64,000 nucleotides of DNA from Lachnospiraceae bacterium (lineage in GTDB: Bacteria; Bacillota; Clostridia; Lachnospirales; Lachnospiraceae): assembly GCA_022799355.1 (NCBI GenBank), contig JAAWOG010000005.1, forward strand, positions 1 to 64,000. The letters are read 5' to 3'. The position numbers were made by a program, and so were the translations under genes. The number at the start of each line of letters is the position of its first letter. Position 1 is the first letter of the stretch. The notes under the pieces are model-generated. The model was given only the letters and a program-made list of their open reading frames with translations. It did not search any database and was not told the origin of the DNA. Below, one piece after another: positions 1 through 64,000 of this stretch.

Positions 1-25
1 GAAAACATGTAAATTGAGCCAAAAG

Positions 26-100
26 AATCTGCCCCTCGCCGAAGGCGACTTGAAATGGGCAGATTCCGTAACAGGGAAGCCGAAGGCTGAACTGTTACAG
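26..100. repeat. Two adjacent nested palindromic (hairpin) elements
   Basis: AATCTGCCC (26-34) pairs with GGGCAGATT (57-65), with inner TCGCC-GAA-GGCGA; then GTAACAG (68-74) pairs with CTGTTAC (92-98), with inner AGCC-GAA-GGCT. Confidence 0.7.
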
Positions 101-122
101 TTTTCCAAACGGGGAAGAGATC

Positions 123-272
123 GAGTGGGCAATGTATTCGGAAGGGCTTGCGTATTTCAGTGCTGACGGGCTGTATGGGTACATGGATAAAAGCTGGAAT
201 ATCGTGATTGAGCCGATGTACGATGACGCTTGCCATAGTAAAAAATATTTGAGAGGAAAAACATATGATTAG
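123..272 (+). pseudogene. WG-repeat protein fragment
   Basis: Frame reads EWAMYSEGLAYFSADGLYGYMDKSWNIVIEPMYDDACHSKKYLRGKTYD*, matching the WG-repeat pattern (GlyGyiDk.w..vIePmYDDA); no start codon context, upstream is palindromic repeat. Confidence 0.55.
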
Positions 273-750
273 AATAAGGCCATATAAAGCTTCGGATGCA
301 GATACGATATTATCGTGGAGCCATGATGAAAAAGCATTTTATCAATGGACAGCAGGTATACTTGGTAATTACCCTATAACACAAAAAGAATTTTGTTTTG
401 TTGAATCTCTAATGCCGTTTACTGCATTTGATGAAACCGGAATTGTTGGTTTTTTTACACTAAGGAATCGTGTTGAATCATTGGATGAATTACGCCTTGG
501 ATTTGTTATTGTAAATCCTTACAAAAGGGGAAAAGGCTATGGAAAAGCTATGCTCCATCTAGGCCTAAAATTTGCATTTGAAATATATAGAGCAAAAAAA
601 GTATCATTGGGTGTTTTTGAGAATAATCTTCCGGCTTATTACTGTTACAAAGCAGTGGGGTTTAGCGATGTAACTCTTGATACAACAGAAAAATATTGTA
701 TTCTTGGTAAGGAATGGAAGTGCAAAGAATTGATTATGGAAAATAGATAG
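265..750 (+). CDS. GNAT family N-acetyltransferase
   Basis: MIRIRPYKASDADTILSW start; VNPYKRGKGYGKAMLHLGLKFAFE acetyl-CoA binding motif; NLPAYYCYKAVGF. Confidence 0.9.
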   Translation: MIRIRPYKASDADTILSWSHDEKAFYQWTAGILGNYPITQKEFCFVESLMPFTAFDETGIVGFFTLRNRVESLDELRLGFVIVNPYKRGKGYGKAMLHLGLKFAFEIYRAKKVSLGVFENNLPAYYCYKAVGFSDVTLDTTEKYCILGKEWKCKELIMENR

Positions 751-922
751 ATTCCGTAGTCTGTCCGTGGAGAAGAAGTACTTTATTCATGATAAAACGG
801 TGTCAAAGGATGAGTTTCTTGCGGCAGAGGACAGATATCGGGGATATGTGCCGATAAGATGATTTTTAGGGGGGAATATTTCAGATAATTCATAAAAACG
901 ACAGGAAATTCAAAAAAAGAAA

Positions 923-951
923 TTGTCAGTTTGGCTTTCATCTGATAAAAT
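923..951 (+). promoter_or_regulatory. Putative sigma-A promoter (TTGTCA-N17-TAAAAT) upstream of the Rpn-like gene
   Basis: TTGTCA 923-928, 17-nt spacer, TAAAAT 946-951. Confidence 0.5.
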
Positions 952-1154
952 ATCTGTAAGTCTCACTTATTCTTTAAGTGTAAATTTCTATATCAAATCT
1001 TGCTTTTTCTATTTCAGGCAAGTATCCAATCAAAAATATGCAGAGAAATGGTATGGGATAAAACAGTGTTTTGAGGTGGAAGTGCAATTTTCTGATCCTG
1101 TCTTGAAAATGATAGCCTGTTTGTGTGCCATACCGGAAAGGAAAGGTATTACAA

Positions 1155-2267
1155 ATGGTAAAAGAGAAGGATAATGGTACGGCAAAAATATCCCGGAGAA
1201 GCAACACAAAGTACAGAGACAGTTCGGGAAAAATCATTTTTGAAGATCCGATTTTGTGTTCCCAGTTTCTGCGGGGATATGCGGGGATTCCAATGCTGAA
1301 AGATGTCCATCCGGAGGATATTGAGGATGTCACGGAGCGGTATGTACACTTGTTCTCGGAGGAGAGAAATTCAGATATAGTTAAGAAAATATATTTTAAA
1401 GATAATAATTCGCTTTATCTGGTGTCCCTTATTGAACATAAGTCGGATGTGGATTATAATACTATTATGCAGGTGTTTCGATATATTACGTTTATCTGGG
1501 AAGATTATGAGAAAGAACAGGAGAGAATGCACGCAGGGATCAGTAAAACGAAAGGCTTTCGGTATCCGCCGGTGTTACCGGTTGTGTTTTATGACGGAAT
1601 TGACAACTGGACGGCTGTGACGAGCCTCCATGAGCGGGTATTGTTCAGTGATGTGTTAGGAAAGTATATTCCGAACTATCAATGTGTTCTTGTTCAGCTC
1701 AGGGATTACAGTAATGCGGAACTGATGGAGAGGAAGGATGAACTTTCCATACTCATGATGATTGACAGGGTGAAAAATGCAGCGGATTATGCAAAACTCA
1801 AGGGTAATGTGGATGAGGCATTTTTAAAAGAAGTGACTGAAGATTCTCCGGAATATTTACTGACATTGATGGCACAGATTATCGAAGTGTTTTTGGTCAA
1901 GATGAATGTGCCGCGGGAGGAAGTGGATCTTTTTACAGATCGGATAAAGGAGCGGAAAGTGGGCGAACTGTTTAAATATTTTGAAGCCTGGGATATTCAG
2001 GCAGTCAGGGAAGAAGCGAGAAAAGAGGTTGAAGAGGCAAGAATAGAAGCAGAAAAGGAAGTTGAAGAGGCAAGACTAGAAGCAGAAAAGGAAGTTGAAG
2101 AGGCAAGACTAAAGGCAGAAAAAGAAGAAACCGAAAGAGGAATCCGGAAAATGGTAAAAATAATAAAAGAGCTGTCGGGTTCTCAGGATACGGTGTTGGA
2201 GAAACTCATGGAGGAGTATGGACTTACAAAAGAAAATGCTGAGGAAAAGATCGCATTATATTGGTAA
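1155..2267 (+). CDS. Rpn family recombination-promoting nuclease / putative transposase (PD-(D/E)XK)
   Basis: DPILCSQFLRGY...LYLVSLIEHKSDVDYNTIMQVFRYITFIWEDYEKE (EHKS nuclease motif) and charged coiled-coil C-terminus. Confidence 0.75.
   Translation: MVKEKDNGTAKISRRSNTKYRDSSGKIIFEDPILCSQFLRGYAGIPMLKDVHPEDIEDVTERYVHLFSEERNSDIVKKIYFKDNNSLYLVSLIEHKSDVDYNTIMQVFRYITFIWEDYEKEQERMHAGISKTKGFRYPPVLPVVFYDGIDNWTAVTSLHERVLFSDVLGKYIPNYQCVLVQLRDYSNAELMERKDELSILMMIDRVKNAADYAKLKGNVDEAFLKEVTEDSPEYLLTLMAQIIEVFLVKMNVPREEVDLFTDRIKERKVGELFKYFEAWDIQAVREEARKEVEEARIEAEKEVEEARLEAEKEVEEARLKAEKEETERGIRKMVKIIKELSGSQDTVLEKLMEEYGLTKENAEEKIALYW
2025..2123 (+). repeat. Three tandem 33-bp (11-aa EVEEARLEAEK) repeats inside the Rpn-like gene
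   Basis: Units 2025-2057, 2058-2090 and 2091-2123, near-identical in nucleotides and protein. Confidence 0.9.
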
Positions 2268-2316
2268 GAGCGGTAAAGCGACAGTTATGAAATGCGGATA
2301 AAAAGAGGAAAAACCA

Positions 2317-2952
2317 ATGACAAAGAAGCAACGTACTTTAGAAATCATCGAAAGGCTGAAACAGGAATACCCTGATTCGGACTGTACTTTAGATTATGAT
2401 CAGGCGTGGAAACTGCTTGTCAGCGTGCGGCTGGCGGCGCAGTGTACGGACGTCCGGGTGAATGTTGTGGTGGAAGAACTTTATAAAATATTCCCGGATA
2501 TCAATGCGCTGGCGGAGGCCTCCGCGGAGGATATAGAAAGGATTGTCCGTCCCTGCGGACTTGGAAAGAGCAAGGCGCGGGATATTAACGCCTGTATGAA
2601 AATGCTGCGGGATGAGTACGGCGGGAAGGTACCTGATGACTTTAAAAAGCTGCTTGCCCTGCCGGGCGTGGGCAGGAAGAGCGCCAACCTGATCATGGGG
2701 GATGTGTTCGGCAAACCCGCCATTGTCACGGATACCCACTGTATTCGTCTGGTGAACCGCATGGGACTGGTGGACGGGATCAGGGAGCCGGCAAAAGTGG
2801 AGAAGGAGCTTTGGAAGCTTGTGCCGCCCGAGGAAGGGAGCAGTTTCTGCCATCGTCTGGTGGATCATGGGAGGGCTGTGTGTACGGCGAGGACAAGTCC
2901 TTATTGTGATAAATGCTGCCTGCGGGATATCTGTAAGAAAGTCGGTGTATAA
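2317..2952 (+). CDS. nth: Endonuclease III
   Basis: HhH motif LPGVGRKSANLIMG; VDTHCIRLVNRMGL-type VTDTH; C-terminal 4Fe-4S cysteines CTARTSPYCDKCCLRDIC. Confidence 0.95.
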   Translation: MTKKQRTLEIIERLKQEYPDSDCTLDYDQAWKLLVSVRLAAQCTDVRVNVVVEELYKIFPDINALAEASAEDIERIVRPCGLGKSKARDINACMKMLRDEYGGKVPDDFKKLLALPGVGRKSANLIMGDVFGKPAIVTDTHCIRLVNRMGLVDGIREPAKVEKELWKLVPPEEGSSFCHRLVDHGRAVCTARTSPYCDKCCLRDICKKVGV

Positions 2953-2989
2953 GACCGTTGGCATATGTAGTAGTGATGGGGGATATATT

Positions 2990-3799
2990 ATGAGAGATCG
3001 CAAAATCACCATTCTGGGCACGGGAAATGCCATGGTGAAAAACTGCTATAATACATGTTTTATGGTGGAAAATGACGGAGGATACCTGTTGGTGGATGCG
3101 GGTGGCGGAAACGGCATTTTGCTTCAGCTCGATAAAGCGGAGCTGAAGCTGAAAAAAGTGCACCGGATGTATATCACTCATGCTCATACCGACCATATTT
3201 TGGGAGGCGTCTGGATTGTCCGGCAGATTGCCGCATGGATGAAAAGCGGTAAATACAAAGGGGAATTTACCGTGTATGGCAACGAAAAAGTGATCCGAAC
3301 CCTGCGGACGATCTGCGATCTGACGCTTTGGGAGAAATTCACCTGTTTTTTTGACAATCGGATCTTTTTCCGGGTGATGGAGGATAAAGAAAAGATCCGC
3401 TTTCTGGGCGCGGAATTTCAGGTATTTAATATCGGTTCCGAGAAAGAAATGCAGTTCGGGTTTATGATGACCTTTGAGGATGGAATGCGGCTGACCTGCC
3501 TGGGGGATGAGCCCTATGCGGCGTGCAGCCGTGCTTATGCCGAGGGGTGCGATTATCTGATGTGTGAGGCGTTCTGCCTGTTTGCCGATGCGGATCGGTA
3601 TAATCCCTATGAAAAGCACCACAGTACGGCGAAGGACGCGGCAGTACTCGCGAGGGAGCTGGGTGTGAAAAATCTGATCCTGTACCATACGGAGGACGAT
3701 CATATGGAAAAGAGAAAGAAGCTTTACACGAGTGAGGCGGAAGCGTATTTCAGCGGAAAGATTTATGTGCCGGAGGATCTGGAGGTGATCCGTCTGTGA
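2990..3799 (+). CDS. MBL-fold metallohydrolase (RNase Z-like)
   Basis: MRDRKITILGTGNAMVKN...YITHAHTDHILGGVW (HxHxDH motif), CLGDEP, EAFC, KHHSTAKDAA. Confidence 0.88.
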   Translation: MRDRKITILGTGNAMVKNCYNTCFMVENDGGYLLVDAGGGNGILLQLDKAELKLKKVHRMYITHAHTDHILGGVWIVRQIAAWMKSGKYKGEFTVYGNEKVIRTLRTICDLTLWEKFTCFFDNRIFFRVMEDKEKIRFLGAEFQVFNIGSEKEMQFGFMMTFEDGMRLTCLGDEPYAACSRAYAEGCDYLMCEAFCLFADADRYNPYEKHHSTAKDAAVLARELGVKNLILYHTEDDHMEKRKKLYTSEAEAYFSGKIYVPEDLEVIRL

Positions 3800-3835
3800 G
3801 GCGGATGGTTGTTTCAAAATAAAAGGCAGGAACAG

Positions 3836-5611
3836 ATGAAAAAATTTTCGGAAATCATGGTGTTGGTGGCAGTTTTATTTTTTACCGCTTTTATTGGGCA
3901 CAGGCAGGGCGCTGAGGAACGCAGTGAAAAGGCAGGGCATTCTGCGGAACGGGTGGTTATATCCGGTCAGAAACAGGGGACAAAGAAAGGCGAAACTGAG
4001 CAGACTGCAGAGCGGGAAGGGACAGAACGGACAGAATCCTCCTTTGTGTTTCGGATAGATACGCTTTATGCCAGGGTGAATACTGCGGATGCTGATTGGA
4101 TGGACAACGGCGAAGATATGACGGGCGGTCATATACAGGAGGGTAAAATAAAACCAGGAGACAAGGCGGTACTGGTAAAGAGCGACGGCACCTGTTATAT
4201 GACGGTGGTGGAGAAGATTTCGCGGAATGGTGAGACGGATTATTTTCTGGAAGAAGCCGGCGGCAGTTCGCTTTTGTACATATGGCTTAAGGGAGTGGAT
4301 TATGACAGGCTGGAGTACGGCGATCTCCTGCTCGGACAGACGGAGTGGGTGAGAGGCGTTTCCGTCGATTTTCCGTTTGAGGAATCGGAAGAGTATTCTC
4401 TCACTTTTGCGCTGCCGGAAGCCGGGGAGAAACAGGGAGAGTTCCGGCTCTATGATCAGGCGGGAGAGGTTTTGCAGAGGATTTCCTGTGATTCGTTTAC
4501 CGAGCAGACCTACTATGTTGTATACAGAGACAACCGGAGAAATCTGGTGTTTTTCCCCGATAAGGAGAGCGATGCGGGACGCTTTCTGGAATGGGAAGGC
4601 GGGCGGTTTTCGGAGCGGGAGACGGATATAAAGCGCGGGATATTGCTCTACGGGGATCTGCTTCTCACTAAGGAATCGGAGACGGAGCTGACGATGGAAA
4701 TTTACAGGCACCATCCGTATGAGCGGATATCGGAAGAAATTCGCCGTTTCACTCTGCAGAAAAGTACGGGGGAACTGGAAATATGGGATTGTCTTGACCG
4801 GAAAGATGTGTTTCAGGGAGTTGTTTCCATGGGGGAAGACGGTAAACCCGTCAATGAGGAATATTACCAGGTCCTTTTTACGGAAGGGTTGTACGCGTGG
4901 CTTTCGGGGGGAAAGGACGGTACAATTCCGGTAAATCTGCGCCTTAATTCAACCGATGAATACAGCGCGGAGTATGAGAGCAGGGAGGCGTTTCTCTCCG
5001 ATTACGGGTTTGCCAACAGCAATCCATTGTACGAATTTTATGACAGAATGGATAATCTTCGGCTGGAACTGTATGGGAATGAGAGCGAAGATCTGTTCTG
5101 CGGCATTTTATACCGCTATTTTTATGATGGGAGAAAAGAGAAATGCTTTCGGATGACCGGGTTTGTGTCGGATGATATTGAGGATGCGGAGTGGGTGGAT
5201 AATATGTATGCTCCGATAGATTCACTGAATGATTCCGATTACGAGAAAAGTATGGAATATACGGCGGATAACAGGCCATCTTATTTTCTTGCAAAAGGGG
5301 ATGACGGAACGGGGGAGAAGGAGGGAGAAAATGTACCACTGGTGGAGATAAATTATATCTATCGGGATGACGGGACACTGTATGACAGGCATTACCGGCA
5401 TAATTCATACTGGGCAGGATCAACCCGCAGCAGTATGGACAGCCTCTACGATGAAAAAGAACGGCTCGTATATCAACAGGCTTATATTACGCACGGAACG
5501 CTGGAAGAATATTATATTTATCCGAATGACAGCAATAAACCGGCGTATTGTCTGGAATTCGACTATGCCGGGGGAGCTGCGCCGTGGACTTCCATAATGC
5601 GGTACGATTGA
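3836..5611 (+). CDS. Hypothetical secreted/membrane-anchored protein
   Basis: Long ORF with N-terminal hydrophobic segment (MKKFSEIMVLVAVLFFTAFIGH) and upstream AGGAAC; no family recognised. Confidence 0.7.
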   Translation: MKKFSEIMVLVAVLFFTAFIGHRQGAEERSEKAGHSAERVVISGQKQGTKKGETEQTAEREGTERTESSFVFRIDTLYARVNTADADWMDNGEDMTGGHIQEGKIKPGDKAVLVKSDGTCYMTVVEKISRNGETDYFLEEAGGSSLLYIWLKGVDYDRLEYGDLLLGQTEWVRGVSVDFPFEESEEYSLTFALPEAGEKQGEFRLYDQAGEVLQRISCDSFTEQTYYVVYRDNRRNLVFFPDKESDAGRFLEWEGGRFSERETDIKRGILLYGDLLLTKESETELTMEIYRHHPYERISEEIRRFTLQKSTGELEIWDCLDRKDVFQGVVSMGEDGKPVNEEYYQVLFTEGLYAWLSGGKDGTIPVNLRLNSTDEYSAEYESREAFLSDYGFANSNPLYEFYDRMDNLRLELYGNESEDLFCGILYRYFYDGRKEKCFRMTGFVSDDIEDAEWVDNMYAPIDSLNDSDYEKSMEYTADNRPSYFLAKGDDGTGEKEGENVPLVEINYIYRDDGTLYDRHYRHNSYWAGSTRSSMDSLYDEKERLVYQQAYITHGTLEEYYIYPNDSNKPAYCLEFDYAGGAAPWTSIMRYD

Positions 5612-5697
5612 GAGGGGAGAACAACGGGTGCCTGAACGCTTACGGCGGATATCCCCGAAACCGGCATACGGACTTCCCATGCTTCATACAATAGAAC

Positions 5698-5970
5698 ATG
5701 AGAAAAAAATCAATTATAGCTCCGCTTGCGGAGTCCTTAAAACTTCCTAAAGATATTACCAATGGCGATTCTATCATTTCTCTGACCGGAAACGAGGAGG
5801 CGTGGATCGAAAACTACAAAGGAATTATAGAATATACGCCGGAACGCATCTTTCTGCAGTTGAAGAACGGCAGAGTCGCTTTCTGCGGAAAGGAGCTTCA
5901 TATCGCGTTTTACACAAGCGAGGAGATGCGGATTACAGGAATCATTGAGGAGATGCAGTTTTTATGCTGA
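5698..5970 (+). CDS. yqfC: Sporulation protein YqfC (YabP/YqfC family)
   Basis: 90 aa, LTGNEEAWIENYKGIIEYTPERIFLQLKNGRVAFCGKELHI; immediately upstream of a yqfD-like gene and phoH. Confidence 0.88.
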   Translation: MRKKSIIAPLAESLKLPKDITNGDSIISLTGNEEAWIENYKGIIEYTPERIFLQLKNGRVAFCGKELHIAFYTSEEMRITGIIEEMQFLC

Positions 5971-7220
5971 AATTATTTTATTTTTTCAGGGGATATCTCT
6001 TAATTCAGGTGAGCGGGGAAGCGGCTTCGCGGTTTATCAATCTCTGCGGCATCCGTCATATGATGCTCTGGAATATCAGGCAGGACGGGGCATCTTATAC
6101 CATGTGCATCAGTCTGAAAAGCTTTTTTGAGATGAAGGATATTGTCCGTAAGACATCCACCAGGGTAGTCGTTCTGAAAAGGATCGGACTGCCTTTTCTT
6201 ATGTCAGGCGTAAAAAAAAGGTGGTTTTTCCCGGCGTTTCTTCTGGTCATTGCCGTTGTATTTCTGCTGTCCCAGTTTATACTCTGGAATATACATATTG
6301 AGGGGAATCAGCGTATTACGGAGGAGAAAGTACTGCTTTTTCTGGAAGAACATGAGGTGAAAAAAGGCGTGCGGCTACAGGAGGTGGACACGGAACTGTT
6401 AGAGAAGGAGATGCGAAAAACCTTTCCTGAGATTACCTGGATCAGTGTTTATCTGGAGGGAAACAGCCTGACTTTGAGCATAAAGGAAAATGACAGGCCC
6501 ATTCCGGAGGAAGATACGGCGGAGGAAAAACTTCATAAGGAAGGATTTCTGGAAGAGGAAAAGGGCATGGATATCTGTGCCAATAAGGACGGAAAAGTGA
6601 TCTCTGTCGTTACAAGGACGGGAACGCCCCTGGTCCAGGCGGGAGATGAGGTGAAGGTGGGAGATGTACTGATCCGGGGAAGCGTCGATATTTTTGACAA
6701 TGAGGGAAACGTGCGGGAGAGCGTAAATGTGCATGCGGACGGGGATATTATAATAGAGAGCACGATCCGCACCGGTTTCGACGTTCCTCTGATGAAGACG
6801 GTGAAAACACAGACGGGAGAATATAAAACATATACCTTCTGCCGAAGCGGTGACCACTATCGGATTCTGCATCTGTTTTCCATTCCTTACGAGGAATATC
6901 AGGCAGTACCGCATACTTACTCACAGATGGGAGAAAAGCTGGGGCTTACGCTTGAGTTCGGAGAGATGGAGATCAGAGAAGTGGTAAAAGTTGTGAGGGA
7001 AAAGACAAAGGAGGAATATACGGAGGAACTTTCGGAGAAGATGGAAGAATATATGACAACTTTGGAGGAAAAGGCTATACAAATCGAGGGAAAAAATGTT
7101 AGAATAAAAAAGAATGCGGATACGGTAACTTTGACAGGGACATTAAAAGTGCGGGGACCGTTTTTTGAGAGAAAGGAAACGAAGATTCAAAGAGAGTCTT
7201 TGGATACCGGAGATGAATGA
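5964..7220 (+). CDS. yqfD: Sporulation protein YqfD
   Basis: GYLLIQVSGEAASRFINLC N-terminus, TM segment, ITEEKVLLFLEEHEVKKGV; synteny yqfC-yqfD-phoH. Confidence 0.9.
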   Translation: MLKLFYFFRGYLLIQVSGEAASRFINLCGIRHMMLWNIRQDGASYTMCISLKSFFEMKDIVRKTSTRVVVLKRIGLPFLMSGVKKRWFFPAFLLVIAVVFLLSQFILWNIHIEGNQRITEEKVLLFLEEHEVKKGVRLQEVDTELLEKEMRKTFPEITWISVYLEGNSLTLSIKENDRPIPEEDTAEEKLHKEGFLEEEKGMDICANKDGKVISVVTRTGTPLVQAGDEVKVGDVLIRGSVDIFDNEGNVRESVNVHADGDIIIESTIRTGFDVPLMKTVKTQTGEYKTYTFCRSGDHYRILHLFSIPYEEYQAVPHTYSQMGEKLGLTLEFGEMEIREVVKVVREKTKEEYTEELSEKMEEYMTTLEEKAIQIEGKNVRIKKNADTVTLTGTLKVRGPFFERKETKIQRESLDTGDE

Positions 7221-8244
7221 TTTTGTATTACGGATGGAAATAGCGGCAAAGGACCAGCAGGCTCTTTTCGGTATGCAGGATAAGTACATCAGGAGTCTGG
7301 AAAAGGAATATGCCGTCAGTATTTACGACAGAGACGGCAGTGTCCATGTAAGAGGAGCGGAGGAGCAGGTGCGTCGGGTGGAAAAAGTGATGCGCCAGCT
7401 TTTATCGCTCTCCGGAAAAGGCGCGGAGATTGCACAGCAGAATGTGGATTACGCGATGTCTTTGGAGCCGGAGGCAAAGGAAGGGATTCTGGCGGAGATA
7501 GATGACGATATCATCTGCCATACGATAAACGGAAAACCCATCAAGCCAAAGACCATAGGACAGAAAAACTATGTGGATGCGATCCGCCGCAATATGATTG
7601 TGTTTGGTCTGGGACCTGCCGGGACAGGCAAGACCTATCTGGCCATGGCGATGGCGATCACGGCATTTAAGCGGGAGGAAGTGGGGCGTATCATCCTTAC
7701 AAGGCCGGCGATAGAGGCGGGAGAAAAACTCGGATTTTTACCCGGAGATCTGCAGAGTAAGGTAGATCCCTATCTGCGTCCGCTGTATGATGCCCTCTAT
7801 CAGATCATGGGGGCGGAAGCCTTTCAGAAAAATATGGAAAAAGGGCTGATCGAGGTGGCGCCCCTTGCCTATATGAGAGGGCGGACGCTGGACAACGCCT
7901 ATATTATTCTGGATGAGGCGCAGAACACCACGCCCGCCCAGATGAAGATGTTTCTGACAAGGATCGGCTTTGGCTCAAAGGTGATCGTCACCGGGGATGC
8001 CACCCAGAAGGACCTTTCACCGGATACAAAGTCAGGGCTGGACATTGCCGGACAGGTACTGAAAGGGATTGAGGATATCGCGTTCTGCGAACTGACCAGC
8101 AAAGACGTGGTGCGTCATCCGCTGGTACAAAAAATTGTAAAGGCATATGAAACGTATGAGGCAAAAGAAGAAAAACGACGGGCAGGATATGCAGGGAAAG
8201 AAAAGTCGGCAAAGGGCGGAAGAAATTACAGCCGGGGCAGGTAA
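7213..8244 (+). CDS. phoH: PhoH family protein
   Basis: GPAGTGKTYLAMAMAI Walker A; ILTRPAIEAGEKLGFLPGDLQSKVDPYLRPLYDAL; YIILDEAQNTTPAQMKMFLTR. Confidence 0.95.
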   Translation: MNDFVLRMEIAAKDQQALFGMQDKYIRSLEKEYAVSIYDRDGSVHVRGAEEQVRRVEKVMRQLLSLSGKGAEIAQQNVDYAMSLEPEAKEGILAEIDDDIICHTINGKPIKPKTIGQKNYVDAIRRNMIVFGLGPAGTGKTYLAMAMAITAFKREEVGRIILTRPAIEAGEKLGFLPGDLQSKVDPYLRPLYDALYQIMGAEAFQKNMEKGLIEVAPLAYMRGRTLDNAYIILDEAQNTTPAQMKMFLTRIGFGSKVIVTGDATQKDLSPDTKSGLDIAGQVLKGIEDIAFCELTSKDVVRHPLVQKIVKAYETYEAKEEKRRAGYAGKEKSAKGGRNYSRGR

Positions 8245-9406
8245 GAAGAGCATAACGGGAAAGCCCCTTCTGAAAAATATAATCTGTATGCTCTGCATTC
8301 CGGTATCCATCCTGCTTGCTGTCCTTGGGGGCGGTCTGTTGATGAAGGCCGACCTGTATCAGATGGTGCGGAATCTGGTATTTTGCATGTTACCCGGGCT
8401 TGCCGCCGTATTTTCTTTCCAGGCGGGCAGGGTGTCAGGGGATTTGGGCTATGATAACGGAGAACATCCCGGCAGATTTTTAAGTCTTTATCTGTGCGGG
8501 ATCATATGCGCATTTATCTTTACAAAGCTGCCCGAGACAGGATGGATATTTCTGTTTTTTTATGTGGCGCTTGCGCGGGTGTCAAACAGCATTACCGGGA
8601 TGTGCGGCGGAATAAGCCTTCTGGTATTGACCGCCTCTCTCGGCGGATCGGTTTCCATGTCCGTTTTCATGGCGTATTTGCTTGGCGGCCTGATCGGTAC
8701 GGCGCTGCTGGCATGTCAGAAAGATGAATTTTATCTGACGGTTCCTTTGGGGCTTACGCTGGGAAGCCAGCTTTTGCTGATCTTTGCAGGAGTGTTGTTG
8801 GATCAGGGAAAAAAAATGAGCCGAAAGGATGGTTTAATCCCTCCGGCGAATGTTATCATGAGCGGTATCCTCCTTTTCTTTTTTTTGCGTTATTACAGGA
8901 ACCGGGTGACTGAAAAAGCGGACGATCCGTATATAATGCTGAACGATCCGGAAAATATGGTTATGGAGCAGTTAAAAGTAACCGCAAAAGAGGATTACAA
9001 TTGTGCGATTCATACCGCCTATTTGGCCGAGTGCATTGCATCCGAACTGAAGCTGGATGTCCGTTCGGCAAAATGCGCTGCCTATTACGGACATTTACCC
9101 CAGGAAAAGCTGGATAAAATTCCATTTCCGGAACAGGTTTCGGTGCTGCTGCCCGAACTGAAAAAAGGGACAAAGTCTTTGAGGCGGAAGGAAGCGGTTG
9201 TGGTGTGGATCTGTTATCGCCTGGTCCGGGAGATACAGCTTATCGATCATAAGAAAAAAATAGATTACGAGAAACTGATCAAGACGTTGTTTGAAAAACA
9301 GTTTACGATGGAAGCGCTGTCGGAATCCGATATAACGCTGCCTAACCTGCGTTATATCAAAAAAAGGCTGCTGAAAGAAAAAACCTATTATGAACTGATT
9401 GTTTAG
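8147..9406 (+). CDS. PgpH/YqfF-like membrane protein with degenerate HD domain
   Basis: Multi-TM region then MVMEQLKVTAKEDYNCAIHTAYLAECIASELKLDVRSAKCAAYYGHLPQEK and C-terminal DITLPNLRYIKKRLLKE, alignable by eye with the PgpH HD region; sits between phoH and ybeY. Start may be 8147 or a downstream ATG (8153/8191). Confidence 0.75.
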   Translation: MKRMRQKKKNDGQDMQGKKSRQRAEEITAGAGKKSITGKPLLKNIICMLCIPVSILLAVLGGGLLMKADLYQMVRNLVFCMLPGLAAVFSFQAGRVSGDLGYDNGEHPGRFLSLYLCGIICAFIFTKLPETGWIFLFFYVALARVSNSITGMCGGISLLVLTASLGGSVSMSVFMAYLLGGLIGTALLACQKDEFYLTVPLGLTLGSQLLLIFAGVLLDQGKKMSRKDGLIPPANVIMSGILLFFFLRYYRNRVTEKADDPYIMLNDPENMVMEQLKVTAKEDYNCAIHTAYLAECIASELKLDVRSAKCAAYYGHLPQEKLDKIPFPEQVSVLLPELKKGTKSLRRKEAVVVWICYRLVREIQLIDHKKKIDYEKLIKTLFEKQFTMEALSESDITLPNLRYIKKRLLKEKTYYELIV

Positions 9407-9416
9407 GGAGAAGAAA

Positions 9417-9917
9417 ATGACAATATATCTGGAAAACGAAACGGATGTCCCGTTTGATTTTGAGTTACGGGAAACGGCGGAGGCCGTGGCGGGGAAAGTG
9501 CTGGAGACGGAGGACTGCCCCTATGAGGCGATGGTAAATATCCTGCTCACTGACAATCAGGGGATTCGGCAGTTTAACCGGGATTTCAGAGAGATTGATG
9601 CGGCGACGGACGTGCTTTCTTTCCCCAATATTACCTATGAAGCGCCGGCTGATTTTGATCTGGTGGAAGAGCAGGCGGCGGACTGTTTTGAGCCGGATAC
9701 GGGAGAGCTTATTCTGGGAGATATTATCATCAGTACGGACAAAGTGGAGGAACAGGCAAAAAACTACGGGCACAGCCGCAGGCGGGAATTTGCCTTTCTT
9801 GTGGCACACAGTATGCTGCATTTGCTGGGATATGACCATATGACACAAGAGGAAGCTGCAATCATGGAAGAAAAACAGGAAATGGTACTGCAAAAGCTTC
9901 AGATTACAAGAGGATAA
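9417..9917 (+). CDS. ybeY: Endoribonuclease YbeY (rRNA maturation factor)
   Basis: TDVLSFPN; LGDIIIS; AHSMLHLLGYDHM zinc-binding motif. Confidence 0.93.
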   Translation: MTIYLENETDVPFDFELRETAEAVAGKVLETEDCPYEAMVNILLTDNQGIRQFNRDFREIDAATDVLSFPNITYEAPADFDLVEEQAADCFEPDTGELILGDIIISTDKVEEQAKNYGHSRRREFAFLVAHSMLHLLGYDHMTQEEAAIMEEKQEMVLQKLQITRG

Positions 9918-9944
9918 GAAGCACGAGGGAGTATTTGGGCACTC

Positions 9945-11561
9945 ATGAAAAAAATGAATTCTTCGGCAATCGATCTGTTTAAACATAAGATGCTGCTGGC
10001 AGGGATGATAAATATTCTGATTTTGTCCGCCATGTTGGGAATACAGGGAGCCGGTTATCTGGGGATCTCTCTGGGCGTATTTGCATTTCTTGTTTCTTTT
10101 CATTCCTGTTGGCTTTCCGCTACGGTCACCAGATATGTCCGCGGCAGAAATGCCAGGAACCAGTACCGGAGCAGCAGAAAATTTTTCCGGGGGGCAGTGA
10201 TTTATGTTCTTTTCACAGGTATGGCCTTAAGTGCCGTATTTATTTTATTCGGCAATCAGCTTGGGACTTTTCTGATCCGGGATATTCATATCAGCATATG
10301 CATTATGATCATTCCGGGGTTATTGCTTGTATATGGCGTATCGGAAGTCATCAGCGGTTATCTGCAGGGAATGGGATTTTACATGCCGGTAAAGATATTT
10401 TATCTGGTACGGCGCGCAGCTACCTTTGTGGGAAGTATCGCAGGTATGAAATTTCTCAAAGAATACGGAGAGAAAGTGGCAAACCTGAAACATAACCAGG
10501 CGGTTACCAGTGTGTACGGCGCTTTCGGCACGATGCTAGGCATACTTGCCGCAGGTCTGGCGGGACTGCTTCTTCTGCTTATATTCTGTCTGCTGTTTCA
10601 CGGAGAGATGAGATATATGCGCGGCAAAGATAACGCCCGTTATCAGGAGAGCGCCATGCATGGTTTCCGGATCATGTTCCATCTGGGGCTTATGCAGGGC
10701 GTTCGGTTTGCCATGCTTTTTTCACCTCTCTTGCTGAACTATATTTTATATATCCGGCTTTGCAGAAAGGACGGGGACTCTGCGCCCTGGGTGAAAACAG
10801 GAGGCTTTTTGTTCGGAGAAGCGGTTCCTGTTATGGTTATTTTGATTCTGGGCTTTACCGTTTTAAATCATAAGAATATGCGGCAGCTTGCAGGGCACTG
10901 GAAAAATCAGGCGTTTTCACAATTCAGGGAAAAAGTGTTTGCCATGTTTCTCGGTATTTTTGTACTCTTTCTTCCGCTCTGCGGCGCTGTCACGGTGATG
11001 GCGGAACCGGTTTTAAAATGTCTGACGAAGGATGCCGGGAAGGAAGGAGCGGACATTTTATTGTATGCGGCAGCCGGAGCGGTTTTGCTGGTTCTGGAAA
11101 TAGTGACATATAAGCTGTTGGAGATCTGGAATGAAACGTTATCGTTGTATCTGATTTTGCTTGTCAGCTTTGTGGCGCAGACAGCGTTTGCGGTTGTCGC
11201 ATTTCAGGTGCTGGAAGCCGGTGTGACGGGAATTATGCTTGGCATGATGGTACAGGCACTATTGTTTATCGTGTTATTTTTTGTGAAATTTTCAAGACGA
11301 TTGAAACTGACAGGAAATCAGTTGAAAAAGCTGGTTATGGCAATGATCATGGCGTTTGCGGCGGTTCTCGTTATACTGCTGATTTACCAGATTGCAGGGA
11401 AAAAGCTTTCCGCCGGCGGGGCGATGGCGGTTTCCGTTATTCCGGGATTTTTATTGTATCTGGCAGCTATTGTGGCACTTCAGATTGTCAGTGACAAAGA
11501 AGCCGGTTATATGCCGGGAGGAGGATTATTCTTACGGATAAACAGAATGTTGGGAAGATAA
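9945..11561 (+). CDS. Multi-TM polysaccharide flippase-like (SpoVB/MATE-like) protein
   Basis: About 12-14 predicted hydrophobic helices; VSEVISGYLQGMGFYMPVKIFYLVRRAA pattern. Confidence 0.55.
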   Translation: MKKMNSSAIDLFKHKMLLAGMINILILSAMLGIQGAGYLGISLGVFAFLVSFHSCWLSATVTRYVRGRNARNQYRSSRKFFRGAVIYVLFTGMALSAVFILFGNQLGTFLIRDIHISICIMIIPGLLLVYGVSEVISGYLQGMGFYMPVKIFYLVRRAATFVGSIAGMKFLKEYGEKVANLKHNQAVTSVYGAFGTMLGILAAGLAGLLLLLIFCLLFHGEMRYMRGKDNARYQESAMHGFRIMFHLGLMQGVRFAMLFSPLLLNYILYIRLCRKDGDSAPWVKTGGFLFGEAVPVMVILILGFTVLNHKNMRQLAGHWKNQAFSQFREKVFAMFLGIFVLFLPLCGAVTVMAEPVLKCLTKDAGKEGADILLYAAAGAVLLVLEIVTYKLLEIWNETLSLYLILLVSFVAQTAFAVVAFQVLEAGVTGIMLGMMVQALLFIVLFFVKFSRRLKLTGNQLKKLVMAMIMAFAAVLVILLIYQIAGKKLSAGGAMAVSVIPGFLLYLAAIVALQIVSDKEAGYMPGGGLFLRINRMLGR

Positions 11562-11650
11562 GATTTCGCAGGAAAAGTACGGAATAAAAACAGATAAAAA
11601 AGCTGATACTGATAACAAAGGCTCTGTGCGAGAGGTAAATGGAGTGTAAG

Positions 11651-12280
11651 ATGAAATTTGTAAAAGGTATCAGCCTGTTTATATTAGCGTCAGGATTGTT
11701 TGCTGTGGGATGCTTTCTGGGATTTTCCGGGCATGAATTTTTTTATCCGGGTATCCGGACGCCGCAGGATAAAAAGAGCGATGTCTCTTCCCGGTCGGAG
11801 GAGAAGGCGGAGGCTTCCGCATGGGATGAAAATGTCATCACTGCGGATACCTCTTTTGTTGTGATAGAAGTAAATCTGGAAGATCAGTCGGAGCAGGCGG
11901 AGGAAATTCCGGTTCCTCCTTATTATATGGGGATGGACCGGCTTGATTTTGAGAAGCAGATCCAAAATTTTGACAAGTCGCCCTCCCTGAATGAAATGCA
12001 GAAGGGTTTTCAGGGCTCGGAGATCCGGAGTTTTTCGGGAAGCAGGGTGGAACTGTGCAAATTCTATCAGGAGAAGCCGGAAGAGGAAGAAGAATTTTAT
12101 TATCTGGCGGTCCGGGACAATATGGTAGTCGTGTACAGGGCGGACGGGGAGACGATCTATATGGAAACGGATATCCCGGCGCCGGAACTGCCTGCGGAAA
12201 TACTGATGGATCTTTTACAGATCAGGACGGTCAATACACAGGAGGATCTTTATGATTTCCTGGAGTCGTATTCAAGCTGA
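11651..12280 (+). CDS. Hypothetical secreted protein with N-terminal signal/TM segment
   Basis: MKFVKGISLFILASGLFAVGCFLGFSG N-terminus; acidic ectodomain. Confidence 0.6.
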   Translation: MKFVKGISLFILASGLFAVGCFLGFSGHEFFYPGIRTPQDKKSDVSSRSEEKAEASAWDENVITADTSFVVIEVNLEDQSEQAEEIPVPPYYMGMDRLDFEKQIQNFDKSPSLNEMQKGFQGSEIRSFSGSRVELCKFYQEKPEEEEEFYYLAVRDNMVVVYRADGETIYMETDIPAPELPAEILMDLLQIRTVNTQEDLYDFLESYSS

Positions 12281-12345
12281 TCTCTGCGTTGTCGTACCGA
12301 AAAGGCTGTCGCGGAGTATCGGCGTAAGGCGGAGTGAGAGAAAAT

Positions 12346-13875
12346 ATGGCGAAAAAACAATATTCGGTTGTTGTAATCGGCGGCGGCGCATCAGGGATGA
12401 CAGCGGCGATAGCGGCTCTGGAAGAGGCTAAGGCGCAGAATGCAGGAAAGTTAAGCGGAACATTCGGGGTGATGGCGGAGGTTCTGCTGCTTGAGAGCAA
12501 TGACCGGATCGGGAAAAAGATTCTGGCAACCGGAAACGGGAAGTGTAACTTTACCCACAGTAATATCAGCGCGGAGCATTATGATACGGATGATATTGCT
12601 GCGCTTGAGAAGATTTTGTCAAAGTACCCGACAAAGGCCATACTGGATTTTTTTGAGAAACTGGGTATGCTTTCCAGAGAAAAAAACGGTTATTTTTATC
12701 CCCTCTCCGAGACCGCTTCCACGGCGCTGGATGTGCTGCGGCTGCGGCTTTCGGAGCTCGGCTGTGAGATCTCCTGCGGCGTATACATAGAAAAGATTGA
12801 AAAAACGGGACAGGGGTTTTCGCTTCAATGGAAAGAACAGGAAAAGTCTTACCGGGCATATGCGGATAGCGTGATACTGGCAACGGGCTCTAAAGCCGGC
12901 GGATTTTTGCAAAACAGGGAGGAAGATCCGCTGCGGCTGGCAAAATCTCTGGGGCTTTCCAGTACGAAGCTTTATCCTTCGCTGGTGAAATGTATCTGTC
13001 GGGAGGATTTTTATTACGGACAGCTTGCGGGGGTGCGGGCTCAGGCGGAACTTACGCTGTTTTGTGAAAAAGAGGGCCTTTACGGAAAACAAAAAGGGGA
13101 CAACAATACTTGCAGGGACGTATCGGAGGGCATGACCGGGCATACGGGGAAATACTGGAAGTTTCTGCGGCGGGAAGCGGGGGAACTTCAGCTTACAAAA
13201 GAGGGAATATCCGGCATCGCCGTATTTCAGTTGTCCGGAGAAATTGCGCAGAAGCTTTCGGAAAAAAAGCGGGTTGTGGTAGAGATTAATTTTCTGCCGG
13301 GATTTTCGGAAGAGACACTTAAGCAATGGGCAATAAGAAGGCTGGCGCTTTTGCCGGGGCGAAATCTGGAGGACTTTTTTCTGGGGGTTCTGCACAAAAA
13401 GGTGCTTAATGTCTGTCTGCTGGCGGAAGGTCTAAAAGGATCACTGCGGATACCTTCGGGTTATACGGACGGGAACCTGGCGGAGAATATGGAGCGGCAA
13501 AAAGAGAGCCATAATAGGGGTGTGCAGTGCTCCGATGAAAAAAGAGCCCTTATGATGGTCTTATCCGTCATGAAAAGAGCCATGCATTTCACAACGGAAG
13601 TGACAGCAGTGTCAGATATGAAGCAGGCCCAGGTCTGCCGGGGCGGACTGATCCTGTCACAGTTTGATAAGAGACTGGAATGTAAGGATCTGCCGGGCTT
13701 TTTTGCCTGCGGGGAAGTGCTGAATGTAAATGGAGAATGCGGCGGATATAATCTGCATTTCGCCTGGAGCTCCGGGCATCTGGCGGGAAGGGCGGCAATG
13801 CGCAGAGCCCTCCGGATCGGCGCATCGCATCCTATACCGGATGGTAAAGGGCGCCGATCGCTTCCGCGACTTTGA
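12346..13875 (+). CDS. NAD(P)/FAD-dependent oxidoreductase (HI0933/BaiN-like)
   Basis: VVVIGGGASGMTAAIAA dinucleotide fold; GNGKCNFTHSNIS; GGLILSQFDKRLECKDLPGFFACGEVLNVNGECGGYNLHFAWSSGHLAG. Confidence 0.93.
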   Translation: MAKKQYSVVVIGGGASGMTAAIAALEEAKAQNAGKLSGTFGVMAEVLLLESNDRIGKKILATGNGKCNFTHSNISAEHYDTDDIAALEKILSKYPTKAILDFFEKLGMLSREKNGYFYPLSETASTALDVLRLRLSELGCEISCGVYIEKIEKTGQGFSLQWKEQEKSYRAYADSVILATGSKAGGFLQNREEDPLRLAKSLGLSSTKLYPSLVKCICREDFYYGQLAGVRAQAELTLFCEKEGLYGKQKGDNNTCRDVSEGMTGHTGKYWKFLRREAGELQLTKEGISGIAVFQLSGEIAQKLSEKKRVVVEINFLPGFSEETLKQWAIRRLALLPGRNLEDFFLGVLHKKVLNVCLLAEGLKGSLRIPSGYTDGNLAENMERQKESHNRGVQCSDEKRALMMVLSVMKRAMHFTTEVTAVSDMKQAQVCRGGLILSQFDKRLECKDLPGFFACGEVLNVNGECGGYNLHFAWSSGHLAGRAAMRRALRIGASHPIPDGKGRRSLPRL

Positions 13876-15520
13876 TGCCGTCCATGGCGGCGGAGGTGAT
13901 GCCGCCGGCGTAACCCGCCCCTTCTCCGCAGGGATAGATGCCGCCGATATTGCTTTGCAGTGTCTCATCACGGCAGATGCGAACGGGGGATGAGGTTCTG
14001 CTTTCGATGCCGCAGAGCCAGGTTTCACCGGATGCGAAGCCGTGGATTTTTTTGTCCATGTCCTCCATGCCTTCCGCAAAGGCCGTGTTCAGTTTCGGAG
14101 GCAGGATATGGGTGATATCCGTCTCCTGATAAGAGCCCTTGACCGCGGGGGAAAAAGGGGAGAAAAGTTCGGAGCAGGCGGCGGTTTCAAGCAGCCCCTG
14201 CTTTACAAGTTCCGCCTTGAAATCCCTGTATTTCAGGATCGGGATTTTTCCTGATGCGGCTTCATAAGCTCTTTTTTCCAGTTCTCTTTGAAAGAAAATG
14301 CCGGAGAGCGGAAAATCCGGCGCGCCGTAATCCTCGGGAGATACGGAGACAATGATCGCGCTGTTGGCGCAGTCCCCGTCCCTGCCGCTGTAACTCATAC
14401 CGTTTACGGCAAGATGCCCCTCCTCGGAGGAGGCGTTCACGACATAGCCGCCGGGACACATGCAGAAAGAGTATACACCGCGTCCGTCCTTTGCCTTTGC
14501 GGTCAGTTTATAGGGCGCGGCGCCCGGGATGGATGCTGAGGCGGCAGATACTTTATCGGACGCAGCGGTTTCTTTCGCGGCGATGCCGTATTGGGAGGCA
14601 TTGATAAAGTACTGCGGATGCTGTACCCGGAATCCCACGGCGAAGGGTTTCGCTTCCATCCGTAATTGTTTTTCATATAACATGGACAGCGTATCTCTCG
14701 CGCTGTGTCCTATTGCCAGTACCAGTACATCCGTTTCCAGCCATTTGGAGCCGTTGATTTCCACAGCGGTGATCCGCGGCGAATCTGCGGGATCATTTAA
14801 TATCCCGGAGTACCTGATATTAGTCATCCGGCTGTCAAAATACACTTCGCCGCCAAGAGAGAGTATCTCCATCCGCATGTTTTTTACGATCTTTTTTAAC
14901 ACATCCGTACCGAGATGAGGTTTTTGATCATATAAAATACTTTCCTTTGCGCCGAATGTCACAAAGGTCTCCAGTACATGGGTGTTCCGTCCGTATTTAT
15001 CTTTTACGAGAGTATTCAGTTTTCCGTCGGAAAAAGTACCGGCTCCCCCTTCCCCGAACTGTACATTGGAATCCGCCCGCAGCGGCGCTCCCTTCCAGAA
15101 GGCTTCTACGTCGGCGCTTCTTTGTTCCACATCCCTCCCGCGCTCAAGCAGGATGGGACAAAAGCCCGCTTTTGCCAGTTCCAGGGCACAGAACAGTCCG
15201 GCAGGCCCGGTTCCGATAATAACGGGGCGCCTGGTAAGCGCTTTTTCTCCGGTCACCCGGAAGCGGAACGGGACGGATATGTCTTTGCCGATATCCTTGT
15301 CTCTGCTGCGGCTTTTCAGCAGTTTTTCCTCATTTCTGCACCGGGCGAGCAGTGTATAACTGTAAAACAGTTCCGGTTTTTTCCTGGCATCCAGGGAACG
15401 CTTTGCGATCCTCCAGAACAAAATATCCTCTTTGCCGCATTTGAGTTTTCGGCACAGGGCGTTAAAAAGCTGTTTTTCGGTATGGTCTATGGGGCATGTG
15501 ATCTGGTTGATGCGAAGCAT
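13832..15520 (-). CDS. FAD-dependent dehydrogenase-like protein (COG2509 type)
   Basis: PVIIGTGPAGLFCALELAKAGFCPILLERG; VQFGEGGAGTFSDGKLNTLVKDKYGRN; IYPCGEGAGYAGGITSAAMDGIKVAEAI; GGAGG-type RBS upstream of ATG at 15520. Confidence 0.9.
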   Translation of the reverse strand: MLRINQITCPIDHTEKQLFNALCRKLKCGKEDILFWRIAKRSLDARKKPELFYSYTLLARCRNEEKLLKSRSRDKDIGKDISVPFRFRVTGEKALTRRPVIIGTGPAGLFCALELAKAGFCPILLERGRDVEQRSADVEAFWKGAPLRADSNVQFGEGGAGTFSDGKLNTLVKDKYGRNTHVLETFVTFGAKESILYDQKPHLGTDVLKKIVKNMRMEILSLGGEVYFDSRMTNIRYSGILNDPADSPRITAVEINGSKWLETDVLVLAIGHSARDTLSMLYEKQLRMEAKPFAVGFRVQHPQYFINASQYGIAAKETAASDKVSAASASIPGAAPYKLTAKAKDGRGVYSFCMCPGGYVVNASSEEGHLAVNGMSYSGRDGDCANSAIIVSVSPEDYGAPDFPLSGIFFQRELEKRAYEAASGKIPILKYRDFKAELVKQGLLETAACSELFSPFSPAVKGSYQETDITHILPPKLNTAFAEGMEDMDKKIHGFASGETWLCGIESRTSSPVRICRDETLQSNIGGIYPCGEGAGYAGGITSAAMDGIKVAEAIGALYHPV

Positions 15521-15671
15521 GGGGGCCTCCTGTCTATATTCCGGATTATTCCGCAATGTCATTTGGTTCAGCCATTTATCCGGCTTCTGTTTGCCTGAAC
15601 TCTTTGTTTATTGTAGTTTATGGAAGGCGAGAGCGTCAATATCAATTATGCCATATCTTTTTGTGATTTCT

Positions 15672-15707
15672 CCGTAACAAGTGCAGTCGAAAGGCTGAAC
15701 TGTTGCA
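15672..15707. repeat. Degenerate copy of the palindromic element at 66-100
   Basis: CCGTAACAAGTGCAGTCGAAAGGCTGAACTGTTGCA versus CCGTAACAGGGAAGCCGAAGGCTGAACTGTTACA. Confidence 0.55.
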
Positions 15708-15780
15708 TTTCGCCGGATCGTGAAGCAAGTTAAACTGGTAAATGTAAGCGGATTGTAGTATACTGTTGCGTAAAGCAGTT

Positions 15781-16023
15781 ATGTTATTTTACGTGATGGG
15801 AGAGTTGGTTATGGATCATGCACCGGAAAAGGATATTGACAATTTACTGGAAATTCTGGACGGTTTCTGCGCCGCGGAGGGAAGGCGGATCAAGCTGAAC
15901 GTATCGGAGGAACTTGCTTCGGGCGAAGCGAAACGCGAGTATCATCTGGGATGCTGCGATATAGGCAGTCCCTGGGCAAAGGGAACGGCTTTTGATGTGC
16001 TAAAGGAGCCGGAAGATATGTAA
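15781..16023 (+). CDS. Small hypothetical protein
   Basis: MLFYVMGELVMDHAPEKDIDNLLEILDGFCAAEGRRIKLNV...; coding-like composition, no family recognised; start uncertain. Confidence 0.4.
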   Translation: MLFYVMGELVMDHAPEKDIDNLLEILDGFCAAEGRRIKLNVSEELASGEAKREYHLGCCDIGSPWAKGTAFDVLKEPEDM

Positions 16024-16082
16024 CGGTATCGGAAGAGCCGATGTTTTGACCGAATGGTCATAAGAGGAAAGAGGGAGTGACT

Positions 16083-18329
16083 ATGAAAAAGAACAAGTTA
16101 AAGCGGATCATGGCGGTTTTTCTTGCCGCATGTATGCTGAGCGGCTGCGGTATGTCGGAGTTTAGCGATCTGTTTCGGGGAGGGGATGATTCGGATGCGT
16201 TTTTTACGCCGGAGGAAGAGGAAACAGATGTTGACGCCGATGACGGAGAGACAAAACCGGATACGGAAGAGGCCATAACGGAACTGCCGGAGGATATCCC
16301 TGCGGATGAAAACGGCAGGCCGTCCCTGCTGAGTATGGAGGCGCCCAAAGAGGAAATGGTGACGCCGAATGTTTCCCCCTATACGGTGGATGCGGATCTT
16401 GGCAATGTGGAAAATCTCTGGCAGTTTTATATGACGGAGGAGATGGCGGCAAAACTCTCCGCAAACGGATTTGTTGTCTGGGACGATGCCGGAAGTGAAT
16501 TTTTTGAAGTTTATGAGTGGAACAGATATTCGCTGATTCCTAACTTTGTGACGGTGGATTCCATGATGCACACCTATCATCTGTATTTCAGCTATCTGCT
16601 GGAACAGGTTGAGAAAGGATATCTGGCGGATGACCTGGCGGGGCTCAGTGTGAAAATGGCCGAAAGCAGCGCGGCTCAGTATGAGGAACTGAAGGGAACC
16701 GAATGGGAGGAGGCCGCTGCCCGCAATGTGGCGTTCTTTGCGGTTGGGGCGAGGCTGCTGGGGGCGGAAGTGCCCGCGTATGATTATGCGGAATCTCTGA
16801 TCTCTCAGGAACTAAGTGCCATTGACCAGGCCGCCGGCATCGGGGAATCCGTTATCACCGGGCAGAAAGAAGATTATTCCCAGTATATTCCAAGGGGATA
16901 TTACGAGGGAGATGAACAGCTTGAGCGGTATTTTAAGGCGATGATGTGGTATGGCAGGATACATTTTGTGCAGGAGGCCGAAGAACTGGATCGGAGCGCG
17001 CTGCTGATCACACTGGCTTTGACACAGGATGAGGAAAGCTATGGGCTGTGGGAAGGCATTTATGCGGTGACTTCCTTCTTTGCGGGGGCAAGCGATGATT
17101 CCGGCGTCTGTGAGTACGGGCCGCTTATCGATAAGGCCTACGGCGAAAATATTTCCGCCGGTGATCTTGCCGGAAATCAGGAGGCTTTTGATCGGTTTCA
17201 TGAGATGACGGCGCGCCTTACCCCGCCCCGGATCAATTCCGTTCCGATCATGGACGGGGAGGACAACGTGATCAGAGGGTTCCGGTTTATGGGACAGCGG
17301 TTTACGATCGACGGAGCGATCATGCAGAATCTGATCTATCAGAATGTACGGGAGGATGCATCGGGGAACAGGCGTATGCTTCCCGATGTGCTGGATGTCC
17401 CGGCGGCGCTTGGTTCCGATACGGCTCTTGAGATTCTGACGGAGCAGGGGGATACCGGATACCGGAATTATTCGGAAAATATGCAGACGCTCAGAGAAGG
17501 CCTGTCCGCTTCCAACAAAACGCTGTGGTCGGCAAGCCTTTACGCGAACTGGTTAAATACGCTTCGTCCGCTGCTGGATCAAAAGGGCGAGGGCTACCCT
17601 GTTTTCATGCAGAATAGGGAGTGGACGAAGAAAAATCTGGAATGTTTTGCAGGCAGCTTTGCGGAACTGAAACATGACACGGTCCTTTATACCAAACAGG
17701 TGATGGCGGAAATGGGCGGCGGTATGGAAGAAGAGCCCGATGATCGGGGCTATGTGGAACCGGAGCCTCTTGTCTTTTCAAGATTTTACCACCTGGCGGA
17801 ATCCACGGCCGAAGGGTTAAAAAGATATGGTATGCTGGATTCCAAAGATGAGGAGAATCTGCTCAGGCTCTCGGAAATGGCGCAGAGACTGGCCACAATT
17901 TCCAACAAGGAACTGCTGAATGAAGTGCTGACGGATGAAGAATATGAATTTATCAAAGCTTACGGCGGGAATCTGGAGCATTTCTGGATCGATGCGGTGA
18001 AGAATCCCAAGGGTATAGAAGGAGCCAGGGAACTTCCTTCTGCCATCGTAACGGATATCGCAACGGATCCCAACGGGCAGGTGCTGGAAATAGCGACAGG
18101 GCTTCCCAGCGCCATCTATGTGGTAGTAAATGTGGACGGAGTGATCAAGATCGCAAGGGGCAGTGTATATTCTTTCTATCAGTTCCCCTGGGATATGAAC
18201 GACAGGCTGACCGATTCCAAATGGCGCTATATGATGGGCTATCAGGCAGATGAAAACGGAAATCATATAGGATATGATGCGGAACAGCCGGTAAAACAGC
18301 CGGAGTGGACACAGAGTTACCGGTATTGA
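16083..18329 (+). CDS. DUF3160 domain-containing lipoprotein
   Basis: Lipobox MAVFLAACMLSGCG; NRYSLIPNFVTVDSMMHTYHLYFSYLLE typical of DUF3160. Confidence 0.8.
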   Translation: MKKNKLKRIMAVFLAACMLSGCGMSEFSDLFRGGDDSDAFFTPEEEETDVDADDGETKPDTEEAITELPEDIPADENGRPSLLSMEAPKEEMVTPNVSPYTVDADLGNVENLWQFYMTEEMAAKLSANGFVVWDDAGSEFFEVYEWNRYSLIPNFVTVDSMMHTYHLYFSYLLEQVEKGYLADDLAGLSVKMAESSAAQYEELKGTEWEEAAARNVAFFAVGARLLGAEVPAYDYAESLISQELSAIDQAAGIGESVITGQKEDYSQYIPRGYYEGDEQLERYFKAMMWYGRIHFVQEAEELDRSALLITLALTQDEESYGLWEGIYAVTSFFAGASDDSGVCEYGPLIDKAYGENISAGDLAGNQEAFDRFHEMTARLTPPRINSVPIMDGEDNVIRGFRFMGQRFTIDGAIMQNLIYQNVREDASGNRRMLPDVLDVPAALGSDTALEILTEQGDTGYRNYSENMQTLREGLSASNKTLWSASLYANWLNTLRPLLDQKGEGYPVFMQNREWTKKNLECFAGSFAELKHDTVLYTKQVMAEMGGGMEEEPDDRGYVEPEPLVFSRFYHLAESTAEGLKRYGMLDSKDEENLLRLSEMAQRLATISNKELLNEVLTDEEYEFIKAYGGNLEHFWIDAVKNPKGIEGARELPSAIVTDIATDPNGQVLEIATGLPSAIYVVVNVDGVIKIARGSVYSFYQFPWDMNDRLTDSKWRYMMGYQADENGNHIGYDAEQPVKQPEWTQSYRY

Positions 18330-18333
18330 GTGA

Positions 18334-19779
18334 ATGAAATCTAAATTTCGGAAAACAATTTATATCATAATGGCGCTTGCCGCAAGCGGCGCCGTTTTGT
18401 ATGCGTTGTGGAGAGCCGGGGCGTTTCTGCCCCGGTGGATTGTCTGGACAAAGGGCAGCGTCTGTGACGATACGGGCAGTTACGAAACTACCCTCGCCGG
18501 AAAGAAAGTCTTTGTAACCCGGGGCGGAGAGAAAATCTGGGACTCTCCCGAAGGGGTAAAAGTCCAGCAGGTTTTATCCTGTGACATGGACCGGGACGGG
18601 AGGGATGAACTGATCCTGCTCTGCTGGAAAAGAGGGCGGTTCGGGAAATACATGCCTTTCTGGATTGAGGAGGATGAAAAAAACTGGTCACAGCATATTT
18701 TTGTGTATGAGTATGCGGAGGATACCATTTATCCCAAATGGATGTCCTCCTACATCGGGCAGGACGTGGCACAGATGGCGTTCGGCGGGAATAAAAGCTG
18801 CCATAAAAGGCTTTTTCTGACAGATCCCGAGGGCGCGGTGAGTTACTGGCACTGGGAATCCTGGGGGTTTACAAAGGAAGAGGCGGAAGTTTCCTTCGTG
18901 GTATTCGGGGACAATCTGATCCATGAGCCGATCTACACTTACGGGTTGAACAGGGAAGGCGGTTTTGATTTTTTATATGACAATGTGAGGGCTATGATAG
19001 AAGAAAGTGACATATCCGTCATAAATCAGGAGACGCCGCTTGTATGGAAGCCGGAGCAGTACGGGGATTATCCCCGTTTTGGAACGCCGGCAGAAGTGGG
19101 GGAAGCCATGATACATGCCGGATTTGATGTTGTCACCTGTGCCACCAACCATGCACTTGACAGGGGGATCGAAGGGATTCATACTACAAAGGAACTCTTT
19201 ACGGACCATGGCGTTTTGTGTCTCGGCATTCAGGCGCCCGGGGAGGCGGGGAGGCGTCCCTACGAGATCATGATGCGCAACAATATGAAACTGGCGCTGT
19301 TTAATGTATCTTACGGCACAAACGGGATTGCTCTGCCAGAGGAATATCCGTATATGGTACATCTCCTGGAAGAGGAAGGACAGATGCGGGAGGATATCCG
19401 AAAGGCCGGGGAAGAGGCGGATGCCGTGATTGTGTTTGCCCATTGGGGAACGGAAAACAGCGGGGATGTGGATGCCTTTCAGGAAAAGTGGACACAGGTC
19501 TTTCTGGAAGAGAAGGTGGATGTGGTGGTGGGAACCCATCCTCATACAATACAGCCTTATGAGATGCTGGAAGGCAAAGATGGGCATAAGATGCTGGTCT
19601 ATTATTCCATCGGGAATTTCGTCAGCGCCCAGCCGGAGAAATCCTGCACAAAGGGCGGCATGGCATCTTTCACGATAGCGCCTTTGTCGGACGGAGTAAA
19701 CGTCACAAAGTACAGCCTTTCGCCGCTTACGATCCAATGGCAGAAGGGCGGCGGATATGTGCCGGTTTTAGAGGAGTGA
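18334..19779 (+). CDS. CapA family protein (poly-gamma-glutamate biosynthesis-like) with N-terminal extension
   Basis: VVFGDNLIHEPI; DISVINQETPL; FDVVTCATNHALDRGIEGI; VIVFAHWGTE; VVVGTHPHTIQPYEM. Confidence 0.88.
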   Translation: MKSKFRKTIYIIMALAASGAVLYALWRAGAFLPRWIVWTKGSVCDDTGSYETTLAGKKVFVTRGGEKIWDSPEGVKVQQVLSCDMDRDGRDELILLCWKRGRFGKYMPFWIEEDEKNWSQHIFVYEYAEDTIYPKWMSSYIGQDVAQMAFGGNKSCHKRLFLTDPEGAVSYWHWESWGFTKEEAEVSFVVFGDNLIHEPIYTYGLNREGGFDFLYDNVRAMIEESDISVINQETPLVWKPEQYGDYPRFGTPAEVGEAMIHAGFDVVTCATNHALDRGIEGIHTTKELFTDHGVLCLGIQAPGEAGRRPYEIMMRNNMKLALFNVSYGTNGIALPEEYPYMVHLLEEEGQMREDIRKAGEEADAVIVFAHWGTENSGDVDAFQEKWTQVFLEEKVDVVVGTHPHTIQPYEMLEGKDGHKMLVYYSIGNFVSAQPEKSCTKGGMASFTIAPLSDGVNVTKYSLSPLTIQWQKGGGYVPVLEE

Positions 19780-19875
19780 GAGATGTAAAATCTGTTTCGG
19801 AAAAGTGTTATGTCGGAGAATATACAGTTATAGATAAAGTTATTATACAAAAATATAGAAAGGTATATATAAAAT

Positions 19876-20745
19876 ATGGAAAACAAAAGAGCATTTTTAA
19901 AGGATAAACAAAGGATTGTAATCAAAATAGGCTCCTCTTCCCTGCAGCATCCTGAGACCGGGGATCTGGATTATACGAAGCTGGACGTGCTGGTGCGGGA
20001 AATCTGTAATCTGCGCAATATGGGGAAGGATGTGGTGCTTGTGACTTCCGGGGCGATCTCCGTGGGTAAGAAAGCGGTGCATATCACAGAGATCGAAGAT
20101 GAGGACGAAGATCACTGTATCGCCGTTAAACAGGCTTGTGCGGCGGTAGGGCAGGCGAGACTGATGATGATCTACCAGAAGATCTTTGCCGAGTACAATC
20201 AGATGACGGCACAGATTCTGATGACGAAAAATACGATTGTGGACAACTTAAACCGCTATAACGCTCAGAATACTTTCAGGGAACTTTTGAAGCTGGGGGT
20301 GGTGCCGATTGTCAATGAGAACGATACGGTGGCAACCTATGAGATTGAGATCGGGGATAATGACACGCTTTCCGCCATTGTGGCGGCGCTGATCGATGCG
20401 GATTTGCTGATACTGCTCTCCGACATCGACGGGCTTTATACCGATGATCCCCGTACCAACCCTGACGCGGAGTTTGTGGAAGAAGTAAACCAGCTTGATC
20501 AGGAGACCATGCAGATGGGGAAGGCTTCCACCGGAAGTGCAAGCGGAACGGGCGGCATGAATACAAAACTGCTGGCGGCAAAGATCGCCACCAAATCGGG
20601 GATCGATATGCTGATCGCCAACAGCAAAGATATCAAAGTGATACACCGGCTACTTGCCGGGGCGCAGATTGGGACGCTGTTCCGTACATCCGGGTATGAT
20701 CAGAAGTTTGATCTGCCGCTGTTTGTGGAGAGGATGCACAGATAG
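19876..20745 (+). CDS. proB: Glutamate 5-kinase
   Basis: IVIKIGSSSLQ; VTSGAISVGKK; NENDTVATYEIEIGDNDTLSAIVAAL; GTGGMNTKLLAAKIA. Confidence 0.95.
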   Translation: MENKRAFLKDKQRIVIKIGSSSLQHPETGDLDYTKLDVLVREICNLRNMGKDVVLVTSGAISVGKKAVHITEIEDEDEDHCIAVKQACAAVGQARLMMIYQKIFAEYNQMTAQILMTKNTIVDNLNRYNAQNTFRELLKLGVVPIVNENDTVATYEIEIGDNDTLSAIVAALIDADLLILLSDIDGLYTDDPRTNPDAEFVEEVNQLDQETMQMGKASTGSASGTGGMNTKLLAAKIATKSGIDMLIANSKDIKVIHRLLAGAQIGTLFRTSGYDQKFDLPLFVERMHR

Positions 20746-20757
20746 TATCACACAGAA

Positions 20758-21450
20758 ATGAAGGGTGAGATGGAAGAGCAAAAAGAACGAAAAACCAGTC
20801 TGCGAAAACAAATACTAAAAGAGCGAAACAGTTTATCCGAAGAAGTACGACAGAGGATGGATAAACAGATTTTTAAGGAGCTTATCCGGTATGATGAGAA
20901 AGAGCCCTGTGCCGCGTATTTGTCTTATGTCAATTATAAGAGTGAAGTTTCTACAAAAGAATTTATACTCTGGTGTTTAGAAAAGGAGAAAACCGTTTTT
21001 GTGCCGAAAGTTTTCGTTGATTCGTCTTTTCATCCTGGGAACATATCCTGTTCTTTTCAGGAGGCGGAGAAGAAACGGACGGAAATGGATTTTTTTCAGA
21101 TCCACGGGTGGGAAGAAATGGAAACAGGGTATCAGGGAATTTGGGAACCGAAAATATTGCCTGGGAGAACGTTTGGGGAATGGCTTGCAAAATCAGAAAA
21201 AGATATGGGACATGGGGCGGAAAAGATTTATTTGCGAATGCTTCTTCCGGGGGCGGTTTTTGATAAAAAAGGGAACCGGATCGGCTATGGCGGCGGCTTC
21301 TATGACAGATGGCTCGCCGGATGGGAGCATTTAACCAGTGATAAGCCGATGGTGCTGGAAAAGATCGGACTTGCCTATGAGATGCAGGTCGTGGAAACGC
21401 TTCCGGCAGAGCGCTTTGACAAAAAAGTGGATCGTGTGATTACGGAATAA
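20758..21450 (+). CDS. 5-formyltetrahydrofolate cyclo-ligase
   Basis: KTSLRKQILKERNSLS; LPGAVFDKKGNRIGYGGGFYDRWL. Confidence 0.93.
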   Translation: MKGEMEEQKERKTSLRKQILKERNSLSEEVRQRMDKQIFKELIRYDEKEPCAAYLSYVNYKSEVSTKEFILWCLEKEKTVFVPKVFVDSSFHPGNISCSFQEAEKKRTEMDFFQIHGWEEMETGYQGIWEPKILPGRTFGEWLAKSEKDMGHGAEKIYLRMLLPGAVFDKKGNRIGYGGGFYDRWLAGWEHLTSDKPMVLEKIGLAYEMQVVETLPAERFDKKVDRVITE

Positions 21451-21460
21451 GGCGGATATT

Positions 21461-22531
21461 ATGATCGATACTATTTATTTTTTCGCATCCAAAACAGATA
21501 TATGCAATATATTTCACGAGATAGAACAGCAGTTCGACATCAAATACTGCATGACGGAAGCAGATAGGGAAGCCGGCAGAGGTGAGATGCCCCAAATGGA
21601 GTTTGATACCATTGATGAGATCGCGGACGACTGTCATGCCGCTCATTCTATTCAGCCGTTTTATCTGATCGCGCCGAAAACGCAGACGATGAAGAGATAC
21701 CGGCAGGCGTTAAAAGACAGGGATGATATCGAGAGATATCGGATGATCTATACGGAAAACGGAAACAGCGTGATGTTAAAGGGAATGCAAAAACATGAGG
21801 ATTTGACATACGATTATTATATCCACATTGCCAGAAACCTCGAGACGGAATTTTCCGGTGAACTGTTCAAAAAACTTGTGCGGGAAATAAAGAAAAACTG
21901 TGTGAGGATAAAGTATAATACCCCGATCTATATCGGAAAGGACATGTACCGGAGCAAAGAGGAATTTGTCTTTTCCGGTGAGAGATGCGGATGTTTTACT
22001 CTGACAGAGACAGATGAAGTGAAGGAGTGGTACAGAAGCCCGAAAGTCAGGGCGTTTGCGGATAAGCCCTTTGAGGAACAGCTTTTCTTTCTGCGGGATG
22101 TGTTTTGCGGAAAGGAACTGAAAGATTACAGGGATGAGGAGAAAAACTTCACGGAAGATTATCAGAACTACAGGGTGGCGATGTCCGGGCTCTGGGACAT
22201 CAGGGACCTGTCACGTTTCAAAAACGTATTTGAGCTGTTCAACGATGAGGCCAGGGTACCGTCCCCCATGGCGATGACCGCTATGGAGTATCTGTGCGAG
22301 GCGTGTGTTTACGCGGCATCCCGGCAGAAACCGGATGGAATCGGGATTTTGCTGGAGTATTTACATGATATACCGGAAAAAGGGTATCATTGCGGCTGTG
22401 AAGGGATCGTTCGGATTTTGTCAAAGAAAAAATATCGCGAGAGGTTTCAGGAAAGCCTTGCAGGTGCGTCGGAGGATACACAGGTGTTGGTAAAAAAGAT
22501 CCTGTCCGGGATAAAGGGAGACGCGCAATAG
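21461..22531 (+). CDS. Hypothetical protein
   Basis: 356-aa ORF with coding-like composition between the cyclo-ligase gene and proA; no family recognised. Confidence 0.6.
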   Translation: MIDTIYFFASKTDICNIFHEIEQQFDIKYCMTEADREAGRGEMPQMEFDTIDEIADDCHAAHSIQPFYLIAPKTQTMKRYRQALKDRDDIERYRMIYTENGNSVMLKGMQKHEDLTYDYYIHIARNLETEFSGELFKKLVREIKKNCVRIKYNTPIYIGKDMYRSKEEFVFSGERCGCFTLTETDEVKEWYRSPKVRAFADKPFEEQLFFLRDVFCGKELKDYRDEEKNFTEDYQNYRVAMSGLWDIRDLSRFKNVFELFNDEARVPSPMAMTAMEYLCEACVYAASRQKPDGIGILLEYLHDIPEKGYHCGCEGIVRILSKKKYRERFQESLAGASEDTQVLVKKILSGIKGDAQ

Positions 22532-22591
22532 CTGCAAGCACCCCTGTAAAAATGGTTTTATAATAAGAGCAATGCGGAAAGGAAGAAAAAT

Positions 22592-23836
22592 ATGAATCTG
22601 GAACAACTTTGTAAAAACGCGGCGGCTGTAAAATATGAGATGCAGACGTTATCCACGGAAAAAAAGAATCAGGTGCTCTGCCGGTGCGCGGAGGCGCTGG
22701 TCCGGCGTCAGGGAGAAATACTCGAGGCAAATGAAAAAGATATGCTGAGAGCGGCGCAGAAGAAAATGCTCCAAGGGCTGCAGGACCGGCTTAAGCTGAA
22801 TGCGGTCCGCATCGAAGGTATGGCGGAAGGGCTTAATCAGATCGCGGCGCTGCCCGATCCGGTGGGAGAGGTTATGGAACAGTTTGACCGCCCGAACGGG
22901 CTTCACATTGAAAAATGCCGTGTGCCCATTGGTGTGATCGGCATTATCTACGAGGCCCGCCCCAATGTGACGGCGGATGCCTTCGGGCTCTGTTTTAAAA
23001 CAGGAAATGTGGTGATCTTAAAGGGCGGGAGCGATGCGTTCTGTTCCAATCAAAAGATCGTGGAGGTGCTGCGGGGTGTGCTCATGGATAACGGGATATC
23101 CGCCGATGTCCTGTCCATGATAGAGGATACCAGCAGGGAGACGGCGGCGGAATTTATGAAGATGCATAAATTTGTAAATCTTCTGATCCCCAGAGGAGGC
23201 GCCGGACTGATCCGCAGCGTGGTGGAAAACAGTACGATCCCGGTGATCGAGACAGGAACCGGAAACTGTCATATTTATGTGGATGAGGAGGCGGATATCG
23301 ATATGGCGGTATCCATCATTTTCAACGCGAAAACCCAGCGGATCGGCGTCTGCAACGCCTGTGAATCCCTGGTGGTCCATGAAAAGGTAAAAGATGCCCT
23401 GCTGCCGAAACTGGCGGAAAAACTCAGAGAGAAGCAGGTGGAGATCAGGGGCGACGAGCAGGTATGCGCGGTACTTTCTGACTGTGTGCCTGCCACGAAG
23501 GAGGATTACGGGACGGAATATCTGGACTATATCCTTTCCATAAAGACAGCGGGCTCCGTGGAGGAAGCCATCGCTCATATCAACCGTTATAATACCGGAC
23601 ATTCCGAGGCGATCATCACCGAAAATAAGTCCCATGCGGAGAAGTTTCTGCGGGAGGTGGACGCCGCCTGCGTGTATGTAAATGCGTCCACAAGATTTAC
23701 GGACGGATTTGAGTTCGGCTTCGGTGCGGAGATCGGTATCAGTACCCAGATGCTTCATGCAAGAGGGCCTATGGGGCTGAAGGAACTGACAAGCTACAAA
23801 TATCAGATTTACGGCGACGGCCAGATACGGTGCTGA
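22592..23836 (+). CDS. proA: Glutamate-5-semialdehyde dehydrogenase (gamma-glutamyl phosphate reductase)
   Basis: [74 protein letters not shown]. Confidence 0.96.
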
Positions 23837-23840
23837 GGAT

Positions 23841-24617
23841 ATGATGGAAGATAAAAGATATCCCCTGGAAGATATGGAAGAAAACAGGCGTTATTTCGGG
23901 GAGATCACGGATCTTTTGCTCTCACGCGAGAAAGAGACAAACGGTTTCGGTACCTTGCAGGAAAAGACGATCCACGAGGTGATCAAGGATTTTTACTGTT
24001 ATGACCATGATTTTCAGGAGCAGAGAAGGGGGCGTTACATAGCGGATATTGCCGTGGATCATGAGATCTGGGAGATCCAGACAAAGGCTTTTCACAGACT
24101 TCGCGGAAAACTGGATGCCTTTTTAAAAGAGTATCATGTGACGGTGATCTATCCGGTGGCAGTGGAAAAAAAGATATACTGGCTGGATCAGGAGACAGGA
24201 GCCATCACGGGGGGCAGGCGCTCTCCGAGAAGGGGAAGCGCATACGATGTGTTCCATGAGCTGTACGCGATCCGTCCGTACCTGCGAGATCCCAACCTTT
24301 CATTTCATATTGTCCTGATGGATATGGAGGAGTATAAACTGTTAAACGGCCGGAGCAGGGATAAGAAGAGAGGCGCTTCGCGGTATGACCGCCTGCCGGG
24401 GAAGCTGCGGGATATTGTGCGGATCGAGCACATCAGCGACTATGCCCGTTTTCTGCCGGAGGAACTTCCGGAAGAGTTTACTTCCGGAGATCTGGCAAAA
24501 TGTGCCCATATTCCGAGAGGCACGGCGCAGACCTGCCTGCTGATCCTGCGGGATTTAGGTGTTGCAGAACTGATCGGGAAAAAAGGGCGGTCGAATCTGC
24601 ACCGGAGGAAGCGGTAA
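23841..24617 (+). CDS. Putative PD-(D/E)XK-like nuclease fold fused to C-terminal winged-helix-like region
   Basis: EKTIHEVIKDFYCYDHDFQEQRRGRYIADIAVDHEIWEIQTKAFHRLRGKLDAFLKEYHVTVIYPV (D-x(n)-ExQ pattern); C-term FTSGDLAKCAHIPRGTAQTCLLILRDLGVAELIGKKGRSN. Confidence 0.5.
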   Translation: MMEDKRYPLEDMEENRRYFGEITDLLLSREKETNGFGTLQEKTIHEVIKDFYCYDHDFQEQRRGRYIADIAVDHEIWEIQTKAFHRLRGKLDAFLKEYHVTVIYPVAVEKKIYWLDQETGAITGGRRSPRRGSAYDVFHELYAIRPYLRDPNLSFHIVLMDMEEYKLLNGRSRDKKRGASRYDRLPGKLRDIVRIEHISDYARFLPEELPEEFTSGDLAKCAHIPRGTAQTCLLILRDLGVAELIGKKGRSNLHRRKR

Positions 24618-24640
24618 AACGAAGGAGAGCGAGAGTACAT

Positions 24641-25213
24641 ATGAACTATATAGAAGAACTGAAAAAGTATAACCCGAAAAACGCCCAGGAGGCGGCGAAT
24701 CAGGAGATGATCCTGCGGTATATCGAGACTTTTCCCGATACGATCCTCACCCGGGAGAACGGTTTCGCCCATATGACAGCTTCCTCGATGATTTTCAATA
24801 AAGCGCGGGACAAGGTGCTGATGGTCTATCACAATATTTACCGTTCCTGGTCCTGGACCGGCGGACATGCGGACGGTGAGGAGGAGATGCTGCCCGTGGC
24901 AAAGAGGGAGGCGACGGAGGAGACCGGCGTAAAAAATCTGCGGGTATTATTGGAGACTACGGCGGAAGGACCATTGGCGGCGGTGGACGTACTGCCTGTC
25001 TGGGGACATGTGAAACGGGGGAAGTATGTCTGTGCCCACCAGCATCTGAACTACGGTTATCTGTTTGAGGCGGATGAGGAGGAAACGCTGCATATCAAAG
25101 CGGACGAAAACTCTCAGGTGGGCTGGATTCCGGTCCCGGAGATCCGGGAAAAAGTGACGGAACCGGATATGATCCCGGTCTATGAGAAGTTGATCCGACT
25201 TGGGGCGCGATAG
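24641..25213 (+). CDS. NUDIX hydrolase
   Basis: GGHADGEEEMLPVAKREATEETGV Nudix box (GX5EX7REUXEEXGU). Confidence 0.92.
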   Translation: MNYIEELKKYNPKNAQEAANQEMILRYIETFPDTILTRENGFAHMTASSMIFNKARDKVLMVYHNIYRSWSWTGGHADGEEEMLPVAKREATEETGVKNLRVLLETTAEGPLAAVDVLPVWGHVKRGKYVCAHQHLNYGYLFEADEEETLHIKADENSQVGWIPVPEIREKVTEPDMIPVYEKLIRLGAR

Positions 25214-25281
25214 GTACTTTTCTTGTAAAAAAAGGGGAACTATGCTATGATATCATCGTGATCAAAAAGGGAGGTGCTATC

Positions 25282-25821
25282 ATGTCACTTAAAAAAGTAT
25301 ACGAGTATTTTCAACATTATGACAAGCAGACTTATCAGGTCGTAGCCTGTATGGGAAATGAGCCGTCCAGGCAGGACATAAAAGTGTTTGAGGATCAATA
25401 TAACATAGAGCTTCCTGCTGACTTCAGCGAATTTACCATGTCTCCCCTCGGCGGGCTTTATATGGAAGTGCGGGAAGAGATATGGCCCAGAGCGAAGATG
25501 TATGAGGTCGGACCGTTCTGGTCATTTTGCCGCGGGATCATAGTCTACGGAATTGCGGATGAGATACCGGAATTTCTTGATATCAGGGTAAAAACAAAAG
25601 AATTGCATGATGAGGGATTCACCGATTTTATACCGTTTCTGTCCGTTATCGGGAACGGCGATGAAATATTCTGTTTTGACAGAGAGAATAAAATCGTTCT
25701 TCTTGATCATTACACAACAGGGGAAGCTGTGCCGTTTGAAGGGACTTTCCCGGATTGCCTGATGCAGCAGATTGAAGAACTGGAAGAACGCAAAAACAGG
25801 AAGATTCGGGGAGAAGGATAA
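25282..25821 (+). CDS. SMI1/KNR4 (SUKH) family protein
   Basis: DIKVFEDQYNIELPADFSEFTMSPLGG; FIPFLSVIGNGDEIFCFD; RBS GGAGGTG before ATG 25282. Confidence 0.7.
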   Translation: MSLKKVYEYFQHYDKQTYQVVACMGNEPSRQDIKVFEDQYNIELPADFSEFTMSPLGGLYMEVREEIWPRAKMYEVGPFWSFCRGIIVYGIADEIPEFLDIRVKTKELHDEGFTDFIPFLSVIGNGDEIFCFDRENKIVLLDHYTTGEAVPFEGTFPDCLMQQIEELEERKNRKIRGEG

Positions 25822-25860
25822 GAGGAAAGAAAGAGAGGGGGAATAGGGAGGGGAGGGATT

Positions 25861-26385
25861 ATGGAAAGAAACATAAGCGTCATAAAAGATGTGAATGGGA
25901 AGCAGATTGTTATTGTAAATGATATTCGTTTTAAAGGAAAAAGAAATATAGATTGGGATGAGGTGGAACAGTATTTAAAACAGTATGTGGGAGAATTTAT
26001 AGAAATTGCCGAAAGTAAAGAAATTATATATATTGGCAGTGACTTACCTGATGAATATTCGGGTTCAAAGTATACTGCAAAGTTAAAAGGAGCATTAGCA
26101 AAGGCAAAAGCAAATGCTGCACAGGGAATTCCGGAGATAATAGAAATTGCGGAGAATAAAAGATTTCGGGAAAATCTGGAAAGAAAACATGATAAAAATG
26201 CAAAATATGGCTGGTATCGATATGATTCCAGATTCGCAATACCAGTTTTTGATGAAAATAATGATGTTTTGCGGTATAATGTATTTCATGCAGAGTTGGT
26301 GATAAGACATTCCGAAAACGGAAAGCTGTATTTATATGATATCATAAATATAAAAAAAGAAACGAGCACCCCGCTTGAGCCATAA
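25861..26385 (+). CDS. LPD3/phage-toxin-like domain protein
   Basis: VIVNDIRFKGKRNIDWDEVEQYLKQYVGEFIEI; FHAELVIRHSENGKLYLYDIINIKKETSTPLEP resembles the LPD3 / barnase-EndoU-ColicinE5-like polyvalent-protein domain; AT-rich. Confidence 0.5.
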   Translation: MERNISVIKDVNGKQIVIVNDIRFKGKRNIDWDEVEQYLKQYVGEFIEIAESKEIIYIGSDLPDEYSGSKYTAKLKGALAKAKANAAQGIPEIIEIAENKRFRENLERKHDKNAKYGWYRYDSRFAIPVFDENNDVLRYNVFHAELVIRHSENGKLYLYDIINIKKETSTPLEP

Positions 26386-26427
26386 GCTGTACGGTAAAAA
26401 ACCCGCTTCTTTTTATGGACTAATTAT

Positions 26428-27921
26428 ATGACAGAGAGGGAGAAAAGTCAAGAGAAAGTGTATATGGAAGAAAAAATTTCCCAAAAAATTGATATAGATA
26501 CGATAGATATCCATTCCATTCCGCCGGCAGAAGAACCGGCGAGACAATACTATTACATAAAAAAATGCCGCCTGCTTCTGCAGGAGATAAAAGAAAGAGA
26601 AGGGCGTGAGCTCACCTGTAATGTCACAAATTTTGGCTGTCAGATGAACGCCCGGGATTCGGAGAAGTTACTCGGCATTTTAAGAAGCGCGGGCTTTCAG
26701 GAGACCGATTCGGAGGATGCCGATTTTGTGATCTACAATACCTGCACCGTGCGGGATAATGCAAACCAGCGTGTCTTTGGCAGGCTGGGTGTTTTGAACG
26801 GCTATAAAAAGAAAAATCCGCAGATGAAAGTGGCGCTCTGCGGCTGTATGATGCAGGAGGACCTTGTCATCGAAAAACTCCGCAAAAGTTACGGCTTTGT
26901 GGATCTGGTGTTCGGCACCCATAATCTGTACAAATTTGCGGAACTGCTGTACCGCTGTTATACGGAAAAGGGCATGATCGTCGATATCTGGGAGGATACG
27001 GACAAAATCGTGGAGGATCTGCCGGTGGAGCGTAAATATCCGTTTAAATCCGGCGTCAATATTATGTTCGGCTGCAACAATTTCTGCAGTTACTGTATTG
27101 TGCCCTATGTGCGTGGGCGGGAGCGGTCGAGAGCGCCCGAAGAAATTCTGCGGGAGATCAGGAATCTGGCGGCGGACGGCGTAAAGGAAGTCATGCTTCT
27201 TGGCCAGAACGTCAATTCCTACGGAAAGGAGCTGGCGGGGATGGGCTTTCTGTCTTTCCCGGAACTGCTCAGGGAAGTGGAGAAAGTGGAAGGGATCGAG
27301 AGGATACGCTTTATGACGTCCCATCCGAAGGATTTATCCGATGAACTGATCGAGGTGATGAGGCAGTCGAAGAAGATCTGCCGGCATCTGCATCTGCCCC
27401 TGCAGTCCGGCTCCACAAGGATTCTGAATAAGATGAACCGGAGGTATACAAAGGAATCCTACCTTGCGCTGGCGGAGAAGATCCGGCGGGCGATACCGGA
27501 TATCTCCCTGACAACGGACATCATCGTTGGCTTTCCGGGGGAGAGCGAAGAGGATGCGGATGACACCATCGATGTGATCAGGAAAGTGCGGTTTGACAAC
27601 GCCTTTACCTTTGTGTACTCCAAACGGACAGGCACCCCGGCGGCGGCTATGGAACAGGTGCCGGAGAAGGAAGTGCGGGAGAACTTTGACCGGATACTGG
27701 CCTGCGTGCAGGAGACGGCGAGAGAGAGAGTAAAACGTTTTGAAGGGCAGGTGCTTCCTGTTCTGGTAGAAGAGTTAAATGAACAGGACACATCCCTTGT
27801 GACAGGAAGATTGTCCAATAATACGGTGGTGCACTTTCCGGGGGATGCATCCCTGATCGGGGAGATCGTGGATGTGAAACTGGTAAGATGCGAAGGATTT
27901 TATTATATCGGGGAAAGATAA
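26428..27921 (+). CDS. miaB: tRNA (N6-isopentenyl adenosine(37)-C2)-methylthiotransferase
   Basis: NVTNFGCQMNARDSEKLLGIL; NIMFGCNNFCSYCIVPYVRGRERSRAPEEIL (CxxxCxxC); TRAM region. Confidence 0.96.
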   Translation: MTEREKSQEKVYMEEKISQKIDIDTIDIHSIPPAEEPARQYYYIKKCRLLLQEIKEREGRELTCNVTNFGCQMNARDSEKLLGILRSAGFQETDSEDADFVIYNTCTVRDNANQRVFGRLGVLNGYKKKNPQMKVALCGCMMQEDLVIEKLRKSYGFVDLVFGTHNLYKFAELLYRCYTEKGMIVDIWEDTDKIVEDLPVERKYPFKSGVNIMFGCNNFCSYCIVPYVRGRERSRAPEEILREIRNLAADGVKEVMLLGQNVNSYGKELAGMGFLSFPELLREVEKVEGIERIRFMTSHPKDLSDELIEVMRQSKKICRHLHLPLQSGSTRILNKMNRRYTKESYLALAEKIRRAIPDISLTTDIIVGFPGESEEDADDTIDVIRKVRFDNAFTFVYSKRTGTPAAAMEQVPEKEVRENFDRILACVQETARERVKRFEGQVLPVLVEELNEQDTSLVTGRLSNNTVVHFPGDASLIGEIVDVKLVRCEGFYYIGER

Positions 27922-27945
27922 AAAGACGTAAACGAAGGGTAAGAG

Positions 27946-30633
27946 ATGGCTGAAAATGCTAAGGAACTGACAAAGGAAGAACTGGCGGAACTGACGCCGA
28001 TGATGCAGCATTATCTGCAGACAAAAGAGCAATACCCCGGCTGTATTTTATTTTACAGGCTGGGTGATTTTTATGAGATGTTTTTCGAGGATGCGATAAC
28101 GGTATCCCGGGAGTTGGAGATCACGCTGACCGGAAAAAGCTGCGGGCTGACGGAGCGGGCGCCGATGTGCGGCGTACCCTATCATGCGGTAGACACCTAT
28201 CTGAACAAACTGATTGAAAGAGGCTATAAAGTTGCCATCTGTGAGCAGGTGGAAGATCCGAAGCTGGCAAAGGGCATGGTAAAGCGGGAGGTGACGAGAA
28301 TCGTCACGCCGGGGACCAATCTGAATATACAGTCTCTGGAAGAATCCCGCAATAATTTTCTGATGAGTATCGCCTATTTCCCCGGCAGGATCGGTGTTTC
28401 AGTTGCTGATATATCCACCGGGGATTATTATTTGACAGAGCTCGAGGACAACAACAAGCTGCTGGATGAGATCAGCAAATACGCGCCTTCGGAGATCATC
28501 TGCAACGATGCGTTTTTGGTTTCCGGACTTTCCGTGGAAGAGCTGCGGAACCGGCTGCGGATCGCGGTCAATGCGCTGGAGCCCCATTATTTTGACGAGG
28601 ACGGCGCAAAAAAACTGCTTCGAAAGCATTTTAAGGTGGCGGCGCTGACAGGGCTTGGCATCGAGGATTTTCCGGTGGGGATTCTGGCGGCGGGGGCGCT
28701 TCTGCGGTATTTATATGAGACACAGAAGTCTTCCATGAGCAATATCACTCATATTTATCCCTACCTGACCAGCAAATTTATGCTGCTGGATTCCGCCACA
28801 AGACGAAATCTGGAACTGGCGGAAACCCTCAGGGAAAAACAGAAAAGAGGCTCCCTGTTATGGGTATTGGATAAGACAAAGACCGCCATGGGCGCGAGGA
28901 CGCTGCGCAGCTATATCGAACAGCCCCTGATCGATAAACGGCAGATCGAGGAGCGGCTTGACGCGGTGGAAGAGCTGACAAAAGATGTGATCAGCAGGGA
29001 CGAGATACGGGAATATTTAAACCCGGTCTATGACCTGGAGCGGCTTCTTGGGAAGATCAGCTACCAGTCCGCCAATCCCAGGGATCTGATCGCGTTTAAA
29101 AATTCCATTGCCATGATGAAACCTGTCAGGGCGGTACTGGAAGCCTTTCATAAGTCGCTGCTTGCGCAGATTCTGGAGGATATCGATCCGCTGGAGGACC
29201 TGTTTACCCTGATCGATGCGGCAATCGGGGAAGATCCGCCGCTCCTCATCCGGGAAGGCGGCATTATCAAGGACGGGTTTGATGCTACCATAGATTCCCT
29301 CAGGAAGGCAAAGACCGAAGGGAAAAACTGGCTGGCGGCGCTGGAAGAGGAGGACAGAAACCGCACCGGTATTAAAAACCTGCGGATCAAATATAATAAA
29401 GTGTTCGGCTATTATTTCGAGGTGACAAACTCCTTTAAGGACATGGTACCAGAAGATTATGTGCGGAAACAGACTTTAGCCAACGCGGAGCGCTATACGA
29501 CGCCCCGCTTAAAGGAGCTGGAAGATACGATTTTAAATGCCGAGGATAAACTTGCCACGCTGGAGTACGACATGTTCTGTAAAATACGGGACACCATCGG
29601 CGGCGAGATCGAGCGGATTCAGAGGACCGCGAAGGCGGTGGCAAGGCTGGATGTCTTTGCCTCTCTCTCCCTTGTTGCGGAGCGCTATCGCTATGTGCGT
29701 CCTGAAATCAACGAAAAGGGACTGATCCATATCAAGGACGGACGCCATCCCGTGGTGGAACAGGTGATGGGAAATGACATGTTTGTCACAAATGACACTT
29801 ACCTGGACAACGGGAGCCATCTGATCGCCGTGATCACCGGTCCCAATATGGCGGGAAAATCCACTTATATGCGGCAGACGGCGCTGATCGTGCTGATGGC
29901 GCAGCTTGGCAGTTTTGTTCCCGCAAAGTCCGCGAAAATCGGGCTGGTGGACCGGATTTTTACGAGAGTTGGAGCCTCGGATGATCTGGCGAGCGGTCAG
30001 AGTACCTTTATGGTGGAGATGAACGAAGTGGCGAATATTCTGCGGAATGCCACAAAGAACAGCCTGCTGATCCTGGATGAAATCGGCAGGGGGACCTCCA
30101 CCTTTGACGGGCTTTCCATCGCCTGGGCGGTGATCGAGCATATCAGCAACCGAAAGCTGTTGGGCGCCAAGACGCTCTTCGCCACCCACTACCATGAACT
30201 GACGGAGCTGGAAGGAAAGATAAACAACGTCAACAATTACTGTATCGCGGTGAAAGAGAAGGGGGACGATATCGTGTTCCTCCGGAAGATCATCAAGGGC
30301 GGAGCGGATAAGAGTTACGGCATCCAGGTGGCTAAGCTCGCCGGCGTGCCGGATATGGTCATCGACCGGGCGAAGGAGATCGTGGCGCAGCTTGATGAGA
30401 ACGACATCACCGAAAAGGTGCAGAGCATTGCGGTGGACACAAAGACGGACAATAAGAAGATGCCGACTTACGATGAGGTGGACTTGCAGCAGTTCTCGCT
30501 CTTTGATACGGTGACGGACGAGGATGTGCTGAAGGAACTGATGGAGGTGGATGTGATGAATATGACGCCGGTGGACGCGATGAATACGCTGTACAGATTG
30601 CAGAGTAAGTTGAAGAATCGGTGGGGTCAATAG
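27946..30633 (+). CDS. mutS: DNA mismatch repair protein MutS
   Basis: MMQHYLQTKEQYPGCILFYRLGDFYEMFFEDA; VITGPNMAGKSTYMRQTALIVLMAQLGSFVPA; LLILDEIGRGTSTFDGLSIAWAVIEH. Confidence 0.98.
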   Translation: MAENAKELTKEELAELTPMMQHYLQTKEQYPGCILFYRLGDFYEMFFEDAITVSRELEITLTGKSCGLTERAPMCGVPYHAVDTYLNKLIERGYKVAICEQVEDPKLAKGMVKREVTRIVTPGTNLNIQSLEESRNNFLMSIAYFPGRIGVSVADISTGDYYLTELEDNNKLLDEISKYAPSEIICNDAFLVSGLSVEELRNRLRIAVNALEPHYFDEDGAKKLLRKHFKVAALTGLGIEDFPVGILAAGALLRYLYETQKSSMSNITHIYPYLTSKFMLLDSATRRNLELAETLREKQKRGSLLWVLDKTKTAMGARTLRSYIEQPLIDKRQIEERLDAVEELTKDVISRDEIREYLNPVYDLERLLGKISYQSANPRDLIAFKNSIAMMKPVRAVLEAFHKSLLAQILEDIDPLEDLFTLIDAAIGEDPPLLIREGGIIKDGFDATIDSLRKAKTEGKNWLAALEEEDRNRTGIKNLRIKYNKVFGYYFEVTNSFKDMVPEDYVRKQTLANAERYTTPRLKELEDTILNAEDKLATLEYDMFCKIRDTIGGEIERIQRTAKAVARLDVFASLSLVAERYRYVRPEINEKGLIHIKDGRHPVVEQVMGNDMFVTNDTYLDNGSHLIAVITGPNMAGKSTYMRQTALIVLMAQLGSFVPAKSAKIGLVDRIFTRVGASDDLASGQSTFMVEMNEVANILRNATKNSLLILDEIGRGTSTFDGLSIAWAVIEHISNRKLLGAKTLFATHYHELTELEGKINNVNNYCIAVKEKGDDIVFLRKIIKGGADKSYGIQVAKLAGVPDMVIDRAKEIVAQLDENDITEKVQSIAVDTKTDNKKMPTYDEVDLQQFSLFDTVTDEDVLKELMEVDVMNMTPVDAMNTLYRLQSKLKNRWGQ

Positions 30634-30752
30634 GCTTGACAAAGTAGTCGGAGAATTTGGCACAAAATGAAAATATAATTGTTAATGGGTGCTTAGATAT
30701 CGCGCATATAAAATGAGCTGCAATCGGTGAACGGTTTGGAGAAAAAACAGAC

Positions 30753-31478
30753 ATGGAAATCGGAGAGTATAAAGGGCATAATACATATGAGGATTGGATG
30801 AGCGGGCTTACTTTATATCTGGATGGATATGAGAAAGGACTGAAAAAGCAGGCGAATGCATATATAAGCAAATTTGTAACAGGATTCGAGCACTCCGTGT
30901 CAAAGGAGGATTTGCAGAGTGTTCTGGAGCAATTTTGTCGGGAAATTTGTGATGAGGGGAAGCATTCCAGGTTATTGAACAGAGGGAATGGGAGCCTGCC
31001 CTACGATATCGGCAGAGTTGTATGGAATTATCTGAAAAGTCAGTGTGAATCGGAATCGATGCCGCATATGAGATGGGCATTTCAGTTGTTCGGAAAAAAT
31101 TATAACCCGTTTAATCCACAATTGGAATTGGATATGTTTCAGATATTGAAAAAAGCATATGAGCACAAAGAGTGCGACCAAAAGACAGTTGACCTGTATT
31201 TTAGTGAAATTCTGGAACAGCTCTATTGGGGATCGCATCATTTTCCGGAGGGTTGTATTATTACCAGAGATACTTACGAAAAAACTATAAAGACAGCCGA
31301 ATCTGTTCTGGCAGAAAAGCCGGTGCCGAAGAAATTACAGAAAATATATATTTACTATTGTAAGCTATACAAATGCTTTTATGAGTATAAAGAAAGCGGA
31401 GGGGAAAAGAATTTTTTTGAATTATGTGAAAAGGCGGGCATAACATACAAGAGTATACCAACCTATTATTATCAGTAG
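30753..31478 (+). CDS. Hypothetical protein
   Basis: 241-aa AT-richer ORF between mutS and a flavoprotein gene; no family recognised. Confidence 0.55.
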   Translation: MEIGEYKGHNTYEDWMSGLTLYLDGYEKGLKKQANAYISKFVTGFEHSVSKEDLQSVLEQFCREICDEGKHSRLLNRGNGSLPYDIGRVVWNYLKSQCESESMPHMRWAFQLFGKNYNPFNPQLELDMFQILKKAYEHKECDQKTVDLYFSEILEQLYWGSHHFPEGCIITRDTYEKTIKTAESVLAEKPVPKKLQKIYIYYCKLYKCFYEYKESGGEKNFFELCEKAGITYKSIPTYYYQ

Positions 31479-31538
31479 AAAAACGTTAAAACAGGAGAAG
31501 GCAATGAATGACAGAAAGAAGATCAGGAGGGATTAAAC

Positions 31539-32918
31539 ATGAGTTATAGTTACGACGTTATGATCATCGGAGCGGGACCGGGAGGTATTTTTTCGGCGTA
31601 CGAGCTCCTTCAGAAAAAGCCGGAGTGGAAGATCGTGGTGCTGGAGGCGGGAAATTCTCTGGATAAGAGGAAATGCCCGATCGACGGCGATAAAATCAAG
31701 AGCTGTATCGGCTGTAAGACCTGCGCGATCATGAACGGGTTCGGCGGTGCGGGCGCTTTTTCCGACGGCAAATACAATATCACAAATGAATTTGGCGGCA
31801 CGCTTCACGAATATATCGGCAAGCACAAGGCGACGGAACTGATGGAGTATGTGGACGGCATCAATGTCAAGTACGGCGGGCATAAGACAAAGCTGTATTC
31901 CACCACCAACACACAGTTTAAGCGGCTCTGCCTGCAAAATAACCTGCACCTTCTGGATGCTTCCGTGCGTCATCTCGGGACGGACATCAATTTCGAGGTG
32001 CTGGGCAACCTGTACAATGAACTAAAAGATAAGGTGGAATTCCATTTTCTGACGCCGGTCCGTCATATCAGACTGCTTAAGGGCAGCTATGAGGCGGTAA
32101 CAGATGAAGCCTCCTACACCGCCGGGAAATGCATTATCTCCGTGGGCAGGAGCGGCAGCAAATGGATGGAAAAGGTCTGCAGTGAGCTGGATATCCCGAC
32201 TTTGTCAAACCGCGTGGATATCGGTGTGCGCGTGGAGCTTCCGGCGGAGATCTTTGCGCCGATCACCGATGAACTGTATGAGAGCAAGATCGTGTATAAG
32301 ACGGAGAAATATCAGGATAAGGTGCGGACATTCTGTATGAATCCGAAGGGCGCCGTGGTGAATGAGAATACCAACGGCATTGTCACGGTAAACGGACACA
32401 GCTATGAAGATCCGGCGCTGCAGACGGAAAACACCAACTTTGCCCTGCTGGTGGCAAAACATTTCACGGAGCCCTTCAAAGACAGCAACGGCTACGGCGA
32501 GAGTATCGCAAGGCTGTCCAATATGCTGGGCGGCGGCGTGATCATGCAGCGTTTCGGCGATCTGATCAGAGGACAGAGAAGTTCGGAGAAGCGGCTGAAA
32601 AAATCCTTCCTGACGCCCACTCTGGCGGCAACACCCGGGGATCTGAGTCTTGTGATGCCCAAGCGGATTCTGGACGGCATTATTGAGATGATCTATGCGC
32701 TGGATAAGATTGCGCCGGGCACAGCCAACGACGATACGCTGCTCTATGGCGTGGAAGTAAAATTCTATAATATGGAAGTGGAACTGGATGAAAATCTGGA
32801 AACGCTGCACAAAGGGCTGTTTGTGATCGGGGACGGCAGCGGCGTCACGCACTCTTTATCCCATGCCTCGGCAAGCGGTGTGTATGTGGCAAGGCATCTG
32901 GCGGAGCAGGCACAGTGA
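31539..32918 (+). CDS. FAD-dependent dehydrogenase-like protein (COG2509 type) with Cys cluster
   Basis: VMIIGAGPGGIFSAYELLQK; CPIDGDKIKSCIGCKTCAIMNGFGGAGAFSDGKYN; GLFVIGDGSGVTHSLSHASASGVYVARHL. Confidence 0.9.
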   Translation: MSYSYDVMIIGAGPGGIFSAYELLQKKPEWKIVVLEAGNSLDKRKCPIDGDKIKSCIGCKTCAIMNGFGGAGAFSDGKYNITNEFGGTLHEYIGKHKATELMEYVDGINVKYGGHKTKLYSTTNTQFKRLCLQNNLHLLDASVRHLGTDINFEVLGNLYNELKDKVEFHFLTPVRHIRLLKGSYEAVTDEASYTAGKCIISVGRSGSKWMEKVCSELDIPTLSNRVDIGVRVELPAEIFAPITDELYESKIVYKTEKYQDKVRTFCMNPKGAVVNENTNGIVTVNGHSYEDPALQTENTNFALLVAKHFTEPFKDSNGYGESIARLSNMLGGGVIMQRFGDLIRGQRSSEKRLKKSFLTPTLAATPGDLSLVMPKRILDGIIEMIYALDKIAPGTANDDTLLYGVEVKFYNMEVELDENLETLHKGLFVIGDGSGVTHSLSHASASGVYVARHLAEQAQ

Positions 32919-33017
32919 GTGGATATACCTGGATTACGTGAAGAGAAAAACCGGAATGGAAAGACCGGGCAGTGTCTGCCTGTCATGGAAATAAGGAAAT
33001 ATCACAAGAGGAGAAGT

Positions 33018-35102
33018 ATGGCATCCATTCATATATTAAGTCACGAAACAATAGATAAGATCGCCGCCGGAGAAGTGGTAGAGAGGCCCTCCAGCATCGT
33101 AAAGGAACTGGTGGAAAACGCGGTGGATGCGGGGGCGGAGGCAATTACCGTGGAAATTAAGGACGGCGGCATCAGCTTTATCCGCGTCAGCGACAATGGC
33201 TGCGGAATTGAAAAGCAGGAGATCAGAAAAGCCTTTCTGCGCCATGCCACCTCCAAGATCCGGGATGCGGATGATCTTCTGCGGCTTCATTCTCTGGGCT
33301 TTCGGGGCGAGGCGCTGAGCAGTATTTCCGCTGTTTCACAGACGGAGATGATCACAAAAACCGGGCGGGAACTGACCGGCGTCCGGCTAAGCATGGAAGG
33401 CGGCATCGAAACCGATTTTGAGGAAGTGGGTGCGCCGGAGGGGACGACGATCATTATCCGCAACCTGTTTTTCAATGTGCCTGCGCGGAGGAAATTTTTA
33501 AAACAGCCCGCCACCGAGGGAGGCTATGTGGCAGATTTGATGGAGCATCTTGCGCTGGCAAATCCGCGGATTTCTTTCCAGTTTATTCAGAATAACCAGG
33601 TGAAGTTTTCTACGGCGGGGAACGGGGATCTGAGACAGACCATATATAAGCTGTATGGAAAGGACATGACGGATTCTCTGATAGAGATAGACAGATCGGG
33701 GGACGGTATCCGGCTTTCCGGTTATCTGGGAAAGCCCTCCGGCAACCGTTCCAACAGAAACTATGAACTTTATTTTCTGAACGGCAGATTTATCAGGAGC
33801 AATCTTGTTGCGAGAGCCATAGAGGAGGGGTATAAATCCTATCTGATGCAGCACAAGTATCCGTTTTGCGTGCTGATGATGGAGGTGGAGCCGTCAAGGG
33901 TGGACGTGAATGTTCATCCGGCAAAGATGGAAGTCAGATTCACGGAAGAAATGCGCGTCTATGAATTTCTGGCAAAAGCCGTAAAAGAGGTGCTGTATGC
34001 CCATGAGATGATTCCGGAGATTGCCCTGACGGAGACGGAGAAAAAGGAAGAAAAACAGGAGAAAGCGTTAGAACCCTTTCAGAAAGCAAGAAGTAAGATG
34101 CAGACGGAAACGGTACGGCCAGTGCATGATAAGCCGCAGAATTCAAAAGATTTCTTTGTGGATTTCGGAGACGACGAGGAAGAGTCGGAAGAGGAAATTC
34201 CGGGCGGAAGGGAAACGGATGCCGCAGCAGGAAAGGACGAAAAACCCGGGAGCGTTTCGGAAGAAGAAAGTGTTTATCATACCGGGCGGATCAAAGAAGA
34301 GGAATGCATTTATGGTACCGGGCAGATAAAGGAAGAGGAATGTATTTGCCTCACCGGGCAGATGAAAGAGGAAAACGAAGAACCTGCGAGAGTCTGTTCG
34401 GAAAAACGGCCTGCAATCGAAGCGGCGAAACCCATTGCGGAAAAACAGCCGGAAGCGGAAATCCCCGTCATGTATCAGGGCGAACAGCTTGAGTTGTTCA
34501 AAGAAAGGATCATTTCCCAGGCGTCCCGTCAAAAATTCAGGATTTTAGGACAGGCTTTCGACACCTACTGGATTGTGGTGTTTGAAGAAAAACTCCTGAT
34601 GATCGACCAGCATGCGGCGCATGAGAAAGTGAAATTTGAGCGGATCATGAAAGCGGTCGGGGAAAGTGAAGTATTGTCTCAGAATCTTTATCCGCCCCTT
34701 GTGCTGTCCTTATCCGGCAGAGAGCAGGAGGTACTGGCGCGTTTCAGGGATGCCTTCTCAAAACTGGGGTTTGAGCTGGAATATTTCGGCGGAAATGAGA
34801 TCACGATCCGAAGCGCGCCGGCGGAACTTTTTGGCAGTACGATAAAGGAGATGTTTCTGGAAGTGCTGGATGAACTATCACTAACCGGCAGCGGACGTGC
34901 CAGGAGCGTGGAAGAGAGGATAGCAACCATGGCATGCAAGGCAGCGGTCAAAGGCAATATGCGTATGTCCGTGTCGGAAATGGAAACACTGTTAGATGAA
35001 CTTTTAACGCTGGAAAACCCCTATTTCTGCCCCCACGGAAGACCTACGATCATTTCGTTTACAAAGCAGGAACTGGAGAAGAAATTTAAGCGGATTGTGT
35101 AA
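33018..35102 (+). CDS. mutL: DNA mismatch repair protein MutL
   Basis: IHILSHETIDKIAAGEVVERPSSIVKELVENAVDAGA; LGFRGEALSSISAVS; C-term FDTYWIVVFEEKLLMIDQHAAHEKVKFE; ACKAAVKGN; CPHGRPT. Confidence 0.97.
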   Translation: MASIHILSHETIDKIAAGEVVERPSSIVKELVENAVDAGAEAITVEIKDGGISFIRVSDNGCGIEKQEIRKAFLRHATSKIRDADDLLRLHSLGFRGEALSSISAVSQTEMITKTGRELTGVRLSMEGGIETDFEEVGAPEGTTIIIRNLFFNVPARRKFLKQPATEGGYVADLMEHLALANPRISFQFIQNNQVKFSTAGNGDLRQTIYKLYGKDMTDSLIEIDRSGDGIRLSGYLGKPSGNRSNRNYELYFLNGRFIRSNLVARAIEEGYKSYLMQHKYPFCVLMMEVEPSRVDVNVHPAKMEVRFTEEMRVYEFLAKAVKEVLYAHEMIPEIALTETEKKEEKQEKALEPFQKARSKMQTETVRPVHDKPQNSKDFFVDFGDDEEESEEEIPGGRETDAAAGKDEKPGSVSEEESVYHTGRIKEEECIYGTGQIKEEECICLTGQMKEENEEPARVCSEKRPAIEAAKPIAEKQPEAEIPVMYQGEQLELFKERIISQASRQKFRILGQAFDTYWIVVFEEKLLMIDQHAAHEKVKFERIMKAVGESEVLSQNLYPPLVLSLSGREQEVLARFRDAFSKLGFELEYFGGNEITIRSAPAELFGSTIKEMFLEVLDELSLTGSGRARSVEERIATMACKAAVKGNMRMSVSEMETLLDELLTLENPYFCPHGRPTIISFTKQELEKKFKRIV
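34260..34367 (+). repeat. Three imperfect tandem 36-bp (12-aa) repeats in the MutL linker
   Basis: EEESVYHTGRIK / EEECIYGTGQIK / EEECICLTGQMK. Confidence 0.88.
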
Positions 35103-35142
35103 ACTTTAGACTGCTGTTGCTAAAAATGGAAAGGATATATCT

Positions 35143-35502
35143 ATGAGGAATCAGTCGTTAGCCTTGAATAATGAAGTGATTGAAAAAATTAAAGTGGAAG
35201 CGACGGAAATGATTAAAAAAATTATGCTTCCTGATTTAAAGATGGTCATTTTGTATGGTTCTTGTACAAGAGGAGATTACACAGAAGATTCAGATGTTGA
35301 TATCGCGCTATTAATGAAATGTAATAGATACGAAGCAAAAAAATATAGCGATGGGCTTGCGAAAATAGCAACGGAACTTGCTGTCAAATATTTTGCTGTT
35401 GTTAATTTTGTACCTCTTCCATATGATGAATTTCTTGAGAAAAAGACCTGGTACGGCTATTTTAGAAATATTGACAGAGAAGGGGAGGTCCTTTATGGAT
35501 AA
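35143..35502 (+). CDS. MNT-type nucleotidyltransferase (MntA-like antitoxin)
   Basis: MVILYGSCTRGDYTEDSDVDIALLM: GSX10DXD minimal nucleotidyltransferase motif; overlaps downstream HEPN gene. Confidence 0.85.
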   Translation: MRNQSLALNNEVIEKIKVEATEMIKKIMLPDLKMVILYGSCTRGDYTEDSDVDIALLMKCNRYEAKKYSDGLAKIATELAVKYFAVVNFVPLPYDEFLEKKTWYGYFRNIDREGEVLYG

Positions 35503-35899
35503 AGCATATCAGAGAGATCTGGCGAAAGTTCGCCAGGAAAGAGCACAGGAACTTTTGGATGAGGCAAAGGAGTTATTGGATAAAGGGGCTTATAAATCTG
35601 CAAATAATAGAGCCTATTATGCTGTTGAAAAGAGTATAAAAGCTTTACTTGCCACAAAAGAAATAGATGCCTTTACTCATAATGGTGTATTAAAACAATT
35701 CAATTATTTTTTTATTTATCAGGGTGATAATACATTTACGGCGGAGGACTATCAGATAATAGCACAATCCGAACAGATCAGAAACGCTTCCGATTATGAT
35801 GATTTTTATATTGCAGTAAAGGATGAAAGCCAGCAACAGGTAGAAAATGCCGGATATATAGTAGGCAAAGTAGAAAGATATCTTAAAAATGAACGGTAA
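35495..35899 (+). CDS. HEPN domain protein
   Basis: AKELLDKGAYKSANNRAYYAVEKSIKALLATKEIDAFTHNGVLKQF; GGAGG RBS, ATG at 35495 inside the MNT gene end. Confidence 0.85.
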   Translation: MDKAYQRDLAKVRQERAQELLDEAKELLDKGAYKSANNRAYYAVEKSIKALLATKEIDAFTHNGVLKQFNYFFIYQGDNTFTAEDYQIIAQSEQIRNASDYDDFYIAVKDESQQQVENAGYIVGKVERYLKNER

Positions 35900-36875
35900 A
35901 AATCAAAACTACAATCGGGAAAAACTTCATGTGCTGCGTCCGCTGGTGATCCTGACAGGTCCTACTGCGGTCGGAAAGACAGCCGCTTCCATCGCGTTTG
36001 CAAAGGCGGTACGGGGAGAAATTATCTCCGCCGATTCCATGCAGGTCTACAGAGGCATGGATATCGGTTCGGCTAAGATCAGAAAAGAGGAAATGGACGG
36101 CGTTCCTCATCATCTTCTGGATATTCTGGAACCGGAGGAGCCTTTTCATGTCATGCTGTTTCAGCAGCTTGCCAAAAAAGCCATAGGAGAAATCTATGAC
36201 AGAGGGCATATCCCGATCCTGACAGGTGGTACGGGATTTTATATTCAGTCGGTGCTTTATGATATTGCTTTTACAGAAGAAACTGACACAACCGTCAGAA
36301 ATAGGTTGGAACAGGAAGCGGAAGAAAAAGGTGTGGAATATCTGCACGAAAAGCTTGCGAAAGTCGATCCGGTGACAGCGGAGCATATTCATGCCAACAA
36401 CGTAAAGCGGGTAATCCGGGCTCTGGAATTCTTTGAGCTGAACGGCTATCCTTTGTCCGAGCATAACGAGACCGAGCGCCGGAAAGCTTCCCCTTATCTG
36501 TTTCGGTATTATGTATTAAATGAGCCAAGGGAGCTTCTCTATAAGAAAATCGAAGACCGGGTTGAGAAGATGCTGGAAGAGGGGCTTGTTGCAGAGGTAG
36601 AGGCGCTTGAAAAAAAGGGCTGTACAAGGAACATGGTTTCCATGCAGGGGCTCGGCTACAAGGAGATACTGGACTATCTGGCGGGGCGTTGTACTCTGGA
36701 AGAGGCCGTGGATACGGTAAAAAAAGAAACCAGGCATTTTGCCAAACGCCAGCTTACCTGGTTTCGGCGGGAGAAGGAAGTGACATGGGTGGAGAAGAGT
36801 AACTTTCAGAACAGGGAGGAACTGATTCAATTTCTGCTCACGGATTATGCCGAACATATCGGAAGTAAATTATAA
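35889..36875 (+). CDS. miaA: tRNA dimethylallyltransferase
   Basis: LVILTGPTAVGKTAASIAFAKAVRGEIISADSMQVYRGMDIGSAK; VPHHLLDILEP; LTGGTGFYIQSVL. Confidence 0.97.
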   Translation: MNGKNQNYNREKLHVLRPLVILTGPTAVGKTAASIAFAKAVRGEIISADSMQVYRGMDIGSAKIRKEEMDGVPHHLLDILEPEEPFHVMLFQQLAKKAIGEIYDRGHIPILTGGTGFYIQSVLYDIAFTEETDTTVRNRLEQEAEEKGVEYLHEKLAKVDPVTAEHIHANNVKRVIRALEFFELNGYPLSEHNETERRKASPYLFRYYVLNEPRELLYKKIEDRVEKMLEEGLVAEVEALEKKGCTRNMVSMQGLGYKEILDYLAGRCTLEEAVDTVKKETRHFAKRQLTWFRREKEVTWVEKSNFQNREELIQFLLTDYAEHIGSKL

Positions 36876-37009
36876 AGCGGCCGTATTTCAGACGGCGATA
36901 CAGGGAGAAGGCGACGGCATTGCAGACACAGGCAAAACGGCCTTCGTCAGTGAACCGGAGTGATAAAGCAATATGCGGAAGCACAAAACACTGGGAGGGC
37001 ACAATAGAT

Positions 37010-37588
37010 ATGCCAGAAAAAACAAGAGAATCTGATAAAACAAAATATCTGGAAACCGAGCGTCTGATTCTGCGGCACTGGAAAGAATCGGATGCGGAAA
37101 GTTTATACGAATATGCCAAAAGCCCCAATGTGGGACCGGTGGCCGGCTGGCCGGCGCATTCCGGCGTGGAGGAAAGCCTGGAAATCATAAGGACCGTTTT
37201 TGCGGCAGAGGAGACCTACGCGGTCTGCCTGAAAGAGGATAACAGGGCGATAGGATGCGCCGCGATCACAACAGGAGCCGAAAGTAATTTGAAACTGCCG
37301 GAAACGGAAGGGGAGATCGGCTACTGGATCGGGGTGCCCTTCTGGGGACAGGGACTGATACCGGAAGCCGTGAAAGAACTGATACGCCGCGGGTTTGAGG
37401 AACTGAATCTGCAAAAACTCTGGTGCGGATATTTTGAAGGAAATACAAAGTCCAAGCGGGTACAGGAAAAATGCGGATTTATTTACCATCATACCAATAA
37501 GGATATGCACTGGAAACTGATGGATGATATCAGGACGGAACATGTGACCTGCCTGACAAGGGAAGAATGGGAGAAGAAATTCATTTAG
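37010..37588 (+). CDS. GNAT family N-acetyltransferase
   Basis: LETERLILRHWKESDAESLYEYAKSPNVGPVAGW; GEIGYWIGVPFWGQGLIPEAVKELI; NTKSKRVQEKCGF. Confidence 0.92.
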   Translation: MPEKTRESDKTKYLETERLILRHWKESDAESLYEYAKSPNVGPVAGWPAHSGVEESLEIIRTVFAAEETYAVCLKEDNRAIGCAAITTGAESNLKLPETEGEIGYWIGVPFWGQGLIPEAVKELIRRGFEELNLQKLWCGYFEGNTKSKRVQEKCGFIYHHTNKDMHWKLMDDIRTEHVTCLTREEWEKKFI

Positions 37589-37656
37589 TTTACATTGCCG
37601 GACACCGGGAGGAACATAAAATCCTTCCGGCCGGATAAATGGCTTAACGAAATGAC
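37588..37656 (-). repeat. Dispersed intergenic repeat, copy A (68-69 bp form)
   Basis: Reverse complement GTCATTTCGTTAAGCCATTTATCCGGCCGGAAGGATTTTATGTTCCTCCCGGTGTCCGGCAATGTAAAC; matches 60316-60366. Confidence 0.85.
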
Positions 37657-37663
37657 GTTGTAC

Positions 37664-37692
37664 TTGACAGGATCATTTGGTTATCCTATGAT
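37664..37692 (+). promoter_or_regulatory. Strong sigma-A-like promoter TTGACA-N17-TATGAT
   Basis: TTGACA 37664-37669, 17-nt spacer, TATGAT 37687-37692. Confidence 0.75.
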
Positions 37693-37720
37693 GATATATA
37701 GATCATCTATATATCATCAT
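37688..37720. promoter_or_regulatory. Perfect 33-bp palindrome (16-bp arms, 1-nt centre), candidate repressor operator
   Basis: ATGATGATATATAGAT-C-ATCTATATATCATCAT. Confidence 0.8.
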
Positions 37721-37734
37721 CAAGGAGGAATACC

Positions 37735-38985
37735 ATGAAAAAGAAGCCTGTTTTACTTATTGTCACAATACTTGCAGCAGCCGGTGTTTTTTTATTTTTG
37801 TTTCTGTCCGGTGTTTTTTTCATGCCGGTCACAGGGCGGGTATCGGATAAAGCTTATCGGGAAGAACGGAAATCCTTTTACAGACGCGAGGAATACGGTG
37901 TATGGGAAAGAGGGACTCTCCTTGAATTGCCGGCACAGGATATCAATATGGGACTCGATATACGAAGCTATGATATCTCCGCGCTTGACCTGACGGATCA
38001 GGAGGCTGTCTTATCCGGGGTGACTTATGATTCGGCTACCGTTTTTCCGGACAGGCTTCCGAACGGGTTTGATCCGGAGCGGATTATGGAAATCGGAAAA
38101 AATCCGGGGCTTGGCATCCGGACACTGCACGAGAAGGGAATTACCGGAAAGGGCATCAGCATTGCCATCGTAGATCAGGCGCTGAACCCGGACCATACGG
38201 AATATGCGGATCAGTTGATAAGCTACGAACTGCTTCACTGCTGTGACACTGCCGCGCAGATGCACGGCAGCGCCGTAACCAGCATTGCCGTCGGAAAAAA
38301 CTGCGGTGTGGCGCCGGACGCTAAAGTCTATTATATTGCCTCTACCTTTGGCAGATACGGATCGAACGGTATGAAAATGAACCTGCAATATATGGCGGAT
38401 GGTATCGACAGGATTCTGGAAATCAATACACTGCTGCCGGAAGATCGCAAAATACGCGTCATCTCCATCTCGAGGGGATTTACATCCGAAAAGGGGGCGG
38501 ATGCGGTCCGACAGGCTATTGAACGGGCAAAGGAAGCGGGCGTGTTTGTGATTACCACCACGCCGGAAGATCACTATGGCTTTACCCTGATGGGGCTGGG
38601 GAAGGAACTCACTGCGGATCCCGATGATATGGCGTCCTACGGACCGGGACATTTCTGGAGTGACTATTTTTACAACGGTGAGACCGCCGATACCGCCCAT
38701 ATGCTGCTTGTGCCGATGGATGCCAGAACTTATGCATCCTGGAACAGCACGGACGGCTATGAGTTTGCCGCATCCGGGGGACTGAGCTGGTCGGTTCCCT
38801 GGATGGCAGGATTGTTTGCGCTATGTCTGCAGGTGGATGAGGATCTGACGCCGGAATATTTTCTCCGGAAAGCTTTTGAAACCGGAACGGTAAAAACCGT
38901 GGAATATCAGGGCGGGACCTACGAACTTGGGACAATCATAAATCCGCCGGCTCTGATAGAAGCGCTGAGTCAGCAAAAGAACTGA
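37735..38985 (+). CDS. S8 (subtilisin-like) serine peptidase, membrane-anchored or secreted
   Basis: N-term TM; GKGISIAIVDQALNPDHTEY (Asp), MHGSAVTSIAVGKNCGVAPDAKVYY (His), GGLSWSVPWMAGLFAL (Ser). Confidence 0.85.
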   Translation: MKKKPVLLIVTILAAAGVFLFLFLSGVFFMPVTGRVSDKAYREERKSFYRREEYGVWERGTLLELPAQDINMGLDIRSYDISALDLTDQEAVLSGVTYDSATVFPDRLPNGFDPERIMEIGKNPGLGIRTLHEKGITGKGISIAIVDQALNPDHTEYADQLISYELLHCCDTAAQMHGSAVTSIAVGKNCGVAPDAKVYYIASTFGRYGSNGMKMNLQYMADGIDRILEINTLLPEDRKIRVISISRGFTSEKGADAVRQAIERAKEAGVFVITTTPEDHYGFTLMGLGKELTADPDDMASYGPGHFWSDYFYNGETADTAHMLLVPMDARTYASWNSTDGYEFAASGGLSWSVPWMAGLFALCLQVDEDLTPEYFLRKAFETGTVKTVEYQGGTYELGTIINPPALIEALSQQKN

Positions 38986-38986
38986 A

Positions 38987-39130
38987 ACAGCGATTTGTGC
39001 CTGCACGTTGCCTGACACAAACCTGTCGCTGAAAGTCGGAGATATTTCAACGTTAAAAATACACTTACTTTCTTTTGTGATCGGATGCCTGCTCGGCGCC
39101 GTATGCATATTAAGTAAGATCATAAGCTGA
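38987..39130 (+). pseudogene. Possible C-terminal remnant of a membrane protein
   Basis: Frame reads TAICACTLPDTNLSLKVGDISTLKIHLLSFVIGCLLGAVCILSKIIS* with no start codon. Confidence 0.35.
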
Positions 39131-39273
39131 AAGCCACCTGTCAATCAATGAAAAACAGCAGTTAGCGTAACAAAACGGTACGCCAAAACTACCTTCATGA
39201 AACAAAAAGCATAAAAAACAAAACAAAAAATACATAAAACAGTAAAAAGAAAGCACAGGTACGAAAAATATAA

Positions 39274-40608
39274 ATGGAACAGAAAAAACAAAAAGAACAG
39301 ACAGCACAAAAAACACTAATGAGGCAATACTATCAACATCTCGGGATTTCCCCGCAGGTCTACGGATTCTGCCAGAATATCTGGGAATCTTTGTCTGAGC
39401 GTTTTCAAAAGATCGATGCCGTATCGGAGGCTAACCAGTTAAAGGTATTAAAAGCATTACAGGAAAATCAGGTGTCGGAGGCCTGCATGCTTGGCACCAC
39501 AGGCTACGGCTATAATGATCTTGGGCGTGATACGCTGGAAAAGGTATATGCCGGGATTTTCCATACGGAGGACGCTCTGGTGCGCCCCCAGATCACCTGC
39601 GGCACCCACGCGCTGGCGCTGGCGCTGATGAGCAACCTGCGCCCCGGGGATGAACTGTTATCGCCCGTGGGAAAACCCTATGACACACTGGAGGAAGTGA
39701 TCGGCATCCGCCCGTCAAAGGGCTCTTTGGCGGAATACGGGATCACTTACGCCCAGGTGGACCTTCTGCCGGACGGGGGTTTTGACTTTGACGGTATCAA
39801 AAAAGCGATCAACGAACGGACAAAGCTTGTGACGATACAGCGTTCCAAAGGCTATGCCACAAGGCCCACACTTTCCGTTAAACGGATCGGGGAACTGATC
39901 GCTTTTATCAAAGAGATAAAGCCGGATGTACTCTGTATGGTGGACAACTGTTACGGAGAGTTTGTGGAACCCCTGGAACCCACCGATGTGGGAGCGGATA
40001 TGGCGGTGGGCTCTCTGATCAAAAATCCGGGCGGCGGACTTGCGCCGATCGGCGGGTATATTGCCGGGAAAAGGGAATGTGTGGAACATGCGGCGTTCCG
40101 GCTTACCAGTCCGGGACTGGGCAAGGAAGTGGGCGCTTCCCTGGGCATTTTAAGCGCCTTTTATGAAGGACTGTTCCTTGCCCCGAACGTAACGGCATGC
40201 GCTCTAAAAGGCGCCGTATTTGCGGCGAACGTCTATGAAAAGCTGGGCTTTCAGGTTATGCCGGACGGAAGGGCAAAGCGGCATGATATTATCCAGGCGG
40301 TAAGCTTTCAAAACCCGGAGGGACTGATCGCCTTCTGTGAAGGCATCCAGGCGGCATCCCCGGTGGATTCCCATGTGCGGCCGGAGCCCTGGGATATGCC
40401 CGGATATGACGCCAAAGTCATTATGGCTGCCGGCGCTTTTGTTTCCGGCTCTTCCATTGAATTGTCCGCCGACGGGCCGTTAAAAGAGCCCTATGCCGCC
40501 TATTTTCAGGGGGGAATCACCTGGCAGCATGCGAAGTTCGGCATTATGCGGTCTTTGCAGGCTCTTGTCGATAAAGGGGTTGTTTTATCGGATGCTTTGG
40601 AATTATGA
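39274..40608 (+). CDS. PLP-dependent aluminum resistance / methionine gamma-lyase family protein (YnbB-like)
   Basis: LGTTGYGYNDLGRDTLEKVYAGIFHTEDALVRPQITCGTHALALAL; QRSKGYATRPTLSV; DNCYGEFVE; GSLIKNPGGGLAPIGGYIAG. Confidence 0.9.
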   Translation: MEQKKQKEQTAQKTLMRQYYQHLGISPQVYGFCQNIWESLSERFQKIDAVSEANQLKVLKALQENQVSEACMLGTTGYGYNDLGRDTLEKVYAGIFHTEDALVRPQITCGTHALALALMSNLRPGDELLSPVGKPYDTLEEVIGIRPSKGSLAEYGITYAQVDLLPDGGFDFDGIKKAINERTKLVTIQRSKGYATRPTLSVKRIGELIAFIKEIKPDVLCMVDNCYGEFVEPLEPTDVGADMAVGSLIKNPGGGLAPIGGYIAGKRECVEHAAFRLTSPGLGKEVGASLGILSAFYEGLFLAPNVTACALKGAVFAANVYEKLGFQVMPDGRAKRHDIIQAVSFQNPEGLIAFCEGIQAASPVDSHVRPEPWDMPGYDAKVIMAAGAFVSGSSIELSADGPLKEPYAAYFQGGITWQHAKFGIMRSLQALVDKGVVLSDALEL

Positions 40609-40753
40609 GGACAAATTTTGTCTAAAAAAGTGGGGGTTTTTATGTACAGGGGTGGAATTTTGTGGTAGTATGTTATATGTTATCAGATGTGGAGTGTCAG
40701 GATAGAAAAAAGGCGGATAATTTCCGTATAGTATTCCAGATATTGTAAATACT

Positions 40754-41482
40754 ATGAAGGAATTACCAGTTATGAGCCTTCTGCCCGGAGAGAGGAAAGG
40801 AAGGCCTATGCATTCACATGATATGAAGCCGTACGAGGTGGTAAAAGAGTACGGCGCGGAAGAACTGAAGGATGACGAGCTGCTTGCCGTGTTTATCCGA
40901 ACGGGCACAAAGGAGAAAAACGCGGTGGAGGTAGCAGGTCAGATCCTGGACGGTTTTCCCGAGAGAAACCTTTTGGGACTCTGCCATATTCCCTGGAAAG
41001 AACTGATGAAGATTCCGGGAATCGGTGAGGTGAAAGCGATCAAACTCAAATGCCTGGCGGAACTGGCGAGGCGGATTTCCGTGACGGAGGCGAAAAAAGG
41101 TCTGAAATTTGACCGCCCGGCGACCATATGGCAGTATTATAAAGAGCGTCTGCGGCATGAAGAGCGGGAGAGGGTAATCCTGATCATGCTGGATCAAAAG
41201 CTGAATATGATCTGCGACGCCGTTTTGTCCATCGGTACGGTAAGGGAGTGTATTGTTTCACCGAGAGAGTTGTTTTTAATGGCGCTGAAAGAAAAAGCGG
41301 TACAGATCATGCTGCTGCACAATCACCCCAGCGGTGATCCCGAACCAAGCAGGGCGGATCTGGAAATTACGGAGCGGGTAAGGCTGCTTGGGGCTATGCT
41401 GGAGATACCGCTTGTCGATCACATAATTATCGGAGATAAAACATATTGCAGTCTGCGGGAAAAAGGATATTTGGCAAAGTAG
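40754..41482 (+). CDS. radC: RadC/JAB domain DNA repair-like protein
   Basis: PGIGEVKAIKLKC HhH; LLHNHPSGDPEPSRADLEIT JAB/MPN motif; VDHIIIGDKTYCSLREKG. Confidence 0.93.
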   Translation: MKELPVMSLLPGERKGRPMHSHDMKPYEVVKEYGAEELKDDELLAVFIRTGTKEKNAVEVAGQILDGFPERNLLGLCHIPWKELMKIPGIGEVKAIKLKCLAELARRISVTEAKKGLKFDRPATIWQYYKERLRHEERERVILIMLDQKLNMICDAVLSIGTVRECIVSPRELFLMALKEKAVQIMLLHNHPSGDPEPSRADLEITERVRLLGAMLEIPLVDHIIIGDKTYCSLREKGYLAK

Positions 41483-41513
41483 CGCCGCTGCGTTACATGA
41501 AAGGAGTACGGTT

Positions 41514-42524
41514 TTGGCTAACAATATTTTCGGAATTGATCTGGGGACAAATAACATCAAGATCTATAACAGGGGCGATGATTCCATTATGGTGGAAAAA
41601 AATATGATCGCCATTGAGAATAAAAAGAACCTGTTTGCCTACGGGGATTCCGCTTATGAGATGTATGAGAAGGCGCCGGGGAATATTCAGATTTCCTATC
41701 CCCTCAGTAATGGCGTGATTGCGGATATTCATAATATGGAAACGCTGGTCAGATATTTTATCAACGACTTATCCAGAGGAGCCATCAAACCTGCCGACTT
41801 TTATATCGCGGTGCCGACGGATGTGACGGAAGTGGAGAAGAGGGCCTTTTATGACCTGATCCGTGATGCGGGCGTTAAGGCAAAACGGATTATGATTGTA
41901 GAAAAAGCGGTTGCCGATGGGTTAGGGCTCGATATCGACGTAAAAAATTCCCAGGGCGTGCTGGTTGTCAATGTAGGTTATGATACTACGGAAATTTCCA
42001 TCCTTTCTCTCGGCGGTATCGTGCTGAGCCGTCTGATTAAAGTGGGCGGCCTTAAATTTGACGATGCGATCCGGGCTGCGGTGCGGAAGGAGTTCAGCCT
42101 TCTGATTGGCGGAAAGACCGCTGAAAACGTGAAATTTGCCTTAGCGGACCTGGAGAAGGAAGGAAAAGGCGCACAGGTCTTTGGCAGAGATATTGTGACA
42201 GGACTGCCGGTGGAGCGCGAGATTCCCACCAGCCTTGTGGATGCCTGCCTGACGGAAAACTTTAATATGATCATAGATAATGTAAAAGTGATCCTGGAAA
42301 GGACGCCGCCCGAACTTGCCGCGGACATTTACAGACACGGCGTATACCTGACCGGCGGCGCGTCCAAAGTAAATCATCTGGCGGAGCTGATCAGTACCGG
42401 TACCGGCTTAAAGGTCAATGTTGCCGCGGAACCGATGAACAGCGTGGTACTCGGCATTGCCAAGATTATCAAGGATGATAACTATAAATCGGTAGCATAT
42501 TCTATTGAAGGAATGAGCAAATGA
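41514..42524 (+). CDS. mreB: Rod shape-determining protein MreB/Mbl (TTG start)
   Basis: NNIFGIDLGTNNIKIY; VAVPTDVTEVEKRAFYD; VYLTGGASKVNHLAELI; TTG at 41514 with AAGGAG upstream; followed by mreC, mreD. Confidence 0.93.
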   Translation: MANNIFGIDLGTNNIKIYNRGDDSIMVEKNMIAIENKKNLFAYGDSAYEMYEKAPGNIQISYPLSNGVIADIHNMETLVRYFINDLSRGAIKPADFYIAVPTDVTEVEKRAFYDLIRDAGVKAKRIMIVEKAVADGLGLDIDVKNSQGVLVVNVGYDTTEISILSLGGIVLSRLIKVGGLKFDDAIRAAVRKEFSLLIGGKTAENVKFALADLEKEGKGAQVFGRDIVTGLPVEREIPTSLVDACLTENFNMIIDNVKVILERTPPELAADIYRHGVYLTGGASKVNHLAELISTGTGLKVNVAAEPMNSVVLGIAKIIKDDNYKSVAYSIEGMSK

Positions 42525-43390
42525 GTCCAGTGATAAAGCAAAAAGGAGAAAAATTTACATTACCGAGTAAATATCTCCTTTTTATTTTAACAATCCTGTG
42601 CACGGGGCTGATGGTCCTTACCTTTACGACCTCGGCGCTGAGCACCCCTCTGTCCTATGCGGCAGGTTTTCTGGTAGTTCCTTTTGAAAAGGGCATTTCA
42701 AAGATCGGCAGTTATTTAAATGAGCGGACGGAAATGCTGCAGGAGATCCAGAACTTGATAGAAGAAAATGAGTCCCTGAAACAGCAGGTGGCGGATCTCA
42801 CCAATGAAAATATCTCTCTGCAGCAGGATAGGTTTGAGCTGACCAATTTAAGGCAGCTCTATCAGCTTGACGCAGAATATGCCGAATATGAGAAGATCGG
42901 CGCGCGTGTCATATCCAAGGACAGCGGCAACTGGTACCACTCCTTTGTCATTGATAAGGGAACGGACGACGGCATCGAGGAGAACATGAATGTGATAGCC
43001 GGCGCAGGACTGGTGGGAAGAGTAACTTCCGTGGGGAAAAACTGGGCAAAGGTGACGACAATCATCAGCGACAATGTCAGCGTCAGCGGCACGGTGCTTT
43101 CCACTTCCACAAATATGGTCATTACAGGCAATCTGGAAACCTATGCGGACGGATTGATAGAGTTTGGCAAGATGGTGGACGAGAAAAATCAGGTGGTGAC
43201 AGGGGACAAGCTTGTGACCTCCAATATCAGTGACCACTATCTTCCCGGTATTTTGATCGGCTACATATCCAGCCTGAATACCGATTCCAATAACCTGACA
43301 AAATCCGGTTATGTGACTCCCGCCGTAGATTTTTCCCACTTAGAAGAAGTTCTGGTTATTTTGGAGCAAAAAAAGACGATCGGGGAATAA
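42521..43390 (+). CDS. mreC: Rod shape-determining protein MreC
   Basis: N-term TM, coiled coil, ARVISKDSGNWYHSFVIDKGTDDGIEENMNVIAGAGLVGRV. Confidence 0.95.
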   Translation: MSPVIKQKGEKFTLPSKYLLFILTILCTGLMVLTFTTSALSTPLSYAAGFLVVPFEKGISKIGSYLNERTEMLQEIQNLIEENESLKQQVADLTNENISLQQDRFELTNLRQLYQLDAEYAEYEKIGARVISKDSGNWYHSFVIDKGTDDGIEENMNVIAGAGLVGRVTSVGKNWAKVTTIISDNVSVSGTVLSTSTNMVITGNLETYADGLIEFGKMVDEKNQVVTGDKLVTSNISDHYLPGILIGYISSLNTDSNNLTKSGYVTPAVDFSHLEEVLVILEQKKTIGE

Positions 43391-43918
43391 ATGCGTAAAA
43401 GAGTATTATCCGTTATATTTTTATTCATCATGTTTTTCTGCTTTCTATTGCAGTGTACTATGTTTAAAAAGCTGAGTTTCGGCGGGATCAGCCCTAATCT
43501 GCTTATTATCACCACAACCTCCGTAGGGTTTATGAGAGGAGAGAAGCAGGGACTGCTGGCGGGCTTTATCAGCGGATTGTTTATCGATATCTTTTTCGGG
43601 GATGTGATCGGGCTCTATGCCATGATCTACATGTATATCGGTTTTCTGAACGGGAAGTTCAGCAGAATTTTTTATCCGGAAGATATAAAACTCCCGCTGG
43701 CACTGATTACACTGAGTGATCTTTCCTATGGCATGATCTGCTATATCGTATTGTTTTTACTGCGGGGCAGGCTTAATTTCCTCTATTTTTTCCGGCGCAT
43801 CATTATACCGGAGGCGGTTTATACGATTGTGATGAGTATTATTCTATATCCTATTCTGCTGTATTGTTATAAACGGCTGAATGTGGATGATAACAGGAGC
43901 GAAGCAGACTTTGTTTGA
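43391..43918 (+). CDS. mreD: Rod shape-determining protein MreD
   Basis: Multi-TM 175-aa protein directly following mreC; GEKQGLLAGFISGLFIDIFFGDVIGLYAMIYMYIGFLNG. Confidence 0.9.
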   Translation: MRKRVLSVIFLFIMFFCFLLQCTMFKKLSFGGISPNLLIITTTSVGFMRGEKQGLLAGFISGLFIDIFFGDVIGLYAMIYMYIGFLNGKFSRIFYPEDIKLPLALITLSDLSYGMICYIVLFLLRGRLNFLYFFRRIIIPEAVYTIVMSIILYPILLYCYKRLNVDDNRSEADFV

Positions 43919-46781
43919 CAGAATAAAAGATAAAATACTGAATATGGTCCTTTCCCGGGAATTTGTGCTGATCCTTGCCATTTTTGTCTGCGGCGGGGTT
44001 TTGATCCACAGGCTTTTCACCCTGCAGATCGTAAACGGCGCTTCTTATCTGGAAAACTTTCAGCTTACCATTCGTAAGGAGCGTTCCATTCCGGCAGCGC
44101 GGGGCAATATCTATGACAGAAACGGCAGGCTTCTCGCCTACAATGAACTGGCATATTCCGTGACGATTGAGGACGTTTATGAGTCCGGCAGGACAAAAAA
44201 CCGGAATATCAACGAGACCATCTATAAAGTGATCCGCATGATAGAAGAAAGCGGGGATGAGGTGATCAGTGACTTCGATATCTATCTGGATCCTGCCGGA
44301 AACTATCAGTTTAATGTGAGTGACAACACGCTGCTTCGTTTTCTGGCGGATGTGTATGGCAGACCGAATATCAGCGATCTGGAATATAAGGAAAAGACGG
44401 CATCTCCGGAGGATGTTATCGAATATCTGTGCAGTTCTGATAAATATGGTGTGGGTACATACACGGAAACGGAAGATGGGACACTCGAATTTACGCCGTG
44501 TGAAGGGTTTGAAAAAGACGAGATTCTGAAAATTTTGACGATCCGGTTTGCCCTCTCCTCCAACAGCTACCAGAAATATATTGCCACAACCATTGCCACG
44601 GATGTCAATGAAAAGACGGTGGCGGTAGTCAGTGAGAATATCCAGTACCTTGACGGCATCAATATTGCCGAAGATACGATCCGAAAATATGTAAACAGCG
44701 TTTATTTCAGCCATATTATCGGTTATACAGGAAAAATGCCCTCGGAAAAACTGGCGGAATATACGGAAAAAGACAGTTCCTATTCCCTCAACGACCAGGT
44801 CGGTGTCGCCGGCATCGAATCCTCCATGGAGGAAGTGCTGCGGGGGAAAAAGGGATCGGAAGTCATCTACGTGGACAGCTTCGGAAAGGTGATCGAATCC
44901 ACGGACTATGTGGAATCCACTGCCGGAAACGATATTTATCTGACGATGGATACGGAACTTCAGTCTGCCGCCTACAATATTCTGGAACAGAAGATAGCGG
45001 GTATTCTTGTGTCCCGTATCAGAAACATAAAGGAATATGTGCCGAAGGAAAATGCCGGCAGTTCTTCCATATTGATCGCAATTTATGATGTATATAATGC
45101 GATGTTTGAAAACGGCATTATCGACATATCCCATTTTACCGAGAATAACGCCAGGGATACGGAGCGTATTGTAGCCGAAAAGTATAAACAACAGCAGGCG
45201 AATGTGCTGGAGCATCTGAGGGAAGAACTGTTAGTTACAAAGACGCCCTATGACCAGCTCTCCACCGAGTATCAGGTATATATGCTCTATATTGTCTCGC
45301 TGCTTGGCGACAACAATATCCTTCTGGCGGAGGAAATCGATGAGACGGATGAAGTTTATCTGGCATGGAGGCAGGATGAAAATATTCCGTTAGAGCAGTA
45401 CCTCCGGCACTGCATCGCACAGAGATGGCTCGATGTGACAAAGCTGGAACTGGAAAGCGATTATGCGGATTCCGAAGAAGTATATGAGACGCTGATAGAG
45501 TATGTTCTGGAAAAACTAAAGACGGACTCTACCTTTGAGAAACGAATCTATCGTTATATGATCAAAAATGATGTGATCAGCGGCAAGGAGGTCTGTCAGA
45601 TCCTCTGCGAGCAGAAGATCGTAGAGGTGGATTCCGGTGTGGAGAGCAGGCTCTACAGCGGCAATATCACGGCATATCAGTTTATGCTGGACCGGATCAC
45701 GAATCTGGATATCACACCGGCTCAGCTTGCCTTGGAACCCTGTTCCGGCTCCATGGTGGTAACGGATGTCAATACCGGCGATACGCTGGCGCTGGTTTCC
45801 TATCCGGGATACGATACAAACCGGCTTGCCAATTCCATTGATGCGGAGTATTACGCGAAACTGATGAACGATGAGGCGCGCCCGATGTACAGCAGGGCAA
45901 CCCAGGAGAGAACGGCGCCGGGCTCCACTTATAAGATGGTCTCATCCACGGCAGGCCTGATGGAGGGCGTTATCTCGGCAACGACAACCCTTGCCTGTCA
46001 GGGACCTTTTGATAAAATTACGCCGCCGCCCAGGTGCCATATCTATCCGGGCGCCCACGGTACGCTCAGTCTGAGCAGTGCGATACAGAGATCCTGCAAC
46101 AACTACTTCTACGAGGTGGGATACAGGCTTGGCTCGAGCGGCGGTTCTTATAACAGCGAGCGGGGAACGGATATGCTGGCGAAATATGCCGATATGTACG
46201 GGCTGTCCGAAGCTTCCGGGCTGGAACTCGAAGAATCCGATCCCAAGCTGTCAACGGAGGATGCGGTGCGTTCCGCCATCGGTCAGGGCAACAACAACTT
46301 TACGACGGTACAGCTTGCCCGCTATGTGACGACCGTGGCAAACAGCGGCACCTGTTTTAACCTGACTCTGATCGATAAGATCACGGATAAAAACGGGAGT
46401 CTGTTAGAGGACCGGAGCGCCGAAATCCGCAATCGGATCGAGATGGATCAAAGCTATTGGGATGTGATTCACACAGGAATGCGTGGCGTTGTGGAAAATA
46501 TGTCATATTATGGGGATGTGAATGTCAACGTGGCAGGAAAGACAGGAACCGCAGAGCAGTCCGAGAGACATCCGAACCATGCGCTGTTTGTCAGCTACGC
46601 GCCCTATGAGAATCCGGAAATTTCCGTAACGGTCCGGATTGTAAACGGTTATTCCTCCTCCTATGCCGCACAGACGGCAAAGGATTTTTATGTATATTAT
46701 TATAAACTGGACGAAGAGGAAAATATCCTCACGGGACAGGCTGCACAGAGTATAGGAAATACAGCCATCCAGAGCGACTGA
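43881..46781 (+). CDS. mrdA: Penicillin-binding protein 2 (transpeptidase) with large insertion
   Basis: RGNIYDRNGRLLAYNELAYSVTI; APGSTYKMVSS (SxxK), RSCNNYFYEVGY (SxN), GKTGTAEQS (KTG); start codon uncertain. Confidence 0.93.
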   Translation: MWMITGAKQTLFDRIKDKILNMVLSREFVLILAIFVCGGVLIHRLFTLQIVNGASYLENFQLTIRKERSIPAARGNIYDRNGRLLAYNELAYSVTIEDVYESGRTKNRNINETIYKVIRMIEESGDEVISDFDIYLDPAGNYQFNVSDNTLLRFLADVYGRPNISDLEYKEKTASPEDVIEYLCSSDKYGVGTYTETEDGTLEFTPCEGFEKDEILKILTIRFALSSNSYQKYIATTIATDVNEKTVAVVSENIQYLDGINIAEDTIRKYVNSVYFSHIIGYTGKMPSEKLAEYTEKDSSYSLNDQVGVAGIESSMEEVLRGKKGSEVIYVDSFGKVIESTDYVESTAGNDIYLTMDTELQSAAYNILEQKIAGILVSRIRNIKEYVPKENAGSSSILIAIYDVYNAMFENGIIDISHFTENNARDTERIVAEKYKQQQANVLEHLREELLVTKTPYDQLSTEYQVYMLYIVSLLGDNNILLAEEIDETDEVYLAWRQDENIPLEQYLRHCIAQRWLDVTKLELESDYADSEEVYETLIEYVLEKLKTDSTFEKRIYRYMIKNDVISGKEVCQILCEQKIVEVDSGVESRLYSGNITAYQFMLDRITNLDITPAQLALEPCSGSMVVTDVNTGDTLALVSYPGYDTNRLANSIDAEYYAKLMNDEARPMYSRATQERTAPGSTYKMVSSTAGLMEGVISATTTLACQGPFDKITPPPRCHIYPGAHGTLSLSSAIQRSCNNYFYEVGYRLGSSGGSYNSERGTDMLAKYADMYGLSEASGLELEESDPKLSTEDAVRSAIGQGNNNFTTVQLARYVTTVANSGTCFNLTLIDKITDKNGSLLEDRSAEIRNRIEMDQSYWDVIHTGMRGVVENMSYYGDVNVNVAGKTGTAEQSERHPNHALFVSYAPYENPEISVTVRIVNGYSSSYAAQTAKDFYVYYYKLDEEENILTGQAAQSIGNTAIQSD

Positions 46782-46816
46782 TACGTTCCGCCCGGGATGA
46801 CTGAAGGGAGATACGG

Positions 46817-47506
46817 ATGAAGGAGCGTTCTTTTACACTCAAAAGCTACCGGAAAGGGCTGGCGCTTCATATTGATCAAGAGGCGGAAATGAATACCCTG
46901 CTGGAAGAATTAAGAGAGAAATTTCAAAGTTCCAGACAATTTTTCGGAAATATGCAGGTGGGGCTGTCTCTTTCCGGTAAAGAACTGACACCGGAAGAGG
47001 AAAAAGCCATATTGGATGTAATCGGCGAAAGTTCCGATCTGCAGATTGTCTGTCTGATCGGAAAAGACGACAACGTCCAGTATCTGCTGGACAAAGCCCT
47101 TGATCAGGATGGGGCGGCCAAGGCAGATGCCGGACTGGAAGGACAGTTTTACCGGGGTACCCTGAAAAAGGGACAGAGCCTGGAGACGGAACATTCCGTT
47201 ATTATTCTGGGGGATGTCAGTGCCGGCGCCAAAGTTTTTTCCCGCAGGGACATCATTATTTTAGGGGCTCTTTTAGGGGAGGCGCAGGCCGGTGTCGGTA
47301 CGGAAGGGGAAAACGGGCATTTTGTATGCGCGTTGGAGTTCTCGCCGGAAAAGCTGAAAATCGGCAGCTATAAATACAGAAAGAAACCGGAAAAACGATT
47401 GTGGCCGGATTCTTATAAAAAATCACCAAAGATGGCTATACTGCAGGAGGGCGAAATCATCGTCAAACCTGTTACAAAAGAATTGCTGGGCAGGATTACT
47501 CCCTGA
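46817..47506 (+). CDS. minC: Septum site-determining protein MinC
   Basis: GTLKKGQSLETEHSVIILGDVSAGAKVFSRRDIIILGALLGEAQAG; followed by minD, minE. Confidence 0.93.
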   Translation: MKERSFTLKSYRKGLALHIDQEAEMNTLLEELREKFQSSRQFFGNMQVGLSLSGKELTPEEEKAILDVIGESSDLQIVCLIGKDDNVQYLLDKALDQDGAAKADAGLEGQFYRGTLKKGQSLETEHSVIILGDVSAGAKVFSRRDIIILGALLGEAQAGVGTEGENGHFVCALEFSPEKLKIGSYKYRKKPEKRLWPDSYKKSPKMAILQEGEIIVKPVTKELLGRITP

Positions 47507-47667
47507 TACCAACGACTGGATTGGTCAATTTATTGACTGAACGAGTCGAAAATGATGGGGGATAAACAGCCCGGAGGACGACAAAATCACGAAAAAAAAT
47601 CCGCCTGGAAAAGGCAGGAGAGATCCACCGCAGGAATCGGTGGAAAGCAGAAAGTGAGGTAGCGTAT

Positions 47668-48459
47668 ATGAGTGAAGTAATTGTCGTCACATCAGGAAAA
47701 GGCGGTGTTGGAAAGACCACAACATGCGCAAACGTAGGTACAGGTCTTGCAAAGCTGGGAAAGAAGGTACTGCTGATTGATACGGATATCGGGCTTCGGA
47801 ACCTTGATGTGGTGATGGGGCTGGAAAACCGGATCGTCTATAATCTGGTGGATGTGGCGGAGGGAAAGTGCCGCGCAAAGCAGGCTATGATCAAGGACAA
47901 GCGCCATCCGGGCCTATGCCTTTTACCTTCCGCCCAGACAAGGGATAAATCGGCGGTAAAGCCGGAGCAGATGGTAAAACTGATCGATCAGCTGAAAAAC
48001 CAGTTTGATTATATCATACTGGATTGTCCGGCGGGTATCGAACAGGGCTTTAAAAATGCCATTGCCGGCGCAAACAGGGCGCTGGTTGTCACAACGCCGG
48101 AAGTTTCGGCGATCAGGGATGCGGATCGGATCATCGGCCTCCTCGAAGCGAATTGTTTCGAGAAGATAGACCTTGTGATCAACAGGCTCCGTTACGACCT
48201 GGTAAAGCGCGGAGATATGATGTCCTCCGCGGATGTAGTTGATATATTGTCCATTCCACTGATCGGCATTGTGCCGGATGATGAAAGCGTGGTGATTTCC
48301 ACCAACCAGGGGGAACCTGTTGTGGGAAATTCCACTATGGCGGGGGAAGCTTATCGGAATATCTGCCACCGTGTCCTCGGAGAGGAAGTTCCTTTTATCG
48401 AATTTGAAAAAGGCTTTTCTTTCTGGACGAAGGTGACCGGCATATTCAGGAAGAATTAG
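47668..48459 (+). CDS. minD: Septum site-determining protein MinD
   Basis: VIVVTSGKGGVGKTTTCANVGTGLAKLGKKVLLIDTDIGLRNLDVVMGLENRIVYNLVDV. Confidence 0.97.
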   Translation: MSEVIVVTSGKGGVGKTTTCANVGTGLAKLGKKVLLIDTDIGLRNLDVVMGLENRIVYNLVDVAEGKCRAKQAMIKDKRHPGLCLLPSAQTRDKSAVKPEQMVKLIDQLKNQFDYIILDCPAGIEQGFKNAIAGANRALVVTTPEVSAIRDADRIIGLLEANCFEKIDLVINRLRYDLVKRGDMMSSADVVDILSIPLIGIVPDDESVVISTNQGEPVVGNSTMAGEAYRNICHRVLGEEVPFIEFEKGFSFWTKVTGIFRKN

Positions 48460-48476
48460 GAAGGGGGGGATGACAT

Positions 48477-48761
48477 ATGAAGCTGCATCGATTTTTTCAG
48501 AAAAAAAGTTCCGGCAGCATTGCAAGAGACAGACTGAAAATTTTGCTGATCTCCGACAGGGTAAACTGTTCACCGGAGATGATGAATATGATAAAAAACG
48601 ATATTGCAGGCGTGATATCGCGTTACATGATGATAGACGAGGAAAGCATGGAGGTTCAGATCACCAAGAAAAACAGTATGGGCGGATCAAGAAAGTCACC
48701 GTTTCTGTATGTCAATATTCCGATTCTGGATCTTTCATCGACTCCCTCCGGAAAAATGTAG
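48477..48761 (+). CDS. minE: Cell division topological specificity factor MinE
   Basis: IARDRLKILLISDRVNCSPEMMNMIKNDIAGVISRYMMIDEESMEVQI; follows minD. Confidence 0.93.
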   Translation: MKLHRFFQKKSSGSIARDRLKILLISDRVNCSPEMMNMIKNDIAGVISRYMMIDEESMEVQITKKNSMGGSRKSPFLYVNIPILDLSSTPSGKM

Positions 48762-48792
48762 AAAACATAACAGTGTCTGTGACGGCAGGCGG

Positions 48793-49956
48793 ATGGGAAG
48801 ATATATGTATAAACAGTATGGATTTCGCAGATTCTTAAAAGATTATGATTTTAAACTGATATGTCTGGTTGTCTCCCTGACAGTGCTTGGCATTCTCGCG
48901 ATCGGGAGTGCCAGGCAGTCTGTCCAGAACAGGCAGATTATGGGGATGGCGCTGGGGATCTTTGTGATGCTGGCATCTTCCCTTGTGGACTATCATTTTA
49001 TTCTGAAGTTTTACCACCTTATATATATCGGAAATCTCATTCTGCTGGCGCTGGTTATCGTCATGGGAGATGACGCCGGCGGCGCCCAGAGATGGCTGGA
49101 AATCGGAGGAATTCGGTTTCAACCTTCGGAACTGGCTAAAATATTGTTGATTTTATTCTTTGCACAGTATATTATGTTAAATAGGGATAGATTAAACAGC
49201 TTCGGAATTATTCTGCTGTCCCTGGTGCTGATCGGTATGCCGATGGTGATGGTACTGAAGGAGGACCTGTCTACGACGATCATGATTGGTGTTATATTCT
49301 GCGTCATGATGTATATCGGAGGCATAAGCCACAAGCTTGTTCTCGGTTTGCTTGCCGTCACGGTTCCGGTATCGGTTATTTTCCTGACGCTGGTTATCCA
49401 GCCGGATCAGAAGATCCTGCAGGACTACCAGCAAAAGCGTATTCTCGCCTGGCTTTATCCGGACGAATATAAGGATACGCAGGCCTACCAGCAGAATAAT
49501 TCCATGATGGCGATCGGTTCCGGGCAGCTGCTCGGAAAGGGCTATAATAATAATGAGATCAGTTCCGTAAAAAACGGAAACTTTATCTCGGAGGCCCAGA
49601 CGGATTTTATTTTCGCCGTTGTCGGAGAAGAATGGGGATTTCTCGGAAGTTGTCTGATCGTTATCCTTGAGTTCCTGATTGCACTGGAATGTGCCCTTAT
49701 CGGATGGAAAGCCAGGGATATGGCGGGACATGTGATAGCCGGCGGGGTAGCCGGCCTGGTATGTTTTCAAAGTTTTATCAATATGGGGGTTGCAACCGGG
49801 CTGGTTCCGAATACAGGACTTCCACTGCCCTTTGTCAGCTATGGACTTACTTCCCTTGTCAGTCTTTATCTGGGGATAGGATTGGCGCTTAACGTGAGGT
49901 GGGTGAGCCGCAGGGCAAGGAACGACGGCAGCGGCAACAGTTTATCTTTTGACTGA
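48793..49956 (+). CDS. rodA: RodA/FtsW/SpoVE family peptidoglycan glycosyltransferase
   Basis: GGAQRWLEIGGIRFQPSELAKILLILFFAQY; QTDFIFAVVGEEWGFLG; NTGLPLPFVSYGLTSLVSLYLGIG. Confidence 0.93.
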   Translation: MGRYMYKQYGFRRFLKDYDFKLICLVVSLTVLGILAIGSARQSVQNRQIMGMALGIFVMLASSLVDYHFILKFYHLIYIGNLILLALVIVMGDDAGGAQRWLEIGGIRFQPSELAKILLILFFAQYIMLNRDRLNSFGIILLSLVLIGMPMVMVLKEDLSTTIMIGVIFCVMMYIGGISHKLVLGLLAVTVPVSVIFLTLVIQPDQKILQDYQQKRILAWLYPDEYKDTQAYQQNNSMMAIGSGQLLGKGYNNNEISSVKNGNFISEAQTDFIFAVVGEEWGFLGSCLIVILEFLIALECALIGWKARDMAGHVIAGGVAGLVCFQSFINMGVATGLVPNTGLPLPFVSYGLTSLVSLYLGIGLALNVRWVSRRARNDGSGNSLSFD

Positions 49957-50015
49957 ACCGTTGTGTTACCAATTGACAGAACATTATTGCATTAAAGAAG
50001 AGGTGAGAAGGAATC

Positions 50016-50411
50016 ATGAATATTGCATTGATTGCGCACGATGCAAAAAAGAAGCTGATGCAGAATTTCTGCATTGCTTACAGGGGTATTTTAAGCAAAA
50101 ACGATCTGTTTGCCACGGGGACCACGGGCAGACTGATCGAAGAGGTTACAAATTTGAACGTGCATAAGTATCTGGCGGGGCATCTGGGCGGAGAACAGCA
50201 GATGGGCGCGGATATCGAGCACAATCAGATCGATCTGGTCATTTTCTTACGGGATCCGCTGACATCGAAATCCCATGAGCCGGATGTAAACAATGTTGTC
50301 AAGCTGTGCGACACGCATAATATCCCGCTTGCCACAAATTTAGCATCGGCAGAACTTTTGGTGAAGGCACTTGACAGAGGAGATTTAGAGTGGCGTGAGA
50401 TGTATAAATAA
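50016..50411 (+). CDS. mgsA: Methylglyoxal synthase
   Basis: NIALIAHDAKKKLMQNFC; FATGTTGRLIEE; GGEQQMGADIEHNQIDLVIFLRDPLTSKSHEPDV. Confidence 0.96.
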   Translation: MNIALIAHDAKKKLMQNFCIAYRGILSKNDLFATGTTGRLIEEVTNLNVHKYLAGHLGGEQQMGADIEHNQIDLVIFLRDPLTSKSHEPDVNNVVKLCDTHNIPLATNLASAELLVKALDRGDLEWREMYK

Positions 50412-51447
50412 AAAGACAGACAGCTTTGTCCGACATAAATTATTCCGGACAGGGCTGTGGTTTGTTGCAAACTCGAACATCCGAAAAATTCTGACGGGCG
50501 GCTGCGGTTGTCTGTGCGCTCTTGTTCTTGCCGGCTGTGGGAGCGACGGTTACGGAATGCCTTACGACGCATATTCCGTAAACAGCAGCTTTACCGTCCT
50601 GAGTGCGGATCAGGCAGGTCGGGCGGGAACTTTTGCGGCAGATCTGTGTATTGCCAACGAAAACTCCAATGAAAATGCGGCGGATATGTCACAGGCGGAG
50701 GCCGCAGGACTGTTTTCTCTGGGGGATAAAGAGACCTTGTACGCGAAAAATGTGCATGAGCGGCTTTATCCCGCATCGCTGACGAAAGTTATGACGGCTC
50801 TCGTGGCGCTGAAAAACGGAAACAGGGAAGATGTCCTGACGGCTTCCGCCAACGTCAGGATCACAGAATCAGGTGCAACGCTCTCCGGACTTAAGGAGGG
50901 CGATAAAATGACGCTGGATCAGGCGCTTCGGATACTGCTGATCCAGTCTGCAAACGATGTGGCGGTTATGATCGCGGAGCAGTACGGCGGAACCACGGAG
51001 CATTTCTGTGAGATGATGAACGAAGAAGCAAAGGCCATCGGCGCCACAAACTCCAACTTCACCAACCCTCACGGACTGACGGATGAGAATCATTATGTCA
51101 CTGCCTATGACATGTATCTGATCTTCAATGAGGCCTGTAAATATGAGCTCTTCAAGGAGATCATCGGCATGTCCGCCTATACGACGATTTATTATGACGC
51201 CGGCGGGGGAGAGGTGTCTTTTGATAAACCCTCCACAAACTGGTACTTCAACGGAGAGGCAACGGCGCCGGCAGGAATCACCGTACTTGGCGGAAAAACC
51301 GGTACCACAAGTGCCGCAAGAAACTGTCTGGTACTGTTGTCGAGTGATACGTCCGGGAAATCCTATATTTCCGTAATCATGAAATCGGAGGAGCGGGGGA
51401 TTATGTATACGGAAATGACGGATCTGCTCGGCGTGATTCAAAAATAA
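50395..51447 (+). CDS. D-alanyl-D-alanine carboxypeptidase (DacF-like, S11)
   Basis: LYPASLTKVMTALVAL (SxxK), QSANDVAVMIAE (SxN), GGKTGTTSAARNCLV (KTG); lipobox LVLAGCG. Confidence 0.92.
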   Translation: MRCINKKTDSFVRHKLFRTGLWFVANSNIRKILTGGCGCLCALVLAGCGSDGYGMPYDAYSVNSSFTVLSADQAGRAGTFAADLCIANENSNENAADMSQAEAAGLFSLGDKETLYAKNVHERLYPASLTKVMTALVALKNGNREDVLTASANVRITESGATLSGLKEGDKMTLDQALRILLIQSANDVAVMIAEQYGGTTEHFCEMMNEEAKAIGATNSNFTNPHGLTDENHYVTAYDMYLIFNEACKYELFKEIIGMSAYTTIYYDAGGGEVSFDKPSTNWYFNGEATAPAGITVLGGKTGTTSAARNCLVLLSSDTSGKSYISVIMKSEERGIMYTEMTDLLGVIQK

Positions 51448-51459
51448 ATACAATACTTA

Positions 51460-51488
51460 TTGTCTTTTCCTGTAAAATAACTTATAAT
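51460..51488 (+). promoter_or_regulatory. Putative sigma-A promoter TTGTCT-N17-TATAAT
   Basis: TTGTCT 51460-51465, 17-nt spacer, TATAAT 51483-51488. Confidence 0.65.
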
Positions 51489-51514
51489 GGAAACAGAATT
51501 TAGGACAGCCTATT

Positions 51515-51542
51515 GTATGCGGCAAAGGAACCTGCCGTATGC
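51515..51542 (+). promoter_or_regulatory. 10-bp leader hairpin in the 5' UTR of the P-loop gene
   Basis: GTATGCGGCA-AAGGAACC-TGCCGTATGC (two G-U wobbles). Confidence 0.5.
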
Positions 51543-51582
51543 GGTAGCCTCTAAAACTAACTTACTTCAGGAGGTTTTTTTA

Positions 51583-52002
51583 ATGGTTCAGTTAATCGTA
51601 GGAAGAAAAGGAAAAGGGAAAACAAAACAGTTGCTGGATAAAGTAAACGCTGAGATTAAAACGGTGTCCGGCAATATTGCTTATCTTGATAAGAGTACAA
51701 AACATATGTTTGAACTTAATAATAAAGTGAGGCTGATCGATGTATCGGAGTATATGATTACCGATGCGGATGAATTTATCGGATTTATCTGCGGTATCAT
51801 TTCCCAGGACCATGATCTGGAACAGATGTACTTTGACAGCTTTTTAAAGATCGCATGTCTGGAAGGGATGGATATCGAGCCGGCTGTTAAGAAACTGCAG
51901 GCGATCAGCGAAAAGTTTGGCGTACAGCTTATTTTAAGCGTTTCTCTGGATGAGCATGAATTACCTGAATCTTTGAAATCCAACGTACTGGTGGCATTAT
52001 AA
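51583..52002 (+). CDS. Small P-loop protein of unknown function
   Basis: MVQLIVGRKGKGKTKQLLDKVN Walker A-like; AGGAGG RBS upstream. Confidence 0.7.
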   Translation: MVQLIVGRKGKGKTKQLLDKVNAEIKTVSGNIAYLDKSTKHMFELNNKVRLIDVSEYMITDADEFIGFICGIISQDHDLEQMYFDSFLKIACLEGMDIEPAVKKLQAISEKFGVQLILSVSLDEHELPESLKSNVLVAL

Positions 52003-52006
52003 TATA

Positions 52007-52047
52007 GCGAACTCCGTTCGCCTTGCGAGATTCACTTCGTGAACTCG
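52007..52047. repeat. Tandem small hairpins
   Basis: GCGAAC-TCC-GTTCGC (52007-52021) and CGAG-A-TTCAC-TTC-GTGAA-CTCG (52026-52047). Confidence 0.6.
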
Positions 52048-52092
52048 GTATAGTAGTAAATTTTTACAAATAAGAGAAAAAGGTTACATAAG

Positions 52093-52119
52093 AGCCTCGG
52101 AAAATATCCGGGGCTTTTC
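52093..52119 (+). terminator. Intrinsic terminator-like hairpin
   Basis: AGCCTCGG-AAAATAT-CCGGGGCT followed by TTTTC. Confidence 0.6.
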
Positions 52120-52187
52120 TACAGTATCACTTTTTTGTATGGGCGTTCGGTCAGAATCATTTATTCATGCAGCGGAGGACATCATTT

Positions 52188-53624
52188 TTGGCACAGGAGC
52201 AGCACTCCAACATCAGAAAATATCATAAACCCCTGAACGTCAATATCGGCATGATTATTTTCGGTGTGATGTTCATTTATATCATTATCTGTATTATCAT
52301 GTACCTGCAGACGGAACATTTAAGCGGTTATGAAGTGAAAACAGGTGCTCTTTCCGTCAATAACGTTTACAGAGGGATTGCACTCAGGGAGGAGACGCTT
52401 TATGAATCCATCGACGCAGGGTATGTGTATTATTTTGCGCCGGAAGGGACACATGTGGCATGCGGCGATCTGGTGTATGCGGTGGATTCCTCCAGCAAGC
52501 TGGCGGAGCTGATGAATGAAACGACGGATGAGGAAACGCTGACCAATGCGGATTATAACAGCCTGAAGGCAAAGATTGTAAATTACCGCAGCACTTTCGA
52601 TGAGACGGCGTTTTCCACCGTCTATGACTTTAAATATGACCTCCAGGGAGAAGTCGCGAAACTCAGCAATCAGGCGGTGCTCAGCGCCATGGATGAGATG
52701 GCGGGCACATCCGGCATCAGCAAATGTTACGCGGACCGGGCAGGCGCCGTGGTTTTTTCCAGCGACGGCTTTGAGGATGTGAAACCCGCGGATATCACAC
52801 TGGAGAGTTTTAACGAGGAAAATTATACCAAAAACCAGTTCCTCGCCGCGAACCGGTTCGGAAAAAATGATACGGTCTATAAGCTTGTGACAAAGGAAGA
52901 CTGGGAAGTCGTGATCCGGATCGATTCCGAAGAGCGGGTACAGGAGCTGGTGGAAGAAGAATACGTAAAGGTTAAGTTTATGGAAGACCAGTATGAAACC
53001 TGGGGAAAGGTAACGGTTTACGGAAAAGACGAGAAAGAAGGCATTACCTTCGTCGGCCTTTCGTTTACGACTTCCATGATCAATTATATCAAGGACCGGT
53101 TCGTGGATGTGGAACTGATCCTGGAGGAGGATACGGGGCTGAAAATTCCCAATTCGGCCATTGCCCAGCGAAATTTCTTTCTGATTGATGAAGAGTATAT
53201 CGTGGAACACGGAAGCGATAAAAAGCAGGGCGTTATGCGGCAGACCTTTACGGAGGACAATGAAATCACATCGGAATTTGTGGAGACGCCGATCTACAAT
53301 GTGGATGAAAAAGAGGGGATCTATTATGTGGATGAAAGTGTGCTGAAAGTGGGAGATGTGCTCTATCAGGAGGACTCAACCGAAACGCTGACCGTGAGCA
53401 AGCAGGCATCTTTAACGGGTGTCTATAATATCAACAAGGGATATGCGGATTTTAAGCGAATCATCGTACTGTATGACAATGATGAATATTCTATTGTGGA
53501 ATCCAACACAAAGTACGGGCTCAGGCCCTATGACTATATTGCGCTGGATGCCTCCACCGTGACGGCGGATCAGTTTGTGCATGAGAAGAAGCTGGAGACA
53601 AAATCGGAAGAGGAAGAGGAGTAG
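52188..53624 (+). CDS. HlyD-like membrane protein, probable TTG start
   Basis: N-term TM IIFGVMFIYIIICIIMYL; GYVYYFAPEGTHVACGDLVYAVD lipoyl-like; GGAGG at 52174-52178, 9 nt before in-frame TTG 52188; the ATG at 52167 lacks an RBS. Confidence 0.65.
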   Translation: MAQEQHSNIRKYHKPLNVNIGMIIFGVMFIYIIICIIMYLQTEHLSGYEVKTGALSVNNVYRGIALREETLYESIDAGYVYYFAPEGTHVACGDLVYAVDSSSKLAELMNETTDEETLTNADYNSLKAKIVNYRSTFDETAFSTVYDFKYDLQGEVAKLSNQAVLSAMDEMAGTSGISKCYADRAGAVVFSSDGFEDVKPADITLESFNEENYTKNQFLAANRFGKNDTVYKLVTKEDWEVVIRIDSEERVQELVEEEYVKVKFMEDQYETWGKVTVYGKDEKEGITFVGLSFTTSMINYIKDRFVDVELILEEDTGLKIPNSAIAQRNFFLIDEEYIVEHGSDKKQGVMRQTFTEDNEITSEFVETPIYNVDEKEGIYYVDESVLKVGDVLYQEDSTETLTVSKQASLTGVYNINKGYADFKRIIVLYDNDEYSIVESNTKYGLRPYDYIALDASTVTADQFVHEKKLETKSEEEEE

Positions 53625-53638
53625 TAAGGAAGAAAATT

Positions 53639-54319
53639 ATGATCAAAGAAAATTTGGATATGGTGCAAAATCATATTGCATCGGCGGCATCAAAAGCCGG
53701 CAGAAAAGCGGAGGAAGTCACACTGATCGCAGTCAGTAAGACGAAGCCCGTCTCCATGATAGAGGAGGCTTATGCCTGCGGCTGCCGGGATTTCGGAGAG
53801 AATAAGGTACAGGAACTCTGTGAAAAGTATGAGGTACTGCCGAAGGATATCCGTTGGCATCTGATAGGGCATCTGCAGCGCAATAAAGTAAAATATGTGG
53901 TGGATAAGGCTTATCTGATCCACAGTGTGGATTCTCTGAGGCTGGCGGAGGAGATTCGGAAGGAAGCCGAAAAAAAGCAGGTCCATGTCAATATTTTAAT
54001 TGAAGTAAATATGGCGGGAGAAGAGAGCAAGTTCGGCGTATCGCCGGATGAGGTGGAAAATCTGGTGCGGGAAGTGGCTAAATTCCCCAATATACATATC
54101 CAGGGACTGATGACCATAGCGCCGGTTGTCGAAAAACCGGAAGATAACGCAGTTCACTTTGCTAACTTAAGACAATTATCTGTTGACATAACGAAGAAAA
54201 ACATTGATAATGTTAATATGAATGTTCTATCCATGGGGATGACCGGTGATTATGAACAGGCCGTGAAAGACGGCGCCACCTGCGTCAGAGTGGGAACCGG
54301 CATCTTTGGGGAACGATAA
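53639..54319 (+). CDS. YggS/YlmE family PLP homeostasis protein
   Basis: VTLIAVSKTKPVSMIEEAYACGCRDFGENKVQEL; RWHLIGHLQRNKVKY; LSMGMTGDYEQAVKDGATCVRVGTGIFG. Confidence 0.96.
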   Translation: MIKENLDMVQNHIASAASKAGRKAEEVTLIAVSKTKPVSMIEEAYACGCRDFGENKVQELCEKYEVLPKDIRWHLIGHLQRNKVKYVVDKAYLIHSVDSLRLAEEIRKEAEKKQVHVNILIEVNMAGEESKFGVSPDEVENLVREVAKFPNIHIQGLMTIAPVVEKPEDNAVHFANLRQLSVDITKKNIDNVNMNVLSMGMTGDYEQAVKDGATCVRVGTGIFGER

Positions 54320-54336
54320 GGAGAGAGTGTGATTTA

Positions 54337-54843
54337 ATGGGAGTTATGGACAAGTTTTTAAATTATATGAAACTGAATGATGAGGACGATGGCGAGTATT
54401 ATGACGATGATTATTATGATGACGATGACGAGATAGCGGAACCTGCCCCCCGCAGAAGCAGGCCTACGCTGGTAAAGTCCGATCCTGAACCGGAAGAAGA
54501 AAAACCGGTGAAAAAGACGGTGCCGAAGATTACGCCTATGAAGCAGTCCAGGAAAGTCGGTGTCGGCGGTATGGAAGTCTGTGTGATCAAACCGACCTCC
54601 GTGGAGGACGGCAGGGAGATTACGGAAACCCTCCTCGCAAACAGAACCGTAGTCCTGAATCTGGAAGGACTGGATATGGAAATTGCCCAGCGGATCATAG
54701 ATTTTACAAGCGGTTCCTGTTTCGCGATCAGCGGTAATCTGCAGAAAATCTCCCATTACATCTTTATCATCACGCCGCCAAGCGTGGACATCTCCGGAGA
54801 TTTTCAGGAAATCATGGGCTCCGCGTTAGATATGCCTATCTGA
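54337..54843 (+). CDS. sepF: Cell division protein SepF
   Basis: MGVMDKFLNYMKLNDEDD; C-term NRTVVLNLEGLDMEIAQRIIDFTSGSCFAISGNLQKISHYIFIITPPSVDISGD. Confidence 0.95.
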   Translation: MGVMDKFLNYMKLNDEDDGEYYDDDYYDDDDEIAEPAPRRSRPTLVKSDPEPEEEKPVKKTVPKITPMKQSRKVGVGGMEVCVIKPTSVEDGREITETLLANRTVVLNLEGLDMEIAQRIIDFTSGSCFAISGNLQKISHYIFIITPPSVDISGDFQEIMGSALDMPI

Positions 54844-54892
54844 TTATCATATATATAATATATATTATACATAATATACAGGAATGTATCAG

Positions 54893-54938
54893 ACATCCTG
54901 CAAGATACGAAATATTTTCGGATTGCAGGATGTTTTTT
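54893..54938 (+). terminator. Intrinsic terminator downstream of sepF
   Basis: CATCCTGCAA (54894-54903) / TTGCAGGATG (54923-54932) then TTTTTT; loop contains a second CGAAA/TTTCG stem. Confidence 0.85.
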
Positions 54939-55001
54939 GGGATTATAAGCCTGTAAATACATAAAGAAATAATACCACCTGAATATGGAGGATCAGTCAT
55001 C

Positions 55002-56153
55002 ATGGAATCTACAAAAGAACAAAATTTTGGCCGCCTGTCCGTTTCTTTTCAGAAGAAGCCCTGCTACGATATTGTATTTGAGCATTCTTTTGATCATCTG
55101 CCGGAGGAACTGCAAAAACTGTTTCCGGAGGAGATGGGGGAGAGCCTGCTGAAAAAGAGGAATCTCTGCGTGATTACGGACAGTAATGTGGATAGGCTTT
55201 TCGGAAACGAAATTAAAAATCTGCTGCAGGGAATTTGCAGGGAGCTTTCTTTTTATGTGTTTTCGGCGGGGGAAGAGCACAAGACACTCGACACCGTGTC
55301 GGATATCTATCGGTTTTTGATAGAGAAGAAGATTACGAGAAAGGATATGCTGATCGCTCTCGGGGGAGGCGTAGTCGGAGATATCACGGGCTTTGCGGCA
55401 GCTTCTTTCCTGCGGGGAATTGATTTTGTACAGATTCCGACGACACTGCTCTCCCAGGTGGACAGTTCCATCGGCGGAAAGACCGGTGTGGATTTTGAGC
55501 AGTATAAAAATATGGTGGGGGCTTTCCATATGCCCCGCCTTGTGTATACGAATGTCTCGGTGCTGAAAGAACTCGATGAAAGGCAGTTTGCCTCCGGTTT
55601 TGCGGAAGTGATGAAGCACGGGCTGATCAGGGACCGGAAATATTATGAGTGGCTTCTGGAAAATATCTATGAGATCGATGACAGGGAGCCGGATGTTTTA
55701 CAGGAGATGGTCTGCAGAAGCTGTATGATCAAAAAAAAGGTGGTGGAGAAAGATCCCATGGAACAGGGGGAGCGGGCGCTGCTCAACTTCGGCCATACGA
55801 TCGGACACGGCATCGAGAAGGCAAGCAGTTTTACGCTGCTGCACGGGGAGTGCGTAGCCCTCGGGTGTATCGCCGCCGCCAATATCTCTTACAGGCATGG
55901 GCTGATCGGTGAGGATGAATATCTGGAAATCCGGGATATGTTTGTGCCGTTCCACCTGCCTATCGCGCTCAGGGAAATCTCCTTTACGGCTAAGGAAGTG
56001 GTGGAAAATACAAAGTCCGATAAGAAAAACGCATCCGGGACGCTCCGTTTTATTCTGCTGCAGAAACTCGGCAGGGCGGTTATCGATGAGACGGTGACGG
56101 AAGAAGAACTGCTTGAGGCAGTGGAGGATTTGATCATTCATGAAGAAGCGTAA
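55002..56153 (+). CDS. aroB: 3-dehydroquinate synthase
   Basis: ALGGGVVGDITGFAAASFLRGIDFVQIPTTLLSQVDSSIGGKTGVDF; LNFGHTIGHGIE; LLHGECVALG. Confidence 0.96.
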   Translation: MESTKEQNFGRLSVSFQKKPCYDIVFEHSFDHLPEELQKLFPEEMGESLLKKRNLCVITDSNVDRLFGNEIKNLLQGICRELSFYVFSAGEEHKTLDTVSDIYRFLIEKKITRKDMLIALGGGVVGDITGFAAASFLRGIDFVQIPTTLLSQVDSSIGGKTGVDFEQYKNMVGAFHMPRLVYTNVSVLKELDERQFASGFAEVMKHGLIRDRKYYEWLLENIYEIDDREPDVLQEMVCRSCMIKKKVVEKDPMEQGERALLNFGHTIGHGIEKASSFTLLHGECVALGCIAAANISYRHGLIGEDEYLEIRDMFVPFHLPIALREISFTAKEVVENTKSDKKNASGTLRFILLQKLGRAVIDETVTEEELLEAVEDLIIHEEA

Positions 56154-56679
56154 GATGATATTACTTGCCATTGACTTTCTGGCTATGGTTTTTTTGATCT
56201 GGTTTGACCAGTTTACCAAAAATACGGCGGTGCTTTATTTAAAGGGAAAGCCGGATATTCCGCTTCTTAAGGATGTCCTTGTTTTGCAGTATCTCGAAAA
56301 CAGGGGGGCGGCGTTCGGTATGCTGCAGAATCAGAAGCTGTTTTTTCTGTTCACGGAGACAGTGATTTTGCTGGTGATCGGCTTTGTGATGCTCCGGCTT
56401 CCCGCCGATAAAAAATACAATCTGATGCATGGTATGATCGTGCTTGTGGCAAGCGGCGCGGTGGGCAATATGATCGACCGGGTGGTGCAGGATTACGTGG
56501 TGGATTTTATCTATTTTGTACTGATTGATTTCCCGATTTTTAACGTGGCGGATATCTATGTGACCTGTGCTTCTGCCATGTTTGTGTTTGCCGTCCTGTT
56601 CTATTATAAGGAGGAGGATTTTGCCTTTCTCAGCGTAAAGCGGAAAGAACAAAAGACGCCCGGGGGCGGGAAAGAATGA
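56140..56679 (+). CDS. lspA: Lipoprotein signal peptidase (signal peptidase II)
   Basis: FDQFTKNTAV; YLENRGAAFGML; GNMIDRVVQDYVVDFIYF...FNVADIYVTCA (catalytic Asp pair). Confidence 0.95.
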   Translation: MKKRKMILLAIDFLAMVFLIWFDQFTKNTAVLYLKGKPDIPLLKDVLVLQYLENRGAAFGMLQNQKLFFLFTETVILLVIGFVMLRLPADKKYNLMHGMIVLVASGAVGNMIDRVVQDYVVDFIYFVLIDFPIFNVADIYVTCASAMFVFAVLFYYKEEDFAFLSVKRKEQKTPGGGKE

Positions 56680-56694
56680 AAAGGTAACCGAACT

Positions 56695-57609
56695 ATGGAT
56701 GAATTTAAATTTGAGGTAACAGAGAGCGAAAGCGGGGAGCGGATCGATAAGTTTATCACAGGCTGTATCGATTCCCTCACCCGTTCTTTTATTCAGAAGA
56801 TGATCGCCAGGGAGAGATGCTTTGTCAACGGGAAGGCGGTGAAGGCAAGCTATCGGGTGAAGGAGGATGATGTGGTGTCCTTCTCCCTGCCGGAGAGCGC
56901 GGAGCCGGATATCAGGGCGGAAGATATCCCGCTGGATATCCTGTACGAAGATGAGGATGTACTGGTTGTGAATAAGCCGAAACATATGGTGGTACATCCC
57001 GCTCCCGGACATTACGGCGGTACTCTGGTCAATGCGGTGATGTATCATTGCAGGGGGAGCCTTTCCGGCATCAACGGCGTAATGCGCCCCGGAATCGTGC
57101 ACCGCATCGACAAGGACACTTCCGGCTCACTGATCATCTGTAAAAACGACATGGCACATAACAGTATTGCCGCACAGCTAAAGGAACATTCCGTCAATCG
57201 CATTTACCATGCCATTGTCCATGGCGTGATAAAGGAAGAGGAGCTTACGATAGACGCCCCCTTGGGGAGGCATCCGAAGGATCGTATGAAAATGGCGGTG
57301 GTGCCGGACGGCAAAAGGGCGGTTACCCATGTAAGCGTGCTCCGGCGTTTTGGAAAATTCACTTATGTGGCATGTCGCTTAGAGACCGGCAGGACGCACC
57401 AGATCCGGGTGCATATGGCACATATCGGGCATCCCATCTTAGGGGATGAGGTATACGCGCCGGGCAGAAAGAGTTCCGTCACGTGCCGGGAAGGACAGAT
57501 TCTGCATGCAAAGACCATCGGTTTTATCCATCCCGGCAGCGGAAAATATATTGAATTTGAGGCGCCTCTGCCGGATGAATTCAGACATCTTCTTGATATT
57601 CTCGTGTAG
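56695..57609 (+). CDS. rluD: RluA/RluD family pseudouridine synthase
   Basis: S4 domain; RPGIVHRIDKDTSGSLIICKN; CRLETGRTHQIRVHMAHIGHPILGD. Confidence 0.95.
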   Translation: MDEFKFEVTESESGERIDKFITGCIDSLTRSFIQKMIARERCFVNGKAVKASYRVKEDDVVSFSLPESAEPDIRAEDIPLDILYEDEDVLVVNKPKHMVVHPAPGHYGGTLVNAVMYHCRGSLSGINGVMRPGIVHRIDKDTSGSLIICKNDMAHNSIAAQLKEHSVNRIYHAIVHGVIKEEELTIDAPLGRHPKDRMKMAVVPDGKRAVTHVSVLRRFGKFTYVACRLETGRTHQIRVHMAHIGHPILGDEVYAPGRKSSVTCREGQILHAKTIGFIHPGSGKYIEFEAPLPDEFRHLLDILV

Positions 57610-57657
57610 ATTCTGCATATTTATTCATGAAAAAACAGGAAAGACCGGATTTATAAG

Positions 57658-57684
57658 AAAAAATGCAATTCCATTGCATTTTTT
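57658..57684. terminator. Intrinsic terminator, A/T-flanked perfect hairpin
   Basis: AAAAAATGCAAT-TCC-ATTGCATTTTTT. Confidence 0.8.
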
Positions 57685-57774
57685 TGTTGAATTTTTCGAT
57701 TTAGTGTGCTAAATTAATTACAGTGTTTTTTTAGAAAGTTTATAATTATTTAATATCATACGGGATACAACGGG

Positions 57775-58389
57775 GTGACAACAAAGATGCATTCGGCTGA
57801 TTATTTAAACAGGCTGCTCCTTCGCTATTCCGGCACCTTTGATATTTATCAGCCGTATACGATACTGGAGAGGGAATATCCGGCGTACGGTTACTTCTTT
57901 TCGCATGTGGAGAAGTATGTGCTTGTCAGAGCGGCGAATATGTGGTCCGCAGACAGTTATGAACATATTCTGTTTTCCACCCGGGAAGAGCTGACCATGG
58001 CGGATCTTGAGGAATACGGACGTGCCGTGAAGGAATATATTGAACCGAAACTGGTTTTAAAGGGGGAAAAGCTTCCTGATCCAAACCATATGTATTCCTA
58101 TATTACCATAGCCGTGGCGGCAGATCGGGCTCTGTCTCCGGAAGTCAGAAAAGCCGTGAAAAAGTTTCGGTTTGAAAAAAGTTATATGCACAGCATCCGG
58201 GGATATTCCCAGGCGCGGATTGCAGTCGCCTCCATGGAAGATGAAAGTGTCACGCTGAACAGGGCGGGACGGACGCTGAAAAAGCTGTATGAAAGCGTTT
58301 TTGAAGAAGTAAGGAACGGGAAACCAGGGTACAGGGAGGCGCTGAAAGAACAGGGGATTGAGAGTTTTAAACAGCAGGTTCCCGATTGA
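57775..58389 (+). CDS. Hypothetical protein
   Basis: MHSADYLNRLLLRYSGTFDIYQPYTILEREYPAYGYFFSHVEKYVLVRAANMW; coding-like, no confident family; start GTG 57775 or ATG 57787. Confidence 0.6.
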   Translation: MTTKMHSADYLNRLLLRYSGTFDIYQPYTILEREYPAYGYFFSHVEKYVLVRAANMWSADSYEHILFSTREELTMADLEEYGRAVKEYIEPKLVLKGEKLPDPNHMYSYITIAVAADRALSPEVRKAVKKFRFEKSYMHSIRGYSQARIAVASMEDESVTLNRAGRTLKKLYESVFEEVRNGKPGYREALKEQGIESFKQQVPD

Positions 58390-58447
58390 CTTCGCTTATG
58401 TTGATGCCGGAAACGGCGTTTATATAAGGCTCTATAAACACTAAAGA

Positions 58448-58480
58448 GGAGTAGCACATGGTCTGCGGATACCGCACTCC
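58448..58480 (+). promoter_or_regulatory. Candidate structured leader upstream of cstA
   Basis: GGAGT-AGCACAT-GGT-CTGCGGAT-ACC-GC-ACTCC can fold; between the upstream gene and the cstA RBS. Confidence 0.3.
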
Positions 58481-58522
58481 ATAACACCGCTCCCCAAATA
58501 AAAATGATAGGAGGGATTTAGT

Positions 58523-60229
58523 GTGAGCGCATTATTATTAATTGTACTTGCCATCGTAATTTTCGTAGTTGCATATCTTACCTACGGTCGTTACCTGGCT
58601 AAAACATGGGGTATTGATCCCAGCAGAACCACGCCTGCCCATGAGATGGAAGACGGCGTAGATTATGTTCCGGCAAAAACCGCTGTCCTGATGGGGCATC
58701 ACTTTTCATCTATTGCCGGTGCAGGCCCTATCAACGGACCTATTCAGGCAGCATTTTTCGGCTGGGTACCCTGTTTTCTCTGGATCGTGATCGGCGGCAT
58801 TTTTTTCGGTGCGGTTCAGGATTTCAGTTCTATTTTTATATCCATTCGTCATAAGGGATTATCCCTGGGCGAGGTAATCGAGGAGAATATCGGCAAAAAG
58901 GCACGTGTGCTGTTCACCGTATTCGCATGGCTGGTACTTCTTCTGGTTATTGCGGCATTTGCCGATATCGTGGCAAATTCCTTTATCGGCGCAAGCCACG
59001 GCGGAAGTGCAAGCAACGGTTCCGTTGCAACGGCTTCCATCCTGTTTATTCCGCTTGCCATCGCATTCGGTTTCCTTGTATACAGGAAGAATGCACCGAT
59101 GCTGGTTGCTACCGTTCTCGGCGTCGTACTGCTGGCGGTATGTGTGGGACTTGGTCTGGCGTTCCCGATGGATCTGCCGAAGAATTTCTGGATCGCGTTC
59201 GTATTTGTTTACATCATGATCGCGTCCGTAGCTCCGGTATGGATTCTGCTGCAGCCCAGGGATTATTTAAGTTCTTTCCTGCTTTACTTTATGATGGCGG
59301 CGGCTGTGATCGGTATCGTCGGTGCAACGATCATCAATCCGGCATCCACAACCTTCCAAACACCTGCATTTACGGGATTTGCGGTAGGAGGAAGTTATCT
59401 GTTCCCGGTACTGTTTATCACAATCGCCTGCGGCGCCATCTCCGGTTTCCATTCACTGATCGGTTCCGGTACAACGTCCAAACAGCTTGACAATGAAAAG
59501 GACGCGCTGCTGGTAGGGTACGGTTCCATGCTGATTGAGTGTGTGCTGGCTGTGATCTCTCTGATCGCGATCGGAACGCTTTCCGCGAACGGTACACAGG
59601 CTGCGGTACAGGAAATGCTCGGTTTAGAAGCAATTTCTCCGACCGTTATCTTCGGTACGGCGATTGCCAACTTCTTTGAAGTAATGGGATTTTCCGCAAA
59701 TGCGGTGGCGGCAACAAAGACGATTATTATGCTGGCGGTTTCCTGTTTCTGCCTCACTTCTTTAGATACGGGCACAAGGCTTGGAAGATTTATGTTCCAG
59801 GAACTGTTCGCGACAAGCAAGAGCGGAGAGAAGAACATTCTGTCCAATATGTATGTGGCAACGGTGATCACCGCGATCTGCGGCTTTATCCTCTGCCTGG
59901 CAGGTTATCAGAAAGTATGGCCTCTGTTCGGCGCAGCGAACCAGCTCGTGGCTGTTCCCGCCTTCCTTGCGGCGGCTACTTACTTAAAGAAGATCGGCAA
60001 AAAGAATCAGATGCTGTATTTCCCGATCATCTTCATGTCCGCAGCCACACTCTGCTCGCTGATATTGTCCTTCAAAAACAATATCGTAGCTATCGCAGGA
60101 GGCGCAGAGGGTACGGCGCTGTTTACCTGCATCCTGCAGGATGTTATCATAGTTCCTCTTGTAATCCTGGCTGTTATTCTTATTGTTGAGGGTACACAGG
60201 TGCTGATGGGGAAGAAGAAAGCAGCTTAA
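58523..60229 (+). CDS. cstA: Carbon starvation protein CstA family (GTG start)
   Basis: GVDYVPAKTAVLMGHHFSSIAGAGPINGPIQAAFFGWVPCFLWIVIGGIFFGAVQDFSS; SGFHSLIGSGTTSKQLDNEKDALLVGYGSML. Confidence 0.96.
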   Translation: MSALLLIVLAIVIFVVAYLTYGRYLAKTWGIDPSRTTPAHEMEDGVDYVPAKTAVLMGHHFSSIAGAGPINGPIQAAFFGWVPCFLWIVIGGIFFGAVQDFSSIFISIRHKGLSLGEVIEENIGKKARVLFTVFAWLVLLLVIAAFADIVANSFIGASHGGSASNGSVATASILFIPLAIAFGFLVYRKNAPMLVATVLGVVLLAVCVGLGLAFPMDLPKNFWIAFVFVYIMIASVAPVWILLQPRDYLSSFLLYFMMAAAVIGIVGATIINPASTTFQTPAFTGFAVGGSYLFPVLFITIACGAISGFHSLIGSGTTSKQLDNEKDALLVGYGSMLIECVLAVISLIAIGTLSANGTQAAVQEMLGLEAISPTVIFGTAIANFFEVMGFSANAVAATKTIIMLAVSCFCLTSLDTGTRLGRFMFQELFATSKSGEKNILSNMYVATVITAICGFILCLAGYQKVWPLFGAANQLVAVPAFLAAATYLKKIGKKNQMLYFPIIFMSAATLCSLILSFKNNIVAIAGGAEGTALFTCILQDVIIVPLVILAVILIVEGTQVLMGKKKAA

Positions 60230-60259
60230 CTACATATGACAGGTTATTGAAATAAGTCT

Positions 60260-60309
60260 GCCCGCCCGGATGAAACTGCTTATCATACAGGTAGTTTCTC
60301 CGGGCGGGC
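60260..60309. terminator. Long GC-rich hairpin downstream of cstA
   Basis: GCCCGCCCGG...GAAACT ... AGTTTC...CCGGGCGGGC; short T-tail. Confidence 0.75.
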
Positions 60310-60315
60310 TTTCAT

Positions 60316-60366
60316 GTCATTTCGTTAAGCCATTTTATGTTCCTTCCGGCGTCAGGCAATGTGAAC
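60316..60366 (+). repeat. Dispersed intergenic repeat, copy B (51-bp form)
   Basis: GTCATTTCGTTAAGCCATTTTATGTTCCTTCCGGCGTCAGGCAATGTGAAC; first 20 nt identical to the reverse complement of 37637-37656. Confidence 0.85.
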
Positions 60367-60380
60367 GAATATGATGTTAT

Positions 60381-61268
60381 TTATTTGTTTTCGCAAGGTG
60401 TTATCGTGACAATGACCAGTTCCGGGCGGTTAAAGATCCGCGGAACTTTTGTGCTCTCCCTGGCGAGCCCTCTGCTGACGATCATGGCGGTGTCGCCTGC
60501 CACGTAGATACCGCCCGCATATTTCGGAAACCATCCCTGATCCGGGGCGAATACGCCGTTGATAAACCCGGGCAGGCGCCATTGGCCGCCGTGGGCATGC
60601 CCCGCTAAAACCAGATCAAAGTCGTACTGCAGATACAGGCCGAACAACTCTGGCCTGTGCGAAAGAAGAAGCCGGTAGCTGTTTCGGTCCGCTTCGGAAC
60701 GGATGTGCTCAAGCTGTGTTTTCGTCTCAACGCCGTCACCGGTGTAAAGCACCGCATCCGGATCAGTGACGCCGCAGACCATAATCCGCTGCTCATTTAT
60801 CGTTATCTTATCAACGGAACCGTTTAGGACCGTTACGCCGTAAGAACGAAACATCTCCATCATATCGTCGATACGACCGCTCCAGTATTCGTGATTGCCC
60901 GTGACATAGTAACAGGGATAGCGGCCGGCAATTTCTCTTAAAAGATATTCCACATTATCATCCGGTATCACATCATCACAGATATCGCCGCCAAGAAGAA
61001 TTATGTCCGGCTGCTGATTGTCTATGGCGCGAATAAGCCGTTTTTCTTCTTTGCCGTAACGGCAGCCATGCAGGTCGGTGATCAGGGCAATCTTCAGAGG
61101 ATTTGTCACCCTGTCCGTCATAATCTCATAGCGCTTTACTTTAAGCCTGACATCAAAAGCTGCGGCAAAGAGCAGTATGACCATAAGAAAGAACAGGAGC
61201 TTTATCCGCTTTCGGCGGTTTAAACCGCATATTTTATGGATTGGATTGAATCTGATAATCGGTATCAC
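60381..61268 (-). CDS. Calcineurin-like metallophosphoesterase, membrane-anchored
   Basis: IALITDLHGCRYG; IILLGGDICDD; YVTGNHEYWSG; LVLAGHAHGGQWRLP. Confidence 0.94.
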   Translation of the reverse strand: MIPIIRFNPIHKICGLNRRKRIKLLFFLMVILLFAAAFDVRLKVKRYEIMTDRVTNPLKIALITDLHGCRYGKEEKRLIRAIDNQQPDIILLGGDICDDVIPDDNVEYLLREIAGRYPCYYVTGNHEYWSGRIDDMMEMFRSYGVTVLNGSVDKITINEQRIMVCGVTDPDAVLYTGDGVETKTQLEHIRSEADRNSYRLLLSHRPELFGLYLQYDFDLVLAGHAHGGQWRLPGFINGVFAPDQGWFPKYAGGIYVAGDTAMIVSRGLARESTKVPRIFNRPELVIVTITPCENK

Positions 61269-61435
61269 CTTCTTTGTCTGTTTTTGACGGGAATTTTTAG
61301 GATAGCAGAGGGATGCCGGATGTCCGGACCGTCCGGCAGTATCATATAAACCGGACGCAGTATCAGGTCTGCTATCTGTATCATGATATGCGGGGATTAT
61401 ATTCCGGTATGCATTTTAAGTTTATCATGACTATA

Positions 61436-61463
61436 GTAACAGTTCAACATAGGAGTGCACTTG
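61436..61463. repeat. Degenerate dispersed repeat related to 15672-15707 (opposite orientation)
   Basis: GTAACAGTTCAACATAGGAGTGCACTTG; shares AACAGTTCA and TGCACTTG blocks. Confidence 0.45.
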
Positions 61464-61536
61464 CTGCAAACTCCGTAAAAATGTGCTACGGTTTATAATT
61501 TCCAAGGCTGTCTTTTCTTTACATGCCTGAATCAAG

Positions 61537-62754
61537 ATGCTAGAATGGAATGGTAAAGATCAGATTTCATGCACAGGATATGAGGGATATCAAAAAATGA
61601 GACGTTATTTTAACACGGAGGGATGGTGCAAACCGGACCGACATTATATGGTCAGGCTGGATGAGAGACTGGACCGGATAAAAAGGCTGTATGTTGACAA
61701 AGGGAAATACTTCATAATCAATCGGGGACGGCAATATGGAAAAACAACAACACTGAAAGCACTCGCCGAGTATTTGAAAGATGATTATATCATGATAGCT
61801 ATGGATTTTCAGTTGATGAGCAACGCCAATTTTGCTGATGAACAGACGTTTGTTATAAAATTTATCAACTATATGGAAGATCTGTTTTCCGAACAGGAAA
61901 TGTTCAGGGAAAAGATGGATGCCGAAGCTTTCAACAACCTGATTTTCTTAAAAGAAAAAGAAGAAGTCTCCATAGATATGTTGTTCCGCGGTTTGAGTAA
62001 ACTCTGCGGAGCATCTGAAAAACCGATCGTTATGATAATTGATGAAGTAGACAGCGTATCAAATAATCAGGTTTTTATTGATTTTCTTGCCATGCTCCGG
62101 GGATATTACCTTGGAAGAGAAGAAAAGGCGGCTTTTCATTCCGTGATTCTTGCGGCGGTATATGATATTAAAAATCTGAAATTAAAAATACGTTCTGACA
62201 AGGAACATCGCTACAACAGCCCATGGAATATAGCGGCAAAATTTAATATAGACATGTTTTTTGATGCAAATCAGATCTGCTCTATGTTGGAGGAATATGA
62301 AACGGATCATCAGACCGGTATGAATATAAAAACAGTCGCGGAGGAAATCTATCAGTATACTTCCGGTTATCCCTATCTTGTTTCGGCAGTCTGCAAATAT
62401 CTGGATGAAGAAGTACCGGGTAAAAAAGGATATGAAAACAATATGACCGTATGGTCCCCAAGGGGAGTTGCAGAAGCGGTTAAAATTTTGCTGAATGAAA
62501 AATCACCATTATTTGACAGTATGGCGAAACAGTTGGATGCTTATAAAGATTTGAGAAATCTAATAGAAGAAATACTGTATCAGGGTAAACGGATACCTTT
62601 CAGTCCGGACGCCGCATCTGTTGATATGGGATGTATGTTTGGCTTTCTGAAAGAAAAAGACGGCCAGGTCGTGATGGCAAACCGCATTTTTGAAATGAGG
62701 ATGCTCAATAAATTTATTACGGAAGAAGCTTTGAAAAGGAATGACATTGATTGA
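61537..62754 (+). CDS. AAA-like ATPase
   Basis: FIINRGRQYGKTTTLKALAEYL Walker A; KPIVMIIDEVDSVSN Walker B; YTSGYPYLVSAVCKYLDE. Confidence 0.85.
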   Translation: MLEWNGKDQISCTGYEGYQKMRRYFNTEGWCKPDRHYMVRLDERLDRIKRLYVDKGKYFIINRGRQYGKTTTLKALAEYLKDDYIMIAMDFQLMSNANFADEQTFVIKFINYMEDLFSEQEMFREKMDAEAFNNLIFLKEKEEVSIDMLFRGLSKLCGASEKPIVMIIDEVDSVSNNQVFIDFLAMLRGYYLGREEKAAFHSVILAAVYDIKNLKLKIRSDKEHRYNSPWNIAAKFNIDMFFDANQICSMLEEYETDHQTGMNIKTVAEEIYQYTSGYPYLVSAVCKYLDEEVPGKKGYENNMTVWSPRGVAEAVKILLNEKSPLFDSMAKQLDAYKDLRNLIEEILYQGKRIPFSPDAASVDMGCMFGFLKEKDGQVVMANRIFEMRMLNKFITEEALKRNDID

Positions 62755-62828
62755 ATAATGGGTTGTTTTTGAACATAAATAAGAGTATACTTTTAGATAA
62801 CAAAGTGAAAACGTAAGGAGGTGAAGAC

Positions 62829-63719
62829 ATGCGAAAAAGGCTTCAAAAATTGATTATCGGCGCCGGTATGATTGTCGCTTTGTTTATCGGCTGCTCCGTG
62901 CCTGCAAACGCGGCGAATTATGCGGATCTGTTTGACGCGGCATATTATGCGAAACACAATCCGGATGTGGTGGAAACTTATGGAAATGATCCCAATGTGC
63001 TCTATGCGCACTATGTCAATAACGGCATCAACGAAGGGCGCAACGCAGGACCGCTCTTTGACGTAAAGAAGTACAGGGAGCATAATCACGATCTGGAAGG
63101 AATCTACGCTGATAACTGGGCAGCTTATGTAAACCAGTATCTGACCGAAGGACTCAAGGAAGGGCGTATCGGATACGGTGAAGACTTTGATGCCGCTTCT
63201 TATGCCAACAGATACTCAGATCTGAAAAATATTTACGGTTATAACCTGAGCGGGCTGTACACCCATTATCTGACACGAGGCAAGAAAGAAGGCAGAAACG
63301 CTTCCTGGGAATCGACGGAAGAAGAGAAGAAGGAAGACAATAAAAAACCCGTATTAAACGGTCATCAGGTAACCAGAAAGGCAAACCGGCTGTTCGCCAT
63401 CACCAATGAGGAGAGAAGGGCATGGGGGTTAAGGAACCTTACCTGGGATAATTCCCTCGCGGCGCTTGCGGAAACCAGAGTGATGGAACTGCCGATCAGA
63501 TTTGACCATGTGCGCCCGAACGGGGACAGCATCTATGAATATCGTGTGGACGCGGAAAATATTGCCATGTGGTATGATGATGCGGAAGATGTGCACAATA
63601 ACTTTATGGAATACTGGACGGATGCTAATAATATCATTGATCCCGACTTAAGAAGAGTCGGTATCGCCTGTTATGAAGTGGGTGGCGTGTATTACTGGTG
63701 CGAGTTGTTCAGAGAGTAA
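62829..63719 (+). CDS. Secreted CAP (SCP/PR1) domain protein with N-terminal repeats
   Basis: Signal peptide; three FDAxxYxxxxxDLxxxYGxxxxxLYxHYxxxGxxEGR-type repeats; CAP-like ANRLFAITNEERRAWGLRNLTWDNSLAALAETRVMEL...ENIA; AAGGAGGTG RBS. Confidence 0.8.
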   Translation: MRKRLQKLIIGAGMIVALFIGCSVPANAANYADLFDAAYYAKHNPDVVETYGNDPNVLYAHYVNNGINEGRNAGPLFDVKKYREHNHDLEGIYADNWAAYVNQYLTEGLKEGRIGYGEDFDAASYANRYSDLKNIYGYNLSGLYTHYLTRGKKEGRNASWESTEEEKKEDNKKPVLNGHQVTRKANRLFAITNEERRAWGLRNLTWDNSLAALAETRVMELPIRFDHVRPNGDSIYEYRVDAENIAMWYDDAEDVHNNFMEYWTDANNIIDPDLRRVGIACYEVGGVYYWCELFRE

Positions 63720-63763
63720 AGATGGGATTCCATTTGGCATTGTGTGAAAAAGAATAATTTTGT

Positions 63764-63803
63764 AAGAACTGCTGTAAAATTTTATTGTGGCAGTTCTTTT
63801 TTT
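63764..63803 (+). terminator. Intrinsic terminator
   Basis: AAGAACTGC (63764-63772) / GCAGTTCTT (63790-63798) followed by T-tract. Confidence 0.85.
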
Positions 63804-63852
63804 GTGCTATAGTTATATTGATATTATTTTTAAGAAAAGGAGATAACATATT

Positions 63853-64000
63853 ATGAATGTGGCAGCGACGGGATTTTTGATAGGTGTTATAGTGGGAAAC
63901 CTGCTGATAGGCGGTCTTTTTGGGCTTATTCCGTTCATTTTAGGAAGAAAAAGAGAACTGAACGGATTAGGCACAGCAGGACTGATCTGTTCTATCATAG
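63853..64000 (+). CDS. Partial small membrane protein (truncated by window end)
   Basis: MNVAATGFLIGVIVGNLLIGGLFGLIPFILGRKRELNGLGTAGLICSI, preceded by GGAGATAAC RBS. Confidence 0.5.
   Translation, partial: MNVAATGFLIGVIVGNLLIGGLFGLIPFILGRKRELNGLGTAGLICSII

Follow-up and report, generated by a model that had tools for sequence, protein, structure and literature searches.

The 33-bp perfect palindrome in the promoter of an S8 (subtilisin-like) protease gene is most probably the operator of an autoregulated PadR protein that is encoded in trans, on contig C85 of the same genome, and that would block RNA polymerase at this promoter. We put the probability of this reading at roughly 0.87, on the basis of sequence comparisons between the window (the whole 64-kb stretch of DNA that was analysed), the rest of its genome, and its relatives. 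It would give a PadR group found widely in the family and class a named regulator, together with its operator consensus and regulon. The original prediction had placed the controlling factor elsewhere in the genome, and the PadR gene on contig C85 bears this out.

The palindrome in the S8 promoter

The S8 gene was predicted to be preceded by TTGACA-N17-TATGAT, an overlapping palindrome, and a ribosome-binding site, with its ATG at 37735, and each of these elements lies exactly where it was claimed to be (Table 1). The palindrome reads ATGATGATATATAGAT-C-ATCTATATATCATCAT, with 16-bp perfect arms around a one-base centre, and covers all but one of the six bases of the -10 box. Transcription of the S8 gene is predicted to start at 37699-37701. 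This is the arrangement of a dyad operator, a near-perfect inverted repeat overlapping promoter elements. It is the sole palindrome in the window with arms of at least 9 bp and a loop of 0-1 bases; by chance, ~2e-5 palindromes with arms of at least 16 bp are expected per window, a figure that rises to only ~4e-3 if the DNA is taken to be very AT-rich. The promoter itself we read as strong from its sequence. No regulator gene adjoins the S8 gene, as had been noted; its neighbours encode a methionine gamma-lyase and a GNAT acetyltransferase. A repressor very probably binds at the palindrome, whose functional unit, as judged from the sequences compared, is the 17-19-bp core TATATMGR-NNN-YCKATATA and not the whole 33 bp.

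Table 1. Features of the S8 locus (positions in the window) and of the padR locus on contig C85 of the same genome (G000)
Feature	Position	Strand	Basis or remark
GNAT acetyltransferase, not a regulator	36920..37588	+	PF13302, E 1.9e-27
-35 hexamer TTGACA, S8 promoter	37664..37669	+	sequence
-10 hexamer TATGAT	37687..37692	+	sequence; 17-bp spacer after -35
33-bp perfect palindrome (16-1-16), inferred PadR operator	37688..37720	strandless	centre 37704, ~+5 of predicted start
Operator core TATATAGATCATCTATATA	37695..37713	strandless	zero mismatches to family consensus TATATMGRNNNYCKATATA
Shine-Dalgarno AAGGAGGA	37722..37729	+	sequence
S8 (subtilisin-like) protease, 416 aa, N-terminal stretch read as membrane anchor	37735..38985	+	PF00082, E 9.3e-12
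padR, 108 aa, first gene of padR - FtsW/RodA-like operon	G000:C85:10897-11220		PF03551, E 2.1e-23
Three padR-promoter operators	C85:10747-10763, 10767-10783, 10782-10798		motif scan
FtsW/RodA-like partner of PadR	L031:6310-7674 (G000:C85)		

Conservation at orthologous S8 genes

The S8 gene was found in six of the nine genomes of the genus set, which includes the window's own (69-100% identity), and went undetected in the other three, whose assemblies are 85-87% complete. In all six, the same GNAT acetyltransferase gene lies upstream of it as a syntenic neighbour. The promoters have a -35 hexamer of TTGACA or TTGACG with a 17-bp spacer, and a -10 hexamer of TATGAT, TAAGAT, or TATTAT at equal spacing. 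The sequence between -35 and -10 has diverged, while the core TATAT(A/C)G(A/G)-N3-(C/T)C(G/T)ATATA is kept in six of six. For example, in G004 a 27-bp palindrome is identical to that of the window save for its central base, and 16 of the 17 spacer bases differ. In G005 the palindrome is perfect over 37 bp and shares the window's core, and the promoters of G002, G006, and G007 carry two to three overlapping, partly degenerate tandem copies whose centres are spaced by 15 and 20 bp. A core that stays constant while its surroundings change is direct evidence that selection acts on this DNA site. Absence of the palindrome upstream of orthologues had been named as grounds for abandoning the operator reading; its conserved core before all six congeneric S8 genes supports that reading instead.

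Motif scans and the PadR gene

The length of the query mattered for finding a regulator. A 27-bp palindrome core, at up to 3 mismatches, matched once in the window's genome and once in G004, before the orthologous S8 gene, and missed the regulator; the shortened, conserved 17-bp core ATATMGATNATCKATAT found the PadR gene. At up to 1 mismatch, this core had 25 sites in the nine genomes of the genus, against 0 for a reversed control pattern, and 21 of the 25 could be assigned by coordinates to S8 or padR promoters. We treated as off-target the sites on C11 and C62 of G004 (1 mismatch), in which an invariant position is broken, a 1-mismatch site on C12 of G008, which lies inside an ABC-transporter gene, and, provisionally, the site on C17 of G004, which has the same sequence. 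A refined 19-bp core, again at up to 1 mismatch, gave four sites in the window's genome, all in the S8 and padR promoters, with 3 for the reversed control. Besides the S8 promoter, the padR promoter is the only place where the motif recurs, and it does so in all nine congeners. When 100 genomes of the family were scanned for exact matches to the strict motif, five were positive (control 0), and every site was in a padR promoter except that at the window's S8 gene. Recurrence of the motif upstream of a GntR, PadR, or MarR gene had been proposed as a check, and the outcome is positive for PadR. The regulator class had been left broad (GntR/PadR/TetR-like); the operator type stands, and the motif at padR promoters narrows the class to PadR.

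Relaxing the scan of the window's genome to 2 mismatches returned 10 sites against 3 for the control, and we dismissed the additional targets. Nearly all of those outside the S8 and padR promoters break near-invariant positions (e.g., G-3/C+3). One of the 2-mismatch sites, C46:92145, is a weak candidate target.

The C85 PadR is matched by PadR chains in the PDB with E-values down to 1e-15, and LmrR-type structures (3f8b, 3f8c, and others) align with it over nearly its full length. All nine congeners have an orthologue (65-100% identity) with operators upstream; close homologues occur in 54 of 299 sampled genomes of the family. Among 37 PadR loci drawn from the genus and the sampled family genomes, 35 carry a site with up to 2 mismatches within 250 bp upstream, and outside this stretch the best matches in the same loci have 3-6 mismatches. 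The two loci with no upstream site are L071, where the PadR frame is N-terminally extended, and L078, which is near a contig end. The centres of the sites at padR loci lie mostly at -20, 0, and +15 when counted from the start that a TTGACA-N17 promoter predicts, and spacings of 15 and 20 bp between centres characterise the operator arrays of most relatives. With three sites in its own promoter in the window's genome, the regulator has the arrangement of an autoregulated gene. Beyond the family, the site is present at all 16 PadR loci of at least 55% identity. At more distant orthologues (L092-L119; below ~53% identity), the operator drifts from TATATAGATNATCTATATA to TACATAGATNATCTATGTA, which offers a natural series for studying co-evolution of recognition helix and operator.

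We hold with good confidence, from these sequence comparisons, that the trans-encoded C85 PadR is the controller of the S8 promoter. It is unlikely, although conceivable, that the operator is real and the S8 site is bound by a different regulator (a PadR paralogue, another winged-helix protein, or a GntR or TetR protein), with the padR promoter merely a shared target. PadR paralogues are encoded in most of these genomes, and the S8 promoters of the window, G004, and G005 have a lone long palindrome (13-18-bp arms), in contrast to the multi-site arrays at padR. However, the motif tracks the C85-type PadR clade through the family and class, and each genome with the S8 gene has a PadR of this type. 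Paralogous PadRs in the genus (~33% identity) have no site, the best matches in 3.2 kb having 4-5 mismatches, and most of them have the recognition helix VSESTLYPVLRRLQ, compared with LKAGTLYPLLHGME in the C85 type. Absence of the motif at paralogues with a differing helix is as expected if the C85-type PadR reads the motif.

The FtsW/RodA-like partner and the probable origin of the regulon

The gene after padR encodes a protein of 455 aa that combines a permease prefix domain with an FtsW/RodA domain (PF01098, E 1.2e-13), and a homologue of it sits beside PadR at all 37 loci, two of them as partial matches. The DPxGxGYQ segment carries the SEDS catalytic aspartate. It is absent from the PadR-adjacent FtsW/RodA-like proteins across the family. 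The partner may therefore be a SEDS relative that has degenerated, and the family's PadR-linked proteins are possibly a pseudo-SEDS lineage. Several distant members of the class (e.g., L093, L096, and L112) retain a DPxGxGY-type segment. The proteins compared were those of L031, L038-L083, and L091-L118.

Outside the genus, S8 homologues (42-52% identity) were without the motif, which makes the S8 link genus-specific as far as sampled. The S8 protease thus seems to have joined an older regulon of padR and its FtsW-like partner by operator gain, in this genus only, and the locus would be a clean case of the recruitment of a gene into an existing regulon through operator gain. In distant genomes (L012, L121, and L125-L127), S8 homologues are tandem or multicopy and have no operator; the copies occupy two neighbouring stretches in L012 and four in G913.

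Proposed mechanism and the direction of control

We propose that a PadR dimer on TATATAGAT-N-ATCTATATA would cover the -10/+1 region and keep the S8 promoter shut. PadR would also occupy the two to three operators of its own promoter, which would result in negative autoregulation of the padR operon. Its release, for which we presume either a signal related to the envelope or a small lipophilic ligand, would allow the membrane-anchored S8 protease to be made together with the FtsW/RodA-like membrane protein. Four parts of this model are inferred: that PadR physically binds, that it represses and does not activate, what releases it, and that the two products share a physiological role.

Control in the opposite direction, with bound PadR activating the S8 promoter, or a bound PadR that acts only as an elongation roadblock, appears improbable to us. 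The direction of control is not readable from sequence, and the site is centred downstream of the predicted start. Yet overlap with -10/+1 in a promoter with near-consensus -35 and -10 hexamers and 17-bp spacing is the classical geometry of repression, and characterised PadRs of this kind are repressors (LstR, LltR, LadR, and LmrR; PMC6624303, PMC4517056).

Another reading is that the palindrome forms a hairpin in the leader RNA, which would act as an attenuator, a stability element, or a translational switch. A transcript of the full palindrome folds at -18.5 kcal/mol, right before the Shine-Dalgarno sequence. However, the left arm overlaps the -10 box, and RNA that begins at the predicted start is unable to form the hairpin, its best fold reaching only -2.0 kcal/mol. 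Related promoters carry the same sequence between -35 and -10, where it is never transcribed from that promoter. On position and folding, we rejected the hairpin as very improbable. As for a functionless palindrome arising by chance, short dyads do arise randomly in AT-rich promoters, but the very low expectation per window, the retention of the core in orthologues with diverged spacers, and the absence of control sites at 1 mismatch in the genus scan refute this reading and leave it a negligible probability.

Returning to repression by PadR, a more specific and tentative suggestion, which we consider rather doubtful, is a two-target envelope-stress switch. In such a switch, one PadR would co-induce a catalytically degenerate SEDS protein and a surface subtilase that act on the same process, with the subtilase cleaving, for example, an antimicrobial peptide or an envelope protein, and the protease would have been captured through its operator, in this genus only, into an ancient padR-SEDS regulon. 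The link between a non-canonical FtsW/RodA-like protein and a membrane-anchored protease is testable, and the operator is defined sharply enough to serve directly in screens for binding and for inducers.

Comparison with known systems

The nearest described system is LstR/Lmo0421 of Listeria. LstR of L. monocytogenes is an autoregulated PadR-type repressor encoded in the sigC-lstR-lmo0421 operon, Lmo0421 is a non-canonical homologue of FtsW and RodA that has the activity of neither, and derepression was measured at ~140-fold (PMC6624303). Both systems pair a PadR gene, within one operon, with a gene for a non-canonical FtsW/RodA homologue. The Listeria operon has an ECF sigma factor (sigC), whereas none was seen in the padR operon here when the list of open reading frames was read by eye. 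The S8 protease is an additional target here, and none is seen for LstR in the portion of PMC6624303 available; the operator sequence of LstR was likewise not found in that portion. The C85 PadR scores 47.6 bits, far below the cut-off of 112 bits for the PRK09416 PadR.

LmrR, LadR, and PadR of lactic acid bacteria and Listeria have the canonical operator ATGT-N8-ACAT (PMC4517056, PMC3506622). What they have in common with the C85 system is small PadR proteins with inverted repeats in their own and their target promoters. However, the consensus here is ATATMGATNATCKATAT, which is not the canonical PadR motif. It forms an odd dyad, ATAT(A/C)GAT-N-ATC(G/T)ATAT, whose outer words are opposite to those of ATGT...ACAT and which drifts to ACATAGAT-N-ATCTATGT in distant orthologues. 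The targets differ as well, being a SEDS-like protein and a protease here and a drug pump for LmrR-type PadRs. Position and symmetry are shared with classical dyad operators that overlap -10/+1, but most relatives have arrays with 15- and 20-bp spacings, and three species have a single palindrome of 27-37 bp. We found no relevant paper linking the motif text to PadR in the literature outside subscription, and no description of the C85-type PadR group in the literature searched.

The S8 protease and the surrounding genes

Alignment to subtilases and to the orthologues places the Asp-His-Ser triad of the S8 protease at D147/H177/S351, and we read the N-terminal hydrophobic stretch as a membrane anchor. 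At residues 275-281, near the usual position of the oxyanion hole, the window's protease has TTPEDHYG where five congeneric orthologues have EDNYG, a change of a conserved Asn to His. Elsewhere in the window, between mutL and miaA, genes for a nucleotidyltransferase (PF01909; 35143-35502) and a HEPN protein (PF05168; 35489-35899) form a pair that resembles an MNT-HEPN toxin-antitoxin module.
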